NCBI GenBank assembly: GCA_030644725.1 | Contig: CP130629.1 | Coordinates: forward strand, 799,572 to 863,571 | Direction of reading: 5' to 3' | Origin: Candidatus Electrothrix communis | Lineage (GTDB): Bacteria > Desulfobacterota > Desulfobulbia > Desulfobulbales > Desulfobulbaceae | DNA: 64,000 nt | Part shown: piece by piece, positions 1 to 64,000 of the stretch | Layout of the letters: every line of letters starts with the position of its first letter | Position numbering within the stretch: the stretch's first letter is position 1 | Translations under genes and position numbers: made by a program | Notes under the pieces: model-generated | The model's database searches: none | Told to the model about the DNA's origin: nothing | What the model saw: the letters and a program-made list of their open reading frames with translations, nothing else

Positions 1-553
1 CCCGGATACTCTTATACTTTACTTTTTCTCGATACTGGAGCACGGATATCCCGGCCTCCACCATTTGGCGAGCCACCTCCACATTGCTCCTGCCCCGAGA
101 AAATTTTTCACCCAGGATCCCGTAAATACCCTCAGGCAGTTGACGACTGAAAAGCGACATCAACTCGGCCTCAAGCTCGTACACGGAAAAGCGCAACTCT
201 TCCACAGTTTTGCCTGCACTGTACTCACCCTTGGTCTTAAGGACTTCTTCTATGGTCCTGCTGGCCTCCTGCACTCGTTTGAAGTTGGACAGCACAGTGT
301 CCCGGAGCCCGTTCCGCTGATCTGAGCCAGTATTCTGCTGCGAGGTTATTTGGCCCACATCGGCGGCTGAGTCCCTTGCAGACAGCAAGGTGTGCTCCCG
401 GCCTTTGAACAGGTCCCGCACCCTGTGGCGCAGGCTGCGGATAGCTGAGGAAAGCTTTTGGTTATCAAGGCTGAAGCGGGCAATATCCTCTAAAACCCGT
501 AATCCTTCGGCAGAACGGTTAATATTTGCATCAAGCAATCTGTTTTGATTCAT
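1..553 (-). CDS. thiE: Thiamine-phosphate synthase with N-terminal ThiD2-like domain (partial)
   Basis: The minus strand reads open from an ATG at 553 to the window edge (184 codons), so the C-terminal part is missing. The N-terminus (MNQNRLLDANINRSAEGLRV, then LEDIARF) matches the ThiD2-type helical domain found fused ahead of ThiE, an alternative HMP-phosphate kinase domain. About residue 140 onward (GIYGILGEKFSRGRSN, then a VLQYREK segment) is the start of the ThiE TIM barrel, which joins HMP-PP and thiazole phosphate into thiamine phosphate. The thiSGH operon on the same strand 3 kb away supports a thiamine role. The assignment comes from motif recall; the ThiD2 part is less certain than ThiE. 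Confidence 0.8.
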   Translation of the reverse strand, partial: MNQNRLLDANINRSAEGLRVLEDIARFSLDNQKLSSAIRSLRHRVRDLFKGREHTLLSARDSAADVGQITSQQNTGSDQRNGLRDTVLSNFKRVQEASRTIEEVLKTKGEYSAGKTVEELRFSVYELEAELMSLFSRQLPEGIYGILGEKFSRGRSNVEVARQMVEAGISVLQYREKVKYKSIR

Positions 554-597
554 GGCTTTTGTCTAATCGTGACGGCTAGCATTATTAATATTCCCGG

Positions 598-921
598 TTA
601 GGTTCGAGAGGTCAGGCAATTCCAGCATTCAGTAAACTGCTCTTCAGACTTTTCGCCGCAGACTTTGCATACCCAGTTCGCGGCACTGGTACTTTTTCTC
701 CTGTTTGCCTCTTCATATTCAGCGATTATCGCTCTTGCTGCATCAAACTTGGACGCATCATGTATCCAGAGAGTTGGCGCTGTCTCAGCTGTCATGGGCA
801 GCTCGCCTCGTAAAGAGGATAGATTTTCGTTCGTCAGCTCACAGGCGATCTCTTGCGATTCCAGTAGGCCTTTCACAAGATAGGCCTCTGTAATATGCTG
901 AGCTATATATATTTTGACCAT
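598..921 (-). CDS. DUF2007-type protein with C-terminal zinc ribbon
   Basis: This 107-residue protein starts MVKIYIAQHITEAYLVKGLL, the typical beginning of DUF2007 (putative signal-transducing) domains, in which a ferredoxin-like fold follows the phrase 'xA..LeAxlvkglLes'. The last 25 residues carry CKVCGEKSEEQFTECWNC, two CxxC knuckles that should bind one zinc ion. No transmembrane segment is visible, so it is probably cytoplasmic. It overlaps the upstream cupin gene by 19 bp and lies 44 bp ahead of thiE, suggesting cotranscription. No biochemical role is known to me for the family. Confidence 0.75.
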   Translation of the reverse strand: MVKIYIAQHITEAYLVKGLLESQEIACELTNENLSSLRGELPMTAETAPTLWIHDASKFDAARAIIAEYEEANRRKSTSAANWVCKVCGEKSEEQFTECWNCLTSRT

Positions 922-1418
922 TGTTCCTGCCTCTCCGGTTTGATAAACTCGCTCAGTTGCGGTTTTATATCCGGGAAGAGCTGCTGAACCAACTTCTCGG
1001 TGGCGATTTCATTATCCGCATATTCAAAGCCGGGGGAAACGGCCTCGCTGATTAAAGCATAGTCGCCTTCACATATCTGTGAGGCTTTCCACCAGCCGCC
1101 CGGCACTAACAATTGCAGGGTCTCGCCGTGAGCGATATTCGGACCAAGGATTTTCTCGGAAAGTACGCCGTCCGGGGAAACGATGGTGTACTTGATGGCT
1201 GCGCCGAGGTGGTGGTAGTGAAGAATATCTGATTTATTCCTATGCAGGAATCCGCCGGGGCTGTCCTGCGTCAGCATGTAGTAGATAGATGTCAGCAGCA
1301 TTCTGCTGCCGTTTTCCGTGTTGCAGCGCAGGTCGGACTCGTAGGTTCTGCGGAAATAGCCGCCTTCGGTGGGATGCGGTTCAAGGCCGAGCAGTTTGAT
1401 TATTTTGTCTTTTTCCAT
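903..1418 (-). CDS. Cupin-superfamily DUF985 protein
   Basis: The 171-residue protein begins MEKDKIIKLLGLEPHPTEGG and continues YFRRTYES, diagnostic of the DUF985 (Cupin_5) family. Conserved cupin features include the FLHRNKSDILHYHHLG stretch (strand with possible metal-ligand histidines) and VPGGWWKAS in the second motif. Length is normal for the family (about 150-170 residues). These are small single-domain beta-barrels without a firmly assigned reaction. Its stop overlaps the start of the downstream DUF2007 gene, so the two are translationally close. Confidence 0.8.
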   Translation of the reverse strand: MEKDKIIKLLGLEPHPTEGGYFRRTYESDLRCNTENGSRMLLTSIYYMLTQDSPGGFLHRNKSDILHYHHLGAAIKYTIVSPDGVLSEKILGPNIAHGETLQLLVPGGWWKASQICEGDYALISEAVSPGFEYADNEIATEKLVQQLFPDIKPQLSEFIKPERQEQWSKYI

Positions 1419-1445
1419 TGCAACCGTCCTGTTGCTCTCTCTGAA

Positions 1446-2393
1446 TCAGTCTTCATGCTCTGTCTGCAAGGCCCGGACTTCCTCCTCTGTTAACTCTGTC
1501 ATTTCCGCAATGGTTTTGACCTCAAAGGAGCCAGTCTTGAGAAGTTTTTGTGCTATGTTTACGGCTTTTCTCTTTTCTCCCTGTTTCTTCCCTTCCTCTA
1601 TACCTTTCTTAATTCCTTCCCGTTTCCCTTCAATTATCCCCTCTCTTTTCCCCTCCAGGATGGCGGCAGTATACGAGGATTCAAACATGCTCGCCTGATA
1701 ATGCAAATTTTCCCGATGTCGTTCATAAGCCCGACGCTCATTATCAGGAAGTTTCATGATATCAAGCTCATGTTTTGCCTTTCTTAGCCCTCTTGCTTGA
1801 AATTCCTCTTTTATTTCTTCATTTTTGAGAAAATATATCCACTCATCCAGGGTGTCTTTGGCGACATCATTGAAACTGTTGACCTTGATGAGATAGTATT
1901 CTGGGAAAATCCGGGAAACGTCCTCTTTATGATAAAGGGCCTGCTGATTCTCGGACAGCCGAAGAATATCTTGATTGTGAATGCCCTGGAAAGAGGTTGA
2001 GCCGTGATAGACATAGTCTGTTCCCTGACCGAGATCAAAATAAAGAATATTCACGGAGATTACTTTCACCACGGCGGAATAGGGGTCGCCTTCCTGAAGG
2101 TGCTCGGTTATGACCTTGGAGGTGCCGAAGAGAATACGCTGGAGGTAATCAAGCTCGCGGTCATACTGCACTTCGATAATCAAAAATTCATCCTTGCGGT
2201 TTCTGACCTTGAGATCCACTCGGTTGAACTTGTCCCGCTGGTCTTCCTTATTCCCTTCACTCTCAAGAATTTCCAGAATATGGATATCGTCTTTCAGGAG
2301 TTCACTCAGAAAACCTTCCAGGATGTCGAAATTGGCCTTGCTCCGCAGGAGCTTTTTCATGGCCCAATCAAAGCTGATGAGTTTTCTTGCCAT
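1446..2393 (-). CDS. Rpn-family PD-(D/E)XK nuclease / putative transposase
   Basis: 315 residues. The N-terminal half (FDWAMKKLLRSKANFDILEG, then FLSELL) and the block RVDLKVRNRKDEFLIIEVQY give the D-x(n)-ExQ arrangement of the PD-(D/E)XK nuclease core of the Rpn/PDDEXK_2 family, linked in E. coli to RecA-independent recombination and more recently to defence. The tail (about residues 245-280) is a charged, repetitive helix (EGKREGI/EGKKQGEK units) typical of these proteins. This family is often mobile and multicopy. It lies 27 bp upstream of the cupin gene. The catalytic core appears intact. Confidence 0.85.
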   Translation of the reverse strand: MARKLISFDWAMKKLLRSKANFDILEGFLSELLKDDIHILEILESEGNKEDQRDKFNRVDLKVRNRKDEFLIIEVQYDRELDYLQRILFGTSKVITEHLQEGDPYSAVVKVISVNILYFDLGQGTDYVYHGSTSFQGIHNQDILRLSENQQALYHKEDVSRIFPEYYLIKVNSFNDVAKDTLDEWIYFLKNEEIKEEFQARGLRKAKHELDIMKLPDNERRAYERHRENLHYQASMFESSYTAAILEGKREGIIEGKREGIKKGIEEGKKQGEKRKAVNIAQKLLKTGSFEVKTIAEMTELTEEEVRALQTEHED

Positions 2394-2406
2394 AGTTACG
2401 ATATTA

Positions 2407-3084
2407 TTAGTAGGTTAACATCCCTTTAGACTTTATGATTCCCTTGTTACTCAATTGACAAATTGAAAAATTAATCAACTTTCTGATATTCTCTAAGAAG
2501 TTTTCTTGGTCGATCACATATTGACTAAAATAGAAATCATCTACATAAACTGATAGTCCGCCTAATGGACGGTCATCGAGATCATAGCATAGTGCTTTAA
2601 AGAAAAAGTCTAAAAAAATAGAGAAAAAATTACCATCAGGTAACTCCACATTTGGATTAATATATGTATTTATTTTATTTATGTGGGCATTCTTTTGTAA
2701 AATTATTTTGTAGAATACAACTTCGGCACTAGCTCCATGTAAAAAATAATTGCCATAAATCTTAACCGGCTCTTGTAAAATGTTAACCTTGGTGCTGGTA
2801 GATGCCAGATCTGGTATTGTATATTTTTTATAAATATCAAAACTATAATCATCAACTGATTCAATCAGCTCCACCCCAGAATGAAATGATAAGCGACCGC
2901 CACCACGACAGGAAATGAGTTCTGTTTTTTCACGTACAATTCTACGTCGGGCTCGAGAAGCCTTTATCCTTTTAACCTTTTTAGCCTTTTCATCATCACT
3001 TATCGGTTTAATTTTTAATTCTTTTTGGTCAGTACGAGTAAGCTGACTTTTGCAATGTTCAATAAAATATCTCAGCCAATTCAT
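2407..3084 (-). CDS. Hypothetical protein, basic N-terminus
   Basis: I do not recognise this 225-residue protein. Residues about 30-55 are strongly basic (KAKKVKRIKASRARRRIVRE), possibly a nucleic-acid-binding patch. The rest is rich in Ile, Phe, Asn and Asp and has no signal peptide or transmembrane segment. The coding DNA is clearly AT-richer than the flanking cupin and thiH genes, which suggests horizontal acquisition. It sits 13 bp upstream of the Rpn-type gene, and its start lies 52 bp from a 23-bp repeat array that could serve as its operator. Confidence 0.6.
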   Translation of the reverse strand: MNWLRYFIEHCKSQLTRTDQKELKIKPISDDEKAKKVKRIKASRARRRIVREKTELISCRGGGRLSFHSGVELIESVDDYSFDIYKKYTIPDLASTSTKVNILQEPVKIYGNYFLHGASAEVVFYKIILQKNAHINKINTYINPNVELPDGNFFSIFLDFFFKALCYDLDDRPLGGLSVYVDDFYFSQYVIDQENFLENIRKLINFSICQLSNKGIIKSKGMLTY

Positions 3085-3135
3085 AATTTGTTTTTTTCAG
3101 CAATACCAATGCAAAAGAATACTTGTCACAGCAGC

Positions 3136-3224
3136 GTCGTGATATGTATAACGACTTTGTCGTATCGAGTATAACGGCGCTGTCGTGATACCTATCACGA
3201 CAAATTCATCATACGTATTACGCT
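3136..3224. repeat. Four tandem 23-bp imperfect palindromic repeats
   Basis: Units start at 3136, 3159, 3182 and 3205, exactly 23 bp apart. The third, GTCGTGATACCTATCACGAC, is an 8-bp perfect inverted repeat with a 4-base centre. The first (GTCGTGATATGTATAACGAC) has the same dyad with mismatches; the second and fourth are more diverged. This is direct-repeat spacing with internal dyad symmetry, as in multi-site operators or iterons. The array lies between the thiH-tail remnant and the start of the hypothetical gene ending at 2407. Confidence 0.65.
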
Positions 3225-3227
3225 CAT

Positions 3228-3279
3228 ACCAACTCCCAATTCTTAAACACCGGCTGATAGCCGCTCTCCCGGATCATCG
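3228..3279 (-). pseudogene. Duplicated 3' tail of thiH
   Basis: This 52-bp stretch repeats the last coding bases of thiH (3379-3430) with only a few substitutions and encodes MIRESGYQPVFKNWELV against MIRQSGYQPVFKDWELV in the real gene. No upstream thiH sequence accompanies it, so it is a fragment left by duplication, recombination or replacement at the thiH end. Confidence 0.85.
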
Positions 3280-3374
3280 TCTGTATTGTATTTTCCATCA
3301 GAGGAAGACAAGTTTAGTTGTACGATATTTCCGTACAACTCATCCGCACCCGACAACGTCCCGTCTTCTCTTCC

Positions 3375-4484
3375 TCACACCAACTCCCAATCCTTAAACA
3401 CCGGCTGATACCCACTCTGCCGGATCATCGCGGCCACCTCATCCACACTGCGATCATCAGTCACCTCAAACTGGACTGTGGCCTCGGCATGGTCTTTGAG
3501 GGCATACTCCCCGACCCCGGTCTTGGAGCCGGAGGAATAGCGGGTTGCGCCGAGATGGATCAGCCGATCTCGGAACTCAGCAGACTCGCGGGTAGAGATG
3601 GTAATACCTAACCTAGGCATGAAGAGCCGCCAAGCCAGCATGAACTGGACAAAATCAATATCGGACAGGATATTCTTGGGCTCAATGATCCCCTTGGCCT
3701 TGGTCATGCGGGGTAGGGACAAGGAAACCTCTACATCCGGGAATTCCCGCTCAAGATATTGAGCATGAAGTGCCGCCATGTAGGCCTCTTTGCGCGGCTC
3801 GCCTAGGCCGAACAGTGTACCGATATTCAAGGCCCGAAAGCCCGCTCGTGCCCCACGCTCCGGGGTCATGAGCCGATACTCGTAATCCGACTTTCTGCCG
3901 CGTGGATGCACCTCTTTATAAATATCCCGATCATAGACCTCCTGATACACAGTTAGGGAATCCGCCCCGGCCTTGCACAGCACCTGATACTCCTCCTCAT
4001 CCATAGGGAAGATCTCCAGGGCAATGGAGGAGAAGTACTTCTTCATGATCTTGACCGCCTCTTCCAGATAGGGCATGGGCGTCTGGGCCGGGGCCTCGCC
4101 GGTCAGGATCAGGATATGACGGATACCGGTGGCAGCAATGGCTGCGGCTTCCCGTTCAATCTCTTCCAAGGAGAGTTTGGTTCTGGGGAAATCCACGCCC
4201 GCATTAAAGCCGCAATAGGTACAGAGGTTGGAGCAATGATCTGAGATGTACAACGGAGCATAGAGGCTGATGATATTGCCAAAGTACTGGCGAGTAACCT
4301 GCCTGCCTTTTTGCGCCATTTCCTCCAAAAAATCCTGGGCTGTCAGAGAGAGGAGATTGAGCAAATCACGCTGGTCCAACTCATCCCGTTGTAAAGAGTT
4401 GCGTACATCCTCCGGGCTCACCGAACGAAAATATCCCTCAAAATTAAAAGACTCCAGCTCAAGCACCTTATTCATAAAGGACAT
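3375..4484 (-). CDS. thiH: 2-iminoacetate synthase ThiH
   Basis: 369 residues, normal for ThiH. It carries the radical SAM motif CSNLCTYCGF (CxxxCxxC, about residues 84-93) inside the ThiH context YAPLYISDHCSNLCTYCGFN. ThiH cleaves tyrosine with S-adenosylmethionine to give dehydroglycine (2-iminoacetate), the glycine-derived unit that ThiG uses for the thiazole ring, the anaerobic alternative to ThiO. It is the last gene of thiSGH, 1 bp after thiG, and is controlled by the TPP riboswitch upstream of thiS. A short duplicate of its 3' end lies about 100 bp downstream. Confidence 0.96.
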   Translation of the reverse strand: MSFMNKVLELESFNFEGYFRSVSPEDVRNSLQRDELDQRDLLNLLSLTAQDFLEEMAQKGRQVTRQYFGNIISLYAPLYISDHCSNLCTYCGFNAGVDFPRTKLSLEEIEREAAAIAATGIRHILILTGEAPAQTPMPYLEEAVKIMKKYFSSIALEIFPMDEEEYQVLCKAGADSLTVYQEVYDRDIYKEVHPRGRKSDYEYRLMTPERGARAGFRALNIGTLFGLGEPRKEAYMAALHAQYLEREFPDVEVSLSLPRMTKAKGIIEPKNILSDIDFVQFMLAWRLFMPRLGITISTRESAEFRDRLIHLGATRYSSGSKTGVGEYALKDHAEATVQFEVTDDRSVDEVAAMIRQSGYQPVFKDWELV

Positions 4485-4485
4485 A

Positions 4486-5277
4486 TTATTGCCTCAGAAA
4501 GCCAGTCAAAGGAGAGGAGGCATCGGCATACTCTTTTTCCTCGGCCATTTGCGCTAATCGCGCCATCCGCCCAGCCTGCACAGCTAAGGAAAAGGCCTTG
4601 CCAGCCATCACCGGATCATGGCTGGTGGCAATGGCGGTATTGACAAGAACTGCATCTGCGCCCATTTCCATTGCCTCGGCTGCCTGAGAGGGCCTACCGA
4701 TTCCGGCATCTACTACCACAGGCAGCTTACTGATCTCAATGATCCGCTTGAGCATAGCCTTCATCTCCAGGCCCCGGTTGGTGCCGATGGGCGAGCCCAG
4801 GGGCATGATCGCGGCAGCACCTGCATCGTGGAGTTGCTTGGTCACGGTGATGTCCGGCATCATATAGGGAAGGACGATAAAGCCCTCCTTGGCCAGGATT
4901 TCGGTGGCCTTGAGCGTCCCTGCATTATCCGGCAGCAGATACTTCATGTCCGTGATCACCTCAATCTTGATGAAATCGCCGCAACCGGCCTCACGGGCGA
5001 TTCGGGCAATGCGGACCGCCTCTTCGGCTGTCCTGGCACCGGAGGTGTTGGGCAGGATACGCACCGACTTGGGGATATATTGCAGGATATCTTTTTCTTT
5101 GGCATCGGGGTCCACCCGACGCAGGGCCACGGTGATCAGCTCGGAGCCGCTGGCCTCCAGCATGGGGGCAATAATATCGCGGGAGGCGAATTTACCGGTC
5201 CCGGTAAGCAAGCGACTGGAAAAAGCAACATCGCCAAAATACAGGGTATCATTTTCTGTTTCTTTTGTGGACATCAT
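4486..5277 (-). CDS. thiG: Thiazole synthase ThiG
   Basis: 263 residues, the usual ThiG length. Visible family features are the start of the barrel ([19 protein letters not shown]), the substrate lysine region [16 protein letters not shown], and the phosphate-binding C-terminal part ([20 protein letters not shown]). ThiG condenses DXP, dehydroglycine from ThiH and sulfur carried as ThiS thiocarboxylate into the thiazole phosphate moiety of thiamine. It overlaps thiS by 4 bp and is followed 1 bp later by thiH, consistent with one operon. Confidence 0.97.
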
Positions 5278-5471
5278 CCACCTCCTACAAAACTGAGCAG
5301 CTCGACCGTATCACCTTCATGAAGGCTGGTCTGCTCCCAGTCGTTTTTTTTAATCAGCTGAAAATTGACTTCCGCAATCACGGTATCAGGATCAAAGCCT
5401 TTTTCCACAATCATCGCATGCAGGTTTGGGCTGTTGCTTGCTGTCTTTTCGCCGTTCAGAATAATATGCAT
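5274..5471 (-). CDS. thiS: Sulfur carrier protein ThiS
   Basis: 65 residues with the ubiquitin-like beta-grasp pattern of Thi[18 protein letters not shown] at the start and [13 protein letters not shown] at the end. The C-terminal Gly-Gly is the site adenylated by a ThiF-type E1 and converted to a thiocarboxylate that donates sulfur to ThiG. It ends in three glycines rather than two. It is the first gene of the operon, directly below the TPP riboswitch. No thiF is present next to it, so activation must rely on an E1 encoded elsewhere. Confidence 0.93.
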
Positions 5472-5589
5472 CGAAATTTGAGATAATTCGAGAGAGTAAA
5501 GTCGTAAAAAAGGTTTACGGCAGGCCGTGGAGAGGTAACTGCGGGAGAGGAAGAAAGAAGGGGCAAAAAAGGAAGGTATTTCTGCAAAG

Positions 5590-5690
5590 CTTTCATCACT
5601 ATCCCTACGACGGCATTAACCGTGTCAGGTTCCAAGGGTTGAGGCACCGGCCTCTCTCAGCTTTGTTCAAAGCACCCCCAGTGAAACGTA
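5590..5690 (-). ncRNA. TPP (thiamine pyrophosphate) riboswitch
   Basis: Read on the minus strand the region holds the THI-box hallmarks in order: GGGGGTGC near 5680, GCTGAGAGAG near 5655, ACCCTTGGAACCTGA near 5630 and TAATGCCGTCGTAGGGA near 5605. These are the conserved pyrimidine- and pyrophosphate-sensing halves of the TPP aptamer. It lies about 120 bp upstream of thiS and should repress thiSGH when thiamine pyrophosphate is plentiful. Confidence 0.97.
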
Positions 5691-5773
5691 GGCCAATGTC
5701 TACCTGATTTTTTACCGATTTGTCAATATGAAATCAGGAAGCCGGTTCGATTTCTCCAGGGTATAAACAGGCC

Positions 5774-5861
5774 TTGACAGTAATAACAGTTTAAGTTTAA
5801 GTTGTTATGGAGTTTTTTATATGTGCGTCTAACATTACTGAGCTGCTCAGAAAATTATAAT
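5774..5861 (+). promoter_or_regulatory. Candidate promoter region of acnA
   Basis: A consensus TTGACA lies at 5774-5779 and a consensus TATAAT at 5856-5861, but they are too far apart to be partners; each would need a weak partner (TAAGTT at about 5798, or TTACTG at about 5835). The 5691-5970 stretch holds no gene. Either box could direct acnA transcription; this is inference. Confidence 0.3.
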
Positions 5862-5970
5862 ACGATTATACCGTGCTGCCCAGTTGTCCGCCTCGTCCTC
5901 CCCGGACCCGACGGGTGCCGTTACAGCTTCCCTTCCTCCACATCAACTCAATCAGGCAAGGAAAATCAAT

Positions 5971-8643
5971 ATGAAGATCAATATGAGCAACCAGGAATTC
6001 TTGCAGGAAATCAAGGTCAACGGCAAAGCATACAGCTTCTATAATATTAAGCTATTGACTGACAGGGGCGTGAATATGGCCCGCCTGCCTTTTTCCATTC
6101 GAGTTTTGGTGGAGAACATCCTCCGCAACATGAACGGAACAACGGTGACGGAAAAGGAGTTGGAGCTGATTTCCGGCTGGAAACCCTGGTACATTGAGCC
6201 GGTGGAGATTCCCTTTCATCCTGCCCGGGTCCTGATGCAGGACTTCACCGGCGTTCCGGCAGTGGTAGATTTGGCCGCGATGCGGGATGCCATTAAAGCG
6301 CAGGGAGGTGATCCCAAGAAAATCAACCCGTTGATTCCAGTGGATTTAGTGGTTGATCACTCGGTGCAGGTGGATCATTACGGGACGGCCCAGGCCCTGG
6401 AGCAGAACGTGACCAAGGAATATCAGCGCAACAGCGAGCGTTATGCCTTCCTGAAATGGGCACAAAGGAATTTTGATAATTTTAAGGCTGTGCCGCCGAA
6501 CTCCGGCATCTGTCATCAGGTGAACCTGGAATATCTTGCCCGAGTCGTTATGGCCGAGCAGGATGCTAATCAGGACGGCAAACAGGAAGGAAATTTCCCG
6601 CTGCTCTACCCGGACACCTTGGTCGGCACAGATTCGCATACCACTATGATCAACGGTGCCGGGGTCATGGGCTGGGGCGTGGGCGGAATCGAGGCGGAAG
6701 CCGTGATGCTGGGCCAACCCTATTTTATGTCGATCCCCGAGGTCGTCGGAGTTCAGCTGACTGGAGAACTCAGGCCCGGTGTCACCACCACTGACCTAGC
6801 TCTGACGGTCACCCAGATCCTGCGAGAACAAAAGGTGGTGGAAAAATTTGTTGAGTTTTTCGGCAAGGGCAGCAAAAACCTCAATGTCATGGATCGGGCC
6901 ACCATCGCCAATATGAGCCCGGAATACGGGGCCACTATGGGTTTCTTTCCAGTGGATGAAAAAACCATCGAATATCTGGAGATGACCAACCGGGCAGAAC
7001 AGGCTCGTATCACTGAGGCCTATGCTAAGGCAACCGGACTCTTTTATAACGGTGAGGAAACACCGGAATACAGCAAGTTGGTCGAACTCGATTTGGCGTC
7101 TGTTGAGCCCTGTCTAGCCGGACCGTCTCGCCCCCAGGACAGGATCTCCCTGAACGAGCTGAAAGCTTCGGTAACCCCGCTGGAGCAGAAAACCGTCTCT
7201 CTGCAGATCGATGATCAGGAGATGATGCTGAGCAACGGCAGTATTGTCATTGCCGCCATCACCTCCTGCACCAACACCTCAAACCCCTTTGTCCTCATCG
7301 GTGCCGCCCTGATGGCAAGGAACGCCCTTGCAAAAGGTCTGAAGATTCCACCCCATGTCAAGACCTCCTTTGCGCCGGGTTCTACGGTGGTTGCCGACTA
7401 TCTCCGCAAGGCGGATCTGCTTACTCCGCTTGAAGGACTTGGATTTCATATTGCGGCCTTTGGTTGCACCACCTGCATCGGGAACAGCGGCCCCCTTGAT
7501 CCTGCTATTGAACAGGCTATCACGGATAATGGCCTCTCTGTAGCCTCAGTCCTCTCCGGCAATCGCAATTTCGAAGCCCGGATTCATCAGAAGATCAAAG
7601 GTAATTACCTGGCCTCACCCATGCTGGTTGTGGCCTTTGCCCTCTGCGGTCGGATTGACGTGGATATGAAGAACGAGCCGCTGGGGCAGAATGCCCATGG
7701 AGAGCCGGTTTACCTTCATGATATCTGGCCGGAAGAGACCGAGATTGAATATCTTATTAACCGGCATGTCAGCGACGAGCTCTTTCAGCGCAACTATGCA
7801 ACAATATTTGATGGTGATATCCGTTGGCAGGAGATGCCGGTTGCCGAAGAAACCACCTTTCCTTGGGATGCGGATTCTGACTACATCAAGAATCCACCGT
7901 ATTTTGAAGATTTTCAGGCGCAAACCACCCCAGGAGAAGAGACCATTAAGGCACGGGCCTTGCTTCTGTTGGGTGATTCTGTCACCACAGATCATATTTC
8001 TCCTGCTGGGGCCATCCCGGAGGCATATCCTGCTGGCCAATACTTAGTAGAGCAGGGTGTCAGCGCAGAGGAATTTAATTCCTACGGTTCACGGCGCGGC
8101 AATCACGAGGTGATGATGCGGGGGACCTTCGGCAATATCAGGATAAAAAATCAGCTTGTTGCCCCAAAAGAGGGGAGTCTCACCCGGAAATTTCCCGAGA
8201 ACGAGGAGATGTTTGTTTATGAGGCGGCAATGCAGTACCAGCGGGAAGGAACACCGCTGGTGATTCTTGCCGGGAAAGAATATGGCACCGGTTCGTCCCG
8301 TGACTGGGCTGCCAAGGGAACGCAATTGCTCGGGGTAAAGGCGGTTATTGCGGAATCCTACGAGCGAATTCATCGGAGTAATCTGGTGGGGATGGGCGTG
8401 CTGCCTCTTCAGTTCAGTGAAGGAGAGAGTTGGCAGAGTCTCGGCCTGGACGGCTCAGAGTTTTTTGTTCTCAGCGGCTTAAGCGATCTGACGCCGGGTA
8501 AGGCTCTCCAGGTTTGCGCTGAAAAAGCTGATGGCAGTACGGTTAAATTTATAGTCCTTGCCAAGCTGAATACTGATATTGAGGTGACCTATTACCAGCA
8601 TGGGGGCATCCTGCCCTATGTGCTGAGGAAGTTGATGCGTTGA
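5971..8643 (+). CDS. acnA: Aconitate hydratase AcnA (IRP1-type)
   Basis: 890 residues from the ATG at 5971, chosen because AGGCAAGGA precedes it at a suitable distance and the length then matches AcnA/IRP1 proteins; the frame stays open upstream but lacks family sequence. The three 4Fe-4S ligands are visible in AITSCTNTSNP and FGCTTCIGNSGPL. The C-terminal swivel domain has DSVTTDHISPAG, YGSRRGNHEVMMRGTF and GKEYGTGSSRDWAAKG. It interconverts citrate and isocitrate in the cytoplasm. With the 2-oxoacid:ferredoxin oxidoreductase at 24.6-27.5 kb it fits an anaerobic TCA cycle. It appears monocistronic. Confidence 0.97.
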   Translation: MKINMSNQEFLQEIKVNGKAYSFYNIKLLTDRGVNMARLPFSIRVLVENILRNMNGTTVTEKELELISGWKPWYIEPVEIPFHPARVLMQDFTGVPAVVDLAAMRDAIKAQGGDPKKINPLIPVDLVVDHSVQVDHYGTAQALEQNVTKEYQRNSERYAFLKWAQRNFDNFKAVPPNSGICHQVNLEYLARVVMAEQDANQDGKQEGNFPLLYPDTLVGTDSHTTMINGAGVMGWGVGGIEAEAVMLGQPYFMSIPEVVGVQLTGELRPGVTTTDLALTVTQILREQKVVEKFVEFFGKGSKNLNVMDRATIANMSPEYGATMGFFPVDEKTIEYLEMTNRAEQARITEAYAKATGLFYNGEETPEYSKLVELDLASVEPCLAGPSRPQDRISLNELKASVTPLEQKTVSLQIDDQEMMLSNGSIVIAAITSCTNTSNPFVLIGAALMARNALAKGLKIPPHVKTSFAPGSTVVADYLRKADLLTPLEGLGFHIAAFGCTTCIGNSGPLDPAIEQAITDNGLSVASVLSGNRNFEARIHQKIKGNYLASPMLVVAFALCGRIDVDMKNEPLGQNAHGEPVYLHDIWPEETEIEYLINRHVSDELFQRNYATIFDGDIRWQEMPVAEETTFPWDADSDYIKNPPYFEDFQAQTTPGEETIKARALLLLGDSVTTDHISPAGAIPEAYPAGQYLVEQGVSAEEFNSYGSRRGNHEVMMRGTFGNIRIKNQLVAPKEGSLTRKFPENEEMFVYEAAMQYQREGTPLVILAGKEYGTGSSRDWAAKGTQLLGVKAVIAESYERIHRSNLVGMGVLPLQFSEGESWQSLGLDGSEFFVLSGLSDLTPGKALQVCAEKADGSTVKFIVLAKLNTDIEVTYYQHGGILPYVLRKLMR

Positions 8644-8909
8644 AGAGAGCTGTCCTCTCCAAATCATGCCTGAAGGCAGCCTTTCACTTGACTTGGTACT
8701 GAAATACAGTACCCTTCGCAACAGGCTTCAACATGCATTCCTCTGGGGCTGCATGTTGTATAACTGCCACACGAGCCACACGAGTCTCAGAGTAGTCTCA
8801 GGGTATCGATCTGATAGATCAATCTCTGCGTGCCTGCTGAATTGAGCCTATAAAAGGGTGTTGAAGAAAATGCCCAATAAACCAATCAATACAGTTGCTT
8901 GAAATGCAA

Positions 8910-8969
8910 AAAGCCTCTATAACGGTGCAAAAGTCAACGAAAACAATTTGATACCAAAAGAGAGGCTTT
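8910..8969 (+). promoter_or_regulatory. Hairpin that hides the transposase ribosome binding site
   Basis: AAAGCCTCT at 8910-8918 is perfectly complementary to AGAGGCTTT at 8961-8969, which contains the Shine-Dalgarno-like AGAGG and ends directly at the ATG. Folding would block translation of the downstream transposase start. Such 5' hairpins are a known way in which insertion sequences silence read-through transcripts. The rest of the 8644-8909 interval shows no gene. Confidence 0.5.
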
Positions 8970-9593
8970 ATGAAAGAGAAAGATATCAAACGAATCATCA
9001 GGAAGCAACTGAAATCGAACCATCCAAATAAGGATGGCGATAAAAAGGTACGGGTCTACAGCGGTATAGATTGCGACTGCGGCGCTCGACGCAACAAGCG
9101 CGATAAGTCCCCGTATGTCATAGGTTATCGTATGCATACGTTGACGGCAATCGACCCGTCGACAGGACTGAGTTATCCTCTTGTTTCTCTGCTTGGCCCG
9201 GCCAATCATCATGACAGTCTGTACTTAAAACCTTTGGTTGAGCTTGCACATGCAATGGGTATTGAAATGAAACTCATCAGCGCGGACAAGGCGTATCATG
9301 ACAAAGAGGGGTCACTGTTGGTTGACACTGGAGTCCATCTCATCACGCCGGTTTCTAGCGATACACCCTTGCCTGAATATGTCGAGCCTGGGAGTATCCA
9401 GGTGACATGTAATCAATTCTTTGAAATTCCGATGATTCGCATGGGTCTGACGGATGAAGGACATGAATATAAATGTGCAGCCGGTGCCGGTGAATGTGTA
9501 CGCGCGGCAATTTGTCCCCGGTTTCGTCTCATTGCTTTTGATGATGGCCATTTTCAGAGAATGCCGGTTGACGGCGAAGCAGCACGACAGGCC
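8970..9593 (+). pseudogene. Internally deleted and truncated DDE transposase
   Basis: The frame begins with a credible transposase N-terminus (MKEKDIKRIIRKQLKSNHPN) that runs straight into the middle of a DDE catalytic domain (YSGIDCDCGARRNKRDKSPY, then a metal-site-like ISADKAYHD), so an internal piece seems missing. From 9594 the sequence belongs to the left end of an IS1-like element, and the frame ends by chance inside it at 9665. The sequence beyond that element does not resume the transposase. I read it as a dead IS remnant of the IS1182/ISNCY-like DDE type. Confidence 0.7.
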
Positions 9594-10723
9594 GGCACTG
9601 GTTCCGTATGGTTACTAGCGTATATAGTTAATATTTTAGTTGATTACTGTGTTAGCTTGTGTTAGTCTCTACCTGAAAAAAGGAGACTAACATGAGCTTT
9701 ATTAATAATCATTGTCCTGAATGTGAAGGGACTTCATACCGGATTTTAAAAAATATGTAATTCGTTGCGGGGAAGAACGCCAACTTTATAAATGTAATGA
9801 TTGTTATTCTTGTTTTTCAGAAACAAGACATACGATGCTGGAAGGGTTGAAAACTCCTGTTTTCCGAATCATAATGATATTGACCGCATTGAGTGAAGGC
9901 CTGGGAATCAATGCGGCGACAAGAGTTTTTTCTGTTGGAAAAAACAGTATTTATCGTTGGCAGAATCGATTGTCATCGTTACAACAAACCTTAATGCTGT
10001 ATTCATTGTGTCAACAATTTATTCAATTAATTGTTGAAGGAGATGAGCTGTATACCAAAATCGGCAAAAACGTTCCGCCAAGCGAATCTGAAGGATGGAC
10101 CATAGTATTAATGGATAGAGCGTCTCGTTTTATTTGGGCGTTAGAGTGTGGAAAAAGGGATGAACGGCTGTTCAAAACAGCAATACGTATATTGCTTAAA
10201 GTCATCAGGAAGACAGATGATCTCACACTCTTGACTGATGGTGAACGACGTTATGGGAATATATTGTTTGAAATTTGTCATGAACTTTTGAAAACGGGAA
10301 AGAGGGGGCGTCCTCGTAAGACCCTGAAGAAAGGCGTTAAGGTAAGAGTGAAGAATAAAGGGTCGCAAAAAAAGAAACCTGGACGCAAGCGAAAAAAATA
10401 TCAGGCTCCACAATCAGAACATCCCGATACAACTCAAAATATAGAAAATCCCGACATTCATGCGAATCATGTGGAAGGATTCAATGCCGCTCTCAGGAGG
10501 ATGTGCTCGGCTTTCCGTAGAAAAACTAATACTTACGCTAAAAAAGTTGAAAGACTCCAGGAGCGGTTGAATGTGATATGGATAATTCATAATTTTGTTC
10601 GCGTCCATTACACAACCAAAGAAGTTCCGGCGGTAACGCTAGGTGTTATTGAAGAAAGATTGACCCTTGAAGATATTTTAAGATTAAAAGGGGTTAACAG
10701 CTGAGCCAAGCGGAACCAGTGCC
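9594..10723 (+). mobile_element. IS1-like insertion sequence
   Basis: Terminal inverted repeats are visible: GGCACTGGTTCCG at 9594-9606 and its reverse complement CGGAACCAGTGCC at 10711-10723. Between them lies an IS1-type transposase (N-terminal Cys-rich region and C-terminal DDE domain). The element is 1130 bp. No target-site duplication can be seen in the flanks (…CGACAGGCC on the left, ACTATTTGA on the right), and the gene it interrupts does not continue on the right, so a deletion followed or accompanied insertion. Confidence 0.8.
9692..10704 (+). CDS. IS1-family transposase, read through a -1 frameshift
   Basis: The first frame starts at ATG 9692 after AGGAGA and encodes MSFINNHCPECEGTSYRILK before a stop at 9758-9760. 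The -1 frame continues as KYVIRCGEERQLYKCNDCYS, then TRHTMLEGLKTP and the IS1 DDE domain, ending with a basic linker (KKPGRKRKKY) and HANHVEGFNAALRRMCSAFR, DE-region motifs of IS1 transposases. The junction contains T TTA AAA in the correct phase for canonical -1 slippage, so one fused protein with four paired cysteines could be made. Without frameshifting only the part from 9835 (289 residues) is open. An inactivating single-base indel in the A6 run is the alternative. Confidence 0.75.
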
Positions 10724-10928
10724 ACTATTTGAGACCTTAAAAAAAGAAATGTGCAGTGATGATCAAATGAGATTCCCTCAAAATGACACAATCAAGCTCA
10801 AATATCCAGAGAAACTGATATATTTGTACTTCGCTCTTGGAGAATATATTGGTCAAACAGAACTGTCATGGGAATTGAATAGTTGGCTAACTAACGGGTC
10901 ACAGTGTACCAACCTGTCTGAACGATAG
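10719..10928 (+). CDS. Short unrecognised ORF abutting the IS1-like element
   Basis: Up to 69 codons ending at 10928, beginning inside the right terminal repeat of the IS1-like element, so any true start was lost or the frame is fortuitous. The residues (LFETLKKEM, YPEKLIYLYFALGEYI) look protein-like but match no family I know. Probably the 3' remnant of a gene cut by the IS. No gene is seen in 10929-11121. Confidence 0.25.
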   Translation: MPLFETLKKEMCSDDQMRFPQNDTIKLKYPEKLIYLYFALGEYIGQTELSWELNSWLTNGSQCTNLSER

Positions 10929-11121
10929 ATTTACTCAGCGTTCGCTTTTTTTGAAACGCAGTTTGATATATGAGTCTGTTGATTAAGCCACCAAGGCGCT
11001 GCCCCGCCTTAACTGTCTGAAATAATGCTATTTGCTTATGAAAAACTCTTGACAACCCAACTGGTGACATGTTATATACGATTGATATCAGATGATTAAT
11101 TCATAATCAGGTAAAGTCAAC

Positions 11122-12899
11122 ATGTTCAAAAAAACAAGTCCCCAATTAACTCTCACAGAACCAGCTTTTCAGATGGCGGGTATTTTGCCAAAAGACGACT
11201 GGTCGTTTATCTACAAAGATAAAATTTGGCCTCTCATAGACGAAAACCAGTTCAAGCATCTTTATTCGAAAGAGGCCGGGGCACCGAATATTTCAATCAA
11301 GCTGAAAGTATCCCTGCTCATTTTTATGGCTCTGGAACAACTCAACTGGCGGCAGGTTGAGTTTATGTTTATGCGCAGGATCGATTGGATCAATGCGACA
11401 TATTCAGAATTTGGACAAGCCTTTATCGACCATACCACGTTATTCAAGTTTTATCAGCAAATCGAAGATGATAAAGCCACTTACCAACTCTTTGTCGACC
11501 TCACCAATAACTTTATCAAAAGCTGTGGGGTTTCAAAGAAGAAACAGCGCGTTGATTCTTTTTCATGCTTGGATGGCTCGCGACACTTTCCCGTTATGGA
11601 TTATTCAAGGAAACCATCAGGGGGTTTCTTCAAGCACTACGAAAGCATAAGCCCGGACTGTATGCAGAGGTAAAAGACGAACTTTCCCTTGATTACCTAC
11701 AGGATAATTTTGATTTAACAGAAAAGGATAAAGATAAGGCCAGAGGTCGAATCAAGGAAATGGCCAAGGATCTTTACCTGCTGAAAACATCTTTTGAACA
11801 TCATCATCAAGTGGGCCATTACCAGACATTTAAGACATTAGCCCAAGTGTTTGATCAGCAGTGTGCTGTTAAATCTGAAAATGACCTTTCTTCTTCTCCT
11901 GCTGATGTTGACTCTGACAAAGAACTCGTTGAAGCTGCAAGGAATACCGCTCCGGTTGACTCTGAAGAGGAAATATCGTCTGGCAACATGACACCTGCTG
12001 ATGAATCAGCTGACAGTACAAAAAATATTGTTCCTGCTGAACCTGAGATAGAAATGCGGGCGAAGCCGGTGGGTGATAAAATCATATCCACTCCGCATAA
12101 TACCGATGCTGAATATACGCGTAAAAGGAACCAAACGGTTGTTGGTCATAAAGGATTTGTTACCGAAACTTGCGATCCTGATAACAAAGTTCAATTTATT
12201 ACTGATGTAAACCTTGAAGCCGCAACTCATGCTGATGCAACAGAAATATCTTTTATAGAACAACGACTTGAAGAGAACAATCTGAAACCAAAAGAACTGA
12301 ATGCGGATGCTGGTTTTGTCAATGGACAGTCAATCCTGGAAGCGGCAGCAAGGGGTATAGACTTGGCAGGTCCCAGTTCAGGACGATCACAGAGTATAGA
12401 AGGGTTTGCTGACATAGACCGCCCTCTTGATATTGCTGACTTTAAGGTTCAAATTAATGATGAGACGAAAGAGCTTTCTGTTTTGTCCTGCCCGAAAAAT
12501 CAAGTTCCGATCGATCAGCCTCGCAGTGAGAAAACCGGCAAACTCCTGGTTCATTTCAACAGTGATGTTTGTAGAGCTTGTGGCGTCTGTGACCGTTGTC
12601 CGGTTAAAATTGGTGTTAAAATAGCAACATTAACTGTGGACGAGGCACAATATGCTGGAGCCGCTCGCCATCATCAGTATATGGGTGATCCAGAATACCG
12701 CAGGAAATGTGGTATCCGTGCAGGAGCCGAAAGTCTTGTAAACGAAATTGCCAATGCACACGACGGCAGGCAATCACGTCATCGAAATGAAAAAGGATCC
12801 CGGCTACAGTTAGTGATGGCTGGAATAAGTTGTAATGTGAAGCGATTTATCCGTTTTACGCAGAACTCCGTCCAAAATCCATCAAATGTGGTCGCATAG
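11122..12899 (+). pseudogene. IS1182-like transposase, frameshifted
   Basis: Two overlapping frames make one transposase. Frame one (from ATG 11122) has the DUF772-type N-terminal domain (SIKLKVSLLIFMALEQLNWR) and reaches KKKQRVDSF near 11565. The -1 frame then gives MLGWLATLSRYGLFKETIRG and the DDE catalytic domain, ending at 12899 with a zinc-binding RACGVCDRCPVK and YRRKCGIRAGAESLVNEIA. The family reads RVDST-HI-LSN...GLF here, so a -1 shift at the TTTTTC run restores the alignment exactly. The slippery match is imperfect, so an indel mutation is more likely than programmed shifting. I could not define clear terminal repeats. Confidence 0.8.
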
Positions 12900-13026
12900 G
12901 AGGGCTTTGGCCTTGTTTTCTCCTGTTTTGGGTAAAAAATGCTGGAAATATTGTTTTACGAGAATTTTTTTTCGGAATAGGCCACGAAATCATTACTGTC
13001 TGAGAATCACTACTGACTATAGTCGA

Positions 13027-13758
13027 TTATAGTTGGTTTTGCTGACCGCATTTAATCAACAGGCTCATATATTCCCCAACAACCTTCGCACACTGCTTAG
13101 GCCGTGCCTGCATGAGAAAATGAGGGCCCGGAATTTCGGTTACCTCAAGCTGCTGAGCAATACGCCTGAATTCCTCAGCATGGGAGCGGGAGATCAGCAG
13201 ATCATTGCCTGCCCGGATATAGGCGCAGGGTATATCTAGGATCTGCTGCTCCGTACGCAGGCTGGTCATCTCACGCATCCGCGTAGCAAGAACAGGACGC
13301 TGCACCTTCTTTAATGCAGTTTTGAACCGCGCAACGGTTTCGTTTACCCTGCCTCGTTCAAAGATGAGTCGGCTGAGGAGAAAGACCGGGAGGGGGATCT
13401 TCATGAGTAGGGCCATAAGGGACGGAGGCATCATCCAGAGAAGCCCCTTGGGCGGACTGAGAAAGGTTGCTACGAAAATTATCGCTCGAATCATATTCGG
13501 CTGCTCAGCAGCCAAGGCGTAGCCGATGGGACCGGAAAAGGACTCTGCCACCAGAATGACCTCTTCTTCGCCAGGCAGTCTGCTGCGCACATAGTCGATC
13601 AACTCCCCATAACTGAGCTTTTGGTCACAGGGGTAAGAGATAGCCTGAACATTAATATCTTTGAAAATATCCTCAGAAATATGTTGTGTAAGTTCTTGGA
13701 TAAAAGGCCTGAACAGGATTCCGGTACCGTCCATTCCAGGGAGTAAAATTATTTGCAT
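13027..13758 (-). CDS. Alpha/beta hydrolase
   Basis: 243 residues with an alpha/beta-hydrolase layout: oxyanion-side LLPGMDGTG at the N-terminus, a nucleophile elbow VAESFSGPIG (variant of GxSxG), and a late histidine in IPGPHFLMQARP. The acid is probably Asp in AGNDLLIS. The first 15 residues closely follow a common thioesterase/lipase-like group. It is the third gene of a minus-strand set, 6 bp after the HHxxxDG acyltransferase gene, which suggests that the two act on the same acyl substrate; the substrate is unknown. Confidence 0.8.
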   Translation of the reverse strand: MQIILLPGMDGTGILFRPFIQELTQHISEDIFKDINVQAISYPCDQKLSYGELIDYVRSRLPGEEEVILVAESFSGPIGYALAAEQPNMIRAIIFVATFLSPPKGLLWMMPPSLMALLMKIPLPVFLLSRLIFERGRVNETVARFKTALKKVQRPVLATRMREMTSLRTEQQILDIPCAYIRAGNDLLISRSHAEEFRRIAQQLEVTEIPGPHFLMQARPKQCAKVVGEYMSLLIKCGQQNQL

Positions 13759-13764
13759 ATCGAC

Positions 13765-15141
13765 TCACCGCTCTGCAATCACATGAAGAAATTTCTCCTT
13801 CCAGAGGTGCAGAAAAGCCTGCGCATCCTCCTTGTTCAAGGCATCCTCGGTGCAGCCGAGATGAAGCGTCATCACGTTGTTGTAGGTGGAGATCGTGAAG
13901 AGAAGACAGCCGCCAGCAATGGTTGGAGCCAATAGAGAATAGCCCTCAGCCTTGCTATGGCAGAAATCACCAGCCTGCTCAGGGATGATACCGATATTGG
14001 TTATGGCCTGATTTTGGCGGGCAAAAATAAGCAACTTTCCTTTGAGATACAAAGAGCCTCGGCGAATAAGGACATAGGGCAGGGCAGGGAGCAGCATGTT
14101 GAGGAAAAAGATGTCGAGCCCGATAGTTTTTTTGGCTCGATCAAGCTGTGTTTTGGTTGCGGCTAAGGCAAGGGATGGTGTCCGGAGATTATGAAAAAAA
14201 TCTTGATGGGTTAAAAGAGCACTGAAGTTGCCGAATGTTCCACTCGGCTCACCCCACCAGCGGCGCAGGTTTGCTGTATGGAAAAATCGCAGCCAGTTGC
14301 GCTCGTCTCCGCGCTCTGTATTCCATTCCATTATTGCCAAGGAAAATGATGTCGTGAGGATGTCATGGATCGTCACGTTTTGGCGCTGCGTAAAGGCTTT
14401 GGCCTTCAGCATAACTTTTTCTTCAAGAAGGATGCTGGAAAAATACGGATTGATGGAAAGATCGACATCAGTGCCTGCGGTGTTGATCAGCCGATAGCCA
14501 GTTTTCTTTTTTTGTCGAAGGGTAGGGATAGTTTTCGCGAGCAGATTGGTGACGCCGATGAGGTAGGTCGGCAGCGCAGCGAGGAGGCGGGAGGGCGCAG
14601 CCTGGCGCAGTATTTTCCCAATGCTTCGGCACGAATCAAGAACGTGGACAGGCTCCCAGCTTGGATCCCGGTATACTGCCCGATAGATCTCGGCAAATTG
14701 GGCGCAGATCCTTTTCAGGCCCTCACCGTCCACCACAAGATGATGAACCTGGATTACGAAATAATGCTTTTCCGGCCCGTCAATGGAGTGGAGCCGAATC
14801 ATGGCTGCGTCCTTGGCATTGATCGGATGAGTAAAAACCTGCTGTAATTGCTCCTCAGCTTCGGCATCGTTTGCCGCCTGAACCCGACTAATCAGCTCGC
14901 CTACGTCTTCTTTTGCCAGGAACTGCCATTTTCCGGAAAACCAGGTGGTCACAGGCTGGGCATTGAGGATAGGAATGGTCTGGAGAAGGTGTTTGAGGGA
15001 TTGCTCAAGAAGTGTGTCCTGAAGCGGCTCAGTCAACGAGGCAATAGCCCAGATGCAGAACAGATCCTGGTCACCAACCAGATTCCAAACCACCTGGTCG
15101 GTGCCGCTCATGCGGGTGCATTGTGGCGAAGTGTGACTCAT
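13765..15141 (-). CDS. HHxxxDG acyltransferase (condensation-domain superfamily)
   Basis: 458 residues forming a single stand-alone domain. VQVHHLVVDGEG (about residue 130) is the HHxxxDG catalytic motif shared by NRPS condensation domains, alcohol acetyltransferases and wax-ester synthases; TIHDILTTSFSLAIMEW and SGTFGNFSALL resemble the later conserved blocks. No carrier-protein or adenylation domain is attached. A good ribosome site (GGAGGAAAG) precedes the ATG at 15141, 5 bp after the fic stop. It probably transfers an acyl group to an alcohol or amine. The exact subfamily is undecided. Confidence 0.75.
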   Translation of the reverse strand: MSHTSPQCTRMSGTDQVVWNLVGDQDLFCIWAIASLTEPLQDTLLEQSLKHLLQTIPILNAQPVTTWFSGKWQFLAKEDVGELISRVQAANDAEAEEQLQQVFTHPINAKDAAMIRLHSIDGPEKHYFVIQVHHLVVDGEGLKRICAQFAEIYRAVYRDPSWEPVHVLDSCRSIGKILRQAAPSRLLAALPTYLIGVTNLLAKTIPTLRQKKKTGYRLINTAGTDVDLSINPYFSSILLEEKVMLKAKAFTQRQNVTIHDILTTSFSLAIMEWNTERGDERNWLRFFHTANLRRWWGEPSGTFGNFSALLTHQDFFHNLRTPSLALAATKTQLDRAKKTIGLDIFFLNMLLPALPYVLIRRGSLYLKGKLLIFARQNQAITNIGIIPEQAGDFCHSKAEGYSLLAPTIAGGCLLFTISTYNNVMTLHLGCTEDALNKEDAQAFLHLWKEKFLHVIAER

Positions 15142-15146
15142 CTGAC

Positions 15147-16304
15147 TTATCTTTCCTCCATAACATGGCCCGGTTCAAAACGCTCCCAAGTGAGATCGTA
15201 TTTACTGCTTCTCCCGCCCCCTTCCAGGCGTTTGAGAATACCCTTTTTGATAAGATCTTCCAGATCACGGGAAGCGGTGGCCTTGGTTGTTTTTGCTAAG
15301 GAGCGATATTTTCGGGCTGCTAACGAGCCTTCAAAATTCCCTTTACCGGCATCCAGCAGGGTGTTGACTACTTTTTTCTGGCGCGGATTCAGCTCTGTTC
15401 CGGCAAATTCCTGCCAGAATCCGGCCTTAACCAAGACACGGTTGATGAGTTGCCGGGAACTGATCACTGCCTGCTGAAAGCTCTCTAAAAACCACTCCAA
15501 CCAGGGCGTGACATCTCCTGAACCGTTGGAACATCGCTCCAAAACCGCATAATAGGCATCCCGATCCTGCATGATTCGATTGGAAAGACTGTAAAACCGG
15601 GTTGCGCTGTTTTCGTCCTGGGCCAAGGCCATATCAGTGAGTGCTCTGGCGATTCGGCCATTGCCGTCATCAAAGGGATGGATGGCAACAAAGCGGTAAT
15701 GGGCGAGCGCGGCCCGGATAAGTCCGTCCATTGTGGAGGGAGATGAGGTCTGGTCGTTCAGCCAATGGAGAAAAGACCTGATCTCTTCCGGGACAGCCTC
15801 GGGAGGAGGTGCTTTATAATGGACCTGTTGACGACCTTCCGGCCCGGAAACGATTTCCATTTCCTGTTGCCGCCAATCTCCAGTGACTATCCGATGAAAC
15901 CCGGAGTATCCGTCCGGGAAGAGGGCGGCGTGCCAGCCTTTGAGGCGTTCTTGAGAAAGGGCTGTGTTGAAATGCTTGGCAGCATCAAGAAGGACTTCCA
16001 CAGTTGCGTCGGTTTTTCGATCTGCGGGGCGTGAGCCTGCCGTTGCTAAGCCCAGCTTGTTGGCGACAGAAGAGCGAACTCCTTCCGGGTCAAGCTGTTC
16101 CCCTTCAATGGCCGAGGTTTCGATGACTTCTTTTTCAAGAATAATGCCTTGGGCCTGAAGGCGTAAATCAAAGCCCAGCACAGAGACAGCACCGAGCAGA
16201 AAATGCTGTTTTTTTCTGCATTGGGTGATAAGGGGGGCAAGGGCCTGCTCATCCCATTGCAGGTTTGGCCAGACTGAATATTGCCAGATGTGTTTTTTTG
16301 CCAT
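15147..16304 (-). CDS. Fic family protein with DUF4172 N-terminal domain
   Basis: 385 residues. The Fic core motif HPFDDGNGRIARAL is intact (His catalyst and phosphate-binding GNGR), so nucleotidyl transfer, usually AMP to a hydroxyl side chain, is expected. TSAIEGEQLD near residue 65 is the inhibitory-helix motif (S/T)xxxE(G/N), placed at the N-terminus as in class II Fic proteins. The start region (WQYSVWPNLQWDEQAL) is the DUF4172 domain, and the C-terminal part looks like a winged helix. It is the first gene of a tight three-gene operon with the acyltransferase and hydrolase. Inverted repeats lie just upstream. Confidence 0.92.
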   Translation of the reverse strand: MAKKHIWQYSVWPNLQWDEQALAPLITQCRKKQHFLLGAVSVLGFDLRLQAQGIILEKEVIETSAIEGEQLDPEGVRSSVANKLGLATAGSRPADRKTDATVEVLLDAAKHFNTALSQERLKGWHAALFPDGYSGFHRIVTGDWRQQEMEIVSGPEGRQQVHYKAPPPEAVPEEIRSFLHWLNDQTSSPSTMDGLIRAALAHYRFVAIHPFDDGNGRIARALTDMALAQDENSATRFYSLSNRIMQDRDAYYAVLERCSNGSGDVTPWLEWFLESFQQAVISSRQLINRVLVKAGFWQEFAGTELNPRQKKVVNTLLDAGKGNFEGSLAARKYRSLAKTTKATASRDLEDLIKKGILKRLEGGGRSSKYDLTWERFEPGHVMEER

Positions 16305-16320
16305 GCGTGCCCTTGTATTT

Positions 16321-16362
16321 TTCGTCTCAAATTATGAGATGATTATAGGGGCTATTCGTCTC
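16321..16362. promoter_or_regulatory. Possible operator upstream of fic
   Basis: TTCGTCTCA occurs twice (16321-16329 and 16354-16362), and the first copy forms the inverted repeat TCTCA-AATTA-TGAGA (16325-16339). The site lies 17-58 bp upstream of the fic start, where a repressor, perhaps the Fic protein itself through its winged helix, could act. Inference only. Confidence 0.35.
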
Positions 16363-16458
16363 AGAGGCAAGGTGTTTTTGTTGAGTCCTGCGCAACGCAG
16401 TGGGGGAGGGGAACAGTAAGGAGGGAGCGGGTTCAAATCCCAAGGTCTGGGCAAAGAA

Positions 16459-16490
16459 ACCGGGTCACACATGTTAAGCATGAACCCGGT
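16459..16490 (-). terminator. Rho-independent terminator of the propeller gene
   Basis: On the minus strand ACCGGGT and ACCCGGT pair around a loop that has its own CATG/CATG stem, followed by TTCTTT. It sits 28 bp past the end of the gene at 16518-18350. Confidence 0.55.
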
Positions 16491-16517
16491 GGTGCTGCTG
16501 ATTTGCCAAATATCCCT

Positions 16518-18350
16518 TTACAGTAAAAGAAGGAAAATGCTCGGAAGAAATTCTGCTACAGCAGATAAACGGTGATGCATAATAATCCCTTTCCCTCCCA
16601 CTGTGAAAATATTGCGACGAGTCCCCCATATCGCATTAATTCTAAGAGTTGCTCTCCCTGTGTCCATTGAATTCCAGTTTTTACCATCATAATGCAGGAC
16701 CGTATCCCCCCAGGTTCCCGCTGCAAATACATCATGACCGCTTCTGCCCCAGACACTTTTGAAGGAGATATAAGTTTTTGGTGCTATCGAACTCCATGCG
16801 ATACCGTCGTAATGCAGAATCGTGCCGCTTGCCCCCACTACAAAAATATCACTCTTACTAGAGCCCCATATACCATTGAGATCTTCTGAAGTTCCCGACA
16901 TCATAGGGTTCCATACTGTGCCGTTGTAATGCAGAATCGTGCCGTTGTCACCTACAACAAAAACATCACTGTCACCGGAACCCCAGACGCCATTAAATTG
17001 ATCAAAAGCTCCCGGTGACATGGGAACCCAGCTCACTCCGTCGTAGTGTTGAATGATTCCCTGGCGAGCTATGACGTCGTATCCCACCGCAAAGACATCG
17101 TCACCGTCGGAACCCCAGACGCCATAAAAATACAACAAACCTGCCGGGTTTGTTCGACTCCATGTTGTACCTGTATAATGCAGAATAGAAGAACCGACCG
17201 CAAAAACATCAGTACCGCTGCTGCCCCAGACATCCTTAAGATCATAATCATTTTCCAGGACCATAGGGTTCCATGCGATACCATCATAATGCAGAATGGT
17301 GTTCTGCCACCTGCCCCCAACCGCAAACACGTCGGTGTCGCTGCTACCCCAAACACCATAAAGAGTTTCTGAAGGACCTGATGCTGTCATGGGAGCCCAT
17401 TCGTTACCGTCAAAATGGTATATAATCCCCCCCTCTCCGAACATGTCATCAATGGCACAGACCACAAAGATGTCATCAATGCTACTCCCCCATATCCCGG
17501 AGCAATAGTACGCAAAGCCTTGATCAAGAGGGCTCCATCCTGGATACCATGTTGAACCATACAAAGAGGACAGGTCCATCCCGATAGTAAAAATACTCTC
17601 CCCATCGTCGGTACCCCAAATGGCAGAACGGCCACTAGCACCACCGGACATGTCGTGCATGATTGTCCATTCCGAGCCGTCATAATGCAGAGTAGTAGAT
17701 CCTGTTACAGCATAAACGTCATTCTCGCCAGCACCCCAGACATCCTGAAAATGTTCGTATTCCGAAATCTCCGACGTCATAGGAATCCATACTATGCCGT
17801 TGTAATGAAGAATGGTGCCACTATGGCCCACTGCAAAAACATCAGAACTGCTAGAACACCATAAACCATAAAGATTTTCTAAGCTTCCTGATGTCATCAA
17901 GTTCCATTCCGTACCGTTGTAATAAAGAATAGTACCGTTGTTGCCCACAGCAAAGACATCACTGTCGCTAATGCCCCAAACCTCATTGAGATCTTCTGAA
18001 GTTCCTGATGTCATCGGACTCCAAACTGTACCGTCATAATGCAGGATTGTGCCGTTATCTCCTACTGCAAAAACATCATTGTTACTAGAACCCCAAACGC
18101 CTTCAAGGTCTTCCAACGTTCCCGATTCTATCGAATTCCACGCTACTCCATCGTAATGCAGAATAGCGCCATCAACGCCCACCGAAAAAACATCGGTACC
18201 ACTGGAACCCCAAACATCAACTATTTCTGGAATTTCATCAATAACCGGCTGCTGCATACACCAGTCGTCCTGAGAGCAAACCTCTGCATGCGTCAGCAAC
18301 GGGCATAAAATCATCGTGCAAAAAAAAACGAAAAAACTTAAGCGTATCAT
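16518..18350 (-). CDS. Secreted 14-repeat beta-propeller-like protein
   Basis: 610 residues with a signal peptide (MIRLSFFVFFCTMILCPLLT, then HAEVCSQ). The mature part is thirteen full repeats and one partial repeat of about 37-47 residues with the consensus VWGSSxxDVFAVGxxGTILHYDGxxW, each likely a four-stranded blade; fourteen blades would make two seven-bladed propellers. The protein ends in a hydrophobic stretch (FLPSIFLLLL) without the basic residues of a normal anchor, so the C-terminus may be shortened. Function unknown; the repeat type suggests surface binding or adhesion. It is monocistronic with its own terminator. Confidence 0.75.
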   Translation of the reverse strand: MIRLSFFVFFCTMILCPLLTHAEVCSQDDWCMQQPVIDEIPEIVDVWGSSGTDVFSVGVDGAILHYDGVAWNSIESGTLEDLEGVWGSSNNDVFAVGDNGTILHYDGTVWSPMTSGTSEDLNEVWGISDSDVFAVGNNGTILYYNGTEWNLMTSGSLENLYGLWCSSSSDVFAVGHSGTILHYNGIVWIPMTSEISEYEHFQDVWGAGENDVYAVTGSTTLHYDGSEWTIMHDMSGGASGRSAIWGTDDGESIFTIGMDLSSLYGSTWYPGWSPLDQGFAYYCSGIWGSSIDDIFVVCAIDDMFGEGGIIYHFDGNEWAPMTASGPSETLYGVWGSSDTDVFAVGGRWQNTILHYDGIAWNPMVLENDYDLKDVWGSSGTDVFAVGSSILHYTGTTWSRTNPAGLLYFYGVWGSDGDDVFAVGYDVIARQGIIQHYDGVSWVPMSPGAFDQFNGVWGSGDSDVFVVGDNGTILHYNGTVWNPMMSGTSEDLNGIWGSSKSDIFVVGASGTILHYDGIAWSSIAPKTYISFKSVWGRSGHDVFAAGTWGDTVLHYDGKNWNSMDTGRATLRINAIWGTRRNIFTVGGKGIIMHHRLSAVAEFLPSIFLLLL

Positions 18351-18522
18351 ATCCTCCTCCTTATTATATTTAAGTAGGTGTGCAAAAAGAACTTAACATT
18401 TGCAAGCTACAACTCACCGTAGTTCAGCGTTTATATTTGTTGGGAAATTATGCACGGGTACTTATGATAACTTTAACCAACTCAGGCTGTCATTTTTCAC
18501 ACCCTCTCACCATATGAATGTG

Positions 18523-19032
18523 TTAGCTCTCCAATTCGGCAACAATCCTTACACAGACCTCTCTTGGGCTCAGGCCAGCACAGCTAATCGTAATGTCCGC
18601 ATATGTCCTGTAGAGTGGCAGGCGCTCGTCAAACAGTTGCGCAAAAGTCTGCCCCGGTCGTTTGACAAGCCCACGTGTGTTGAAATTATGGATCCTCGTT
18701 TTCAGCGTGGCGAGATCAGCATCAAGAAAAAGAACGACACCATCTGCTTTGAGATGCATCATGCCTTGCTCGCTGTAGACCGCGCTGCCTCCAGTGGCAA
18801 TGACGTGATTGTGGAGAGCAAGGCTGAGCAAAACCTCTTCTTCAATCAGCCGAAGGGTAGCCTGTCCCTCTGTATTCACAATATCTTGCAATGGCCGTCC
18901 TTGTGATTCCTGAATAGCCCGATCTGTATCCAGGAAGTCGTATGCTATATTTTTGGCGAGGAGCGTGCCGACAGTACTTTTTCCTGCGCCTGGCATTCCA
19001 ATCAAAATGATATTTCCACCTGTTTTTTTCAT
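18523..19032 (-). CDS. aroK: Shikimate kinase
   Basis: 169 residues. The Walker A loop GMPGAGKSTVG, the shikimate-binding DTDRAIQESQG (DxD) and the GG of VIATGGSAVY are all in place, as is the lid arginine region (RPGQTFAQLFDERLPLYR). The enzyme phosphorylates shikimate at O3 on the way to chorismate and the aromatic amino acids. It is the third gene after ktrB and ktrA, only 1 bp past the ktrA stop, so cotranscription with potassium uptake is likely although there is no functional link. 18351-18522 shows nothing clear. Confidence 0.93.
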   Translation of the reverse strand: MKKTGGNIILIGMPGAGKSTVGTLLAKNIAYDFLDTDRAIQESQGRPLQDIVNTEGQATLRLIEEEVLLSLALHNHVIATGGSAVYSEQGMMHLKADGVVLFLDADLATLKTRIHNFNTRGLVKRPGQTFAQLFDERLPLYRTYADITISCAGLSPREVCVRIVAELES

Positions 19033-19033
19033 G

Positions 19034-19684
19034 TTACGGCACCACCCGATCTAATTGCGAAACCTCGCCAATAGCAACGAAGTTATCTCCTTCATGGAAG
19101 GGTTCATTGGCCCTGGGGATATAACGATAGCCCTTATCACCGTTTCTCCGCACAGCAATTACCTGAATACCAAAGGTGTTGGTCAGGTTTAATTCCAGGA
19201 GAGTCTTGCCCTCCCATTCCTTAATGGTGAATTCTTTGACAGCCATAGACTCGTCAAAAGGGAGATAATCGAGAAAGCCGGGCATGGCAATGCGGCTGGC
19301 GATCTGTTTTGCCGCCATAAATTCTGGAATCACCACCTCATCCACCCCGATTTTACGAAGCAATTTTTCATGATCCTGATGAATCGCTTTCACCCAAACC
19401 GTGGCCACGCCCAGCTCCTTGAGGAACATGGAAATCATCACGCTGGCGGCAATGGAATCACCTACACTGACCAGCACATGCTGGAGATCCTGGATACGTA
19501 TCTGCTCCAGGGCCTCCCGGCTCATGGCATCGACCTGATAGACCTGGGTCAGGACATGCTGGGCATTTTTTACCTTTTCAGGATCCATTTCCACACCCAG
19601 GACCTCATGACCGAGATCAACCAGGGTTTTTCCCAGTTTAAGGCCGAATTTACCTAAGCCGATAATACCTATTTGTAATTTCAT
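19034..19684 (-). CDS. ktrA: Potassium uptake regulatory subunit KtrA (RCK)
   Basis: 216 residues, the normal KtrA length. The N-terminal Rossmann RCK domain shows IGIIGLGKFGLKLGKTL (GxGxxG) and VEMDPEKV with the acidic residue that binds the nucleotide ribose; an RCK_C (TrkA_C) domain follows from about residue 135. KtrA rings gate the KtrB channel in response to ATP/ADP. It lies 26 bp below ktrB on the same strand, the expected pair. Confidence 0.93.
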   Translation of the reverse strand: MKLQIGIIGLGKFGLKLGKTLVDLGHEVLGVEMDPEKVKNAQHVLTQVYQVDAMSREALEQIRIQDLQHVLVSVGDSIAASVMISMFLKELGVATVWVKAIHQDHEKLLRKIGVDEVVIPEFMAAKQIASRIAMPGFLDYLPFDESMAVKEFTIKEWEGKTLLELNLTNTFGIQVIAVRRNGDKGYRYIPRANEPFHEGDNFVAIGEVSQLDRVVP

Positions 19685-19709
19685 TATTACTCCGACTTTT
19701 ACTGCGATG

Positions 19710-21083
19710 TTAGCCCACTGAAAGCGTTTCTTCGGGCTTGGAAAAAAGAATTTTTGTTCGCATGGACTGAATGGAACTCAGCAGGACAAGGGGACCGAGA
19801 CGACCGACAAACATGAGGAACATAATGATCACCTTGCCCGGAGGAGAGAGCTTGGAGGTCAGGCCGGTGCTTAAGCCTGCTGTGCCGAAAGCCGAAACCG
19901 TTTCAAAGAAAATTTCAAGAAATTGACCGCGTGCCTGGGTGTGGGGAACATTGCCGCCTTCGGTAAAATCCAAAGCAATCAGGCTGAAAAAAATAAGGGC
20001 CAGGGAAAAAAAGAGCAGGGTCAGGGACTTATTTACTGACTCCCGATCAACTGCGTATTTGCCGATCACGGCCTGTTCTCTCCCCGAGATCTGGGCACGA
20101 ATAAAGGCAGCAAGGATACGAAAGGTTGTGACCTTGGTTCCTCCTGCGCAGGAGCCTGGTGCGCCGCCGACAAACATGAGAAAGATCATAAAGACCAGCG
20201 AGGCATTGGTCATGCTTGCCAGATCCAGGCTGTTAAAGCCAGCTGTCCGGCAAGTGACGGATTGAAAGAGCGAGGTCAGGACAGCTTCATGGCAGCTGAT
20301 ATCTCCCTTGACTCCAAGAAACTCTGCACAATAAATATAGAGCCAGCCAGCCAAGATAAGAAAAAGAGAAGTTTGCAGCACCACCGTAAAATGCCAGCTC
20401 TTCTGTATCTTTTGTTGGGATTTTCTGAACCGGGCCAGCAGGATATCCTTGCCCTCGACAATTACAGCAAAACCGACCCCGCCAAGGATAATAAGGAGAA
20501 TAATGGTCAGGTTGACCAGCCAATCGCTCTTATAGCCGATCAGACTGTCAGAGTGCAGGGAAAAACCCGCATTACAGAAGGCGGAAATGGCGTGAAAAAG
20601 GGCGGAGAACGGCGAGAATCCTTCAGGATCGGCAAGAAAGAGCAGCAGGGCGCCGGAGAATTCAATCACCAAAGTTACGGTCACGATTTGGACAAGAAAT
20701 CGCCCCAGATGAAACCCGGAGTTATGGAGCAGGCCCTGGCCCACCGCAATTCTGTCGGTCAGGGAAACCCTCTTTTTCCAGAGAAAAAAGGTCAGGCTGG
20801 TAAAGGTCATGATGCCCAGACCGCCCATTTGGATAAGCAGGAGAATTACAGATTGACCAGCACGGGTGAATTCCTGGCCGGTATCAGCCACTACCAGACC
20901 GGTAACACAGGTCGCTGAGGTGGCGGTGAACAGGGCATCCAACCAGGATATGGCCGGGCCGTTGCAGCTGAACGGACTGTGCAGAAGACATGCTCCGACA
21001 AGAATTGCTCCCAGAAAGAAAAAAACTGGTAGCGAGATGGGCGCGAAAAAACTTCTGATTTTATTGCGAAAGCTAATATTCAT
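19710..21083 (-). CDS. ktrB: Potassium transporter KtrB
   Basis: 457 residues from the ATG at 21083 (MNISFRNKIRSFF), chosen because it gives the usual family length; the frame remains open to 21212 but the extra 43 residues look unlike KtrB. Four selectivity-filter loops are visible: SATCVTGLVV, AFCNAGFSLH, TCRTAGFNSL and AFGTAGLSTG, the TrkH/KtrB M1-P-M2 fourfold pattern. It is an inner-membrane K+ (Na+-coupled) transporter working with the KtrA ring encoded next. No strong ribosome site precedes this start, so the exact N-terminus is uncertain. Confidence 0.93.
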   Translation of the reverse strand: MNISFRNKIRSFFAPISLPVFFFLGAILVGACLLHSPFSCNGPAISWLDALFTATSATCVTGLVVADTGQEFTRAGQSVILLLIQMGGLGIMTFTSLTFFLWKKRVSLTDRIAVGQGLLHNSGFHLGRFLVQIVTVTLVIEFSGALLLFLADPEGFSPFSALFHAISAFCNAGFSLHSDSLIGYKSDWLVNLTIILLIILGGVGFAVIVEGKDILLARFRKSQQKIQKSWHFTVVLQTSLFLILAGWLYIYCAEFLGVKGDISCHEAVLTSLFQSVTCRTAGFNSLDLASMTNASLVFMIFLMFVGGAPGSCAGGTKVTTFRILAAFIRAQISGREQAVIGKYAVDRESVNKSLTLLFFSLALIFFSLIALDFTEGGNVPHTQARGQFLEIFFETVSAFGTAGLSTGLTSKLSPPGKVIIMFLMFVGRLGPLVLLSSIQSMRTKILFSKPEETLSVG

Positions 21084-21258
21084 TCCGGTGTGAGGTACAA
21101 AGGATGTATTTTTTTCAACGCAGTTTGCGGGGTGATTATAAGGAGTATTCGCCTTATCTGCAATGAGGTGCTGAAAATTTGTTGGAAATATGACGATTAT
21201 CCGTATTTGCAAGATACTGTGAAGGGTGTTAATCTGTTCGGTTAAGATCAGGAGCGAC

Positions 21259-21358
21259 CGGCAACATCCAGTAACTGAATTTGAAAAATAGGTTGGAAAA
21301 AATCATGCCATTGCCTCAGCAACAACCGCAACAGCAGATTGCCTATCACTATAACTGA
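21259..21358 (+). pseudogene. Uma2 5' remnant with its leader (copy 1)
   Basis: From ATG 21305 the sequence encodes MPLPQQQPQQQI, identical to the start of the intact Uma2 gene at 54183, then diverges (AYHYN) and stops at 21358. About 45 bp of leader (GCAACATCCAGTAACTGAAT onward) also matches the intact copy's leader. Only the head of the gene remains. Confidence 0.8.
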
Positions 21359-21371
21359 ACGGAGCAGGCCG

Positions 21372-21638
21372 ATGAAAAGCATAGAACTCACAGTGCAGAT
21401 TCCTGAAGACATACTCTACACCCTGAATGAAACGAAGAAAGAGTTCACCCGAAAGATGAAGCTGTATGCAGCCGGGGAATTGTACAGGCTGGGAAAACTG
21501 TCGATGGGAAAGGCTGCGGAGCTTGCAGGGATGAATAAAGTCGATTTTCTGTTCGAGTTGGGCAGGTACGATATCCCCGCAATAAATTACGACGAAGACG
21601 ACTTCGGGGAAGAGATAGCGCAGGTAATGGACCTATGA
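21372..21638 (+). CDS. UPF0175-family antitoxin-like protein
   Basis: 88 residues from ATG 21372, chosen for the GGAGCAGG just upstream. The sequence KLYAAGELYRLGKLSMGKAA followed by ELAGMNKVDFLFELGRYDI is the UPF0175 core, a helix-turn-helix-like small protein normally paired with a DUF3368/PIN toxin. The partner starts at 21635 with a 4-bp ATGA overlap but is broken after ten codons. The antitoxin itself looks complete. Confidence 0.82.
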   Translation: MKSIELTVQIPEDILYTLNETKKEFTRKMKLYAAGELYRLGKLSMGKAAELAGMNKVDFLFELGRYDIPAINYDEDDFGEEIAQVMDL

Positions 21639-21667
21639 TTATCATCGCTGACTCCTCGCCCTTATAA
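21635..21667 (+). pseudogene. Truncated PIN/DUF3368 toxin start
   Basis: ATG at 21635 overlaps the antitoxin stop and encodes MIIIADSSPL before a TAA. This matches the start of DUF3368 PIN-domain toxins (first catalytic Asp in IIADSSPLI). The rest has been replaced by a Uma2 fragment that begins 4 bp later. Confidence 0.7.
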
Positions 21668-21670
21668 TCC

Positions 21671-21837
21671 ATGCCCCTGCCGCCACAACAACCGCAACAG
21701 CAGATCAGCGAACAGGAATACCTGGATGGTGAACTTGTAAGGTGCATTTTGCCTCCATTGATCTGACCCTGCTTGTGGAAGACATCTACGCTCGCGTAAT
21801 GAATGATGAGATGCGGGATCACAGAAAAGGCGATTAA
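21671..21837 (+). pseudogene. Uma2 nuclease gene with large internal deletion (copy 2)
   Basis: The head encodes MPLPPQQPQQQISEQEYLDG, and after VR the sequence jumps to the gene's 3' end, whose proper frame reads VHFASIDLTLLVEDIYARVM and ends at 21837. Compared with the intact gene at 54183-54779, roughly 430 bp including all nuclease residues are gone, and the joint shifts the frame. 21838-22031 shows no gene. Confidence 0.88.
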
Positions 21838-22031
21838 GCGGAGGTGTTCTGCATACTATCAGCAAAAATAAATCGCATTGCGTTTTGTCCCTTCCCCCTT
21901 GTAAATCTGTTTCTTTTGTGCTTTACCTGTCAATCCCCTTGTCTTTTTGATTTTCCTGCTGTACAGTCAGCCTCTTTTTATCGAAAAAACAGGTACGGCA
22001 ATGCGTCGTTTTATTTTCCACAGGAGCTATA

Positions 22032-23831
22032 ATGGAGCAGGATAAGATCAGAAATGTGGCGATTATCGCCCATGTTGACCACGGCAAAACTACACTGGTT
22101 GACAAATTATTTCATCAGAGCGGTATGTTTCGTGACAACCAGGATGTGGCCGAGCGCCTTATGGACTCCATGGATCTGGAACGTGAGCGCGGCATCACCA
22201 TTGCCTCGAAAAACGGCTCGTACACCTACGGCGATTACAAGATCAATATTATCGATACACCCGGACATGCCGACTTCGGTGGGCAGGTAGAACGCGTTAT
22301 GCGGATGGCCGACGGTGTTGTTCTGTTGGTGGATGCCCAGGAAGGCCCTATGCCCCAGACCTTTTTTGTGGTCAAAAAGGCCTTGGCTGCCAAGCTGCCC
22401 ATTCTGGTGCTGGTGAATAAAATCGATAAGGAAGGAGCCCGCTGTGAATGGGTAGTGGATGAAGTCTTTGACCTGCTGGCCCGCCTGGAAGCTCCTGATG
22501 AAACATTAGATTTTCCGGTTATCTATGGTTCTGCCAAAAACGGCTACATGGTGGAAGAGCCTAATGACCCCATTGTACCGGGACAGGGCATGGACTTGAT
22601 ATCAGAAATGATTGTTAATCATGTTCCCCCGCCTCCCGGAGACATCAATGCCCCCTTGCAGCTCCAGATCAACACCATTGATTACTCCCCCTATCTGGGC
22701 AGGTTGGGTATCGGTCGTGTGGCCAATGGAACTCTGCGCCTGAACGAGAGTATTGTCGTATACCGTCGTGACGGTTCTATCAAACCTGTGCGGATCTCAA
22801 AGATATTCGGCTTTGTCGGCGACGCACAGGTTCCGGTGGATGTCGCCTATGCTGGTGATATTATTGCGGTGGCTGGAATGGAAGACGTCACTGTGGGTGT
22901 GACCTTTACTGACCCTGTCAATCCGCAGCCTTTGCCCCTGATCGAGATTGATCCGCCGACTATTTCTATGCATTTTATTCCCAATGACTCGCCTTTTGCC
23001 GGTCAGGACGGAAAATTTGTTACCTCCCGTCATCTGGACGACCGTCTGAGCAAAGAGACTCTGGCTGATGTGGCCCTGCATGTGGAACCGCTCACCGATG
23101 GAGTCGGCTTTCGGGTCTCTGGTCGCGGCGAGCTTCATCTCTCCATCCTGATCGAGAAAATGCGCCGGGAGAGCTATGAGTTCCAGGTTACCCGTCCTCA
23201 TGTCATTATGCGGGAAGAAAATGGCAAGACTATTGAACCCTATGAGTCGCTGACCGTTGATGTGGATGAGCAGTATCAGGGTGTGGTCATTGAGAAACTG
23301 GGCAAGCTCAAAGGCGTGCTCAGCGATATGCAGGTGGTCAACGGGATGTCCCGGATGGTTTTCAAAATACCTACCAGAGGGTTGCTCGGCTATCGCTCTC
23401 AGTTCATGACCGACACCCGAGGAATGGGTGTTATGAATTATGTCTTTGCCGAATGGGGCCCACATGCCGGTGAGATCCAGAACCGTCAGAACGGGGTGAT
23501 GATCGTTATGGAAAACTGCACCAGTGTGGCCTATGCCCTGTTCAACCTTCAGGACCGCGCCACCCTCTTCATCAAACCGGGTGAGGACCTGTACAAGGGA
23601 CAGATTATCGGCGAGAACTGCCGTCCAGCGGATTTGGTGGTTAATCCGGCCAAGGGCAAGAAGCTGACCAATATGCGGGCCTCGGGTTCGGATGAGGCGG
23701 TTATTCTTACCCCTCCCCTTGACATGAGCTTGGAAGACTGCATATCATATATCAATGATGATGAGCTGGTGGAGGTAACTCCCCGTATTATTCGTTTGCG
23801 GAAGCAGAAGGACGCCAAGATTCGGGCGTAA
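22032..23831 (+). CDS. bipA: Ribosome-associated GTPase BipA/TypA
   Basis: 599 residues. GTPase motifs: AHVDHGKTTLVDKLF (G1), ERGITIASKNGS (G2 region), DTPGHADFGGQVERV (G3) and NKIDKEGARCEW (G4). The C-terminal half carries the BipA-specific domain, for example RGLLGYRSQFMTDTRGMGVM. BipA is an EF-G-like translational GTPase that helps 50S assembly and stress or low-temperature growth. A purine-rich AGGAG (22021-22025) stands 7 bp before the ATG. It is flanked upstream by gene debris and downstream by a palindromic repeat. Confidence 0.96.
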   Translation: MEQDKIRNVAIIAHVDHGKTTLVDKLFHQSGMFRDNQDVAERLMDSMDLERERGITIASKNGSYTYGDYKINIIDTPGHADFGGQVERVMRMADGVVLLVDAQEGPMPQTFFVVKKALAAKLPILVLVNKIDKEGARCEWVVDEVFDLLARLEAPDETLDFPVIYGSAKNGYMVEEPNDPIVPGQGMDLISEMIVNHVPPPPGDINAPLQLQINTIDYSPYLGRLGIGRVANGTLRLNESIVVYRRDGSIKPVRISKIFGFVGDAQVPVDVAYAGDIIAVAGMEDVTVGVTFTDPVNPQPLPLIEIDPPTISMHFIPNDSPFAGQDGKFVTSRHLDDRLSKETLADVALHVEPLTDGVGFRVSGRGELHLSILIEKMRRESYEFQVTRPHVIMREENGKTIEPYESLTVDVDEQYQGVVIEKLGKLKGVLSDMQVVNGMSRMVFKIPTRGLLGYRSQFMTDTRGMGVMNYVFAEWGPHAGEIQNRQNGVMIVMENCTSVAYALFNLQDRATLFIKPGEDLYKGQIIGENCRPADLVVNPAKGKKLTNMRASGSDEAVILTPPLDMSLEDCISYINDDELVEVTPRIIRLRKQKDAKIRA

Positions 23832-23865
23832 GGGATTCATAAGATCCCGAATTTATGGTCCCAAG

Positions 23866-23893
23866 GTAGGGGCACGGCACGCCGTGCCCCTAC
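23866..23893. repeat. 28-bp palindromic repeat, GTAGGGGC family
   Basis: GTAGGGGCACGGC, two bases, then GCCGTGCCCCTAC: a perfect 13-bp inverted repeat. A nearly identical copy is at 30979-31006 and related longer ones at 32289 and 51595. Confidence 0.85.
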
Positions 23894-23953
23894 GACACCC
23901 TGCAAACGCGACGTCTAAAATTTTATACTACAAGGCGAAGGCAGGGCGGAAAA

Positions 23954-24058
23954 ATGAATGAATTGCTCATATTGACTATCTCTTTAGCAAGTGCTCTGGC
24001 AGCCGTTATTTTGATTCCGAAACTACTGCAACGAAAGGGCATCCATTGTATGCCTTGA
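23954..24058 (+). CDS. Possible 34-residue single-span membrane peptide
   Basis: ATG 23954 opens MNELLILTISLASALAAVIL, then IPKLLQRKGIHCMP and a stop. The first 22 residues are hydrophobic, followed by a positive tail, the pattern of a small inner-membrane protein. GGGCGGA lies 7 bp upstream. Nothing else supports it. Other parts of 23894-24160 show no gene. Confidence 0.3.
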   Translation: MNELLILTISLASALAAVILIPKLLQRKGIHCMP

Positions 24059-24160
24059 CTACTGATGTACAGCTCCACAGGTGTGGGGTTCTTTGTCTAT
24101 ATCAGCTTAAAGGCAGTGTTCTGAAAACCTGAGAGATGACTTTGAAATAATATTGCACGT

Positions 24161-24571
24161 ATGACTAATCAAGAGCTCGCTGAAATCGCTGAAATGTTTT
24201 TGAGAGAATATAATGATGTACAAAAATCTCGCAAGACACCTCGGCAGGCAATTGTATATGTTGATACGTTAGTGAACACCGATCCGAAAAAGGCTCTTGA
24301 ATTACTGGCTACTATCATAGATTGTTGTAAGAATAACAAAGAGCTTGCTTATGTTGCCGCAGGGCCGCTTGAAAACCTTTTTGTTTATCATGGCTATGCA
24401 ATAATAGACAAAATAAAGGAAAAAGCAGATTGCAGTGAAAAATTCCAACTTGCCTTGAGTGGGGTGTGGTTGGACGAAGATGAAGATATAATTTTTTTTC
24501 GCTGGGTAGAGCTCATGAAACTATATAATTTCACCGGCGATAATCCACGACAAGTATTACAAAGAATATAG
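24161..24571 (+). CDS. Small hypothetical protein, DUF6869-like
   Basis: 136 residues, mostly helical and acidic, with no signal peptide or membrane segment. The block ELAYVAAGPLENLFVYHGYA followed by I..I.E.A and SGVWLDEDED resembles the DUF6869 pattern that I associate with small immunity-like or accessory proteins; this is recall, not a confirmed hit. The DNA is AT-richer than korDABC. It ends 53 bp before the korD start. Confidence 0.55.
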   Translation: MTNQELAEIAEMFLREYNDVQKSRKTPRQAIVYVDTLVNTDPKKALELLATIIDCCKNNKELAYVAAGPLENLFVYHGYAIIDKIKEKADCSEKFQLALSGVWLDEDEDIIFFRWVELMKLYNFTGDNPRQVLQRI

Positions 24572-24574
24572 CTA

Positions 24575-24628
24575 ATGTATGAAGACTTTGCTTCACGCTT
24601 AAAAAGAATGATTGATTGGACACGGTGA
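24575..24628 (+). CDS. Possible 17-codon leader ORF before korD
   Basis: ATG 24575 encodes MYEDFASRLKRMIDWTR and its TGA overlaps a GTG start of korD (GTGA). It might couple korD translation to the upstream gene. Too short to judge by content. Confidence 0.2.
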   Translation: MYEDFASRLKRMIDWTR

Positions 24629-24879
24629 AGAACAACACAAAAAAAAAGAAACAGTTTGATGTCTCTTTTTATTATGATTGGTGTAAAAGCTGTGGTATCT
24701 GTATGGCCTTTTGTCCGCAAAAAATCATCAGGCCCGGCAAAAACGCAAAACCGGAGATCCTTGATAAAGATGGCTGTGTAGGCTGTCGATTCTGCGAGAT
24801 GCATTGCCCAGATTTTGCCATAACCGTATCTGAGCGCAAATTTTATCAGAGAACCCTGCGGGAGGCGGACGATGACTGA
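24625..24879 (+). CDS. korD: 2-oxoacid:ferredoxin oxidoreductase delta subunit (ferredoxin)
   Basis: About 84 residues. Two ferredoxin clusters are visible: CKSCGICMAFCP and CVGCRFCEMHCP, each CxxCxxCxxxC, binding two 4Fe-4S centres that take electrons from KorAB. No ATG is available; the GTG at 24625 overlaps the small ORF's stop and a TTG at 24616 is the other choice. The gene overlaps korA by 8 bp and starts the korDABC operon. Confidence 0.9.
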   Translation: MKNNTKKKKQFDVSFYYDWCKSCGICMAFCPQKIIRPGKNAKPEILDKDGCVGCRFCEMHCPDFAITVSERKFYQRTLREADDD

Positions 24880-26029
24880 GGCGAAAAGAAAACGCTGCCT
24901 GCTTCAAGGAAACGAGGCCATCGTTCAAGGCGCTTTGGCTGCCCGATGCCGTTTTTTTGCTGGTTATCCCATTACCCCGGCTTCTGAAATCGCGGAACAG
25001 CTCTCGGTTCGTTTACCAGCGGTTAATGGTACCTTTGTCCAGATGGAGGATGAGATCGCCAGTATCGGGGCTGTGATTGGTGCTTCGCTGGCCGGGGTCA
25101 AGGCTATGACTGCGACGTCTGGACCCGGTTTCTCCTTGATGCAGGAAAATCTCGGTTTTGCCTGCGCTACCGAAGTTCCCTGCGTGATTGTCAATGTCAT
25201 GCGAGGCGGCCCATCAACCGGCCTGCCCACCGGTCCGGCTCAGGGGGATGTGCAGATGGCGCGTTGGGGAACTCATGGCGATCATCCCATTATTGTCCTG
25301 GCCGTATCAAGTGTGCTCGATTGCTTCACCATAACAGTTAAGGCCTTTAATCTTGCGGAAAGATACCGGGTTCCTGTTATCATCCTTTCTGATGAAGTTG
25401 TCGCCCATACCCGTGAATCCGTGGAACTCCCCCTGAACAGCGAAGTCAAGGTTGTGGACAGAATCGCTCCGGCTATGCCTCCAGACTGGTATAAGCCCTA
25501 TCAGGAAGATGCCCGTGGCGTTCCGCCCATGGCTTCCTTTGGTGACGGCTACCGGCACCATGTGACAGGCCTTGTCCACGATCAGGACGGTTTTCCCACC
25601 CAGAATCCCCAGGAAGTGGAGAAATTTCACCTGCGGTTATCCATGAAGATAACCAAGGGGTTGTCTGATATTCAGCTGACCAAAAAATATTATATGGATG
25701 ATGCTGAACTCTTTGTGGTCGCCTATGGCTCGGTTGCCCGTTCTGCCATGCGAGCTGTGGAAGAGGCCCGGCAAGCTGGGATAAAGGCAGGACTCTTGCA
25801 TTTGATCACCCTGTTTCCCTTTCCACGAAGAACGCTGACCCCGTATCTCCAGCAATGTCATTCTGTGTTGGTTCCAGAACTCAATCTCGGACAGATCAGC
25901 CGAGAGGTGCAGCGGGTGAACCAGAGGCAATGTGCTGTTGTTAAGCTCAACAGGGTCGACGGCAAGTTGATAACCCCTCATGAAATATATAACCGCCTCG
26001 TTAAACTCGACGCCGGACGAGTTGGCTAA
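24872..26029 (+). CDS. korA: 2-oxoglutarate:ferredoxin oxidoreductase alpha subunit
   Basis: 385 residues. The N-terminal pyrimidine-type domain has GNEAIVQGALAARCRFFAGY followed by PITPASEIAEQL, and TSGPGFSLMQENLGFA, both hallmarks of the KorA/VorB family. The C-terminal half carries the transketolase-like domain (FVVAYGSVARSAMRAVEEAR, then HLITLFPFP). With KorB it oxidatively decarboxylates a 2-oxoacid, probably 2-oxoglutarate, to the acyl-CoA and reduces ferredoxin; run backwards it fixes CO2. 2-oxoglutarate is preferred by overall resemblance, but branched-chain specificity cannot be excluded. Confidence 0.92.
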   Translation: MTEAKRKRCLLQGNEAIVQGALAARCRFFAGYPITPASEIAEQLSVRLPAVNGTFVQMEDEIASIGAVIGASLAGVKAMTATSGPGFSLMQENLGFACATEVPCVIVNVMRGGPSTGLPTGPAQGDVQMARWGTHGDHPIIVLAVSSVLDCFTITVKAFNLAERYRVPVIILSDEVVAHTRESVELPLNSEVKVVDRIAPAMPPDWYKPYQEDARGVPPMASFGDGYRHHVTGLVHDQDGFPTQNPQEVEKFHLRLSMKITKGLSDIQLTKKYYMDDAELFVVAYGSVARSAMRAVEEARQAGIKAGLLHLITLFPFPRRTLTPYLQQCHSVLVPELNLGQISREVQRVNQRQCAVVKLNRVDGKLITPHEIYNRLVKLDAGRVG

Positions 26030-26060
26030 ATCTGTTTAACCCTCCAATTGAACGGTCATT

Positions 26061-26903
26061 ATGCCTCCTTCAATACAGGCCCTCACCCATAAATATCTTC
26101 GTCATAATAAACGATTTCCCCATGTTTGGTGTCCGGGATGCGGCAACGGTATTGTTATGGGTGCCCTGTTACGGGCCATAACCAGGCTTGAGTTGGAAAA
26201 AGATGAAATCGTCCTGGCCTCCGGCATCGGCTGTTCTGGACGAATGCCCACCTATCTTGATTTCAACACCTTGCACACCACCCATGGTCGGGCATTGACC
26301 TTTGCCACCGGCATCAAACTCGCCAATCCTGCGCTCAATGTGGTGGCGATTATGGGAGACGGTGATGCCACAGCCATCGGCGGCAATCATTTGATTCACG
26401 CAGCACGCCGTAACCTGAACCTGACCGCTATTATTATTAATAACTCGATTTACGGAATGACCGGAGGGCAATACTCGCCGACCACACCTTTCGGTTCCAC
26501 AACCACAACCTCGGTGTACGGCCATATCGAACATGCCTTTTCCATTGCGGAGCTGACAGTAACAGCAGGTGCTTCCTTTGTTGCCCGCTCAACAGTGTAC
26601 CACGCTGCCCTGGCAGATCAGCTCATTGAACAGGCTATGATGAAACCGGGCTTTGCCGTGGTGGAAATCATCTCCAATTGCCATGTGCAATACGGCAGGC
26701 GCAATAAGATCGGCAATGCCGTTGATATGCTGGCCTCATTTAAAGAGCAGGCTGTGACCGTGAAAAGGGCAGCCACGATGGAGAAGGAGGAACTCCGAGA
26801 TAAAATCACCATCGGTGTCCTAGCGGACCGGGACCTTCCTGTTTCCACAGATGAATATAAGAGGATTAGGGAACAGGCCAGATCGAAGCGGGAGGAGAAA
26901 TGA
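26061..26903 (+). CDS. korB: 2-oxoglutarate:ferredoxin oxidoreductase beta subunit
   Basis: 280 residues. CPGCGNGIVMGALLRAI and the thiamine-pyrophosphate motif MGDGDATAIGGNHLIHAARR with IINNSIYGMTGGQ identify the TPP-binding beta subunit. The Cys residues around HVWCPGCGNG and GIGCSGRMP fit the extra 4Fe-4S site of this subfamily. It overlaps korC by 4 bp. Confidence 0.93.
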   Translation: MPPSIQALTHKYLRHNKRFPHVWCPGCGNGIVMGALLRAITRLELEKDEIVLASGIGCSGRMPTYLDFNTLHTTHGRALTFATGIKLANPALNVVAIMGDGDATAIGGNHLIHAARRNLNLTAIIINNSIYGMTGGQYSPTTPFGSTTTTSVYGHIEHAFSIAELTVTAGASFVARSTVYHAALADQLIEQAMMKPGFAVVEIISNCHVQYGRRNKIGNAVDMLASFKEQAVTVKRAATMEKEELRDKITIGVLADRDLPVSTDEYKRIREQARSKREEK

Positions 26904-27526
26904 GTATACACCGGGAAAGCGGACTGCATAGGAACGAACAGCAGAAGAAGGAGCGTTATGAAATACGTTTCAGCGGTTCAGGCGGTCAGGGGATTATCAC
27001 TTTGGCGGTCATTTTTGCCGAGGCCGTCGGCGTACATCATGGTCAACATGTTTGCCAGACCCAGAGTTATGGACCTGAGGCCAGGGGGGGGAAATCTAAG
27101 GCTGAGGTGGTTATCAGTAATACCCCCATTGATTACCCGAAAGCCTTGGGGCTTGATCTCCTGCTGGCCATGAATCAGGCAGCCTGTGACGCCTATTTTT
27201 TTGATTTGAACAGTGATGGAATCCTGGTGATTGATAAAGGGCTGGTTGAACACTCGCCCACCAGTCGGGTTGTGGCAATCCCTTTTACCCGGATTGCCCG
27301 TGAGGAGATCGGTCGGGAGATGGCCGCGAATATGGTTGCCCTCGGTGCAGTCGGTCTGCTGTCTGGGCAGGTTGATCTTGCTCTTTTAGAGAAAACCTTG
27401 CTCACTAGAATTCCCGCTGGCACCGAAGAAATGAACTCTGCCGCATTTCGACGTGGAGTGGAGGAGGCAAAAAAAATAAATATTGAAACCTTACCAAGAT
27501 CAGTTGTCTGTGAGGAGGTTGTCTGA
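26900..27526 (+). CDS. korC: 2-oxoglutarate:ferredoxin oxidoreductase gamma subunit
   Basis: 208 residues. The family opening EIRFSGSGGQGIITLAVIFA and QTQSYGPEARGGKSKAEVVI match the gamma domain that binds CoA. Last gene of the D-A-B-C operon; a hairpin with a T-rich tract follows at once. The order D-A-B-C with overlapping ends argues for one transcript. Confidence 0.93.
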   Translation: MSIHRESGLHRNEQQKKERYEIRFSGSGGQGIITLAVIFAEAVGVHHGQHVCQTQSYGPEARGGKSKAEVVISNTPIDYPKALGLDLLLAMNQAACDAYFFDLNSDGILVIDKGLVEHSPTSRVVAIPFTRIAREEIGREMAANMVALGAVGLLSGQVDLALLEKTLLTRIPAGTEEMNSAAFRRGVEEAKKINIETLPRSVVCEEVV

Positions 27527-27556
27527 CAGGGAAGAACGTCCCCTGCTTTCTTTTTC
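27527..27556 (+). terminator. Likely terminator of korDABC
   Basis: CAGGGA and TCCCCTG pair with one bulge around AGAACG, followed by CTTTCTTTTT. It begins immediately after the korC stop. The 27557-27812 interval holds no gene that I can see. Confidence 0.5.
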
Positions 27557-27812
27557 CTGAAAAATAGTTTACAGTGATTTTTTTATACGGTTTTTCTGGG
27601 CAGTTCAACGCATACAGGTTGTTGTATCAAGTTGTAGAACGCACTGTACTCGCTAACAGCAAAGAGAGGTCAGCTGCAAGGACTTCATAAAAGGAAAACA
27701 GCATCAGAGTCGGCATCTGTTACCAATATCCGGGGATTGAAATATCCCTCTGCCCTGTCGTTATTCTTTGAGACCCTTGCAGGCGAGGCGACAGGAAAGG
27801 AGAATTATCTTA

Positions 27813-28892
27813 ATGCTGGTTATCTGTGAAGATTGTGCAAAAAAATATTCCATTGATGAACAACGGATTAAAGCTCCTAAGGTAAGGTTTAATTGTCGCG
27901 CTTGCGGTCATATTATTATCGTAGAGAAGCCGAAAAGCACCCCAAAAAACAGTTCAGAAGACCTGAGTTCTTCAGACTTGTTTTCCGAGCAAGGGAGTGT
28001 TGATCGAGATGAGAGTGAAATAAAAAAGAACGAACAGGAAAGAAAAGCAATCAATAAGCCTGTTGTCGAACCTTCACCTGCGGTTCGGGCAGCTCTGAGA
28101 CACTCGGCCGCTGCAATAGGTAAAGGAACCCCCTTTTTTCTGTATCTTTTAGCAATAATGTTGGTCGGGCTTCTGATCATCAGTACCATCTTTGTTCATT
28201 TCTATCTCAATACCATTCCCGATATCCTTCAGCACCAACTTGAATTACGTAACCGTGCCCTTACGGAGTCATTAAAGGGGACAATTCGAGTACCTCTATC
28301 AAGAAAAGATTATTTAACCGTGAACCGGGAGGTAAAGCGGGCGAGTAAGCTTTCAGGAGTTGCTTATGCAGCTGTACGCAATGAAAAGGGTATTGTTGTT
28401 GCTGGATTTTTCAGTAATCTGAATAAGTTTGAAAATTATTTTGCGCAAAAAATTAAAGAAAGGGGTTTTCAATCAGATATTTTGATAAAAAATGCTCTTC
28501 CTCCCGGCGAAGAAGGGGCAGGGCTCAAAATTAAAATCGGGGGCGTTCCAATCTACGATCAGGTAACAACTCTCCCGGACAATGGCGGTGAATTACATAT
28601 AGGGTTATATATTGATGAGCTTGATAAACATTTTTTCCAAGTTCTTCTTTCACCCTTGACGCTGGTCCTGCTGTTGCTGTTTTTCCTGACAGCCTATATA
28701 CTTTTTGTCCTGCTGGATAAATTAATTACTGAGCCCATGCGATCTCTGACCAATGTTGCCAACAGGATTAGCCTGGGGGAATTGGACCTTGCCATTATGG
28801 CGGCAGGGCCACGGGAAATCAGAGAATTGGGAGCTGCTCTGGAGCGTATGCGCCATTCCATCAAGGTCTCAATGGAGCGGCTGAGCCGATAA
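27813..28892 (+). CDS. Membrane protein with N-terminal zinc ribbon, periplasmic loop and HAMP domain
   Basis: 359 residues from ATG 27813, preceded by AAAGGAGA. Residues 1-40 form an MJ0042-type zinc ribbon: CEDCAKKYS and, after 18 residues, CRACG. An acidic linker leads to TM1 (FFLYLLAIMLVGLLIISTIF), a periplasmic domain of about 150 residues, TM2 (LTLVLLLLFFLTAYILFVLL) and a HAMP segment (LITEPMRSLTNVANRISLGE). No kinase, cyclase or methyl-accepting domain follows, so it is a receptor without an obvious output. It ends 25 bp before a secreted binding protein, a plausible ligand partner. Confidence 0.75.
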   Translation: MLVICEDCAKKYSIDEQRIKAPKVRFNCRACGHIIIVEKPKSTPKNSSEDLSSSDLFSEQGSVDRDESEIKKNEQERKAINKPVVEPSPAVRAALRHSAAAIGKGTPFFLYLLAIMLVGLLIISTIFVHFYLNTIPDILQHQLELRNRALTESLKGTIRVPLSRKDYLTVNREVKRASKLSGVAYAAVRNEKGIVVAGFFSNLNKFENYFAQKIKERGFQSDILIKNALPPGEEGAGLKIKIGGVPIYDQVTTLPDNGGELHIGLYIDELDKHFFQVLLSPLTLVLLLLFFLTAYILFVLLDKLITEPMRSLTNVANRISLGELDLAIMAAGPREIRELGAALERMRHSIKVSMERLSR

Positions 28893-28917
28893 ACGACACC
28901 CACCCTTCTTGCACCGT

Positions 28918-29730
28918 ATGAAAAAAATAGCTTTTTTCTTGCTTGTTCTGCTTTGCTGTCTTTGTTCTTCGGTTTCAGCAGAAGACTATATCCTCTCAAT
29001 GCCACCACTTTTTTCTATTGAGCAAATGACAGCGATGCTGCATCCTCTTGCAGCTCGACTCAGTGAAGAAACGGGAAATGATATTAGGCTATTATTAGCA
29101 AGGAACGTTGATCAATACACGGCAGAAGTATTACACGGCAACATAGTCATAGGCTATGAAAACCCCTCCGTTTATGTGAACATATCCAATGTGCATGAGG
29201 CGATAGCCAGTGCAGTGACATCACAACACGATTCGCTTTCCAAGGGAATTATCATCAGCCGGCCCGAGTCAGGTATTGCAGGCATTGAGGATCTCAAAGG
29301 AAAAAAGATAATGATCGTCAGTCGAGAGTCGGCAGGTGGATTTTTATCGCAAAAGCTCACTTTAAAAGAAAAAGATATTGATGTTGAACGGGATTGTCAG
29401 CTGAGCGAAGCTGCCGATCATCGAGAAGAAAATGTTATTATTTCTGTGAGCATCGGTGATGTTGACGCCGGTTTTATCAGTGAATATGCCCTGCATAAGG
29501 CGGATCAATATATTACTCCGGGCTCTATTACTTCTGTGCTCACGACTGCCCCGCTTCCGAACTGGGTTGTCTCTATCAGTCGCAAGATGCCCCAGGTACA
29601 GAAAGATGATCTCCGAGAGGCTCTCCTCAATCTGCCCCCGGAGGATCCGGCACTCAAGGCCCTGAGGATCTCCTCTTTTAAAGCTGCGTCAGATGCTGAT
29701 TATGATATTATCCGTGATATTATTGAGTAA
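28918..29730 (+). CDS. Periplasmic PhnD/phosphonate-like substrate-binding protein
   Basis: 270 residues from ATG 28918 with a clean signal peptide (KKIAFFLLVLLCCLCSSVSA, cleaved before EDY). The mature part follows the PhnD/SsuA-type two-lobed binder: PLAARLSEETGNDIRLLLAR, then GIAGIEDLKGKKIMIVSRES (the 'dL.Gk.i' block) and FLSQKL. No permease or ATPase gene accompanies it, so it may serve as a sensor module for the adjacent HAMP protein rather than a transporter. The ligand is unknown. Confidence 0.75.
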   Translation: MKKIAFFLLVLLCCLCSSVSAEDYILSMPPLFSIEQMTAMLHPLAARLSEETGNDIRLLLARNVDQYTAEVLHGNIVIGYENPSVYVNISNVHEAIASAVTSQHDSLSKGIIISRPESGIAGIEDLKGKKIMIVSRESAGGFLSQKLTLKEKDIDVERDCQLSEAADHREENVIISVSIGDVDAGFISEYALHKADQYITPGSITSVLTTAPLPNWVVSISRKMPQVQKDDLREALLNLPPEDPALKALRISSFKAASDADYDIIRDIIE

Positions 29731-29891
29731 AGGTGTTTAGTAGGAAATATTTACCTTTTATGCTGGCTCCTTGCATCTTCTTTATACAGGGTACCCGTAG
29801 TGGCTTATCCCTTGTCCAGCAGTTTTGTACCGAAGAAAGGATTTCATTGTGATCGCTCATGAATAAATTAAGACACCATCAAGGCAGATGA

Positions 29892-30935
29892 ATGCTGTTA
29901 CCGAGAGAAAAACCGTTTTTAACAGGACTGAATAGCTATTACCTCGATATTGAAAAGTTTATTCAGCATCTTCAAGGTGAGATAGGATCAGGTTGCCTAT
30001 ATTGCAACTCTGCGGACCAAGAGCTGTTGGTTTATTTTGATGAGTATGATATTGTCCGCGCAGTTACCCAGAATAGCGGGGAACACGCCCGGGTGTCGGA
30101 TCAGCTTGACCACGTTCTTGTGTCTTTGCAGAAAAAAAGTTTTCGGGTGAAGATCTATTATCTTGATTCGGACTCAATTTTTTTCTGGGGCCAGATGCCA
30201 GCCTTCAGACGCGCCCAGAAGATCCTTACTTCAGATAAGTTGAGTCTCCCCGACCTTATTTTCCGCCTCAATCAAAAAGATTTTTCTGGGTTCATCGAAG
30301 TTAATGTGGACGGAAAAAAGGATTGCGCAGTGCTTTTCTTTCATGAAGGACAACGGCGTGGTGGATCCTATTATTGGGGAACAGGGGGATTGAGTCCTTC
30401 TGATGCAGATTATAATACCCTTTTGGGGATGCTCCAGAAAAATAGCGGGACCTATAGTGTCGGCTACTTTACCAGTGATCCACTTTCACCAGAAATGGAA
30501 GTAGAACTGGAAGCCGAGGAAGGGGTTATTAAGCCGCTGGATGAGCTCCCGGACAAGGGGAATGCCCCAATGCCATCGGAGCAAGCATCCTCTGAGCTCA
30601 ACAAGGCATTAAATGAATTTATAGCGGTATTTGCTCAAACAGTGACTAGTAAAAGGGCTAAGGCAGAACCTCTTATTGATTTAAAATTGAAATTTATTGA
30701 TTTTGCCGGGATATATCCTCAGCTTGATCCCTATGATCATCTTTGTGAGATTGAAGACGATGGGACTGTCACCATTGCGGAAGAAATTTCAGTGAAAGAC
30801 GCAGCAGAAGGCATTCTTGATTGTGCCTGGATGGTTATTGAGGATAATAAGCTGCATAAAAAATTTCGTATAGGTCTCCAGAAAATGGTGCATCAGGAAG
30901 TTTTTCAGGCACAGGGTCTTGAGCTGGAGCGTTAA
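29892..30935 (+). CDS. Hypothetical cytoplasmic protein, PATAN/DUF4388-like segment
   Basis: 347 residues without signal peptide or membrane spans. Residues about 115-180 (LSLPDLIFRLNQKDFSGFIE and following) resemble DUF4388/PATAN domains of signalling proteins, but the match is weak. An acidic linker (near residue 215) precedes a helical C-terminal domain. It follows the HAMP and PhnD-like genes on the same strand after 161 bp and could be the third component of that sensory group. I cannot assign a function. Confidence 0.5.
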   Translation: MLLPREKPFLTGLNSYYLDIEKFIQHLQGEIGSGCLYCNSADQELLVYFDEYDIVRAVTQNSGEHARVSDQLDHVLVSLQKKSFRVKIYYLDSDSIFFWGQMPAFRRAQKILTSDKLSLPDLIFRLNQKDFSGFIEVNVDGKKDCAVLFFHEGQRRGGSYYWGTGGLSPSDADYNTLLGMLQKNSGTYSVGYFTSDPLSPEMEVELEAEEGVIKPLDELPDKGNAPMPSEQASSELNKALNEFIAVFAQTVTSKRAKAEPLIDLKLKFIDFAGIYPQLDPYDHLCEIEDDGTVTIAEEISVKDAAEGILDCAWMVIEDNKLHKKFRIGLQKMVHQEVFQAQGLELER

Positions 30936-30978
30936 GGAATTTTTCAGAAAATAAGACCCCCTTTTTAGGTGTAGAATT

Positions 30979-31006
30979 GTAGGGGCACGGCGTGCCGTGT
31001 CCCTAC
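30979..31006. repeat. 28-bp palindromic repeat, GTAGGGGC family (copy 2)
   Basis: GTAGGGGCACGGC, GT, GCCGTGTCCCTAC: the same unit as at 23866-23893, with one G-T mismatch in the stem. It sits between convergent genes (the 347-residue protein and rlmN). Confidence 0.85.
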
Positions 31007-31077
31007 CGGAATGCAAAATTTTCGGGTAGACACGCAGCCCTTGCCCCCTACGGCACCCGCCCCAAGGGGGGCGGAGT

Positions 31078-32160
31078 TCATTCCTGGATTTCTCCTTTTT
31101 CTTTCGAGGCCTTACCAGCCAGTTGGCCGCAGGCTGCCGAGATATCCGCTCCTCTGCTCTGACGAATAAAAACCGTGTAGTTTTCCTCCCTCAATATTTC
31201 CTGAAAGCGCAGGATGCGGTCATTCGACGGGCTGATAAATTCGTCACCTTCTCCTTTATTCACAGAGAGCAGGTTGATCTTGCAGGGTATCTCCCTGAGG
31301 AGTCCAGCTAATCTGAGCGCATCCTCATCAGAATCGTTGATTCCTGCAAAGAGGGTGTACTCAAACATGATCCGCTGTCGCTTTTTTCCTGGATATTCTT
31401 TACAGGCTGTTAATAATTCTTCAAGAGGCCAACGGTTATTGACCGGCATAAGACGGCTCCTGGTGGCGTTATCCGCTGCATGCAGAGAAACGGCCAGATT
31501 GACGCTGCTTTGCTTGCCCAGTTCCAGCATCTGTGGCACAAGTCCACAGGTGGAAACAGTGATTCGGCGTGCTGCAAAATCCAGTCCTCGTTGCTCTGTA
31601 AGCAGGGAAAGGCTTGCGAGCAGGTTGTCCATATTAGCCAAGGGTTCACCCATGCCCATGAACACAATATTGGTCAACTCCTGTTTCGGGCAGTGCTCCT
31701 CATGTTCCAGCATCCAATCCCGCACTGCACAGACTTGATTGACAATTTCTGCACGGGTCAGATTGCGTTGAAAGCCCATGCTTCCGGTAACGCAGAAATG
31801 ACAGCCCATAGCGCAGCCGGCTTGGGAGGAAACGCAAAGGGTATTGCGATCTTCTTCGGGGATCAGGACCGATTCAATCATCAAACCGTCATCCAGCCGA
31901 AAACCGAATTTAACAGCCCCGTCCCGGGAAATTTCTGTGATCGGATCAACAAACCTGCTCATCCAGGCATGCTCAGCCAGTGCAGTCCGAAATACCTTAG
32001 CCAGATCGGTCATTTCTTCAAAGTCGGTAATGCCGGGCTTGTAGATCCAGGCCAAGATCTGGCGACCGCGAAAGCCGGGTTGCCCCAGTGATTGCACGTA
32101 GTCCACCAGTTCATCTTGGGTCAAATTCTTGAGATCGGTTTTCTTTTGTTCAGGCGTCAT
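31078..32160 (-). CDS. rlmN: 23S rRNA / tRNA adenine-C2 methyltransferase RlmN
   Basis: 360 residues. CAMGCHFCVTG holds the radical SAM CxxxCxxC; NIVFMGMGEPLANMDNLLAS and ISTCG-type VSTCGLVPQM are RlmN signatures, and the second catalytic cysteine lies near the C-terminus (SRGADISAACGQLAGK). It methylates A2503 of 23S rRNA and A37 of some tRNAs through a methyl-cysteine intermediate. Normal length. It stands alone between palindromic repeats. Confidence 0.96.
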   Translation of the reverse strand: MTPEQKKTDLKNLTQDELVDYVQSLGQPGFRGRQILAWIYKPGITDFEEMTDLAKVFRTALAEHAWMSRFVDPITEISRDGAVKFGFRLDDGLMIESVLIPEEDRNTLCVSSQAGCAMGCHFCVTGSMGFQRNLTRAEIVNQVCAVRDWMLEHEEHCPKQELTNIVFMGMGEPLANMDNLLASLSLLTEQRGLDFAARRITVSTCGLVPQMLELGKQSSVNLAVSLHAADNATRSRLMPVNNRWPLEELLTACKEYPGKKRQRIMFEYTLFAGINDSDEDALRLAGLLREIPCKINLLSVNKGEGDEFISPSNDRILRFQEILREENYTVFIRQSRGADISAACGQLAGKASKEKGEIQE

Positions 32161-32288
32161 AATGTTTTTTTAGTATAAAAAAATCGTTACTTGCCGTAAC
32201 AGCGAGTAAACGTGTATGGGATTCGATTGTAATAAACAACCAGTAAGGAATTTAATAAGAAATATCTTACCCGTTAATACCGGGCACC

Positions 32289-32350
32289 GTAGGGGCGAAC
32301 CCCTGTGTTCGCCCTTGCATACCCGGACAGGCACAGGGGCCTGCCCCTAC
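32289..32350. repeat. 62-bp double-hairpin repeat, GTAGGGGC family
   Basis: Ends GTAGGGG and CCCCTAC. The interior holds GGGCGAAC/GTTCGCCC and GGCAGGC/GCCTGCC-type stems separated by a short spacer. The related copy at 51595-51655 shares both stems. It lies between rlmN and the radical SAM gene, both on the minus strand; 32161-32381 has no gene. Confidence 0.8.
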
Positions 32351-32381
32351 AACATGTACCGAAAAAGGAGAATTTATAAAA

Positions 32382-33257
32382 CTATAATCCCCGCAACCCT
32401 TCCGGTTTCAGGGCAACCGTTCCAGAAAGTACCTGATCAATGGTTGCGAGAAAGGCATCTCGATCCTTGGGCAGGCGACCGTCCAGGGTGAAATAATTGG
32501 AGGCATGATTGGCCTGGAACTGGCAGCGAAGATCTTCCAGGCCTGCAAGCAGGGTGCGCAGTTCGCGGAATAACCCGACTTGATCCGGCAGCTGAAAAGA
32601 GCCTGCAACGGCGGCCTGCCCCAACTCTGTATTTTCCAGCAGCATCAGGGTGAGCACCGCGATTTGACTCGGACGCATTTTGTTGAGGACCGTTGCGGTG
32701 TCTTCAGCATGTTGCCGGGAAAATTGGGTCCCGCCGATACCAAGCAGGCAGGTGACGGAAAGAAATATTCCGGCCTCCCGAACCCGTTGACCAGCCTCAA
32801 TCATCTCGTTTGCTGTTGCCCCTTTACAGATTGTCTTTAAGGTCAGATCATGGCCGCTTTCCAGGCCCATATAGATACGACCCACACCAGCTTGTTTCAG
32901 TTCACTCAGCTCTTGAGGAGAGCGTTTGAGGATATCACGACTATTGGCATAGAGACTGATACGCCGTACCCAAGGGAGTTCTGCTCGTATTTTTTGGCAG
33001 AGGTGGAGTAACCTTTTATGCGGAATGATCAGGGCGTCTCCATCAGCGAGGAACACGGTCTTTTGCCGACGACAATACTGGGCGGCAAAGGCGATGTCCT
33101 CATCAATGATGCGATCATCCTTGATATGAAATTTTTGTTCAGGAGCGCGATAGGCCCCGCAGAAGGTGCAGCGGTTATGCGAGCAGCCCACTGTGACCTG
33201 GAGGATAATAGCGTTGGCCTCGCTGGGAGGACGGATGATGTTACCTTGGTAATGCAC
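32382..33257 (-). CDS. Radical SAM protein (Elp3/HemN-like fold, function unknown)
   Basis: 291 residues. VGCSHNRCTFCGAYR near residue 30 gives CxxxCxxC for the 4Fe-4S cluster. The following VGRIYMGLESGHDLTLKTIC is the conserved GxES block of B12-independent radical SAM enzymes, and the opening IIRPPSEANAIILQVT is typical of one uncharacterised group. There is no TRAM, SPASM or cobalamin domain. The substrate cannot be named. It is 56 bp downstream of the Fic gene on the same strand and could be read through from that operon. Confidence 0.82.
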   Translation of the reverse strand: MHYQGNIIRPPSEANAIILQVTVGCSHNRCTFCGAYRAPEQKFHIKDDRIIDEDIAFAAQYCRRQKTVFLADGDALIIPHKRLLHLCQKIRAELPWVRRISLYANSRDILKRSPQELSELKQAGVGRIYMGLESGHDLTLKTICKGATANEMIEAGQRVREAGIFLSVTCLLGIGGTQFSRQHAEDTATVLNKMRPSQIAVLTLMLLENTELGQAAVAGSFQLPDQVGLFRELRTLLAGLEDLRCQFQANHASNYFTLDGRLPKDRDAFLATIDQVLSGTVALKPEGLRGL

Positions 33258-33313
33258 GATTGGTGTGTTCCTTACGGGGATCGGATGATTCGCTTCAGTT
33301 TTGACGACGGATT

Positions 33314-34084
33314 TTACGGCAGGTTATATAAACATTTCGGCAGCATCACCAGAAAATCAAGACACTTGTTATAATCAAGCTCGTAAAAGTTGATGCCCAG
33401 ATGTATTGTCGCATAGTATTCCGGCTGATGCTCTTTATAGTACTGTTCAGACGGTATCTTCCAGAATTGCTGTCCGATCTTTTCCGCTATAAACCATTTT
33501 TCCAGCAGCCGTGCCGCTCTCCCGTTGCCGTCTCTAAAGGGATGAATATGGGCAAAACGTAAATGGAGCAGGGCGGCAAAATAAAAGACTTCTTCTGTCG
33601 TCAGTTGCGTGGCGATGAGTTCAGCAATACCGCTGAAGAAGGTCTCCATCTCCTTTCCGACAAATTCAGGTTCTACGGCCAAATAAGCCATACCTGTTTT
33701 GCCAAACACGCCCACGGGCTCAATTCTGTAGGCTCCTCTCTTGCTCTTGATCAGGAATGTTTCGGAAAACATCTTGTGGCAATGAAGCAGATTCGCCTCT
33801 GTTAAGGCATTTTGTTGAGCAAAGCCGTAGGCTGCAATGAGGTTTTCTATCTCTTCAATTTCTTTACCGGGCTTGGAGTTTGTCTGGCTCAGCTCATAAT
33901 TCATGTACGAATTCAGATCAACGCTGTTGCCCTCTATATTTGAGGAGTAAACAGCGGAAGCCTTGGTCAGGTACTCGAATCTCCCGTTATCTTCTGAGAA
34001 GTCAAAGCGGGTGAGCAGGTCTTCAAGTTGATTGCCTATGGTTTGTGAATAGGCGTTAAGATATTTTCTTTCTGTGACTTTCAT
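33314..34084 (-). CDS. Fic family protein (operon-associated)
   Basis: 256 residues. FAHIHPFRDGNGRAARLLEK is an intact Fic core (catalytic His, GNGR). VYSSNIEGNSVD near residue 50 fits the inhibitory (S/T)xxxE(G/N) helix, so activity is probably held in check by an N-terminal helix. Expected chemistry is transfer of AMP (or another nucleotide) to a protein hydroxyl. It starts 2 bp after the stop of the E2-E1-JAB gene, making it the fourth member of that operon; a Fic protein joined to ubiquitin-like machinery is unusual. Confidence 0.9.
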   Translation of the reverse strand: MKVTERKYLNAYSQTIGNQLEDLLTRFDFSEDNGRFEYLTKASAVYSSNIEGNSVDLNSYMNYELSQTNSKPGKEIEEIENLIAAYGFAQQNALTEANLLHCHKMFSETFLIKSKRGAYRIEPVGVFGKTGMAYLAVEPEFVGKEMETFFSGIAELIATQLTTEEVFYFAALLHLRFAHIHPFRDGNGRAARLLEKWFIAEKIGQQFWKIPSEQYYKEHQPEYYATIHLGINFYELDYNKCLDFLVMLPKCLYNLP

Positions 34085-34086
34085 GC

Positions 34087-36165
34087 TTAAACTTGCACTA
34101 TCCCTTTATCGGTCCAAATGAGACAGACCGTAGGTTCATAGTTTCTCACAAATAAAAGGCGTGAAGCTGTCTTATGATCGATGGATGACGCGGTTCCGCC
34201 CTGCGGGTGACTGTGCCATGTGCCAAGATAAGTAATTTTTCCGTTTGTTTTTCTTTCGATATTTTTTATCTGCTGTTCTAACCCTTCTGTGCCCAAGACA
34301 AAGATTGTCGGCTTTAAAATACTGTCTGGCGGGGGAGGTAATATATCCGTAATGATGATTGACTTGGGGACTAAAAAGACAGAACCGATCAAACAGCCGC
34401 CCGTTTCATTAGCACCGCTCACCATAGCCTGCTCTTTCATTTTTTCAAGAACATGATCCATCACTCGAACATTCCAATCCCTCTTTGTTATTGAGGGGAT
34501 AGGTTTGCTTCCCTTGATTTCAATTCGTTCTGAAACCAGATCAATATCATTCTGAGTTCTCGTCAGGACAATCTCGCCATATTCTGGCAATGAATTTTCA
34601 AGAATATTTTGAACGATAAGACTCATGCTCGAAGCATAAAGCGAAAGGGTGGCATCCTTCATGATTACTGTGTGCGAGCCGCATCCCTGCCCGATTGGAA
34701 CATTCTCTTTCTGTTCAGAAAAGATAATATTTCGCAACCACTTATTTTCTAAACAATGCGAATATAAAGCAGCCCATAATTCTTCTAATCCAACGTCTTT
34801 CTTACCTGCTTCAACAAGGGAAATTCCAAGTTTGCCACCACCATATATCCCATGAGAGCTTATCGGAGGCAGCGACTTGTCCCTCATTAAGAAGGAACGA
34901 ACAGCTAAAGAAGCCGTTGTGTCAATTATGATTCTTGATTGGGGAAAATCCGTCTCGGTTGCGGTTTTGTTAGATACGAAACTTTGTTGATTAGAGATAG
35001 AGGATATTGATTGGGCCAGCAGGTCAGCTTTATTAGAAAAATAAACAAAGCTAAGACCATGCCGGGCATTATTATGCGGCAGAAAGAAATCGTTATCTAC
35101 GCAAAGAAAAGCACCGTTTCCATTTCTGGCGAGATGAAGACCTATTTTAGATCCCAAGCTTCCGCAGCCAAGCAAGGTAATAGGTAGCGAATCATCTGTC
35201 TGTTTTGCTCCTGAGAACCTTTTTAATAAATTGGTAGAGGTCTCATTGATATGTGCAAGCATTCCGACAGGACAATCTCGCAGCACACGCTTTTTCTTTT
35301 TCCTTGGTTTGGATCTTGTTATGACAAAATTTAATACTTCAACATTGCTCTCTGAATTGATAAGGCGACATGGCCTATGAATCGCCAAAGAAACAAAGAT
35401 CTTGTCATTTTTTAAGTATTGGGAATCTACTGCTTCAACAGTTATCTGCAAATCCTTCAATCCTATCTTAGTTGCAAAATCATATAAATCTCCAAGAGTA
35501 AAAATGCTGTTTGGAAGATAATTTTTCTGGATTAATTTATCGGGATGTTGACATACGAGAAGAATAGATTTTTTTCCGTTCATTACTGAAGCTATAGGAT
35601 CAACAAATATAGCTCCATTTCGCTCGACATAATCAATTTCTTTAAGGTGGATGTTGTTTTCTTTTAAAAATTCAAGCAGGATATATATATCATAAGTTAT
35701 ATAACCAGCAGGAGAATCATTCCGCATCGGTTCCCAGCCTTGGGAATAATTGATCAGAGAACCAGATGCCGCTTTTTCCAGCCAATCGACAAGTTGATTT
35801 AATATCCCGTTCATCCATTCAGACTGCTGAAGAAGCTCTGACAAGTCTCCTGCATAAATACATGGCAGAACTTCTTTCTGACTCGGATTGATATGCGGAA
35901 ACGAACGAGGAAAATCTTCGCGTAAGAGGATGGCAGGAGCTTTCAGAGGAAATTCCTTTTGAAACCTGAAGGTAACCGGCTCGACAGAGCGCACACCGGA
36001 TTTTGTAACTCCGGTATCAGTAAAACGGGCCGGAAGGCCGACAACTATCTCCGCAGAGATTGTTGCAGATTGACGGTCAACGGCAAAGGAGATTTCGCCA
36101 ACATTGCTGAAGGCTCTATGCTCCTTGATATACTGATGCGCCTTTTGGAACCAAAAATCATCCAT
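34087..36165 (-). CDS. E2-E1-JAB fusion protein (ubiquitin-like conjugation machinery)
   Basis: 692 residues from the ATG at 36165, chosen because it overlaps the upstream stop by 8 bp (ATGGATGA); an earlier ATG at 36249 would overlap by 92 bp. Three modules: (1) about 1-165, a prokaryotic E2-like domain with FPHINPSQKEVLPCIYAGD, whose Cys is the candidate thioester site; (2) about 310-550, a ThiF/E1 domain with ITLLGCGSLGSKIGLHLARN, the nucleotide Asp in CVDND and a candidate catalytic Cys in GQGCGSHTV; (3) about 560-692, a JAB/MPN peptidase with ETGGCLIG and the JAMM zinc motif GTWHSHPQGGTASSID. In type II CBASS the same functions are split into Cap2 (E2-E1) and Cap3 (JAB). No ubiquitin-like protein is recognisable nearby. 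Confidence 0.88.
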   Translation of the reverse strand: MDDFWFQKAHQYIKEHRAFSNVGEISFAVDRQSATISAEIVVGLPARFTDTGVTKSGVRSVEPVTFRFQKEFPLKAPAILLREDFPRSFPHINPSQKEVLPCIYAGDLSELLQQSEWMNGILNQLVDWLEKAASGSLINYSQGWEPMRNDSPAGYITYDIYILLEFLKENNIHLKEIDYVERNGAIFVDPIASVMNGKKSILLVCQHPDKLIQKNYLPNSIFTLGDLYDFATKIGLKDLQITVEAVDSQYLKNDKIFVSLAIHRPCRLINSESNVEVLNFVITRSKPRKKKKRVLRDCPVGMLAHINETSTNLLKRFSGAKQTDDSLPITLLGCGSLGSKIGLHLARNGNGAFLCVDNDFFLPHNNARHGLSFVYFSNKADLLAQSISSISNQQSFVSNKTATETDFPQSRIIIDTTASLAVRSFLMRDKSLPPISSHGIYGGGKLGISLVEAGKKDVGLEELWAALYSHCLENKWLRNIIFSEQKENVPIGQGCGSHTVIMKDATLSLYASSMSLIVQNILENSLPEYGEIVLTRTQNDIDLVSERIEIKGSKPIPSITKRDWNVRVMDHVLEKMKEQAMVSGANETGGCLIGSVFLVPKSIIITDILPPPPDSILKPTIFVLGTEGLEQQIKNIERKTNGKITYLGTWHSHPQGGTASSIDHKTASRLLFVRNYEPTVCLIWTDKGIVQV

Positions 36166-37318
36166 GAGGATATGATTCCTTTGTTGAAGCCAGAGCTGCG
36201 GCAGAAAGTTTAGATTTTTCTTTAATTCCTTTCTGTTGAGGGCCGTCACCTGTCAGATTGAATTCAAGTGATTCTGCCTTGCCTTCTTTCGGATGCTCAT
36301 CAGTGCAGAAAAAATTTTCGGTTATACTAAGATATTCATCTTTTGCTGCTTGGCTGGGCGGGTCATCATCTTCATTTTTAATCGGCTTGCTCTGCGCAAT
36401 AAGACTTGCCCCTGATTTTTTTTGGCTTAATGCTTTTTTTGCCTTCTCGCAGACCTGTGGATCATCGCAGTCTGATTGACTGTCATAGGATAAACAGTGC
36501 CAAGAACAATGGTGGGGTATAGATAGTAGATCATAATCCAACCGATCTGTATTCTTATATTTATCCCAAAAAGTTTCCCAAACGAAACATTCTGCATCGC
36601 CGCACATCAGAATCAGGTTGGAATAACTTCCCTCCTTGATATTCAGCTGCATCACTATGCTCTGCCTATTTTTCTTCTCAAAATCTTCATCAGGCTCATC
36701 CTGTTGCTGCTCAAGCGGCCCTAAAAGAAAAATTTCTAGTTTTGAGCTAATATCCCGTTCATTCACCTTTGAAAAGGAAGTATCGATTTCTCGAACTATT
36801 TCTTCTAAGCCATCTGTTTTTCCTTCTACATCCTTGCCGATGATAATAGCACGATCTCCTTCATCCTGAATCGTGTCATTCTTTTGAAAAAGCTTAACCC
36901 GACGTTTCATTTCCTTGTTGAATGCTTTTGCATCGTCGGTCAGGGGATAGTTTTCTGATGCCTGTTTCCAAAACCTCGGTGTGCTCCACAGCTCCCTGAT
37001 GATTATTTTTGCTTCTTCATCTCCCTTCGGTTCAGTGTAGTCATCAATCGATCCCAAATGAAAATGCTCTTGAAGGCCACGCAGGTGATCATCATGGTGG
37101 TGTGTCAGAATAAAAGCATCAACATAAGGCCGATTGTTTGAGTCTTTTGGTAATCGATCTCTGAGTTCTTGGCTGACATCGCAGATATCTTCCTCTGATG
37201 CAGAGGTATCCCTGATATTGATATCCTTTAGAATAGTAGTTTTATCGTTGTCGTTCAGCCGAAGGAGTTTCATACCGCCATTGGCAATAGGAAAATAGGT
37301 GATCATTGAAAAGTTCAT
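36158..37318 (-). CDS. Metallo-beta-lactamase-fold hydrolase
   Basis: 386 residues. FILTHHHDDHLRGL near residue 71 is the HxHxDH metal motif; further ligands may be CGDAE (Asp) and IPHHCSWHC (His). The fold resembles the MBL proteins of ComEC or RNase Z type, with a charged, variable insert (about 130-210). The last 35 residues are a flexible, Lys/Ser-rich tail ending SYPHG, with glycine as the final residue. It overlaps both neighbours (4 bp with the membrane-protein gene, 8 bp with the E2-E1-JAB gene). Probably the nuclease, phosphodiesterase or hydrolase arm of the system. Confidence 0.8.
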   Translation of the reverse strand: MNFSMITYFPIANGGMKLLRLNDNDKTTILKDINIRDTSASEEDICDVSQELRDRLPKDSNNRPYVDAFILTHHHDDHLRGLQEHFHLGSIDDYTEPKGDEEAKIIIRELWSTPRFWKQASENYPLTDDAKAFNKEMKRRVKLFQKNDTIQDEGDRAIIIGKDVEGKTDGLEEIVREIDTSFSKVNERDISSKLEIFLLGPLEQQQDEPDEDFEKKNRQSIVMQLNIKEGSYSNLILMCGDAECFVWETFWDKYKNTDRLDYDLLSIPHHCSWHCLSYDSQSDCDDPQVCEKAKKALSQKKSGASLIAQSKPIKNEDDDPPSQAAKDEYLSITENFFCTDEHPKEGKAESLEFNLTGDGPQQKGIKEKSKLSAAALASTKESYPHG

Positions 37319-38034
37319 GTATTTTCTCCAGTTGCGTTCATATATTCAGTGAATAGAGTATCTGCATATTGGTGTGCATATTTTGTAAGCACTCTTTCCC
37401 TTAATAACAAGAGCATAACAAAGACTATTGAACATATAATGAAAGCTGAGGACACCCGCCAGTTTGTTCCTATTCCATACCAATAGGAACAACCAACACT
37501 TCCGGCCAATCCCCAAAATGTTCCGCCAAGAAGATTTCTTATGAAACCATATCGAATATTGTACTGGTATGTCATAACCCCTCTACCTACATACCTTCTG
37601 ATAAAAACTACAGCTTCACGACAACGCTTCTTGGCTTCATCAAATTTTATTTGCTCTTTATTTTCGTTCATCAATTCAAAGTTAAAATCTCTCAATACTT
37701 TTTCACGTATTGCATTCTTCATGCTTGTCGATAGAAATGAATCCCGAAATAAGAGCATAGTTGTCGTCGGGAAATCTATTCCACCTTTTCCGAAAATACT
37801 TTCTTCAATCAAGTGCTTGGCGATTCCGCATTGCAACTGAATTAATGCAAGCGTAATAATCATAGAGATACTTACATTTGCTACTACCATCCACCCGAGA
37901 TCTGCTGCGATAGTTGTCCAGAAAGATTCACCGAGAAATTGAATGCAAAAGTGAACGGGAAACATAGCGGTAATAAAGCAAGGAATGTAACGAGCTTTTA
38001 TTTCATATTCATCCCAAGATGTAACTTTTTCCAT
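37315..38034 (-). CDS. Four-TM membrane protein, first gene of the E2-E1-JAB operon
   Basis: 239 residues in no family I recognise. Two hydrophobic hairpins are visible: about 16-36 (IPCFITAMFPVHFCIQFLG) with 43-66 (ADLGWMVVANVSISMIITLA), and about 168-187 (GTFWGLAGSVGCSYWYGIG) with 192-212 (VSSAFIICSIVFVMLLLL). The roughly 95-residue middle part is charged and presumably cytoplasmic. There is no signal peptide. Being first in the operon and membrane-bound, it is a candidate effector or membrane anchor; this is inference. The coding DNA is AT-rich. Confidence 0.75.
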   Translation of the reverse strand: MEKVTSWDEYEIKARYIPCFITAMFPVHFCIQFLGESFWTTIAADLGWMVVANVSISMIITLALIQLQCGIAKHLIEESIFGKGGIDFPTTTMLLFRDSFLSTSMKNAIREKVLRDFNFELMNENKEQIKFDEAKKRCREAVVFIRRYVGRGVMTYQYNIRYGFIRNLLGGTFWGLAGSVGCSYWYGIGTNWRVSSAFIICSIVFVMLLLLRERVLTKYAHQYADTLFTEYMNATGENT

Positions 38035-38037
38035 TTT

Positions 38038-38092
38038 AAAATCACGAGATATAAAAAATTATGAATCCTGGAATATAAAATCATGATATATT
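38038..38092. promoter_or_regulatory. Paired AAAATCAYGA repeats upstream of the operon
   Basis: AAAATCACGAGATATA (38038-38053) recurs as AAAATCATGATATATT (38077-38092), 39 bp apart, in the AT-rich region directly ahead of the operon's first ATG. The second contains the palindrome ATCATGAT. Possibly operator sites. The remainder of 38093-38425 shows no gene; poly-T and poly-A runs are present. Confidence 0.3.
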
Positions 38093-38425
38093 CTTGCTTA
38101 GTTACACTGACAGCTAAACTTCTTCCCGGTACCAATCTCTTCTCTTAAATGGATGCCTAATATCAAAAAATGCTAGCTCCTTTCTCTCTTTGTACGCTTT
38201 GATTTTAAGAATCAAGAGCTAGGAGAAGAAAAAGGACGACTCCTTTTTTTCCTCACGCCTGTCGCGTTTAAGAATCAGAAGCAGTGCAAAAAAAAAATTA
38301 AAAGAAACCCAACTGGCTATAAAACTTCAGCAAGGGGAAAAATGCAATCGGAATTCCAAGGAAGAGAGGGGAAGGCAGCAGAGAGCTGCCTTCGGGCCGG
38401 GGCGGTTGCCGGGGGGAAAAAGAGA

Positions 38426-39640
38426 TTACGTCAGCAGAAACTCCTTAAACTGACCGCGCATACAATGGTTTGAAGCCATTGAAGACGAATAGGCACCTGC
38501 ATTGATCAGGGCCAGGTACTCCTGTCCCTCCATGTCGGGCATCCAGGACTCCTCATACCATACATCAATAGCCTCGTTGATATTACCGACCACCCGCATC
38601 GGCATGAACTGCCCGTTGCCCAGATCCAGAGGGACCGGTTGTAAGGGCAGCTGATAGTAGGCCGGCTCCGGTGCCAGGTTAAAGCCCGCATCAAGTCCGA
38701 GAAAGACAGTGTCTTTCTTTTTCTCGATCATGGTTTTTTCCAGCAGCAGGAGACCTGCATCCTTGAGCAGGTATTCTCCCGGTTCCACCTCCAAATGGAG
38801 GCCGGTACCGCTGAAATTCCTTTTCAATACCTCAGTCCACTGGTGCAGATCAAGGGGTTGGTCAAAGGCATCATGGGGGACACCGAGACCTCCGCCCATG
38901 TTTACCTTTTCCAACTGATCACATCGTTCTATGAACCACATACAACGCTGTATGACCGCTTCAAGCTGCTCAAGCTGGGGCGTGAGATAGCCGCAGCCGG
39001 TGTGGAAATGAATCTTGCTGACAGTCAGCCCGCATTCCGCAGCCGTTGCCAGTGCCTCATCAAACTGCTCCTCATAGATCCCAAACTTGGTGACCTTGTT
39101 GCCCGCATATTGCAGGGCAGTGTTTGCCTCGCGGCTTACCCCGGCAGCCGGATTGATCCGTATGCCGATTTTTGCGCCGGGTTTGTACTTTGCCCAGGTC
39201 CGGATCGCGTGCAGGGAATCGCAATCCATAAATAACCCGTCATAGCGGGCGAGCTGTTCATAATCAGCGCGGGACAGGTTGCCCGCAGTAAATGAAATCT
39301 CAGAGGGCCTGAATCCGCAGCTGACTGCCAACTCGACCTCGCTCGGGGAACAGGCGTCAATGCCGCAGAGACCTGTTTCCTCAAGTCGGGTCAGCAGCGG
39401 GACAAAGCGATTGGCTTTCATGGCATACAAAACCGAAAAGCCGCCTTCCAGCTCTGCCTCATCCAGGGCCTGTTGAAGTCGGTTCAGGTTCTCTCGTACT
39501 CGGGAAAATGAGTAGACAAAGGACCGTGAACCGAACTGGGCAGCCAAATGCCTGACCGCCCGATCCGCGAAAAAAAGTTGTCCGTCCCGGTAGCAGAGAT
39601 CCTCTCTCTGCCACCAGGTAGCGTACTGCTTGCTGTCCAT
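38426..39640 (-). CDS. Type III PLP-dependent decarboxylase (DAP/ornithine decarboxylase family)
   Basis: 404 residues from ATG 39640, which shares one base with the stop of the SET gene (TGATG); upstream codons in the same frame belong to that gene. VLYAMKANRFVPLL contains the Schiff-base lysine. HFHTGCGYL, VNMGGGLGVPHD and EVEPGEYLLKDAG are the conserved barrel motifs, and LINAGAYSSSMASNHCMRG ends the family pattern. It resembles diaminopimelate decarboxylase-like enzymes, but pairing with a SET gene suggests a specialised pathway rather than lysine synthesis. The substrate is not known. Confidence 0.88.
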   Translation of the reverse strand: MDSKQYATWWQREDLCYRDGQLFFADRAVRHLAAQFGSRSFVYSFSRVRENLNRLQQALDEAELEGGFSVLYAMKANRFVPLLTRLEETGLCGIDACSPSEVELAVSCGFRPSEISFTAGNLSRADYEQLARYDGLFMDCDSLHAIRTWAKYKPGAKIGIRINPAAGVSREANTALQYAGNKVTKFGIYEEQFDEALATAAECGLTVSKIHFHTGCGYLTPQLEQLEAVIQRCMWFIERCDQLEKVNMGGGLGVPHDAFDQPLDLHQWTEVLKRNFSGTGLHLEVEPGEYLLKDAGLLLLEKTMIEKKKDTVFLGLDAGFNLAPEPAYYQLPLQPVPLDLGNGQFMPMRVVGNINEAIDVWYEESWMPDMEGQEYLALINAGAYSSSMASNHCMRGQFKEFLLT

Positions 39641-40182
39641 CAGCTCTCGCCTGCGAGATGAACTGCCGCCATAAGCGCGGCAGGGTTTTCTTGGGAGACG
39701 GCGTGGGCAACGCTGTCTCCCTCTTTGCGGCCTGTGATCCATAAACGGCAGCTTGAGCTGCCGCAGGAGCAGGGAAACTGTTTAAAGAGAACATCCTCTG
39801 TTTCAGCGTAATCCATATAGAGAAAGCTGCCTGGCTCGATATCGCAAAGGGCGGTTACTGTCCGACTCTCCATATCAAGTGAAATATTCGGTGAACAGGA
39901 ATGAAGAAAGTATCCTGAAAAATAAGGGTCATACAGATGGCGATCCGGTGCGATCTGAAGAGTATGCTGGAGTATCTCCGATACTTCTTCTCCTGCTACC
40001 ATCGCCATCAAATCACCCTGAGCAAAATATCTCTTGGTGATTATACCTGAACCTGAAAGCGCATCTTTATAGATGCGTTCAAAGTCGACAGCTTGCGGAT
40101 ACAGGGGATTGATCCCAAATTCTTTTGGATAAATCATGGCATACAGTCTCCTCAAAAAGAGTTTTGCAAAGCCTGCTCGCAA
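39640..40182 (-). CDS. SET-domain protein (putative lysine methyltransferase)
   Basis: 180 residues. SGYFLHSCSPNISLD corresponds to the SET motif NHSCxPN (the first Asn is replaced by Leu), followed by SFLYMDYAETED (the DY motif) and a post-SET cysteine cluster PCSCGSSSCRLWITG. Such a zinc post-SET is more typical of eukaryotic-type enzymes. The true start may be ATG 40137 (MIYPKEFGINPL). It is translationally coupled to the PLP decarboxylase, so a joint role, such as methylating a protein or a decarboxylation product, is possible. Confidence 0.85.
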   Translation of the reverse strand: MRAGFAKLFLRRLYAMIYPKEFGINPLYPQAVDFERIYKDALSGSGIITKRYFAQGDLMAMVAGEEVSEILQHTLQIAPDRHLYDPYFSGYFLHSCSPNISLDMESRTVTALCDIEPGSFLYMDYAETEDVLFKQFPCSCGSSSCRLWITGRKEGDSVAHAVSQENPAALMAAVHLAGES

Positions 40183-40665
40183 ATCACCCGATGTGAAATC
40201 GAAAGCAGTAAAGTACGGTCACGCGCATATTTTTTTTTCTGGAACGCATTTCTGCCGTATCTCTTTGTTTTTAAGTTCTTTTTTGCTTTTCCTTCGTTCC
40301 GGAAAAAAAGGGCGCGGGTTAATACTGCTTTTTTGAAAACTTGACAATAAAAAAACGTCCGTTGAATAAAAAAAATGCATATCAAGTGTTCCAAGGGAGC
40401 CATGCTGCTGAAAGCAACATTTCAGTTAAACATCACCTGTACACTGCTGCAAAGAGATCAGGGGTGAACAGTAAAAAATATAAGAATTTATCAGGTTGCC
40501 ACAAAGTGTTACATGTTGACCTGTAATTTGTGACGATTGTACGGTCGATAACATGTCGAATTTTCATGAATAACTATCTATTGAGAATGGTAAGAATTCT
40601 CCTGCCGAAAAAGGTGAAGTTATATCTTGTCGTGCTTATCTATCACCCTCGTTTAATTAAAAAAG
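40183..40665. other. Intergenic stretch without a recognisable gene
   Basis: About 480 bp of AT-rich DNA with long T and A runs (near 40231 and 40366). Open frames here are short and unlike any protein family. It probably holds the promoter of the minus-strand SET operon; no clear boxes were found. Confidence 0.4.
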
Positions 40666-40694
40666 TTGACAGGCACTTCTAATTTTTGTACTTT
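40666..40694 (+). promoter_or_regulatory. Promoter of the first GEMM-regulated gene
   Basis: TTGACA (40666-40671), 17 bp, TACTTT (40689-40694). A near-consensus sigma-70-like promoter about 60 bp upstream of the riboswitch. Confidence 0.6.
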
Positions 40695-40755
40695 ATGTTT
40701 TAAGTGCCGCTACGCTTATACAGCGGGTGCATGACTTTCTGTGCGGAGCAGGATT

Positions 40756-40865
40756 GCAGGAGTACCAAATCTTGTGCCGGAAAGTTGATAAAGCCACAGC
40801 CGTCGTGAGACGGTGTCGGAAAGCCACGGGTCTCTGATGGGAGAGATAGCCGGGTTACCTGCTTT
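40756..40865 (+). ncRNA. Cyclic-dinucleotide riboswitch (GEMM-I-like), copy 1
   Basis: The core reads GATAAAGCC, a stem CCGTC-GTGA-GACGG closed by a GNRA loop, GGAAAGCCACGGGTCT, and AGATAGCCGGGTTACC, matching GEMM-I in order (…AAAcc-stem/GNRA-…GAAAGCCacGGG…GCCGGGTTRCC). An outer helix can form between GCAGG at 40756 and CCTGC near 40858. The downstream RBS CAGGAGG and ATG lie 20-30 bp on, so control may be translational. c-di-GMP is the usual ligand; the base before TAAAG is A, which might indicate the 3',3'-cGAMP-sensing Ib subclass. Confidence 0.85.
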
Positions 40866-40892
40866 TAGTTTCCAATACCAGGAGGTGGTGTA

Positions 40893-41435
40893 ATGAAAGC
40901 AAGACAGTTTTTACTTTGCGGACACATGACAGGATTGGCGGTATTTTTATTTATCGTTATTCCTCTTGCCGCGCAAGCCGGGGTGCAAACAGCAGTTGTT
41001 GTGGACGGTCAATATGATGAGTGGGATATGGACAAGGATGGTTCTACCCCCATGGGTTCTGATCGGTCATACACTGGGGAAGCATTGCCGAGCGTTTACC
41101 TGCGTTATGACAGCATAACCAACACGATTTTTGTTCTTGTCTTGCAGAAAGACAGCATGCGTAATGGGCAGAGCAAACCGGTGGTGAATATTTATTCACT
41201 TGGCCAGAATCTTCCTGTTGACCTTAGTGGTGCTGGAAAGATTTCTAATTTTTCCTGGGTTATGGATGGTGGTAACCGCGTGGGCTGGGAAGGCTCATTC
41301 CAACATAGTCCTGGAACCTATGATTGTGAGACAGCGTTGGATGCGGTTAAGAGAACCAAAAAAGTCTCGGGAAGAAAAACAGCATCAGAGGTGAAGGTTC
41401 TTGATACAGGGGGACTTCTTTTTAAGTGCGACTGA
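40893..41435 (+). CDS. Secreted protein under GEMM-I riboswitch control
   Basis: 180 residues; strong ribosome site AGGAGGTGG before ATG 40893. An N-terminal signal peptide ends near PLAAQAGVQTAVV. The mature part has DGQYDEWDMDKDGSTPMGSD, an Asp-rich stretch that may bind calcium, and beta-rich segments similar to the carbohydrate-binding-like 'DGxxxEW' domains seen in surface proteins. Function unknown; the riboswitch suggests a role in surface lifestyle, attachment or extracellular matrix. A strong terminator follows. Confidence 0.75.
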   Translation: MKARQFLLCGHMTGLAVFLFIVIPLAAQAGVQTAVVVDGQYDEWDMDKDGSTPMGSDRSYTGEALPSVYLRYDSITNTIFVLVLQKDSMRNGQSKPVVNIYSLGQNLPVDLSGAGKISNFSWVMDGGNRVGWEGSFQHSPGTYDCETALDAVKRTKKVSGRKTASEVKVLDTGGLLFKCD

Positions 41436-41521
41436 TATCGATACTGAAGAATAGGTTATGAATATTAAGTCCTTAGGGGGGCGCCTATCTAGGAGACCCT
41501 TCCTTTGAAACAGAAGATGAC

Positions 41522-41560
41522 AGAAGCCGGAACGTAGAATGTTCCGGCTTCTTCTCAGTA
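41522..41560 (+). terminator. Rho-independent terminator
   Basis: AGAAGCCGGAAC and GTTCCGGCTTCT form a 12-bp stem around GTAGAAT, followed by a T-rich stretch ending in TATTTTT. It terminates the gene ending at 41435. Confidence 0.85.
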
Positions 41561-41740
41561 TTTTTCCATCAGCTTGTTGAGATATACTATCATATACTGT
41601 CCGCTGGCATAGCCTGCGTTTCTTCGAAAAGGCTAATAAATTAATTTTAAAAGAGTAACAATATAATAATTCGTTGAAATTATTACCTCGTGTAGCCCCC
41701 CCCCTTTTTTTTTAAAAAAAATTCCTCAAGCAAAATAAAG

Positions 41741-41769
41741 TTGACTGAAATTTTTATTAAGTTTATTGT
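41741..41769 (+). promoter_or_regulatory. Promoter ahead of second GEMM element
   Basis: TTGACT (41741-41746), 17 bp, TATTGT (41764-41769). It has the same spacing and relative position to the riboswitch as the first copy. Confidence 0.5.
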
Positions 41770-41804
41770 TGTAGTTATTCAGATGTGATCTGACTTTCCG
41801 GGAG

Positions 41805-41914
41805 GAACAGGACAATGCGCTTATGTTCTGGAAAGTTGATAAAGCCACAGCCGTCGTGAGGCGGTGTCGGAAAGCTACGGGTCTCCGCAGAGGAGACAGC
41901 CGGGTTGCCTGCTT
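41805..41914 (+). ncRNA. GEMM-I-like riboswitch, copy 2
   Basis: Same architecture as copy 1: GATAAAGCC, CCGTCGTGAGGCGG stem-loop, AAAGCTACGGGTCT, AGACAGCCGGGTTGCC. The normally invariant AAAGCC is AAAGCT here. No gene begins directly downstream: the purine-rich GGGGGG at 41930 is followed only by a frame of about ten codons. It could act on the gene at 42221, some 300 bp away, or be a decaying copy. Confidence 0.78.
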
Positions 41915-42220
41915 TTGTTTTTCCTGGGGGGCATACAATAAATGCTGTATTCCACAGAACTTCGGACGGAATAATTTTTCTCTTCGTCGTCCTCCCCTTG
42001 TTTTTCGACAATACCTCAAAACGATAACTCTTTTTTTACCGAGTTGTAGACTGTGAATCTGTATTAGCTGAAAATGCGTTTTCCGGTCTGATCTGGGAAA
42101 GCACCGTCGTGTCTCTGCGATCCACGGTGTTCATATTATTTTATGCTTATCAATTCATGCTGTTTTTAGGGGTACGTAACATCTGTTACGTAAAATAAAT
42201 AACACCAGGGAGGTCAAACG

Positions 42221-43138
42221 ATGAAAAATCTATTGAGAACGTTACTGGCAGTAAGTGTGTTCCTGCTCTATAGCCAAACGGTTTTTTGCGCAGAGGGAGA
42301 TCTAAACACAACTGAACCGACAGACGAAACTCCTGTGACGGATGCCACTGAAACCCAGGATGGGAGTAAGTTTAATGATCGTGAACAGCTTATCCAGACG
42401 ATCCTAGGGGATCTGGATGGTGAGGATGGAGAACCCACAGATGATGTTGACACCGATATCCCGTCCCCTGATGAGCCGGAAGTGCCGGAAATTCCGGGTG
42501 AGGACAACGGCGAACCCACGCAAGAACGAGTAACTGCCTTTGTGGAGAAGTTGACGGACGAACAGGCGTTCGCCCTCAACCGTTCACTGAATAATGCGGT
42601 CAACAACGGTTTGCCTGTGGAATACGATATGGTTCTGCTGGAAAAGGTTGTTGAAGAGAATTATAACAGCAAGCAGATTAATGCGCTGACCAAGGCATTG
42701 GAAGAAGATGCCAAGTTTCAGGCATTGTACGAAAAAACTGGCAATGAGAAGTTCTTGGAAAAGGCCGAGAAGCAGAAAGATAAATTCTTGTCAAAAATAG
42801 ATCGTTTTCAGGACGATGACGGGATGGATGATTTGCTCAGCGAAGAGTTGCAGGATTTAGCTAAAGACTCAGCTAAAGATTCTGCTAAGCTGGCTGCCAA
42901 AGATGCTGCTAAAGATGCGGTCAAGGAAAGCGTTAAAGAAGTAGCCAAAACAACAAAAAAGGAAGCAGTCAAAACACGCCAGGCAGAAAAGAAAGCTGCT
43001 AAAGATGCGGCCAAAGTGAAAAAGGAAAAATCGGCTAAGCCTGAAAAAACGAAGAAGGAAAAACCGACTAAGCCAGAAAAACCAGCTAAAACGGAGAAGC
43101 CAGAGAAGGAAAAACCGGAACAAGCTGGTAAGAAATAA
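42221..43138 (+). CDS. Secreted protein with acidic N-half and histone-like Lys/Ala/Pro tail
   Basis: 305 residues. Signal peptide (LLRTLLAVSVFLLYSQTVFC, cut before AEGD) and good RBS (CAGGGAGG). Residues about 25-105 are acidic (TDIPSPDEPEVPEIPGED). The middle is helical. From about 205 the protein is low-complexity, first AKDSAKDSAKLAAKDAAKD units and then KPEKTKKEKPTKPEKPAKTE, like the tail of histone H1. Such a tail outside the cell could bind DNA, acidic polymers or peptidoglycan. A perfect hairpin TACGTAAC-ATCT-GTTACGTA precedes the gene. No homologue recognised. Confidence 0.7.
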   Translation: MKNLLRTLLAVSVFLLYSQTVFCAEGDLNTTEPTDETPVTDATETQDGSKFNDREQLIQTILGDLDGEDGEPTDDVDTDIPSPDEPEVPEIPGEDNGEPTQERVTAFVEKLTDEQAFALNRSLNNAVNNGLPVEYDMVLLEKVVEENYNSKQINALTKALEEDAKFQALYEKTGNEKFLEKAEKQKDKFLSKIDRFQDDDGMDDLLSEELQDLAKDSAKDSAKLAAKDAAKDAVKESVKEVAKTTKKEAVKTRQAEKKAAKDAAKVKKEKSAKPEKTKKEKPTKPEKPAKTEKPEKEKPEQAGKK

Positions 43139-43251
43139 GGACATCTGGAAGTGTCCTCTCTGATCTTTTGGGTAATGCATGTTTAACGAGAATTACCCCG
43201 GAATGAGGAGAGGATACATCTGGAATAACTCGTGCATCCAAACTAGGCAGG

Positions 43252-44754
43252 ATGATCCTGATGAATACAGCGAATAGCTCTAAAAGAAGTTTTCAGCAAT
43301 CGGTATTATTGCTCCTGCTTGTATTTACTACGGCAGGGGCTGCTTGTGCTACAACAGGCGAGCAAGCAGTGTTTGACCGAGGAATGACAGCGTTCAGGAA
43401 CAAAGCGTTCAACGATGCGAGACAATCCTTTGAAACTTATGTTCAGGGTGATTCTGAGAACGCGCTGGCGTTTTTTTATCTCGGCTTAACATATAATCGG
43501 CTCCACGCCTACGCAGATGCCGCGCGTATCCTTGAGCAGGCCCGTGAACTTGATCCCGGCCTGCCGGGTGTACAGCTGAATCTGGCAATATCCTATTATA
43601 AACAGAAGCTATATAAACCCGCCTTAGCCACTTTGCAGCAGGCCTTGGAAAAGGATCCTGAAAGCGGAGAAGCGCATTTTTTTACAGGGCTTGCACTTCA
43701 AGGTGATGGACAGTTCGACAAGTCGATTTCGCATCTCAACAGAGCGATGATGCTTGATCCTGACTATGCCCAGATGGCATTGTATTATATAGGACGTGCC
43801 TATTTTAAAACCGGACAGCACCAGCTTGCCCAAAAACACCTGCAACAATCAGCAGCGATTGACCCGACATCTGCAATCGGTCAAGCGGCTGAAGAGCTGG
43901 CGGCCGGACAGGCAGGAAGGGGAAGCGATAGACGGTGGTGGCTACGTGCGGAAATTGGCTATGAATACAATGACAATCTTACCGTTGCAGAGACGGACAC
44001 AGTCTCTGACGAGGAAGACCATGCCGCTATTGTTGAGATCAGCGGAGGCCTGAAGTTGCTGGCGCAGCCGATTGAAGCTGAAATAACGTATGATCTTTAT
44101 CAGAGCCTATACAGCGAATATTCTCAGTTTAATATGCAGTCGCACCGGGGCGGTATTTCAGCCAGCCATGATTTTAGTAGCTGGGATTTCAGCCTCGGCT
44201 ATGATTATACCTATATATCCTTAGACGGTGACGAGTTCATGCAGACGCAGAGCGTTATGCCTATGGTCGGGCTGTCCGTTGCTGATCTATACGTCAATAC
44301 AAGTTATATATGGCAGACAAAGGACTTTTTAAATGATGAAGATGATCGCCGGGACGCCCAGAATTATTCTGGCGGAATGGATTTTTATCTTCCTTCTTTC
44401 AAAATGATAGAGATGGTCAATGTCGGGATTCGCTATGAATCTGAAGGTGCCGAGGATGAAGAGCTGGATTATACAGGCCCTGTTCTCTCCGGTTCACTGC
44501 GTTTTGCCGTGCCTTGGGGGATTACAATCCGTCCTTTCTATAAATATCAACTGAAACAGTATGAGAATATGACTCTTGATCTTGGAGAAGAGCGGGAGGA
44601 CATTAAACAGACCCTCGGAGTAACGATGACGAAAAAACTTCCTTACAGTCTGAAGGTGAAAGGCAGTTATAAATATATGGACAGCGACTCCAATTACTCG
44701 TCCTCAGATTATAGGGAAAATACAGTGTTTTTGAGTTTGACATACTCGCTGTAG
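43252..44754 (+). CDS. TPR protein with C-terminal outer-membrane beta-barrel
   Basis: 500 residues; a second ATG at 43261 (MNTANSS) is an alternative start. A signal peptide (VLLLLLVFTTAGAACA) precedes about five TPR units (for example ALAFFYLGLTYNRLHAYADA) to residue 215. From GSDRRWWLRAEIGYEYNDNL onward the alternating hydrophobic/aromatic strands and a terminal strand ending SLTYSL indicate a beta-barrel. The layout resembles surface-lipoprotein assembly modifiers and other TPR-porin exporters. It lies 113 bp after the Lys-rich secreted protein, a possible export partner. Confidence 0.8.
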   Translation: MILMNTANSSKRSFQQSVLLLLLVFTTAGAACATTGEQAVFDRGMTAFRNKAFNDARQSFETYVQGDSENALAFFYLGLTYNRLHAYADAARILEQARELDPGLPGVQLNLAISYYKQKLYKPALATLQQALEKDPESGEAHFFTGLALQGDGQFDKSISHLNRAMMLDPDYAQMALYYIGRAYFKTGQHQLAQKHLQQSAAIDPTSAIGQAAEELAAGQAGRGSDRRWWLRAEIGYEYNDNLTVAETDTVSDEEDHAAIVEISGGLKLLAQPIEAEITYDLYQSLYSEYSQFNMQSHRGGISASHDFSSWDFSLGYDYTYISLDGDEFMQTQSVMPMVGLSVADLYVNTSYIWQTKDFLNDEDDRRDAQNYSGGMDFYLPSFKMIEMVNVGIRYESEGAEDEELDYTGPVLSGSLRFAVPWGITIRPFYKYQLKQYENMTLDLGEEREDIKQTLGVTMTKKLPYSLKVKGSYKYMDSDSNYSSSDYRENTVFLSLTYSL

Positions 44755-44798
44755 GTAATATCGGAAATTACACGTCCGTTGTAATTTATTTCCGTTGC

Positions 44799-44831
44799 AA
44801 AGAGCAGACCTTTTATGGTCTGCTCTTTTTG
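44799..44831 (+). terminator. Rho-independent terminator
   Basis: AAGAGCAGACC and GGTCTGCTCTT pair around TTTTAT and are followed by TTTTT. It closes the TPR-barrel transcript. Confidence 0.9.
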
Positions 44832-44937
44832 TTTACAGGGGAATTGCCTTTCCCGCTTGTTTGCGGTATATCCTTTCGAGCGGAATGGAACTCAATTATT
44901 AAAGACAGGTCAAAGACAGAATAAAGAAGTCATCTCT

Positions 44938-45420
44938 ATGCAATCAGCCCCTCCTCATATCGTCCCACTTCATATCGTATTAGTCGAGCCAGAAATCCCC
45001 CCCAATACCGGTTCAATTGCCCGTCTCTGCGGGGCAACGGATTCGGTCCTGGATTTGGTACATCCCTTGGGATTCAGCACCGATGACAAGCATTTGAAGC
45101 GGGCAGGTCTTGATTATTGGCCCCATGTCAATATCCGGCATTGGCAGAATTTCGATGAATTTCTTGATCAGCAGGATGAGCGCAAACTCTTCTTTTTTAC
45201 CACAAAGACGGAGCGTTCCCATTATCAGGCCACATTCAGTCCTGGAGATTTCCTGGTTTTTGGCAAAGAAACCAAAGGGCTGCCTGAAGAAACCCTTGCG
45301 CTCTATCCTGACCGCTGTTATACCATTCCCATGTCTAATCCCCATATCCGTAGCCTTAATCTGGCCATGAGTGCCGGGATTGTTCTGTATGAGGCCTTGC
45401 GACAGGTACAATCTATTTAA
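44938..45420 (+). CDS. trmL: tRNA (cytidine34/5-cmU34-2'-O)-methyltransferase TrmL
   Basis: 160 residues from ATG 44938, the usual TrmL length; the open frame upstream begins inside the terminator and is not coding. IVLVEPEIPPNTGSIARLCG is the SPOUT-fold start of the TrmL/TrmH family, and FGKETKGLPEE plus IPMSNPHIRSLNLAMSAGI form the knotted SAM-binding site. It 2'-O-methylates the wobble nucleotide of leucine tRNAs. 116 bp upstream of serC. Confidence 0.93.
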   Translation: MQSAPPHIVPLHIVLVEPEIPPNTGSIARLCGATDSVLDLVHPLGFSTDDKHLKRAGLDYWPHVNIRHWQNFDEFLDQQDERKLFFFTTKTERSHYQATFSPGDFLVFGKETKGLPEETLALYPDRCYTIPMSNPHIRSLNLAMSAGIVLYEALRQVQSI

Positions 45421-45536
45421 ATCTTTATATAAACAATCATCTCGGCCCTTTGGGGCGAGATAATAAAACATGAAATTTGGTCGGACGACTCCAAGGAGTC
45501 GCCGATACTTCCATATAAAAAGGAGTACTACATACA

Positions 45537-46619
45537 ATGCCAGAGAGAATTTATAATTTCAGCGCCGGACCTGCCACCCTGCCGTACTCAGTTCTTGAAG
45601 AAGCAGCGAAAGACATTGTCAATTTCAAGGACAAGGGTATTGGTCTGATTGAAATGAGCCATCGATCCAAGGAGTTCATGGCTGTTGCCGATGAAACCGA
45701 AGCCTTGGTGAGAGAACTTCTTGAAGTGCCGGAAAATTACAAAGTCCTTTTTCTCCAGGGCGGGGCTTCGTCGCAGTTCTTCATGATCCCGATGAACCTG
45801 CTCGGTGCAGACAAAAAAGCGACCTACCTGAACACCGGTACCTGGGCCAAGAAGGCCATCAAAGAGGCCAAGCTGTTCGGTGATATTGATGTGGCCTATT
45901 CCAGCGAAGAGAGCACCTTTAATCGGGTTCCTGAAGAGGAAGAATATGCGGTGGATCGGTCTTCCGAATACCTGTATCTTTGTTCCAATAACACCATTTA
46001 CGGCACTCAGTTTGCTCAGTTCCCAGGAAAGGGCAGGATGCTGGTCTGTGATATGTCTTCGGATATTTTCTCTCGACCCCTTGATATCTCTCGCTTCGGC
46101 ATCATCTTTGCCGGTGCCCAGAAGAATATGGGGCCTGCAGGTGTGACCTTGGTCATTATTCGGGAAGACCTGCTGGAGAGCACTCCAGATAATGTGCCCA
46201 CCATGCTCAGCTACAAGACCCATGCGGACAAGGGATCTATGTTTAATACTCCGCCCACCTTTGCTATTTACTGTGTGGGACGGGTACTGAACTGGCTGAA
46301 AGAGCAGGGCGGCGTTGCAGCTATGCAACAGCGCAATGAAGAAAAGGCAGCGCTACTCTACGAGGCCATTGATGGCAGCGATTTTTACAGAGGGCATGCG
46401 GAAAAGGCATCTCGTTCTCTGATGAATGTCACCTTTAACCTGCCCACCCCAGAGCTGGAGGCTGAGTTTATTGCCGAGGCCGCAGCTCTCGGAATGGATG
46501 GTCTCAAAGGACATCGCTCCATTGGTGGTTGTCGAGCCTCCATCTATAATGCCTTTCCTAAAGAGGGTCTTGAAAAGTTGGTCGCCTTTATGGCAGAGTT
46601 TGCAGCAAAAAAAGGGTAG
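45537..46619 (+). CDS. serC: Phosphoserine aminotransferase
   Basis: 360 residues. The family start YNFSAGPATLPYSVLEEAAK, the PLP lysine in FAGAQKNMGPAGVTLVII and the C-terminal GLKGHRSIGGCRASIYNAFP are all present. It transaminates 3-phosphohydroxypyruvate to phosphoserine in serine synthesis (and can serve pyridoxine synthesis). RBS AAGGAGT stands before the ATG. The leader contains a perfect CGACTCC-AA-GGAGTCG hairpin near 45485. Confidence 0.97.
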   Translation: MPERIYNFSAGPATLPYSVLEEAAKDIVNFKDKGIGLIEMSHRSKEFMAVADETEALVRELLEVPENYKVLFLQGGASSQFFMIPMNLLGADKKATYLNTGTWAKKAIKEAKLFGDIDVAYSSEESTFNRVPEEEEYAVDRSSEYLYLCSNNTIYGTQFAQFPGKGRMLVCDMSSDIFSRPLDISRFGIIFAGAQKNMGPAGVTLVIIREDLLESTPDNVPTMLSYKTHADKGSMFNTPPTFAIYCVGRVLNWLKEQGGVAAMQQRNEEKAALLYEAIDGSDFYRGHAEKASRSLMNVTFNLPTPELEAEFIAEAAALGMDGLKGHRSIGGCRASIYNAFPKEGLEKLVAFMAEFAAKKG

Positions 46620-46659
46620 TGCCCCTGCCTTGCCGAAAATTATTTCCAACAAGTAGCTT

Positions 46660-46694
46660 CCAGCATACTGTTCAATGCAGTATGCTGGATTTTC
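46660..46694 (+). terminator. Rho-independent terminator of serC
   Basis: CCAGCATACTG and CAGTATGCTGG form an 11-bp stem around TTCAATG, followed by ATTTTCG. Confidence 0.75.
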
Positions 46695-46717
46695 GTTCAG
46701 GCACTGGATAACAGCAC

Positions 46718-47185
46718 ATGAATACGCCTTTTCAACCTACCACCCTATCTCATCCTGTCTCCATCATGAAAAAAACACCGGCCACGCTCTCTGATATCTT
46801 CACCTGCGCTCGTTGCGGCTCTTGCTGCCAAGGCGAAACCACGGTCTCTTTGGATCAGGATGATCAGGAACGGATGATCGCTGAACTGGGCCTGACCCGG
46901 CAGGAAGTCGAAGAAAAATACTGGCGGGTAACCGGCAAGGTGGTGCAGATGAAGATCGTGGATCACCACTGTATTTTTTACACAGAGGACACCGGTTGTA
47001 CCGTACACCTGGGTCGGCCTTGGCGGTGCGGGCAATGGCCGCTCCATCCCAGTATCCTGAGTGATAAAAATAATTTTCTTACCATTCGGGAGTCTTGCCC
47101 TGGCATTAATCAGGAACTGAGTTGGGAAGAATTCTGCCATCTCTTCAAGCAGCTGCTGGAGCAGGAAGGCAAGCTGCTTTGTTGA
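46718..47185 (+). CDS. YkgJ-type cysteine-cluster protein
   Basis: 155 residues; an internal ATG at 46766 (MKKTPATLSDIF) may be the real start. CARCGSCCQGE (CxxCxxCC), CIFYTEDTGCTVHLGRPWRC and a later Cys in RESCPGIN form the eight-cysteine pattern of the YkgJ/UPF0153 family, thought to bind zinc or an Fe-S cluster. Function unknown. It follows the serC terminator and faces remnants on the opposite strand. Confidence 0.85.
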   Translation: MNTPFQPTTLSHPVSIMKKTPATLSDIFTCARCGSCCQGETTVSLDQDDQERMIAELGLTRQEVEEKYWRVTGKVVQMKIVDHHCIFYTEDTGCTVHLGRPWRCGQWPLHPSILSDKNNFLTIRESCPGINQELSWEEFCHLFKQLLEQEGKLLC

Positions 47186-47215
47186 ACAGCGCGGGGTCGC
47201 TCCGGTTTGGGGATT

Positions 47216-47422
47216 TGCACTCATACTCCCGACCTTTGTCCCGATGCGACCCGTGAGGCAGGCGTTGATAACATTCTGACTATTCATCGCTTTTTCTCCC
47301 GTCTTTCTGAGTTCCTCTCCATTGCCTACTCCTCCCTTGCCGCCGGTGACTCCGATAATCGGAGTCGTAAAGGTTGTGTTATGGAAATGTTTAATAATTT
47401 CAGGATGCAGTTTTTTGTTCAC
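47216..47422 (-). pseudogene. Remnant of a MinD/ParA-like P-loop ATPase gene
   Basis: On the minus strand, from a GTG at 47422, the frame reads NKKLHPEIIKHFHNTTFTTP followed by IIGVTGGKGGVG, the exact opening and deviant Walker A of MinD-superfamily (cluster-binding) ATPases. It breaks off before the catalytic Lys-Thr and continues as unrelated sequence. The remaining frame runs into YkgJ antisense and is not coding. Confidence 0.65.
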
Positions 47423-47524
47423 TGGCCCCTCCTGCGTCCCTGACCCTTTCCTGTTCCGTTACCGCAACCGCAGTTTCCTTTTCCCTGCCCCTGGCCAGAT
47501 CCATTACCCTGACCCGCACCGCAC
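47423..47524 (-). pseudogene. C-terminal fragment of a Gly-rich small protein
   Basis: The minus strand encodes CGAGQGNGSGQGQGKGNC followed by a further Gly/Arg-rich segment and a stop just before the MinD-like GTG. Gly-rich, GQG-repeat small proteins commonly neighbour MinD-like ATPase genes, which supports a decayed operon. The N-terminus is missing. Confidence 0.45.
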
Positions 47525-47527
47525 CAG

Positions 47528-47705
47528 GTCCTTTCTCTGCCTGTCCGAGGATCTGCCCGTGGTGCTTGAGCTGATTGATACTCGGCAGAAGCTGGAGGAT
47601 TTTTTAGATATTCTTGATCCGGTTATTCCGGAAGGGGTGGTGACGCTGGAAAAGGTTCATGTTCGGTTGTATCGGCATAATAAGGAAAAGAGCGTGGCAA
47701 GGTAA
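47528..47705 (+). pseudogene. DUF190 protein, 3' fragment
   Basis: The plus strand encodes LPVVLELIDTRQKLEDFLDI followed by LDPVIPEGVVTLEKVHVRLY, the C-terminal half of DUF190 proteins, with its own stop at 47705. Upstream in frame is antisense of the Gly-rich remnant, so the N-terminal half has been lost. Confidence 0.7.
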
Positions 47706-47805
47706 GGCAGTCAGAGGAGTAAATGGGAAGCTTTTGTCCTTACTGACCGGTAGGTTGGATGCGAGATGTTGATCCGGTTATATCAGAGATTTCGTCTGGT
47801 TCCCA

Positions 47806-47848
47806 AAAAGCACTCTGAAGCGGTGTTGCTTCGGAGTGCTTTTTTTTC
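47806..47848. terminator. Bidirectional terminator
   Basis: GCACTCTGAAGC and GCTTCGGAGTGC pair around GGTGTT, with T8 on the plus side and TTTTT on the minus side. It separates the DUF190 remnant from the convergent protease gene. Confidence 0.85.
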
Positions 47849-47894
47849 CTGTTCGGTGGCTACAGGATGAGTCTTATCGGGAAATACATCCTGA

Positions 47895-50783
47895 TTAATT
47901 GCAGTCGCCATTATCCCAATTAAATACCTCGCAGCGCAGATCGATCTCCCAGGTGCCGTCATCACAAGAATTGTCACCAATCCAGTTATTGGCAGTTGCT
48001 TCATTCACGCAATTGAGAACACAATCAAGGATCATGCCTGTGCCGCAGCTATCCCCCGGATTCGCAATGTTTTGGTGTGATGCAAAGATTGCAGGGTAAA
48101 AAAGGAGCCACGAAAAGCTCTGCCCCTGTCCCACCGTAATTTGCACACCCGTAGAGCATTGGTTACTGGGGCTCGATTCATTGGTTACTGTATCTATACA
48201 TGCTCCGACCCAATAGGTTCCCTCGGAGGTTGGTGCGCTAACAGAGGCATTCTGGGGTGAAGTTGCTCCGGCAGCAAGCGATCCTATTGAATCGGTGGTC
48301 AGCTGGGTGTCGGAAGTGGTAATAGTTGCGTCGGTTGATCGGTAGTAGCGAAGTGTAGAGCTGTTCGCCGTCGCAGTACCCTGGTTTTTTGCAGTGGCAT
48401 TGATAGTGAAACTCTGTCCTGGTGTCAGGGTATTGTCGCTGACAGCGGGAGAAATAACGGTCAGGTCCGGTATTTTTGCTGCAACGGTGATCTGTACACC
48501 CGTTGAGCATTGATTACTGGTGCTTGACTCATTGGTTACTGTATCTATACATGCTCCGACCCAATAGGTTCCCTCAGAGGTTGGTGCGGTAACAGAGGCA
48601 TTCTGGGGTGAAGTTGCTCCGGCAGCAAGCGATCCTATTGAATCGGTGGTCAGCTGGGTGTCGGATGTGGTAATAGTTGCGTTGGTTGATCGGTAGTAGC
48701 GAAGTGTAGAGCTGTTCGCCGTCGCAGTACCCTGGTTTTTCGCAGTGGCATTGATGGTGAAACTCTGGCCTGGTGTCAGGGTATTGTCGCTGACAGCGGG
48801 AGCAATAACGGTCAGGTCTGGATATGTTTCTGCTGCAACGGTGATCTGTACACCCGTTGAGCATTGATTGGTTATGTCTGATTCTCCGCTGACAGCACTG
48901 ACGCAGGCTCCGACCCAGTAGGTACCCTCTGTTGCTGGTGCTGCGACAAGAGTATTCTGGGGAGATGTAGCACCTGCCGCCAATGAGGAAACCGCATCAA
49001 TCCCGATTTGCATATCAGCTGAGGTGATTGTTGCATCGGCGGAGCGATAATAGAGCAGGGTTGTGCTGTTGGCTGTTCCAGTACCCTGATTTTCCACGGT
49101 CGCATACAGGGTAAATGATTGACTGGGTGTCAGGGTATTGTCATTCACAGATGGTGAGACCACGATTAAATCCGGATCAGAGCTTACACTGGTGCTGACA
49201 GACATCCTGTACATACCTCCGTTGCCGTATTCTCCAAATCCTGTGGACCAGTTGGTGTCAGGGGAAATCCCATCAATGGCCAGGTAGTAGGTTCCAGAAG
49301 TTAAGCTGCCATCATAGACAAAGGTGTTGGTGTTGGGTGCTAGCGGCGAATTGTCGCTGGAACTGATGCTGGCAATGATAGATCCTGCTGCGTTTTTCAG
49401 GGTGACATTCATGGCCAGATTTGCAGCCCGATTTTCTCCTTCGTCACCCAACAGAGGAATGACTTCAATCTGGGTGGAGCCAGAGGCGGCAAAGGAGTAG
49501 ACATCAACGTCGGAAAAAACACCATCTGCTGTAATCTGTCCTTCTTGATTCGTCACTGGCAGGATCAGGGATGTGGCTGCGGCATTGGTATTACCTGCAT
49601 CATCGGCAAGTGCCCCTAGGACACCGGTGATGATATTTAGGTCATCTTCCTGATTATTGGCATCATCATATTCCCCCTTGGACCACTGGACATAGGCCTT
49701 GTTAAAGGGAGAACCCATGATCGGTCCCCAGGTACCATGCCCATCATCATATCCTGAGAATAAATTACCGTCATGACTAAGTCCGATCTGATGCCCGGCT
49801 TCATGGGATATGGTTATGCCGAGGGAACCGGCACCGGAGTTCCAGACAAATCCTGTCCGGTACGTATCATTTGTGGTTCCAAAAATACCGACATAGGCTA
49901 CTCCGCCTGCACCGGTGTAAAAGTAATTGGTTGTTGTGGCAATCATCTGGACTCGGTTTGCAACTGGGGTTGCCAGATAGACAGACTCTTTTGTTGTCAC
50001 GTTGATATCAAAAGGCGCAAAATCTTCAGCTGCCTCCTCCCAGGCCAGCCACATATTATACCGATCTCCTGTGGAAAAAGAATTAGTATCGGCATCAGAG
50101 CTGTACGGGGTGTAAATGATGTCATTGCCGCTGTTATAAGCAGTATTCCAATCTGTCCCGGAGAGCGTTCCGCCCCAGTAATTGATGTAGAGAGTTTTGG
50201 ATGCGCCCGGTCGGCTTTCAAGATTTTGTAGGGTTGTCAGGTCTGGAGTCAGCTCCGCAATAAGAGGTATTTGCGCAAGACGCGGCCCGTTCTGTCCAGG
50301 AAAATCTACACAGAGGTGTTTATTGCGATCCTCCTCTTGGAGGATTCCAAATCCGTCGCTGTCCAAGGCTGCTTGATAGATTTTTTTCTCGTTGTTATCA
50401 ACAAGGATCATGCCTGTAACGGTTCCGTCTTGCTCAATTATCCGTAGTCCGCCACCGTTATTATCCAAGCTGATAACAGTAATCGAGGTGGCCTGTTGCT
50501 CAAGCTCGGTCGGCCCGTTGCCTTCCAGGGTTTTGAACACGGTTCCGGTGACCAGCTGACCGTTTGGCAGAGGAAAAAAAACCTTGTCCTGAGGAGAAAT
50601 TTGTTCGGGGGAAGCGAGGGCAAGCTGGACAGCAACTTCAGTATTTTCTGCTCGTAAGGCTTCGCCTTGGCCTGCTGCTAATGAATAAATAAGTTCAGCG
50701 GAAAGGGCCGTTCCCGGCAAAGCTGCCGAGAGACATAAGGTCAATATTCCTTTTTTTAATTGGTTTGTCAGTTTCTTTTTCAT
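47895..50783 (-). CDS. Secreted zinc metalloprotease with three CARDB domains and LNR-like tail
   Basis: 962 residues; signal peptide ends ...LPGTALSAELIY. The catalytic region has ITISHEAGHQIGLSHDGN, the metzincin HExxHxxGxxHD site. A PPC-like beta domain follows (about 405-540), then three CARDB repeats of about 115 residues, each starting PDL and ending NQCSTGVQITV; repeats two and three are almost identical in DNA too. The C-terminus is Cys-rich (CVNEATANNWIGDNSCDDG, then CEVFNWDNGDCN), like a Notch/LNR calcium-binding module. Probably an extracellular or surface protease. A poly-purine RBS precedes ATG 50783. Confidence 0.85.
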   Translation of the reverse strand: MKKKLTNQLKKGILTLCLSAALPGTALSAELIYSLAAGQGEALRAENTEVAVQLALASPEQISPQDKVFFPLPNGQLVTGTVFKTLEGNGPTELEQQATSITVISLDNNGGGLRIIEQDGTVTGMILVDNNEKKIYQAALDSDGFGILQEEDRNKHLCVDFPGQNGPRLAQIPLIAELTPDLTTLQNLESRPGASKTLYINYWGGTLSGTDWNTAYNSGNDIIYTPYSSDADTNSFSTGDRYNMWLAWEEAAEDFAPFDINVTTKESVYLATPVANRVQMIATTTNYFYTGAGGVAYVGIFGTTNDTYRTGFVWNSGAGSLGITISHEAGHQIGLSHDGNLFSGYDDGHGTWGPIMGSPFNKAYVQWSKGEYDDANNQEDDLNIITGVLGALADDAGNTNAAATSLILPVTNQEGQITADGVFSDVDVYSFAASGSTQIEVIPLLGDEGENRAANLAMNVTLKNAAGSIIASISSSDNSPLAPNTNTFVYDGSLTSGTYYLAIDGISPDTNWSTGFGEYGNGGMYRMSVSTSVSSDPDLIVVSPSVNDNTLTPSQSFTLYATVENQGTGTANSTTLLYYRSADATITSADMQIGIDAVSSLAAGATSPQNTLVAAPATEGTYWVGACVSAVSGESDITNQCSTGVQITVAAETYPDLTVIAPAVSDNTLTPGQSFTINATAKNQGTATANSSTLRYYRSTNATITTSDTQLTTDSIGSLAAGATSPQNASVTAPTSEGTYWVGACIDTVTNESSTSNQCSTGVQITVAAKIPDLTVISPAVSDNTLTPGQSFTINATAKNQGTATANSSTLRYYRSTDATITTSDTQLTTDSIGSLAAGATSPQNASVSAPTSEGTYWVGACIDTVTNESSPSNQCSTGVQITVGQGQSFSWLLFYPAIFASHQNIANPGDSCGTGMILDCVLNCVNEATANNWIGDNSCDDGTWEIDLRCEVFNWDNGDCN
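48130..48850 (-). repeat. Near-identical tandem CARDB repeat units
   Basis: The two C-terminal CARDB units (about 48130-48475 and 48490-48835) agree at nearly every base, including silent positions. This indicates a recent duplication or gene conversion. The third unit (48840-49180) is clearly diverged. Confidence 0.85.
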
Positions 50784-51190
50784 TATCTCCTCCTGAGAAA
50801 GATTTGATATGTTTGGGGTAATATATTTTTATATGCCGAATGCCAAGAGCTGGTTTGGCATATTAGGTTTTTGACGCAAACATGGTATGTTAGAAAAATA
50901 GTGCTTGTGTCTTTATGATGCTCATGAAAAAGACTATTTGTCAATAATTGTTACTATAAGGTAATTATTTTTTGTGTTGTGCATTGGTTGCGGTTCGTTT
51001 TTTTTTGCACTATGATGAGCGGTTAGAATTTTTCTCAGGATAAGAGGATGATCCAGAGGTAGAGCAGGGAATTCTTCGCTAGATCCCTGCTAGGGCGGCG
51101 GGCTGCTGTATGTTCAGTTGCAGCTTTTTTCTTGTAGGGTATGAGGCGAAATGTCTGTGTAAAGTGTAAACTTTGTTGGAGGAAAATGTT
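50784..51190. other. Intergenic stretch between divergent genes
   Basis: About 400 bp between the protease (minus) and the STAND-associated gene (plus). AT-rich near 50940-51015. It should hold both promoters, but I cannot point to convincing boxes. No ORF or RNA motif seen. Confidence 0.4.
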
Positions 51191-51583
51191 ATGGAACCCG
51201 TTATTACCACTATTGCCGCTGCTGTTGCCTTGGGTGCGGCAGCTGGTATCAAGGATACTGCGTCAAAGGCGGTTGTGGATGCCTATGCCGGGCTGAAGAA
51301 GCTGATTCAGGATCGGTATAAGAAGAATGAAGACGTGACTGATGCGGTGGATTATCTGGTGAAAAAGCCGGAAGCGGAGGGCAGGCAGCAGGAGTTGGCC
51401 AAAGCCCTTCAAGATGCCGGGGTGGAATCGGATCAAGAGTTGGTGCAGGCAGCAGAAGCAGTGCTGGCAGCGGTGAAGGAACAGCCGGGTGGAGAAGACG
51501 CTGTCCGCCAGATTATCAATCAGCAGGTAACCGGAAACGACAATATATTTTCCGGTACCGGCAATGTGACCGTCACCCGTTGA
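51191..51583 (+). CDS. Small helical protein associated with the NB-ARC NTPase
   Basis: 130 residues from ATG 51191 (MEPVITTIAAAVALGAAAGI); GGAGGAAAATG stands upstream. The N-terminal 100 residues form a predicted helical bundle (DTASKAVVDAYAGLKKLIQD and an Ala-rich second half). The C-terminus ends in VTGNDNIFSGTGNVTVTR, a short Gly/Asn motif that recurs at the N-terminus of the next protein. It resembles the effector-associated domains that partner bacterial STAND NTPases; this is inference from context. Confidence 0.65.
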   Translation: MEPVITTIAAAVALGAAAGIKDTASKAVVDAYAGLKKLIQDRYKKNEDVTDAVDYLVKKPEAEGRQQELAKALQDAGVESDQELVQAAEAVLAAVKEQPGGEDAVRQIINQQVTGNDNIFSGTGNVTVTR

Positions 51584-51594
51584 TGGCAGATTTT

Positions 51595-51655
51595 GTAGGG
51601 ACAACCCCTTGTGGTTGCCCGAAAAAGAAGGATAGGCACAGGGGCCTATCCCTAC
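51595..51655. repeat. 61-bp double-hairpin repeat, GTAGGG family
   Basis: Ends GTAGGGAC and ATCCCTAC, with GGGACAACC/GGTTGCCC and GGATAGGC/GCCTATCC stems. Same family as 32289-32350. It lies between the helical-protein gene and the NB-ARC gene. Confidence 0.8.
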
Positions 51656-51670
51656 AGAGGATTACTTGGA

Positions 51671-53458
51671 ATGTCTGACAAAATTGACCAGCGCGTTGAC
51701 GGCAGCGGCAATGCTTTTTCCGGCAGCGGGCCAGTGACCGTTAATAATATCACCAAGAATTATTACCCTCCTGAGAAGCCTTCCTCAACAACGAGCCCTT
51801 TTTCCGAATTAGCCCCCCTCTTCGGCGTACCCAATCTCCCACCGCGCTATCTGGAACGGGATGACTACCTTGATCAATTCCGCGAGGCCTTGCTTTCCGG
51901 GGAAACGCAGGCGGTCGGGATTACCGGCAGGCCGCAGTATGTAGGCGTGCAGGGTATGGGCGGGCTGGGTAAGTCGGTGTTGGCAGCGGCGTTAGCCTGG
52001 GATGAACAGGTGCGTCGCGCTTTTCCGGACGGTATCTTCTGGTTGCGTTTCGGGCAGGAGGTGAATGAGGCCAGAGTGCTGGATCTGCAAAAGGAAATCC
52101 TGCTGGTGCTTGCCCCGGACAATCTACCGGAATCTCCAGCTCAGGGGCAAAACCTCCTCAACCTTGCCCTTCAGGGCAAACGCTGTCTGCTCATAGCTGA
52201 CGACCTCTGGGAGAGCAGGCACATCAACCATTTTGACCTTGCCGACTCCGGCTCTCGTTTTCTCCTCACTACTCGCAATAACGAAGTCATCCAGGAAACA
52301 GGTGCCCACCGCTGCGAGCTGGAATTGCTCTCGGACGAGCAAGCGCGGGAGCTGCTGGCAAAAAGCTCCGGCTTTGCTGAGGAGGATCTGCCTAAAGAGG
52401 CGGAAGCAATCCTGCGGGAATGCGGTCGTCTTCCCTTAGCTGTGGCAGCCATCGGCAGCATGGTCAACGGTAAAGGGCGCAATCGCTGGCAGCTGGCCTT
52501 GGATAAGCTGCAAAATGCCCGGCTGGATAAGATTCCGGCCAAGTTTGATCGCTACAGCGGCTATGAAAATCTGTTCAAGGTCTTTCAGGTCAGTGTGGAG
52601 GATTTGCCGCCGGAAGTGCAGGCCTATTACAAAACCTTGCTCGTCTTTTCCGAAGATGCTGAGATACCCGAATCCGTGCTTCAGCTTTACTGGGAGCATA
52701 TTGGTGAGGGGAATTATGAGCCGTTGGAGGCGGTTGATCTGCTGGTGCAGCGGTCATTGCTCACTCCTGCTGAGAAAGAGACGTTTACCCTCCATGATTT
52801 GCTCCGGGATTATCTTGTTTTTCAGGCCAACTGTGAGGTTGCCGAGTTGCATAGGCAGTTATTAGAGGCGTACAAGATTGCCTATCCAGATGGTTGGCAT
52901 ACGATTCCTTATAAGTGGAATAGCTATTTTCATAACTATTATCATGTTCATGCTCAAGCTGCTGGCGAGATGGTTCAGGCTTCTGTCATTGCAGATACAT
53001 TAATTTGGCAGCAGCCTTGGCTTGATTTAACAAGATTGTTAAAATATTTTAAATTTGTTGATTACCAGTTTGCTGATGTTGCATCCAAGCTGTTAAAAGT
53101 GAGTCGTGATCCGTATGTGCTACGCACTTGTGCGTATTCGCTTGGTCGCAATAACAGGTTAGAGCTCTTTGAATTACTAGAAAAGTGCCAACATCCAACA
53201 GTTGTGTTTGCCTGCATAGACATACTCGGAAAAGAAATTAAAAGAAAAATTTTAAATTTAGCAGAAACAAATACTTGGGAAGATATAGTCAGCAATATAA
53301 GAAAAGATGAGCTTGCTGATTCAGATAGCAGTAACGACTTCATTCGAGTAGTACTCACAGATATTTTTACAAAAAAGGCTGAAAGTATTGCATTGCGGCT
53401 GGCAACATGCCGTTTTGTTTTGGATGAATTGATAGGAGTAATATTACGGAAAAAATGA
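51671..53458 (+). CDS. NB-ARC STAND NTPase (NLR-like)
   Basis: 595 residues from ATG 51671 (MSDKIDQRVDGSGNAFSGSG); an upstream in-frame stretch falls in a palindromic repeat and is not coding. VGVQGMGGLGKSVLAAALAW is the Walker A, RCLLIADDLWES the Walker B, SRFLLTTRN the sensor (RNBS-B) and CGRLPLAVAAIGSM the GxPLA motif of NB-ARC. TLHDLLRDYLVF matches the MHD region. The C-terminal 200 residues are helical, AT-rich in DNA and without recognisable repeats. Such NTPases oligomerise on sensing phage or stress. No effector domain is fused; the preceding protein may provide it. Confidence 0.85.
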   Translation: MSDKIDQRVDGSGNAFSGSGPVTVNNITKNYYPPEKPSSTTSPFSELAPLFGVPNLPPRYLERDDYLDQFREALLSGETQAVGITGRPQYVGVQGMGGLGKSVLAAALAWDEQVRRAFPDGIFWLRFGQEVNEARVLDLQKEILLVLAPDNLPESPAQGQNLLNLALQGKRCLLIADDLWESRHINHFDLADSGSRFLLTTRNNEVIQETGAHRCELELLSDEQARELLAKSSGFAEEDLPKEAEAILRECGRLPLAVAAIGSMVNGKGRNRWQLALDKLQNARLDKIPAKFDRYSGYENLFKVFQVSVEDLPPEVQAYYKTLLVFSEDAEIPESVLQLYWEHIGEGNYEPLEAVDLLVQRSLLTPAEKETFTLHDLLRDYLVFQANCEVAELHRQLLEAYKIAYPDGWHTIPYKWNSYFHNYYHVHAQAAGEMVQASVIADTLIWQQPWLDLTRLLKYFKFVDYQFADVASKLLKVSRDPYVLRTCAYSLGRNNRLELFELLEKCQHPTVVFACIDILGKEIKRKILNLAETNTWEDIVSNIRKDELADSDSSNDFIRVVLTDIFTKKAESIALRLATCRFVLDELIGVILRKK

Positions 53459-53631
53459 TAGCTTGATGAAATAAAATATTAAAGGTATGAACAGCCCTGC
53501 CTCCGCCTGTAAATATTCAAATATTCATCTGGCTTGAGCGGAAGACACCTATCCATAGGAAAAAGACAAACGCAAACCGTCTCCCGTTCATTCAGCAATA
53601 CAAGAAAATAGATTTCCTCTATATCAAAATA

Positions 53632-53784
53632 GGCAATACCGCAAAACTCGCACAGGAACTTTAGGCAGCAAGCTTATGTCACCAGTTCCTTGACCTATCT
53701 AGCTATTTTCGTGTTGCTCAACGGGGCAGATATGAGTTTGAAACCGATTTCTGTTATTGAATGTGTGAGTTTTGCGGTATTGCC
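53632..53784. repeat. Inverted-repeat element A (18-bp perfect arms)
   Basis: GGCAATACCGCAAAACTC at 53632-53649 is matched by its exact reverse complement at 53767-53784, enclosing 117 bp without an ORF. MITE-like. The rest of 53459-53872 contains no gene. Confidence 0.75.
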
Positions 53785-53872
53785 AAAATAGTTTCCTTCT
53801 ACCTTTTTATAGCCGCAGCCTAGATAGAGCCGACACTCCGCACATGAAAAACCTTTTATATTTACCCCTACC

Positions 53873-53983
53873 CTAGTGCTAAGTCATGACTAAATTTTAG
53901 GGTTACCTCCTCCAAATCTGATCGAAAGAGCGAACAATTGTGAAGACGATCAACCCTAAATTTTAGCTTTTACAGAGCACTAG
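53873..53983. repeat. Inverted-repeat element B (about 32-bp arms)
   Basis: The left arm begins CTAGTGCT and includes AAATTTTAGGGTT; the right arm has AACCCTAAATTTTAG and ends AGCACTAG. About 25 of 32 positions pair. The 111-bp element has no ORF. Confidence 0.75.
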
Positions 53984-54105
53984 TACAGCAATCGCTAAGT
54001 TGTGTTAATAACTCGTGCTGTCATAACTGGCTGCAAAAAGGTTAAGTTTCAAGAATTATTTGTGTGAAGTTATTATTCAAATTTACAGGTTGCTGTACTA
54101 GTGCT
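53976..54105. repeat. Inverted-repeat element C (16-bp perfect arms)
   Basis: AGCACTAGTACAGCAA at 53976-53991 and its exact reverse complement at 54090-54105. It shares AGCACTAG with the end of element B, so B and C abut or one inserted into the end of the other. Confidence 0.8.
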
Positions 54106-54182
54106 TACTGTAAAACGCAACAACCATGCTCGGCACGCACAACATCCATTAACCGAACTTGAGAAAAAGGGAAGGAAAAGCC

Positions 54183-54779
54183 ATGCCATTGCCTCAGCAA
54201 CAACCGCAACAGCAAATCAGCGAACAGGAATACCTGGACGGTGAACTCCTCAGTGACGTGAAGCACGAATTCATTGACGGCTCTGTCTACGCAATGGCAG
54301 GGGCCAGTGCAGATCATGGCAGAATAGCAGGCAATCTTTTTGCCGCATTTCTCCGTCATCTTCAGGAGCTGAAGTCACCATGTGAGCCTTTCCAGGCTGA
54401 TATGAAGGTGAAAACCGGGACAAAGTATTTTTATCCCGATGTGCTTATTTCCTGCGAACAGGAAGAGAACGACTATTACCGCAATGCTCCTTTGCTTATT
54501 GTCGAGGTGGTTTCTCAATCAACCCGGAAGAAAGATAATACCCTTAAAAGACTATGCTATCAGAATATTCCCAGCATGGAGGAATATGTCCTGATTGAGC
54601 AGAACTTTGTCGATGTTGAAATGTGTCGCCGGAGTAACCACTGGCGGCCTGAGCATTATTATCTCGGCGATGAGGTGCATTTTGCCTCCATTGATCTGAC
54701 CTTGCCTGTGGAAGACATTTACGCACGGGTAATGAATGAGGATATGCGGGCTTACAGGAAAACGACAACAAATTTTTAA
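54183..54779 (+). CDS. Uma2-family PD-(D/E)XK endonuclease
   Basis: 198 residues from ATG 54183 (MPLPQQQPQQQISEQEYLDG) with GGGAAGGA upstream. KYFYPDVLISCEQEE supplies the catalytic Asp and PLLIVEVVSQSTRKKDNTLK the ExV part of the Uma2/DUF820 restriction-like core; VYAMAGASADHGRIAGNL is the family's conserved first part. These genes are often multicopy. Two broken relatives with the same Gln-rich head lie at 21305 and 21671. This copy seems complete. It is preceded by three MITE-like elements. Confidence 0.9.
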   Translation: MPLPQQQPQQQISEQEYLDGELLSDVKHEFIDGSVYAMAGASADHGRIAGNLFAAFLRHLQELKSPCEPFQADMKVKTGTKYFYPDVLISCEQEENDYYRNAPLLIVEVVSQSTRKKDNTLKRLCYQNIPSMEEYVLIEQNFVDVEMCRRSNHWRPEHYYLGDEVHFASIDLTLPVEDIYARVMNEDMRAYRKTTTNF

Positions 54780-54800
54780 CAAAACTCCGCAGGAGGTACA

Positions 54801-56222
54801 ATGCACCATGCCCGAATAATCATCACCCTAACCCTTGCCTTCCTAACTCTTGCAGGCCCCCAACCAGCCGCAGCCGAGGAAAAATTCGTCACCGCCCTAA
54901 CCGGCAAGTTTCCCCCTTTCAGCTATTACGATAACCAAGGGAACCTTGCCGGTTTTGACGTGGACGTCAGCCGAGAGATCGCCCAACGCATCAACCGAAA
55001 ATCGCAGATCATCGCCACAGAATGGGACGGCATTCTGGCAGGCCTGCTGGCCGAAAAATACGATGCCATCATCGGCTCAATGGCCATTACCCCGGTCCGC
55101 CAAGAGAGCGTTGATTTCTCCACCCCCTATTACCATTCCGGTGCCCAGCTCTTTATCCATCGCGACAACCCCAACAAGGTCTATTCGATCAGCGAGTGCA
55201 ACGGCCTGCGTATTGCGGTTGTTCTCGGCGAGACCTACCAGCATTTTCTCGAAGAAAAATTCCCGGATGTTGAAGTGGTCACCCTGAAATCAGGGGCTGA
55301 GATTTTTGCTATGATGGAGCAGAAGCGGATCACCGGCTTTGTCACCGACCGACTGGTCGGGGCCTGGCAGATCAAGGAGGCGGGCCGCCCCTTTGTACCG
55401 GTGGGTGATATGCTCTATAAGGAGCGCATCGGCATCCCGGTACGTAAGGACAGGCCGGAACTGCTCGGGCAGATCAACAAAGCCCTGGCCGCAATGGAGG
55501 ATGACGGCACCATGCAGCGTATCCACCAACGCTATTTCGGTTTGGGCAAGACCTCCTCGTCCAAGCTCGGTACGATGGAGCCTTCGGTCATTGCGACCAA
55601 GCTGCTCAAAGGATTTGCTGTCAGCCTCGGCATTGCCTTTGCCGCTATTCTGCTCGGTTTTGCCTTGGCCGTTCCCTGCGGACTGCTGCTCACCTTCCGG
55701 CACGGCAGCCTCAAGCCGATTCATTTCCTGGTTCGTGCCTTTGTTGATTTTATCCGGGGCACCCCTGTCCTGATCCAGCTGCTCTTTGTCTGGCTGGGTC
55801 TGGGCTTTGCTCCTTTTCCGGCAGCCATCCTCACCTTGGGTATCTGCGCAATGGCCTATATGGCTGAGGTCGTCCGGGCGGGCTTAATGAGTGTTGATCC
55901 GGGCCAGGACTTAGGGGCGCGGGCCTTGGGACTTTCTCCCTTGGATCGCTTCCGTTTTGTGGTCTGGCCCCAGGCCTTCCGTATTGCCATCCCGCCCTTG
56001 ATGAACTGCGTGGTTTCCCTGATCAAGGATACAGCCTTGGTTTCCATCATCTCCATCCCGGAGCTGATCCGCGAGGCCCAGTCCATTATCAGCGTCACCT
56101 TTGAGCCTGGTCTCTACTACCTCATTGCCGGGTTGATGTTCTTTGCCGTGACTTTTCCACTGATGAAGCTCTCTGATCGCGTTGAACGATCCATCAAAGC
56201 CAAAGGATTTGCCCATGATTGA
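54801..56222 (+). CDS. Amino-acid ABC transporter, fused binding protein and permease
   Basis: 473 residues; RBS GGAGGT before ATG 54801. A signal peptide (ITLTLAFLTLAGPQPAAAEE) leads to an SBP_bac_3 domain (FPPFSYYDNQGNLAGFDVDV, then TPVRQESVDFSTPYY), residues about 27-250. From about 265 the polar-amino-acid permease has five or so membrane spans and the EAA loop (EVVRAGLMSVDPGQDLGARA, then LGLSPLDRFRFVVWPQAFR). Binding protein and permease fused in one chain occur in several lineages. It overlaps the ATPase gene by 8 bp. Substrate: polar amino acid such as glutamine, inferred. Confidence 0.92.
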   Translation: MHHARIIITLTLAFLTLAGPQPAAAEEKFVTALTGKFPPFSYYDNQGNLAGFDVDVSREIAQRINRKSQIIATEWDGILAGLLAEKYDAIIGSMAITPVRQESVDFSTPYYHSGAQLFIHRDNPNKVYSISECNGLRIAVVLGETYQHFLEEKFPDVEVVTLKSGAEIFAMMEQKRITGFVTDRLVGAWQIKEAGRPFVPVGDMLYKERIGIPVRKDRPELLGQINKALAAMEDDGTMQRIHQRYFGLGKTSSSKLGTMEPSVIATKLLKGFAVSLGIAFAAILLGFALAVPCGLLLTFRHGSLKPIHFLVRAFVDFIRGTPVLIQLLFVWLGLGFAPFPAAILTLGICAMAYMAEVVRAGLMSVDPGQDLGARALGLSPLDRFRFVVWPQAFRIAIPPLMNCVVSLIKDTALVSIISIPELIREAQSIISVTFEPGLYYLIAGLMFFAVTFPLMKLSDRVERSIKAKGFAHD

Positions 56223-56901
56223 AGTACAAAACGTAGCCTACACCTATGCGGATGGGACCAAGGCCGTCAACGATGTCAGTATGACCTTCCCGGAACAGGG
56301 CATCTTTGCCGTTATGGGGCTGTCCGGTTCCGGCAAGACGACGCTGCTTAACTGTATTGCCCGTTTTCTCTGCCCGCAGCAGGGAGCAATCCTCCTGGAC
56401 GGGCAGGATATTCAGGGGATGCAAGAGATTGACTTTCGACAGCAGGTCGGAGTCGTTTTCCAGCACCTGAATCTCTTTCCCCATCTGAATGTGTTGGAAA
56501 ATATGATGCTGGCCCTTGAACGGGTCCAGGGAAAGACCAAGGCAGAGGCAAAAGCAGAGGCTATGGAGATGCTTGAGCGGTTGAATATTGCCGAGCTGGC
56601 CCAGAGTTATCCGGCTCAAGTCAGCGGCGGTCAGGCCCAGCGGGTGGCTATTGCCAGAGGCTTGGCCCTGAAGCCCAAGTTCATGCTGCTTGATGAGCCG
56701 ACCAGTGCCCTTGATGCAGCCACGACCTCGGATTTTGCCCGATGGCTGCGGGAGTTGCAGGCGTTCACCAGCTTTATTATTGTCACCCATGATCTGCCCT
56801 TTGCCGAACAGACAGCGGAGCAGGGCGTATTTATGGAGAATGGCCAGGTCCAGGAAAGAGGTAGCCTTGCAGAGGTATTGGGAAATATTGATCGGTGCTG
56901 A
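56215..56901 (+). CDS. Amino-acid ABC transporter ATPase
   Basis: 228 residues from ATG 56215 (MIEVQNVAYTYADGTKAVND), the usual start for GlnQ-type ATPases and overlapping the permease stop. Walker A GLSGSGKTTLL, Q-loop VFQHLNLFPHL, signature VSGGQAQRVAIARGLAL, Walker B KFMLLDEPTSALD and the switch His in IVTHDLPFA are intact. It powers the fused permease above. A little shorter than most GlnQ proteins (about 240). Confidence 0.93.
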   Translation: MIEVQNVAYTYADGTKAVNDVSMTFPEQGIFAVMGLSGSGKTTLLNCIARFLCPQQGAILLDGQDIQGMQEIDFRQQVGVVFQHLNLFPHLNVLENMMLALERVQGKTKAEAKAEAMEMLERLNIAELAQSYPAQVSGGQAQRVAIARGLALKPKFMLLDEPTSALDAATTSDFARWLRELQAFTSFIIVTHDLPFAEQTAEQGVFMENGQVQERGSLAEVLGNIDRC

Positions 56902-57004
56902 AAAAATAAAGCAGGAACAGGTTGACAGAGAAAGTTTCCTGAAATATTCTGCCTCCCATCTGACGAGAATTATAAATCCTTTTAAAATATAGACGGAGAA
57001 TATT

Positions 57005-58735
57005 ATGAGCGAAAAAATCGTCATTGTCGGTGGAGTTGCTGCTGGCCCCAAGGCCGCCTGTCATTTAAAAAGGCTCCAGCCGGGTTGGGATATCACCGTG
57101 GTAGATCAGGACAGTATGATATCCTACGGAGGCTGCGGCATCCCTTATTATGTGGGCGGCGATGTCTCTGACGAGGCGGAACTGCGTTCTACCAGCTTCC
57201 ACATGGTCCGTGACGCGCCTTTTTTTGCTGATGCCAAGGGCGTGGAAGTGCTCACCCGCACCAGAGCCCTGGCCATTGACCGGCAGAAGAAAACGCTCAA
57301 GGTGAAGAACCTGGACAGCGGCGAGGAGCAGGAGCTGGCCTATGATAAGCTCATGCTTTCCACTGGTGCGGCCCCCTTTGTCCTGCCCATTCCGGGTGCT
57401 GAGCTGGACGGCGTGTTCACCATTTCTGATTTGCACAAGGCTATTGAAATCAAAAAGAGGATTTCCGGCGGCAAGATAGGTCGGGTCGTGGTTATCGGCG
57501 GCGGGGCCATCGGTATTGAGATGGCGGAATCCTTTGCTGATCTCTGGGGATTGGAAACAACCCTGGTCGAGTTTATGCCCCAGCTCCTGCCTAAGCTGGT
57601 GGATGCGGATTTCGCCACCATGCTGCAGCGACATCTTGAAGAGATGAACGTGGCTGTCTACACCGGCGAGGGCGCAACCGAGATTGTCGGTGATAGCGAG
57701 GGCAGGGTCGTAGCAGTAAAAACACCGCAGCGCACCCTTGAGGCGGATATGGTGATTATGGCTGCCGGTGTTCGTCCGCGCAGTGAGCTGGCCAAGGAAG
57801 CAGGGCTGGCTGTAGAGCCCTGGGGCGGGATTACGGTCAACAGCAGGTTGCAAACCTCAGACCCGGATATTTATGCGGCGGGCGATTGCATTGCGGTCAA
57901 GCATCTGGTGACCGGCAAGCAGACCTACGCCCCTATGGGATCGCTGGCTAACCGGGAGGGCAGGGTGGCTGCCGATAATATGGCGGGTATTGCATCCTCC
58001 TTTAACGGCGCAGTGGGGTCCTTTATCATGAAGGCCTTTGATCGCTGCATCGCCGCCACCGGTATCACCTATGAGGCAGCTGTGGCAGAGGGCTTTGATG
58101 CTGATTACTCATTGACTGCCCCTGATGATAGAGCCCATTTCTTTCCCAATAGCGCTTCTCTTGCCTTGCAGCTGGTTTTTGATAAACGTACCCGTCAAGT
58201 ACTTGGCTTGCAGGGCTTCGGCATGATGAATGATTCTATCTCGGCCCGGATTGATACTGCTGCTGTGATGATCAGTAAGGGAGCAACAATCGAGGATTTC
58301 ATGATGGCGGAAATGGCTTATGCCCCGCCTTTTTCTGCGGCTATTGATTCCCTGAACGCTGCCGCCTTTGTGGCCGATAATATCTGTGCCGGCCGAATGC
58401 GCTCAGTGAGTATGCAGCGTTTCTATGCCTGGATGGAAGATTTTTCCAGTGAACCGGATTGGGTTGTTCTGGATGTCCGTCATCCCAAAGAAGCAGGGCC
58501 CTTTGTGGAGAAATTCGGCGCGGATAAGTGGATTGCCATAAGGTATGATAAGGTGCGCAAACAGCATAAAGAGCTTCCGACAGATAAAACGCTGATTATA
58601 TTTTGCGGCTCGGGAAGTCGCGCTTATGAGATTCAGATTTTTCTGGATCATCTCGGTCAGCACAACAGTCTTGTGCTCGGCGGTGGCATGAAAGTCATTC
58701 GTTGGATAGGGGCGGCTTGGTTGCCTCAATTATAA
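57005..58735 (+). CDS. CoA-disulfide reductase-like flavoprotein with C-terminal rhodanese domain
   Basis: 576 residues. KIVIVGGVAAGPKAACHLKR is the FAD-binding GxGxxG-like start (here GGVAAG), and SYGGCGIPYYVGG contains the single redox Cys typical of CoA-disulfide reductases/NADH oxidases/persulfide reductases. VVVIGGGAIGIEMAESFADL is the NAD(P)H site and IYAAGDCIAVKHL the second FAD motif. From about 475 a rhodanese domain follows with active-site IIFCGSGSRAYE. Such fusions reduce CoA disulfides or per- and polysulfides, fitting a sulfur-metabolising cell. Specific substrate not settled. Confidence 0.9.
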   Translation: MSEKIVIVGGVAAGPKAACHLKRLQPGWDITVVDQDSMISYGGCGIPYYVGGDVSDEAELRSTSFHMVRDAPFFADAKGVEVLTRTRALAIDRQKKTLKVKNLDSGEEQELAYDKLMLSTGAAPFVLPIPGAELDGVFTISDLHKAIEIKKRISGGKIGRVVVIGGGAIGIEMAESFADLWGLETTLVEFMPQLLPKLVDADFATMLQRHLEEMNVAVYTGEGATEIVGDSEGRVVAVKTPQRTLEADMVIMAAGVRPRSELAKEAGLAVEPWGGITVNSRLQTSDPDIYAAGDCIAVKHLVTGKQTYAPMGSLANREGRVAADNMAGIASSFNGAVGSFIMKAFDRCIAATGITYEAAVAEGFDADYSLTAPDDRAHFFPNSASLALQLVFDKRTRQVLGLQGFGMMNDSISARIDTAAVMISKGATIEDFMMAEMAYAPPFSAAIDSLNAAAFVADNICAGRMRSVSMQRFYAWMEDFSSEPDWVVLDVRHPKEAGPFVEKFGADKWIAIRYDKVRKQHKELPTDKTLIIFCGSGSRAYEIQIFLDHLGQHNSLVLGGGMKVIRWIGAAWLPQL

Positions 58736-58750
58736 CGGGCATAATTAATC

Positions 58751-59608
58751 ATGCTGAAAAAAATAAACATCCTGCTTGAAATGATCAAGTTCAAGCACAC
58801 CGTGTTCGCCTTGCCGTTTGCCTTGATGGGGGCCGTTCTCGCAGCCCGGGGGGTGCCCTCACTTCGGGTTTTTTTCTGGGTGGTTATCGCCATGGCAGGT
58901 GCCCGCACAGCAGCCATGACCTTTAATCGTATTGCTGATCATCGCTTTGATGCGGCTAATCCTCGTACGGATAAGCGGGCCATCCCATCAGGCGAGGTCT
59001 CGCTTAAGGAGTCCTGGCTCATGGTTGGAGCAGCCTCGGCCCTGTTCTTCCTGGCCTGTTGGATGCTCAATACCCTGGCCTTGGTACTTTCTCCTTTTGC
59101 CTTGGGCCTGACTTTTTTTTACTCCCTGACCAAGCGGTTCACCTGGCTTTGCCATGTTATCCTGGGAATAGCTCTGGCAATCGCTCCTCTGGGCGGCTGG
59201 GTTGCAACTACGGGCAGTCTGGTTGGTTACCCCTGGGTGTTATCCTTAGGGGTGTTGTTTTGGGTGACCGGCTTTGATATTATCTATGCCTCCCAAGATG
59301 CGGAGTTCGACCGTGAGGCTGGCCTATATTCCATGCCAGCTTCTTTGGGACGTAGGAATGCCTTTCGTCTGGCTGTGACTTTTCATGCCTTGGCCTTTTT
59401 TCTTTTTACCCTGACCGGTTATCTTCAGGGGCTGAATATTATTTATTATATCGGCATAGCTTTGACCGGAAGCGCTTTGTTTTATCAGCATTTTATCGTG
59501 AATCCCAAAGATCTGTCCAGAATTCAGGTCTCCTTTTTTTCCATGAACGGCTTTATCTCCCTGACCCTTTTTGTCGCTACCTGTATTTCTTTGCTCATGG
59601 CGGGGTGA
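58751..59608 (+). CDS. UbiA-family polyprenyltransferase (MqnP/UbiA-like)
   Basis: 285 residues, about eight hydrophobic spans. Two Asp-rich metal/diphosphate motifs are present: FNRIADHRFDAANPRTDKRA and DIIYASQDAEFDREAGLYSM. The start IKFKHTVFALPFALMGAVLA is typical of the 4-hydroxybenzoate prenyltransferase group, which in menaquinone-using anaerobes acts as MqnP of the futalosine pathway. That role is inferred. It lies 15 bp after the flavoprotein gene, probably one transcript. Confidence 0.88.
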   Translation: MLKKINILLEMIKFKHTVFALPFALMGAVLAARGVPSLRVFFWVVIAMAGARTAAMTFNRIADHRFDAANPRTDKRAIPSGEVSLKESWLMVGAASALFFLACWMLNTLALVLSPFALGLTFFYSLTKRFTWLCHVILGIALAIAPLGGWVATTGSLVGYPWVLSLGVLFWVTGFDIIYASQDAEFDREAGLYSMPASLGRRNAFRLAVTFHALAFFLFTLTGYLQGLNIIYYIGIALTGSALFYQHFIVNPKDLSRIQVSFFSMNGFISLTLFVATCISLLMAG

Positions 59609-59625
59609 CGGGATGCGAAAAAGTA

Positions 59626-59659
59626 AAACAGCCCTATCCTGACGAGGATAGGGCTGTTT
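59626..59659. terminator. Terminator hairpin between convergent genes
   Basis: AAACAGCCCTATCC and GGATAGGGCTGTTT form a 14-bp stem around TGACGA. The minus side is followed by TACTTTTT, so it best fits the end of the minus-strand gene at 59713-60081 but may serve both. Confidence 0.7.
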
Positions 59660-59712
59660 GCTGTGGTTTTATGAGCGTGCTGCAACAGAAGAAGTGGTTG
59701 ATGACCGTCTCC

Positions 59713-60081
59713 TTACGGTCGAAGCACCTGTGCGGTCCTGTACTCGGTTTTTACCGGACAGGAACCGCTGTCCGGGAAGGAGTACACCTCCACGACAAAC
59801 ATCCCGTTCTCCTTTTCAGGAAGGATACGTATCCGGACATCGCCGTGCAGCTTATCTCCGCCGAGCTGCTTATCTGCTTTTTGGAGTATTTCGGCTCCTG
59901 TTGCAAAGGCTTCAGCTGGGGTTTTCCCGTAATCTCGAACGCAGATTTTGACAGTGCCTGGGCCACCAACAGTGGTTTGGTCGACTTTTAGATTCTCCTG
60001 GGCCGCAAGCGGGGCGACGCTGAGGAGAAGAGCGGAGAGGGTGATCAGGCTTCTGTGCAATAACTCCCTTGTGGTTTTCAT
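59713..60081 (-). CDS. Small secreted protein under GEMM-I riboswitch control
   Basis: 122 residues. Signal peptide LHRSLITLSALLLSVAPLAA, mature start QENLKVD. The mature 95 residues contain TVGGPGTVKICVRDYGKTPA and an alternating pattern suggestive of a small beta/alpha fold; no family recognised. RBS AGGAGG lies just upstream of ATG 60081. The leader is a GEMM-like riboswitch with the same linker (TTTTTAGTT...ATACCAGGAGG) as the gene at 40893, so both probably belong to one c-di-nucleotide regulon. Confidence 0.72.
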   Translation of the reverse strand: MKTTRELLHRSLITLSALLLSVAPLAAQENLKVDQTTVGGPGTVKICVRDYGKTPAEAFATGAEILQKADKQLGGDKLHGDVRIRILPEKENGMFVVEVYSFPDSGSCPVKTEYRTAQVLRP

Positions 60082-60113
60082 AATATCCTCCTGGTATTAT
60101 AAGGAACTAAAAA

Positions 60114-60222
60114 AGCAGACAACCCGGCTGTCTCTCCAAATGAGACCCGTGGCTTTCCGGCACCGCCTCACGACGGTTGTGGCTTTATTCAACTTTCCAG
60201 GGGATGGAACTTGTGCTGCCCC
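60114..60222 (-). ncRNA. GEMM-I-like riboswitch, copy 3
   Basis: Minus strand: GAATAAAGCC, stem CCGTC-GTGA-GGCGG (one G-T pair), GGAAAGCCACGGGTCTC, GAGACAGCCGGGTTGTC, nearly the same as copy 1. It ends about 33 bp before the start codon of the secreted protein at 59713-60081. A TATATTATG-like -10 region near 60270 may be its promoter. 60223-60461 has no gene. Confidence 0.85.
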
Positions 60223-60461
60223 CTGACCAGAAAGTCTGCCGCCCGCTTTGCAAAACAATCGAGCATAATATATAAAGCAGGAACCGTGCCGGAATGCAAT
60301 GCAGGTTTATTTTTGAGTGATAAGTAGAGGGAAATAGATGGGAGAGAGTAAAAAATACTCAGAACGGTTACATAAATGTACGCTCGATCGCGGGGTACTT
60401 TGTATAGAAATTTATATTTTTACTGACAGAAAATGTCAATAAAAAGCAATTTTAGGTTAGA

Positions 60462-60614
60462 ATGATAGCAGAATATAAGTCGACAAAAGGAGGCAGGTTA
60501 TTATCAGGAATGATAAGGAACGCCGGAGTTGTTGCCCAGAAAGAGCTGGTTGTTGGTTACGGCAAGCTCCTCGCTGAGGGGGGAATGATCTACGTGGGAT
60601 TCAAGGTACCATGA
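60462..60614 (+). CDS. Small ORF translationally coupled to vanZ-like gene
   Basis: 50 codons from ATG 60462 (MIAEYKSTKGGRLLSG..., internal ATG at 60510) ending GGMIYVGFKVP. Its TGA overlaps the next ATG (ATGA at 60611-60614), the standard sign of coupling. Residues 17-50 alternate hydrophobic and small residues like a real folded protein. No family recognised. If the internal ATG is used the peptide is 34 residues. Confidence 0.45.
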   Translation: MIAEYKSTKGGRLLSGMIRNAGVVAQKELVVGYGKLLAEGGMIYVGFKVP

Positions 60615-60994
60615 GCTCTTTCCTGTTTTTTATACGAAAATACTGGGTTGCCTGGACGATAATTATCCTTGTCGCGATTACCGGCCTGTCGCTCTGGCCC
60701 AATAAGTCTTTGCCCTCAGTACCCGGAGGCGATAAAATCCACCATCTTATAGCCTATGCTGCTCTTGTTTTTCCTGTTGCCCTGCGCAGACCGAAATCAT
60801 GGTACCTTATAGTTGTTTTGTTTATCGCTTTCAGCGGCCTTATTGAGTTGATTCAGCCTTTTGTGTATCGTTATGGAGAATGGCTGGATCTGGCGGCGAA
60901 TATCATAGGCTTGGCCTGCGGTATTCTTTTTGCCGAGGCGGTGCGGCGATGGGAAGCCGTGACAAAGCGAGAGGAGTTTTCAGCGGATAAATGA
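60611..60994 (+). CDS. VanZ-like membrane protein
   Basis: 127 residues with four hydrophobic spans. PGGDKIHHLIAYAALVFPVA (GxDKxxHxxaY) and FIAFSGLIELIQPFVYRYGE followed by WLDLAANIIG (E-x-x-Q, D-x-x-aN) are the VanZ-family signatures. VanZ proteins confer low-level teicoplanin resistance in enterococci, but most members have unknown envelope roles. Overlaps the small upstream ORF by 4 bp. Confidence 0.87.
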   Translation: MSSFLFFIRKYWVAWTIIILVAITGLSLWPNKSLPSVPGGDKIHHLIAYAALVFPVALRRPKSWYLIVVLFIAFSGLIELIQPFVYRYGEWLDLAANIIGLACGILFAEAVRRWEAVTKREEFSADK

Positions 60995-61186
60995 GCACAG
61001 GGTAATAAGAAAAATCAGTGGTTATCCGTGATGTAAATTGCTAAGGTTGCAGGCACATCATGAAAATATTTTTTACTGCAAAAAAAATGGTTTGAGGTTA
61101 TTGTCGCTGATAATTTCGAACCAGCTGGCTCAAAAAGAAATCGCTCAATCCAGGTCTGATTACGTATCTATTCAAGAGGTGAAACG

Positions 61187-63295
61187 ATGACAATTCAGTG
61201 GCATAAATCAACCTGTCCTTACTGCGGTGTCGGCTGCGGCCTGATGGTTGGTGTGGAGCAAGGACGTCTTGTTCAGGTAAAAGGCATGAAGGAGCACCCG
61301 ACGAACAAAGGGCGTATCTGTACCCTAGCTGCTAATCTGCCGCCGGTCTTCCAAGCACCCGATCGTCTTACCCAGCCTCTTCTCCGGCGTGACGGAAAGC
61401 TGGTTCCAGTGCAATGGGATGAAGCCGTGCAGCATGTCGCTGACAATTTTCAGCGAATTATTGATCAATACGGCCCTGATGCAGTCGCTTTTTACGGTGG
61501 CGCAGCCAATCTCACCGAAGAGTACTACCTGATGAATAAGCTGATGAAGGGATGCATCGGCACCAATAATATCGAATGCTCTACTCGTTTATGCATGGCC
61601 AGTTCAGCAGCGGGTTTCCTTTCCACCTTAGGAGCTGACGCCCCCCCCACCTGTTACGCTGATATTGAACAGGCAGATCTTTTTTATATTGCGGGCAATA
61701 ATATGGCCGTAACCCTGCCGATCATTTTTCAGCGCCTGAAGAAAGCTGCTGAAAAAGGCTCCAAGGTAATCGTTGTTGATCCTCGCCGTACAGAAACAGC
61801 GGCAATTGCCGACATTCATTTGCAAATCAAGCCGGGAACTGATGTGGCCTTAAACAACACCCTGGCTCATCTCCTCCTGCGGGAGGGCTTTGTTGATGAA
61901 GAAAATGTGAGTATTCACGCCTCTGGTCTTGGCGATCTTAAAGTATTTCTTGAAAAATATTCCCTAAGTTACGGCTCTGAAATAACAGGATGCCCGGAAG
62001 AGCAGATCCTCAAGGCGGCTCATCTTATCGGTGAGGCGGGGAATATGCTTACCTTCTGGTTTCAAGGCTATAATCATTCTACCCAGGCGGTTTTCAAAAA
62101 CAACAGTCTGCATAATCTCTCTTTGCTTACCGAAAATTTTTGTCGTCCCGGAGCCGGACCGCTTTCAATTACCGGAGAGGCCAATGCCTTGGGCAATCGT
62201 TGGGTCGGTGCCTTAAGTCATCTTTTACCGGGAATGCGTTCGGTTGCCAATCCCCAACACCGTCAGGAAATAGCAGATTTTTGGAATATTCCGGTAGAAA
62301 GGATGCAACAGACTCCTGGTCGCTCCATCATTGAAATAATTCAGGGCTTGCATGACGGGACTATTCGCGCCCTGTGGGTCACCACCACCAATCCTGCTGC
62401 CTCCTTGCCGGATACGCATTGGGTAGAGGAAGGCCTTAAAAAAGCCGAGCTGCTCATTGTCCAGGATATATTCCATCCTACTGAAACAACTGAATTGGCA
62501 GATGTTGTGCTTGCCGGTGCCCAGTGGTGCGAGAAGACAGGCACGTTTATCTCTTCGGAACGACGCATTGAACTTGTGGAAAAATTGGTGGATCCTCCTG
62601 GGGAGGCCAAAACAGACTGTGAAATTATCATTGATGTGGCACGGGCCATGGGGTTTGTGGATGAATTTCCATATACATCAGCGAAAGAAGTCTTTGAGGA
62701 GTGGAAATGTCTGACCAAGGGCCGCATTTGTGATATGAACGGGGTGAGCTACGAACGCCTGCAGGATACAATTGGTCCTCAGCTCCCCTGCCCTGATCAG
62801 GATCATCCGGGAACCGAGCGCCTTTTTCTTGATTGGCGTTTTCCACGACCTGATGGCCGAGCAGCATTATTGGCTCGAACCTATCAGGAACCAGCAGAAA
62901 TGACAGACGCTGAATTTCCTTTTATCCTGCTCACCGGTAAATTGGCTGGACATTTTAATACCAGAACCCGTACTGGTCGAGTGAAAAATTTGCAGGATCT
63001 GGAACCGGACAACTATATCGAAATTCATCCACAAGATGCTGATTTTCTTTGCATGCAGGAGAACGAGTTGGTCGAGGTGGTTTCTCGTCGCGGAAAAGTG
63101 TATGCAAAAGTGAGGATTGCCGACAAGGTACTGGCAGGCACTGTTTATATGAATATGCATTTCGGTAACGCTCTACAGGATGCTGATGATCGGTTGGCCA
63201 ATATCCTCTGCTCCCACGCCATTGACCGTCATTCCAAGCAACCCGAGTATAAAATAACAGCCGTTCGAATGGCTAAAGTAGATGAAGCGTTATGA
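61187..63295 (+). CDS. NasA/NapA-type molybdopterin oxidoreductase (nitrate reductase-like)
   Basis: 702 residues. The N-terminal STCPYCGVGCGLMVG and KGRICTLAANLP supply four Cys for a 4Fe-4S cluster. IECSTRLCMASSAAGFL marks the active-site loop, with Cys (not Sec or Ser) as probable Mo ligand. TENFCRPGAGPLSITGEANA resembles the nitrate-reductase/formate-dehydrogenase group, and GKLAGHFNTRTRTGRV starts the C-terminal molydop-binding domain. No Tat signal is present, so it is cytoplasmic, as in assimilatory NasA; a formate dehydrogenase role cannot be ruled out. It overlaps the PAS-protein gene by 4 bp. Confidence 0.85.
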   Translation: MTIQWHKSTCPYCGVGCGLMVGVEQGRLVQVKGMKEHPTNKGRICTLAANLPPVFQAPDRLTQPLLRRDGKLVPVQWDEAVQHVADNFQRIIDQYGPDAVAFYGGAANLTEEYYLMNKLMKGCIGTNNIECSTRLCMASSAAGFLSTLGADAPPTCYADIEQADLFYIAGNNMAVTLPIIFQRLKKAAEKGSKVIVVDPRRTETAAIADIHLQIKPGTDVALNNTLAHLLLREGFVDEENVSIHASGLGDLKVFLEKYSLSYGSEITGCPEEQILKAAHLIGEAGNMLTFWFQGYNHSTQAVFKNNSLHNLSLLTENFCRPGAGPLSITGEANALGNRWVGALSHLLPGMRSVANPQHRQEIADFWNIPVERMQQTPGRSIIEIIQGLHDGTIRALWVTTTNPAASLPDTHWVEEGLKKAELLIVQDIFHPTETTELADVVLAGAQWCEKTGTFISSERRIELVEKLVDPPGEAKTDCEIIIDVARAMGFVDEFPYTSAKEVFEEWKCLTKGRICDMNGVSYERLQDTIGPQLPCPDQDHPGTERLFLDWRFPRPDGRAALLARTYQEPAEMTDAEFPFILLTGKLAGHFNTRTRTGRVKNLQDLEPDNYIEIHPQDADFLCMQENELVEVVSRRGKVYAKVRIADKVLAGTVYMNMHFGNALQDADDRLANILCSHAIDRHSKQPEYKITAVRMAKVDEAL

Positions 63296-64000
63296 ATGAC
63301 GTTCGGCAACACGATATTGAAACCCTGAAAAAGACGGTCGAGTTTTTCGAGGCGGTGCTGGCCGCTTCGCAGGACGGCATTTTGATCACTCATGAAGACG
63401 CCACTATCTTGGTGGCCAATCAAAGTTTTTGTTCTTTTTTCGACTGTACTTCCGGTGATCTGGTGGAAACCAGTGTCTTTGATTGGCTGAGTGCCTTTGA
63501 GGGTGACCCTGTTTCAGATTGGCTTGCATTGCAAAACGCTATTGGCACTGAAGGCGTCTGTAATAATCTTGAGTTTGAGGTGATCAGCGACGCTGTCCCT
63601 CAATTTTTCAGCGTCAACGCCTCTTCCTTGAACTTGGATGCTGATGGAGAGCGGGGAGCCATCGCTGTCGTCAGTATATGGCGTGATATCACAGAGAGAA
63701 AGAACATTGAAGCCGCTTTGGAACGGGCCAACATTATGTTGGAACAACGGGTTATAGAGCGGACCGAAGAGTTGAGAGTAGAACGAGATAATCTTGCTCA
63801 CCTTCTCGAGTCAATGGAGGATGGTTGCTATATTGTTAATCAACAATATGATATTCAATTTGCCAACCAGGCCCTTATGAGGGATTTTGGCACTTGGCAG
63901 GGGCGTAAATGTTATGCGTATTTCTTCGACAGCCGGGAACCATGCTCTTGGTGTAAAAATGACCAAGTTTTTTCTGGTCAAACCGTACATTGGGAATTGC
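63292..64000 (+). CDS. PAS-domain sensor protein (partial)
   Basis: Open from ATG 63292 (ATGA overlap with the molybdoenzyme gene) to the window edge, 236 codons. PAS 1 spans about 15-140 (FFEAVLAASQDGILITHEDA at the start, SIWRDITERKNIEAAL at its end). A coiled-coil linker follows (LEQRVIERTEELRVERDNLA), then a second PAS (LLESMEDGCYIVNQQYDIQF) with REPCSWCKN, a CxxC-like pair. The output, probably a histidine kinase, lies beyond the window. The coupling suggests that it senses a state linked to the oxidoreductase. Confidence 0.85.
   Translation, partial: MNDVRQHDIETLKKTVEFFEAVLAASQDGILITHEDATILVANQSFCSFFDCTSGDLVETSVFDWLSAFEGDPVSDWLALQNAIGTEGVCNNLEFEVISDAVPQFFSVNASSLNLDADGERGAIAVVSIWRDITERKNIEAALERANIMLEQRVIERTEELRVERDNLAHLLESMEDGCYIVNQQYDIQFANQALMRDFGTWQGRKCYAYFFDSREPCSWCKNDQVFSGQTVHWEL

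Follow-up and report, generated by a model that had tools for sequence, protein, structure and literature searches.

What is achieved by a SET-domain protein whose gene ends on the very base with which a PLP-dependent decarboxylase gene begins? The question is raised by two minus-strand genes of the window, the whole stretch of 64,000 nucleotides that was analysed here. The genome, a single contig of 4.85 Mb, belongs to a cable bacterium of the family Desulfobulbaceae whose genus is that of Candidatus Electrothrix. The pair is best read as a stand-alone burB-burI module in a cable bacterium, in which methionine would be methylated to S-methylmethionine (SMM) and SMM decarboxylated. The basis of this reading is homology, kept active-site residues, gene coupling and a recurrent association with genes of methionine, SMM and dimethylsulfoniopropionate (DMSP) metabolism. 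The features concerned are the following.

39640..40137, minus strand: burB-like gene of 165 aa (ATG 40137-40135, TGA 39642-39640), candidate SET-domain methionine S-methyltransferase
38426..39640, minus strand: burI-like gene of 404 aa, candidate fold-III PLP S-methylmethionine decarboxylase
39638..39642, minus strand: TGATG overlap, in which the SET stop TGA and the decarboxylase ATG (39640-39638) have base 39640 in common
39892..39903, minus strand: LHSC motif, residues 78-81 of the SET protein, counted from the 40137 start
38574..38576, minus strand: codon of decarboxylase Asn355, where the CE motif of LysA has Cys, counted from the 39640 start

Both open reading frames are complete and open, and the coupling by a TGATG that shares one base, proposed in a sequence-only reading of this DNA, is seen at 39640 on the minus strand. 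That reading let the SET gene reach 40182, the upper limit of a mechanical open reading frame opened by TTG. The start is most likely the ATG at 40137, because the homologues in the alignment begin at this position, with M-I/L-Y-P. Protein identity to two genomes of the same genus (G058 and G060) is 92-95%. Purifying selection acts on the SET and decarboxylase genes alike, with dN/dS values of 0.08-0.16 in eight Nei-Gojobori comparisons with four sequences of the Electrothrix genus. No RNA element was reported for the pair on the minus strand between 37500 and 42500.

The best PDB match of the SET protein is BurB of Burkholderia thailandensis (9l4t_A; phmmer, E 2.1e-35), with 44% identity over 153 aligned residues, and histone methyltransferases trail it by 31 orders of magnitude, at 1e-4 or worse. 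The Pfam SET model gives the window protein 20.8 bits, slightly under its curated cut-off of 22.4, and a search of the window genome with this model did not report the SET gene of the pair at E <= 0.001. The identity of the protein is decided by the match to BurB. The two proteins share the SET fold as judged by sequence, the LHSC motif, four cysteines and all five active-site residues His72, Thr73, Ser88, His93 and Tyr124 of BurB. In an alignment of 87 homologue rows, which takes in the window sequence and near-copies, His72, His93 and Tyr124 are invariant and position 73 is always Thr or Ser. HSC and the post-SET cysteines, pointed out in the sequence-only reading and present in the window protein, are retained in 86-87 of the 87 rows. 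The Y124A substitution is reported to abolish BurB activity almost entirely; with S88A and Y124F more than 60% is kept (PMC12542666).

BurB is described as converting free methionine to SMM; the recombinant protein makes SMM, and structures have been solved with Met and with SMM plus SAM (PDB 9l4t, 9l4v; PMC12542666). The reported KM values are high, 16.6 mM for Met and 1.8 mM for SAM (PMC12542666). The window protein differs from BurB in that Arg42, Ala44, Arg70, Met132, Arg133 and His138, which contact Met or SAM, are replaced, Arg133 by Lys; among the contacts Arg42, Ala44, Arg70, Val130, Met132, Arg133 and His138, part of which are main-chain contacts, Val130 is the sole identity. An NRPS-PKS was not noticed among the genes around the window pair. 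Since these six contacts differ and the methionine in BurB is held through main-chain atoms (PMC12542666), the substrate is not settled by sequence alone. Its match and its conserved residues identify the SET protein as a homologue of BurB and a candidate methionine S-methyltransferase. The reaction proposed for it is the one catalysed by MmtN and plant MMT, enzymes described as having no significant sequence similarity to BurB (PMC12542666). On the methyltransferase of S. mobaraensis the papers disagree, with one presenting it as BurB-like (PMC12542666) and another as MmtN (PMC9135737). An AlphaFold2 model of the SET protein built from a nine-row alignment was poor (mean pLDDT 57) and was set aside.

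The partner was earlier called a type III PLP decarboxylase. Its fold-III assignment stands (Pfam PF02784 and PF00278); it is not a generic member, as it carries BurI-type residues at three LysA active-site positions. The window protein is 46% identical (391 bits, E 1.4e-116) to the decarboxylase encoded on the same contig as burB in B. ubonensis, the BurI counterpart of that species, and both have the signature EPGD/E, EPxxY and NINE. In B. ubonensis 18 kb separate this gene from the burB-like one, with which it shares contig and strand, whereas the window gene is coupled to burB directly by TGATG. Other decarboxylases in the four Burkholderiales/Pseudomonas genomes searched are 27-29% identical to the window protein, and LysA-like proteins of the compared genomes 24-29%.

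LysA structures are the closest solved relatives of the decarboxylase in the PDB search, and the two share the fold family, the PLP lysine and the EPG and CE-loop positions. The window protein differs from LysA in having Glu289, Glu325 and Asn355, where all eight LysA-like rows of the alignment have Arg, Arg and Cys. These three positions separate without exception the eight rows from 67 BurI-like rows (66 from loci, near-copies included, and B. ubonensis; L040 and L065 were omitted for length). In all 67 the Arg of EPGR is absent, with Asp (50), Glu (12) or Thr (5) after EPG, the Arg of RPxxY is Glu, and the CE motif has Asn instead of Cys, with the following Glu kept. In Thermotoga LysA the two arginines are reported to bind the distal carboxylate and the CE Glu the distal amine (PMC8277567), and the CE-motif Cys is termed catalytic in the wider decarboxylase family (PMC7857480). 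Because the acidic residues Glu289, Glu325 and Glu356 occupy the positions of the two arginines and the glutamate with which LysA holds the distal end of its substrate, we infer a pocket suited to a cationic side chain, such as the sulfonium of SMM. The outcome of the reaction is not certain, since the Cys-to-Asn change takes away the residue called catalytic. Judged by identity and by these residues, the decarboxylase is a BurI homologue and not LysA. In a tree built by a quick method, with SH-aLRT values as its only support, BurI has a long branch that was flagged, and 59 rows are missing from the group count. The Electrothrix decarboxylases adjoin two rows from proteobacteria in this tree (support 93, not starred), which hints at gene transfer. 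A further pair, which came from a separate search, is found on a large plasmid of Sphingomonas paeninsulae (L146:2899-4637). It has a 4-base overlap and the same three-residue signature, and is annotated as 'SET domain-containing protein-lysine N-methyltransferase' and diaminopimelate decarboxylase.

Such annotations correspond to other readings of both proteins. A role of the SET protein in methylating protein lysines, possibly those of the decarboxylase, agrees with the SET fold, the post-SET cysteines and the label of the Sphingomonas relative. Protein-lysine SET methyltransferases have an NHSC motif with Asn. In the window protein the motif is LHSC, Leu stands before HSC in 82 of the 87 rows and in BurB, and the best match is BurB itself, a methionine S-methyltransferase, which makes a lysine methyltransferase very improbable. 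The earlier observation of Leu in place of Asn was correct; its interpretation as a sign of altered catalysis is not upheld, as the residue is a hallmark of the subfamily and is found in the active BurB. A second diaminopimelate decarboxylase would fit the lysA model being the best in NCBIfam, LysA being the best PDB match, and the annotation of one relative. The lysA score, however, is 207.1 bits and thus below the curated cut-off of 297.9, neither arginine for the distal carboxylate is retained, nor is the Cys, and a separate LysA-like gene, 26% identical to the decarboxylase, exists in the window genome, so that this assignment is extremely unlikely. We return to the reading of the pair as BurB and BurI homologues.

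Conserved pairs, for which the sequence-only reading had suggested a search, were found widely. Within the family, the SET gene is present in 17 of 73 genomes (E <= 1e-8) and confined to two of 14 genera, where it occurs in 6 of 8 and 11 of 23 genomes; the 56 genomes without it include one 97%-complete genome of the window's genus. At 16 of the 17 SET loci the decarboxylase is adjacent on the same strand, and at the 17th the contig ends inside the SET match. A phylum sample of 395 genomes gave five matches, namely three relatives with the decarboxylase and two distant SET proteins (27-32%) without it. In a scan of species genomes 103 SET relatives were found, and the best 80 of the 103 were analysed as loci. 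A decarboxylase match adjoins the SET gene on the same strand at 66 of these 80 loci; it is BurI-like at 65 of them, with SET first at 61 and the decarboxylase first at four, and at one it is of another type and fused. Coupled burB-burI homologues are hosted by cable bacteria, sulfate reducers and gammaproteobacterial MAGs. At 33 of the 61 SET-first loci (best 80 of 103) a 1- or 4-base stop/start overlap is permitted, and at 57 a possible start lies within -40..+30 of the SET stop, any ATG, GTG or TTG being taken as a start and the count having no shuffled control. The coupling of SET and decarboxylase genes exceeds chance.

The fused case belongs to an alphaproteobacterial MAG (L094:8286-10004), in which a LysA-type decarboxylase with its Cys kept and a BurB-like SET form one 573-aa frame; the fusion would tie the two activities together, the decarboxylase being of another type. 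No adjacent decarboxylase match was found in the DNA covered at the other 14 of the 80 loci (best 80 of 103). Among them are L032, at a contig end, and L100, from B. ubonensis, with BurI farther off; the other 12 are records of Pseudomonas, Pandoraea, Paraburkholderia and alphaproteobacterial MAGs, one of which (L102) has another LysA-type decarboxylase upstream of SET. In Pandoraea horticolens (L099:10001-11655) a BurB-like SET gene without BurI is followed by a PLP enzyme of the Cys/Met-metabolism type, with methionine gamma-lyase among its best models; as an idea only, this enzyme could split SMM to dimethyl sulfide. The pair-only decarboxylase of Desulfobulbus rhabdoformis (L040, about 3890-5100) shifts frame near its end in this assembly, owing either to a sequencing error or to decay of the gene.

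A clustering of the neighbours at 84 loci did not find a third gene conserved beside pair-only loci; neighbours are lineage-specific or of BurD, BurE, metK and homocysteine-methyltransferase types, and a 28-locus cluster is apparently a mixture of sensor proteins. Among the 65 BurI-like loci (best 80 of 103), nine have a BurD-like class III aminotransferase, their hosts being Thiorhodococcus, Desulfobulbus rhabdoformis, Desulforhopalus vacuolatus, Desulfosarcina cetonica, Desulfatibacillum alkenivorans, Desulfobacula and two MAGs. A BurE-like aldehyde dehydrogenase is added at six of these nine loci, and metK is present at six of the 65. Family models on example neighbours identify an aminotransferase, an aminobutyraldehyde dehydrogenase and a methionine adenosyltransferase. 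The remaining 56 loci, the window included as pair-only, have no BurD-like gene in the DNA covered. Complete four-gene burB/burI/burD/burE clusters are found, for instance, in Desulfatibacillum alkenivorans (L082) and in genome G037. The latter carries a pair-only locus as well as its burI-burB-burD-burE cluster, a hint that the two forms may differ in role; D. rhabdoformis also has both types, and its frame-shifted pair-only decarboxylase weakens it as a second example. Close homologues of BurD and BurE are missing from the window genome, where the best BurD matches are 29-30% identical and the single dehydrogenase match 35%, against 59% and 61% for G037 in the same searches.

A homocysteine S-methyltransferase gene lies directly upstream on the same strand at three pair-only loci (L046, L053 and L054; best 80 of 103), calls that rest on Pfam for L053 only and are all under the curated NCBIfam cut-offs. 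Other members of this six-locus cluster, L045 and L078, have MetH-like genes farther off. The homocysteine S-methyltransferase group includes users of SMM. Its presence upstream would be independent support for SMM as the intermediate. As regards recycling of SMM, the window genome has one 33% match to homocysteine S-methyltransferase, inside a 639-aa frame that is perhaps a bifunctional enzyme.

For the window pair we propose that the BurB-like SET enzyme would convert SAM and L-methionine to SMM and SAH, and that the BurI-like PLP enzyme would convert SMM to 3-dimethylsulfoniopropylamine (DMSP-amine) and CO2. The two steps together, from methionine through SMM to DMSP-amine, are held with good confidence. 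In a third step, general aminotransferase and aldehyde dehydrogenase activities would turn DMSP-amine into DMSP. The published route runs from Met through SMM, DMSP-amine and DMSP-aldehyde to DMSP (PMC12542666). In B. thailandensis, the product is reported to require both burB and burI; mutants of burD and of burE continued to form it in reduced amount, for which the authors credit housekeeping enzymes (PMC7496086). The third step is assigned to general enzymes because the same is suggested for these mutants. The substrates, the pocket and the whole of the third step are inferred. Compared with the pathway of BurB, BurI, BurD and BurE, the window has the first two genes, coupled, and differs in being a stand-alone two-gene form with no close BurD or BurE in the genome. 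The two-step chemistry is probably known; what sets the module apart is its host range and its stand-alone form. The earlier interpretation stands in part: the two genes form a conserved functional pair, and a small amine is the likely product. As free methionine is probably methylated first and decarboxylation comes second, neither an amine product nor a polyamine nor the decarboxylase is a likely target of the SET enzyme.

As the window genome is without a close BurD or BurE homologue, the chances that the end product there is DMSP are about even. The pair may carry out the same two steps and stop at DMSP-amine, a cationic solute or polyamine-like compound, with the BurD/BurE clusters forming a separate, DMSP-making type. 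The 56 BurI-like loci and the window genome, which lack these genes as described above, and G037, where the pair-only locus beside a complete cluster hints at different roles, speak for such an end point. Against it, the B. thailandensis mutants make dedicated enzymes appear unneeded (PMC7496086), the second case, D. rhabdoformis, has a frame-shifted pair-only decarboxylase, and a role for free DMSP-amine was not found in the literature searched; we regard this end point as rather unlikely. A further variant has the decarboxylase, with Asn for Cys, perform a decarboxylation-dependent transamination to DMSP-aldehyde and PMP, for which BurD would be unneeded. The Asn in all 67 BurI-like rows and the lack of BurD at most of the loci (best 80 of 103) agree with this. 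Jackson et al. are said to have found in 2000 that ornithine decarboxylase without the corresponding residue (Cys360) shifts its reaction to aldehyde and PMP. The same Asn, however, occurs in B. ubonensis and in those clusters where a BurD-like aminotransferase is retained, and the pathway is described as running through DMSP-amine (PMC12542666), so that the variant is improbable. It is a tentative proposal that a sulfonium pathway of two genes operates in cable bacteria and in many other lineages of Desulfobulbales and Gammaproteobacteria, ending at DMSP-amine, or at DMSP-aldehyde by way of the Cys-to-Asn enzyme. The two-step reading itself, from methionine to DMSP-amine, is the one carried forward here.

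The notion that DMSP-amine is an aminopropyl donor, a small analogue of decarboxylated SAM, is weakened for Electrothrix because the window genome has AdoMet decarboxylase and spermidine synthase family matches; the pair-bearing genome G029 has a weak synthase-family match and no AdoMet decarboxylase match, and G037 has neither, so that in these two the notion may still hold. Some other SET proteins (G000:C1:1784564, which is L001, and L020 and L023) have an AdoMet decarboxylase (SpeD) gene in their vicinity; the distance is about 4 kb in the window genome and less than 1 kb in the E. aarhusensis genome G058, and the neighbour in G142 looks SpeD-like. Electrothrix is described as preferentially brackish or marine (PMC8252435). 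A strict link with salinity was dropped, as some Desulfobulbus loci come, by their isolate names, apparently from lakes or termite guts.

In the surroundings of the pair, two matches to the c-di-GMP-I riboswitch at 40784-40863 and 41835-41913, both on the plus strand, score just under the gathering scores (57.4 of 59 and 65.1 of 65.9 bits) and precede ORFs of the plus strand, at 40893 and 42221. Beside the pair, the minus-strand region 33314-38034 looks like a ubiquitin-like defence island, with a Fic-domain gene, a 720-aa Prok-E2 plus JAB protein that also has E1-like PADLOC matches, a protein that matches MBL-type PADLOC models and one protein without a match.

BurB has been said to occur only in some Burkholderia (PMC9135737), and a review assigns burB a narrow range of taxa and treats it as a small contributor to the DMSP pools of the environment (PMC13360808). 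No article that brings burB and DMSP together with Desulfobulbales or Desulfobacterota was found among the matches listed in a search of open-licence PMC articles; DMSP and cable bacteria occur together in two, each of which mentions cable bacteria once. The burB-burI route proposed here for cable bacteria would concern a taxonomic group not tied to it in that literature. DMSP is a major marine sulfur compound. Pairs labelled as protein-lysine N-methyltransferase and diaminopimelate decarboxylase would have their annotation corrected, and the three-residue signature offers a simple means of separating BurI-like proteins from LysA. If the pathway is active, sediments hold producers of SMM- or DMSP-type compounds that would be missed by surveys of dsyB and mmtN, and if the pathway ends at DMSP-amine or DMSP-aldehyde, that metabolite would have a role of its own in sediments. 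If true, methionine sulfur would pass into sulfonium compounds through this module in lineages of sulfide oxidisers and sulfate reducers, a way in that has gone unrecognised.
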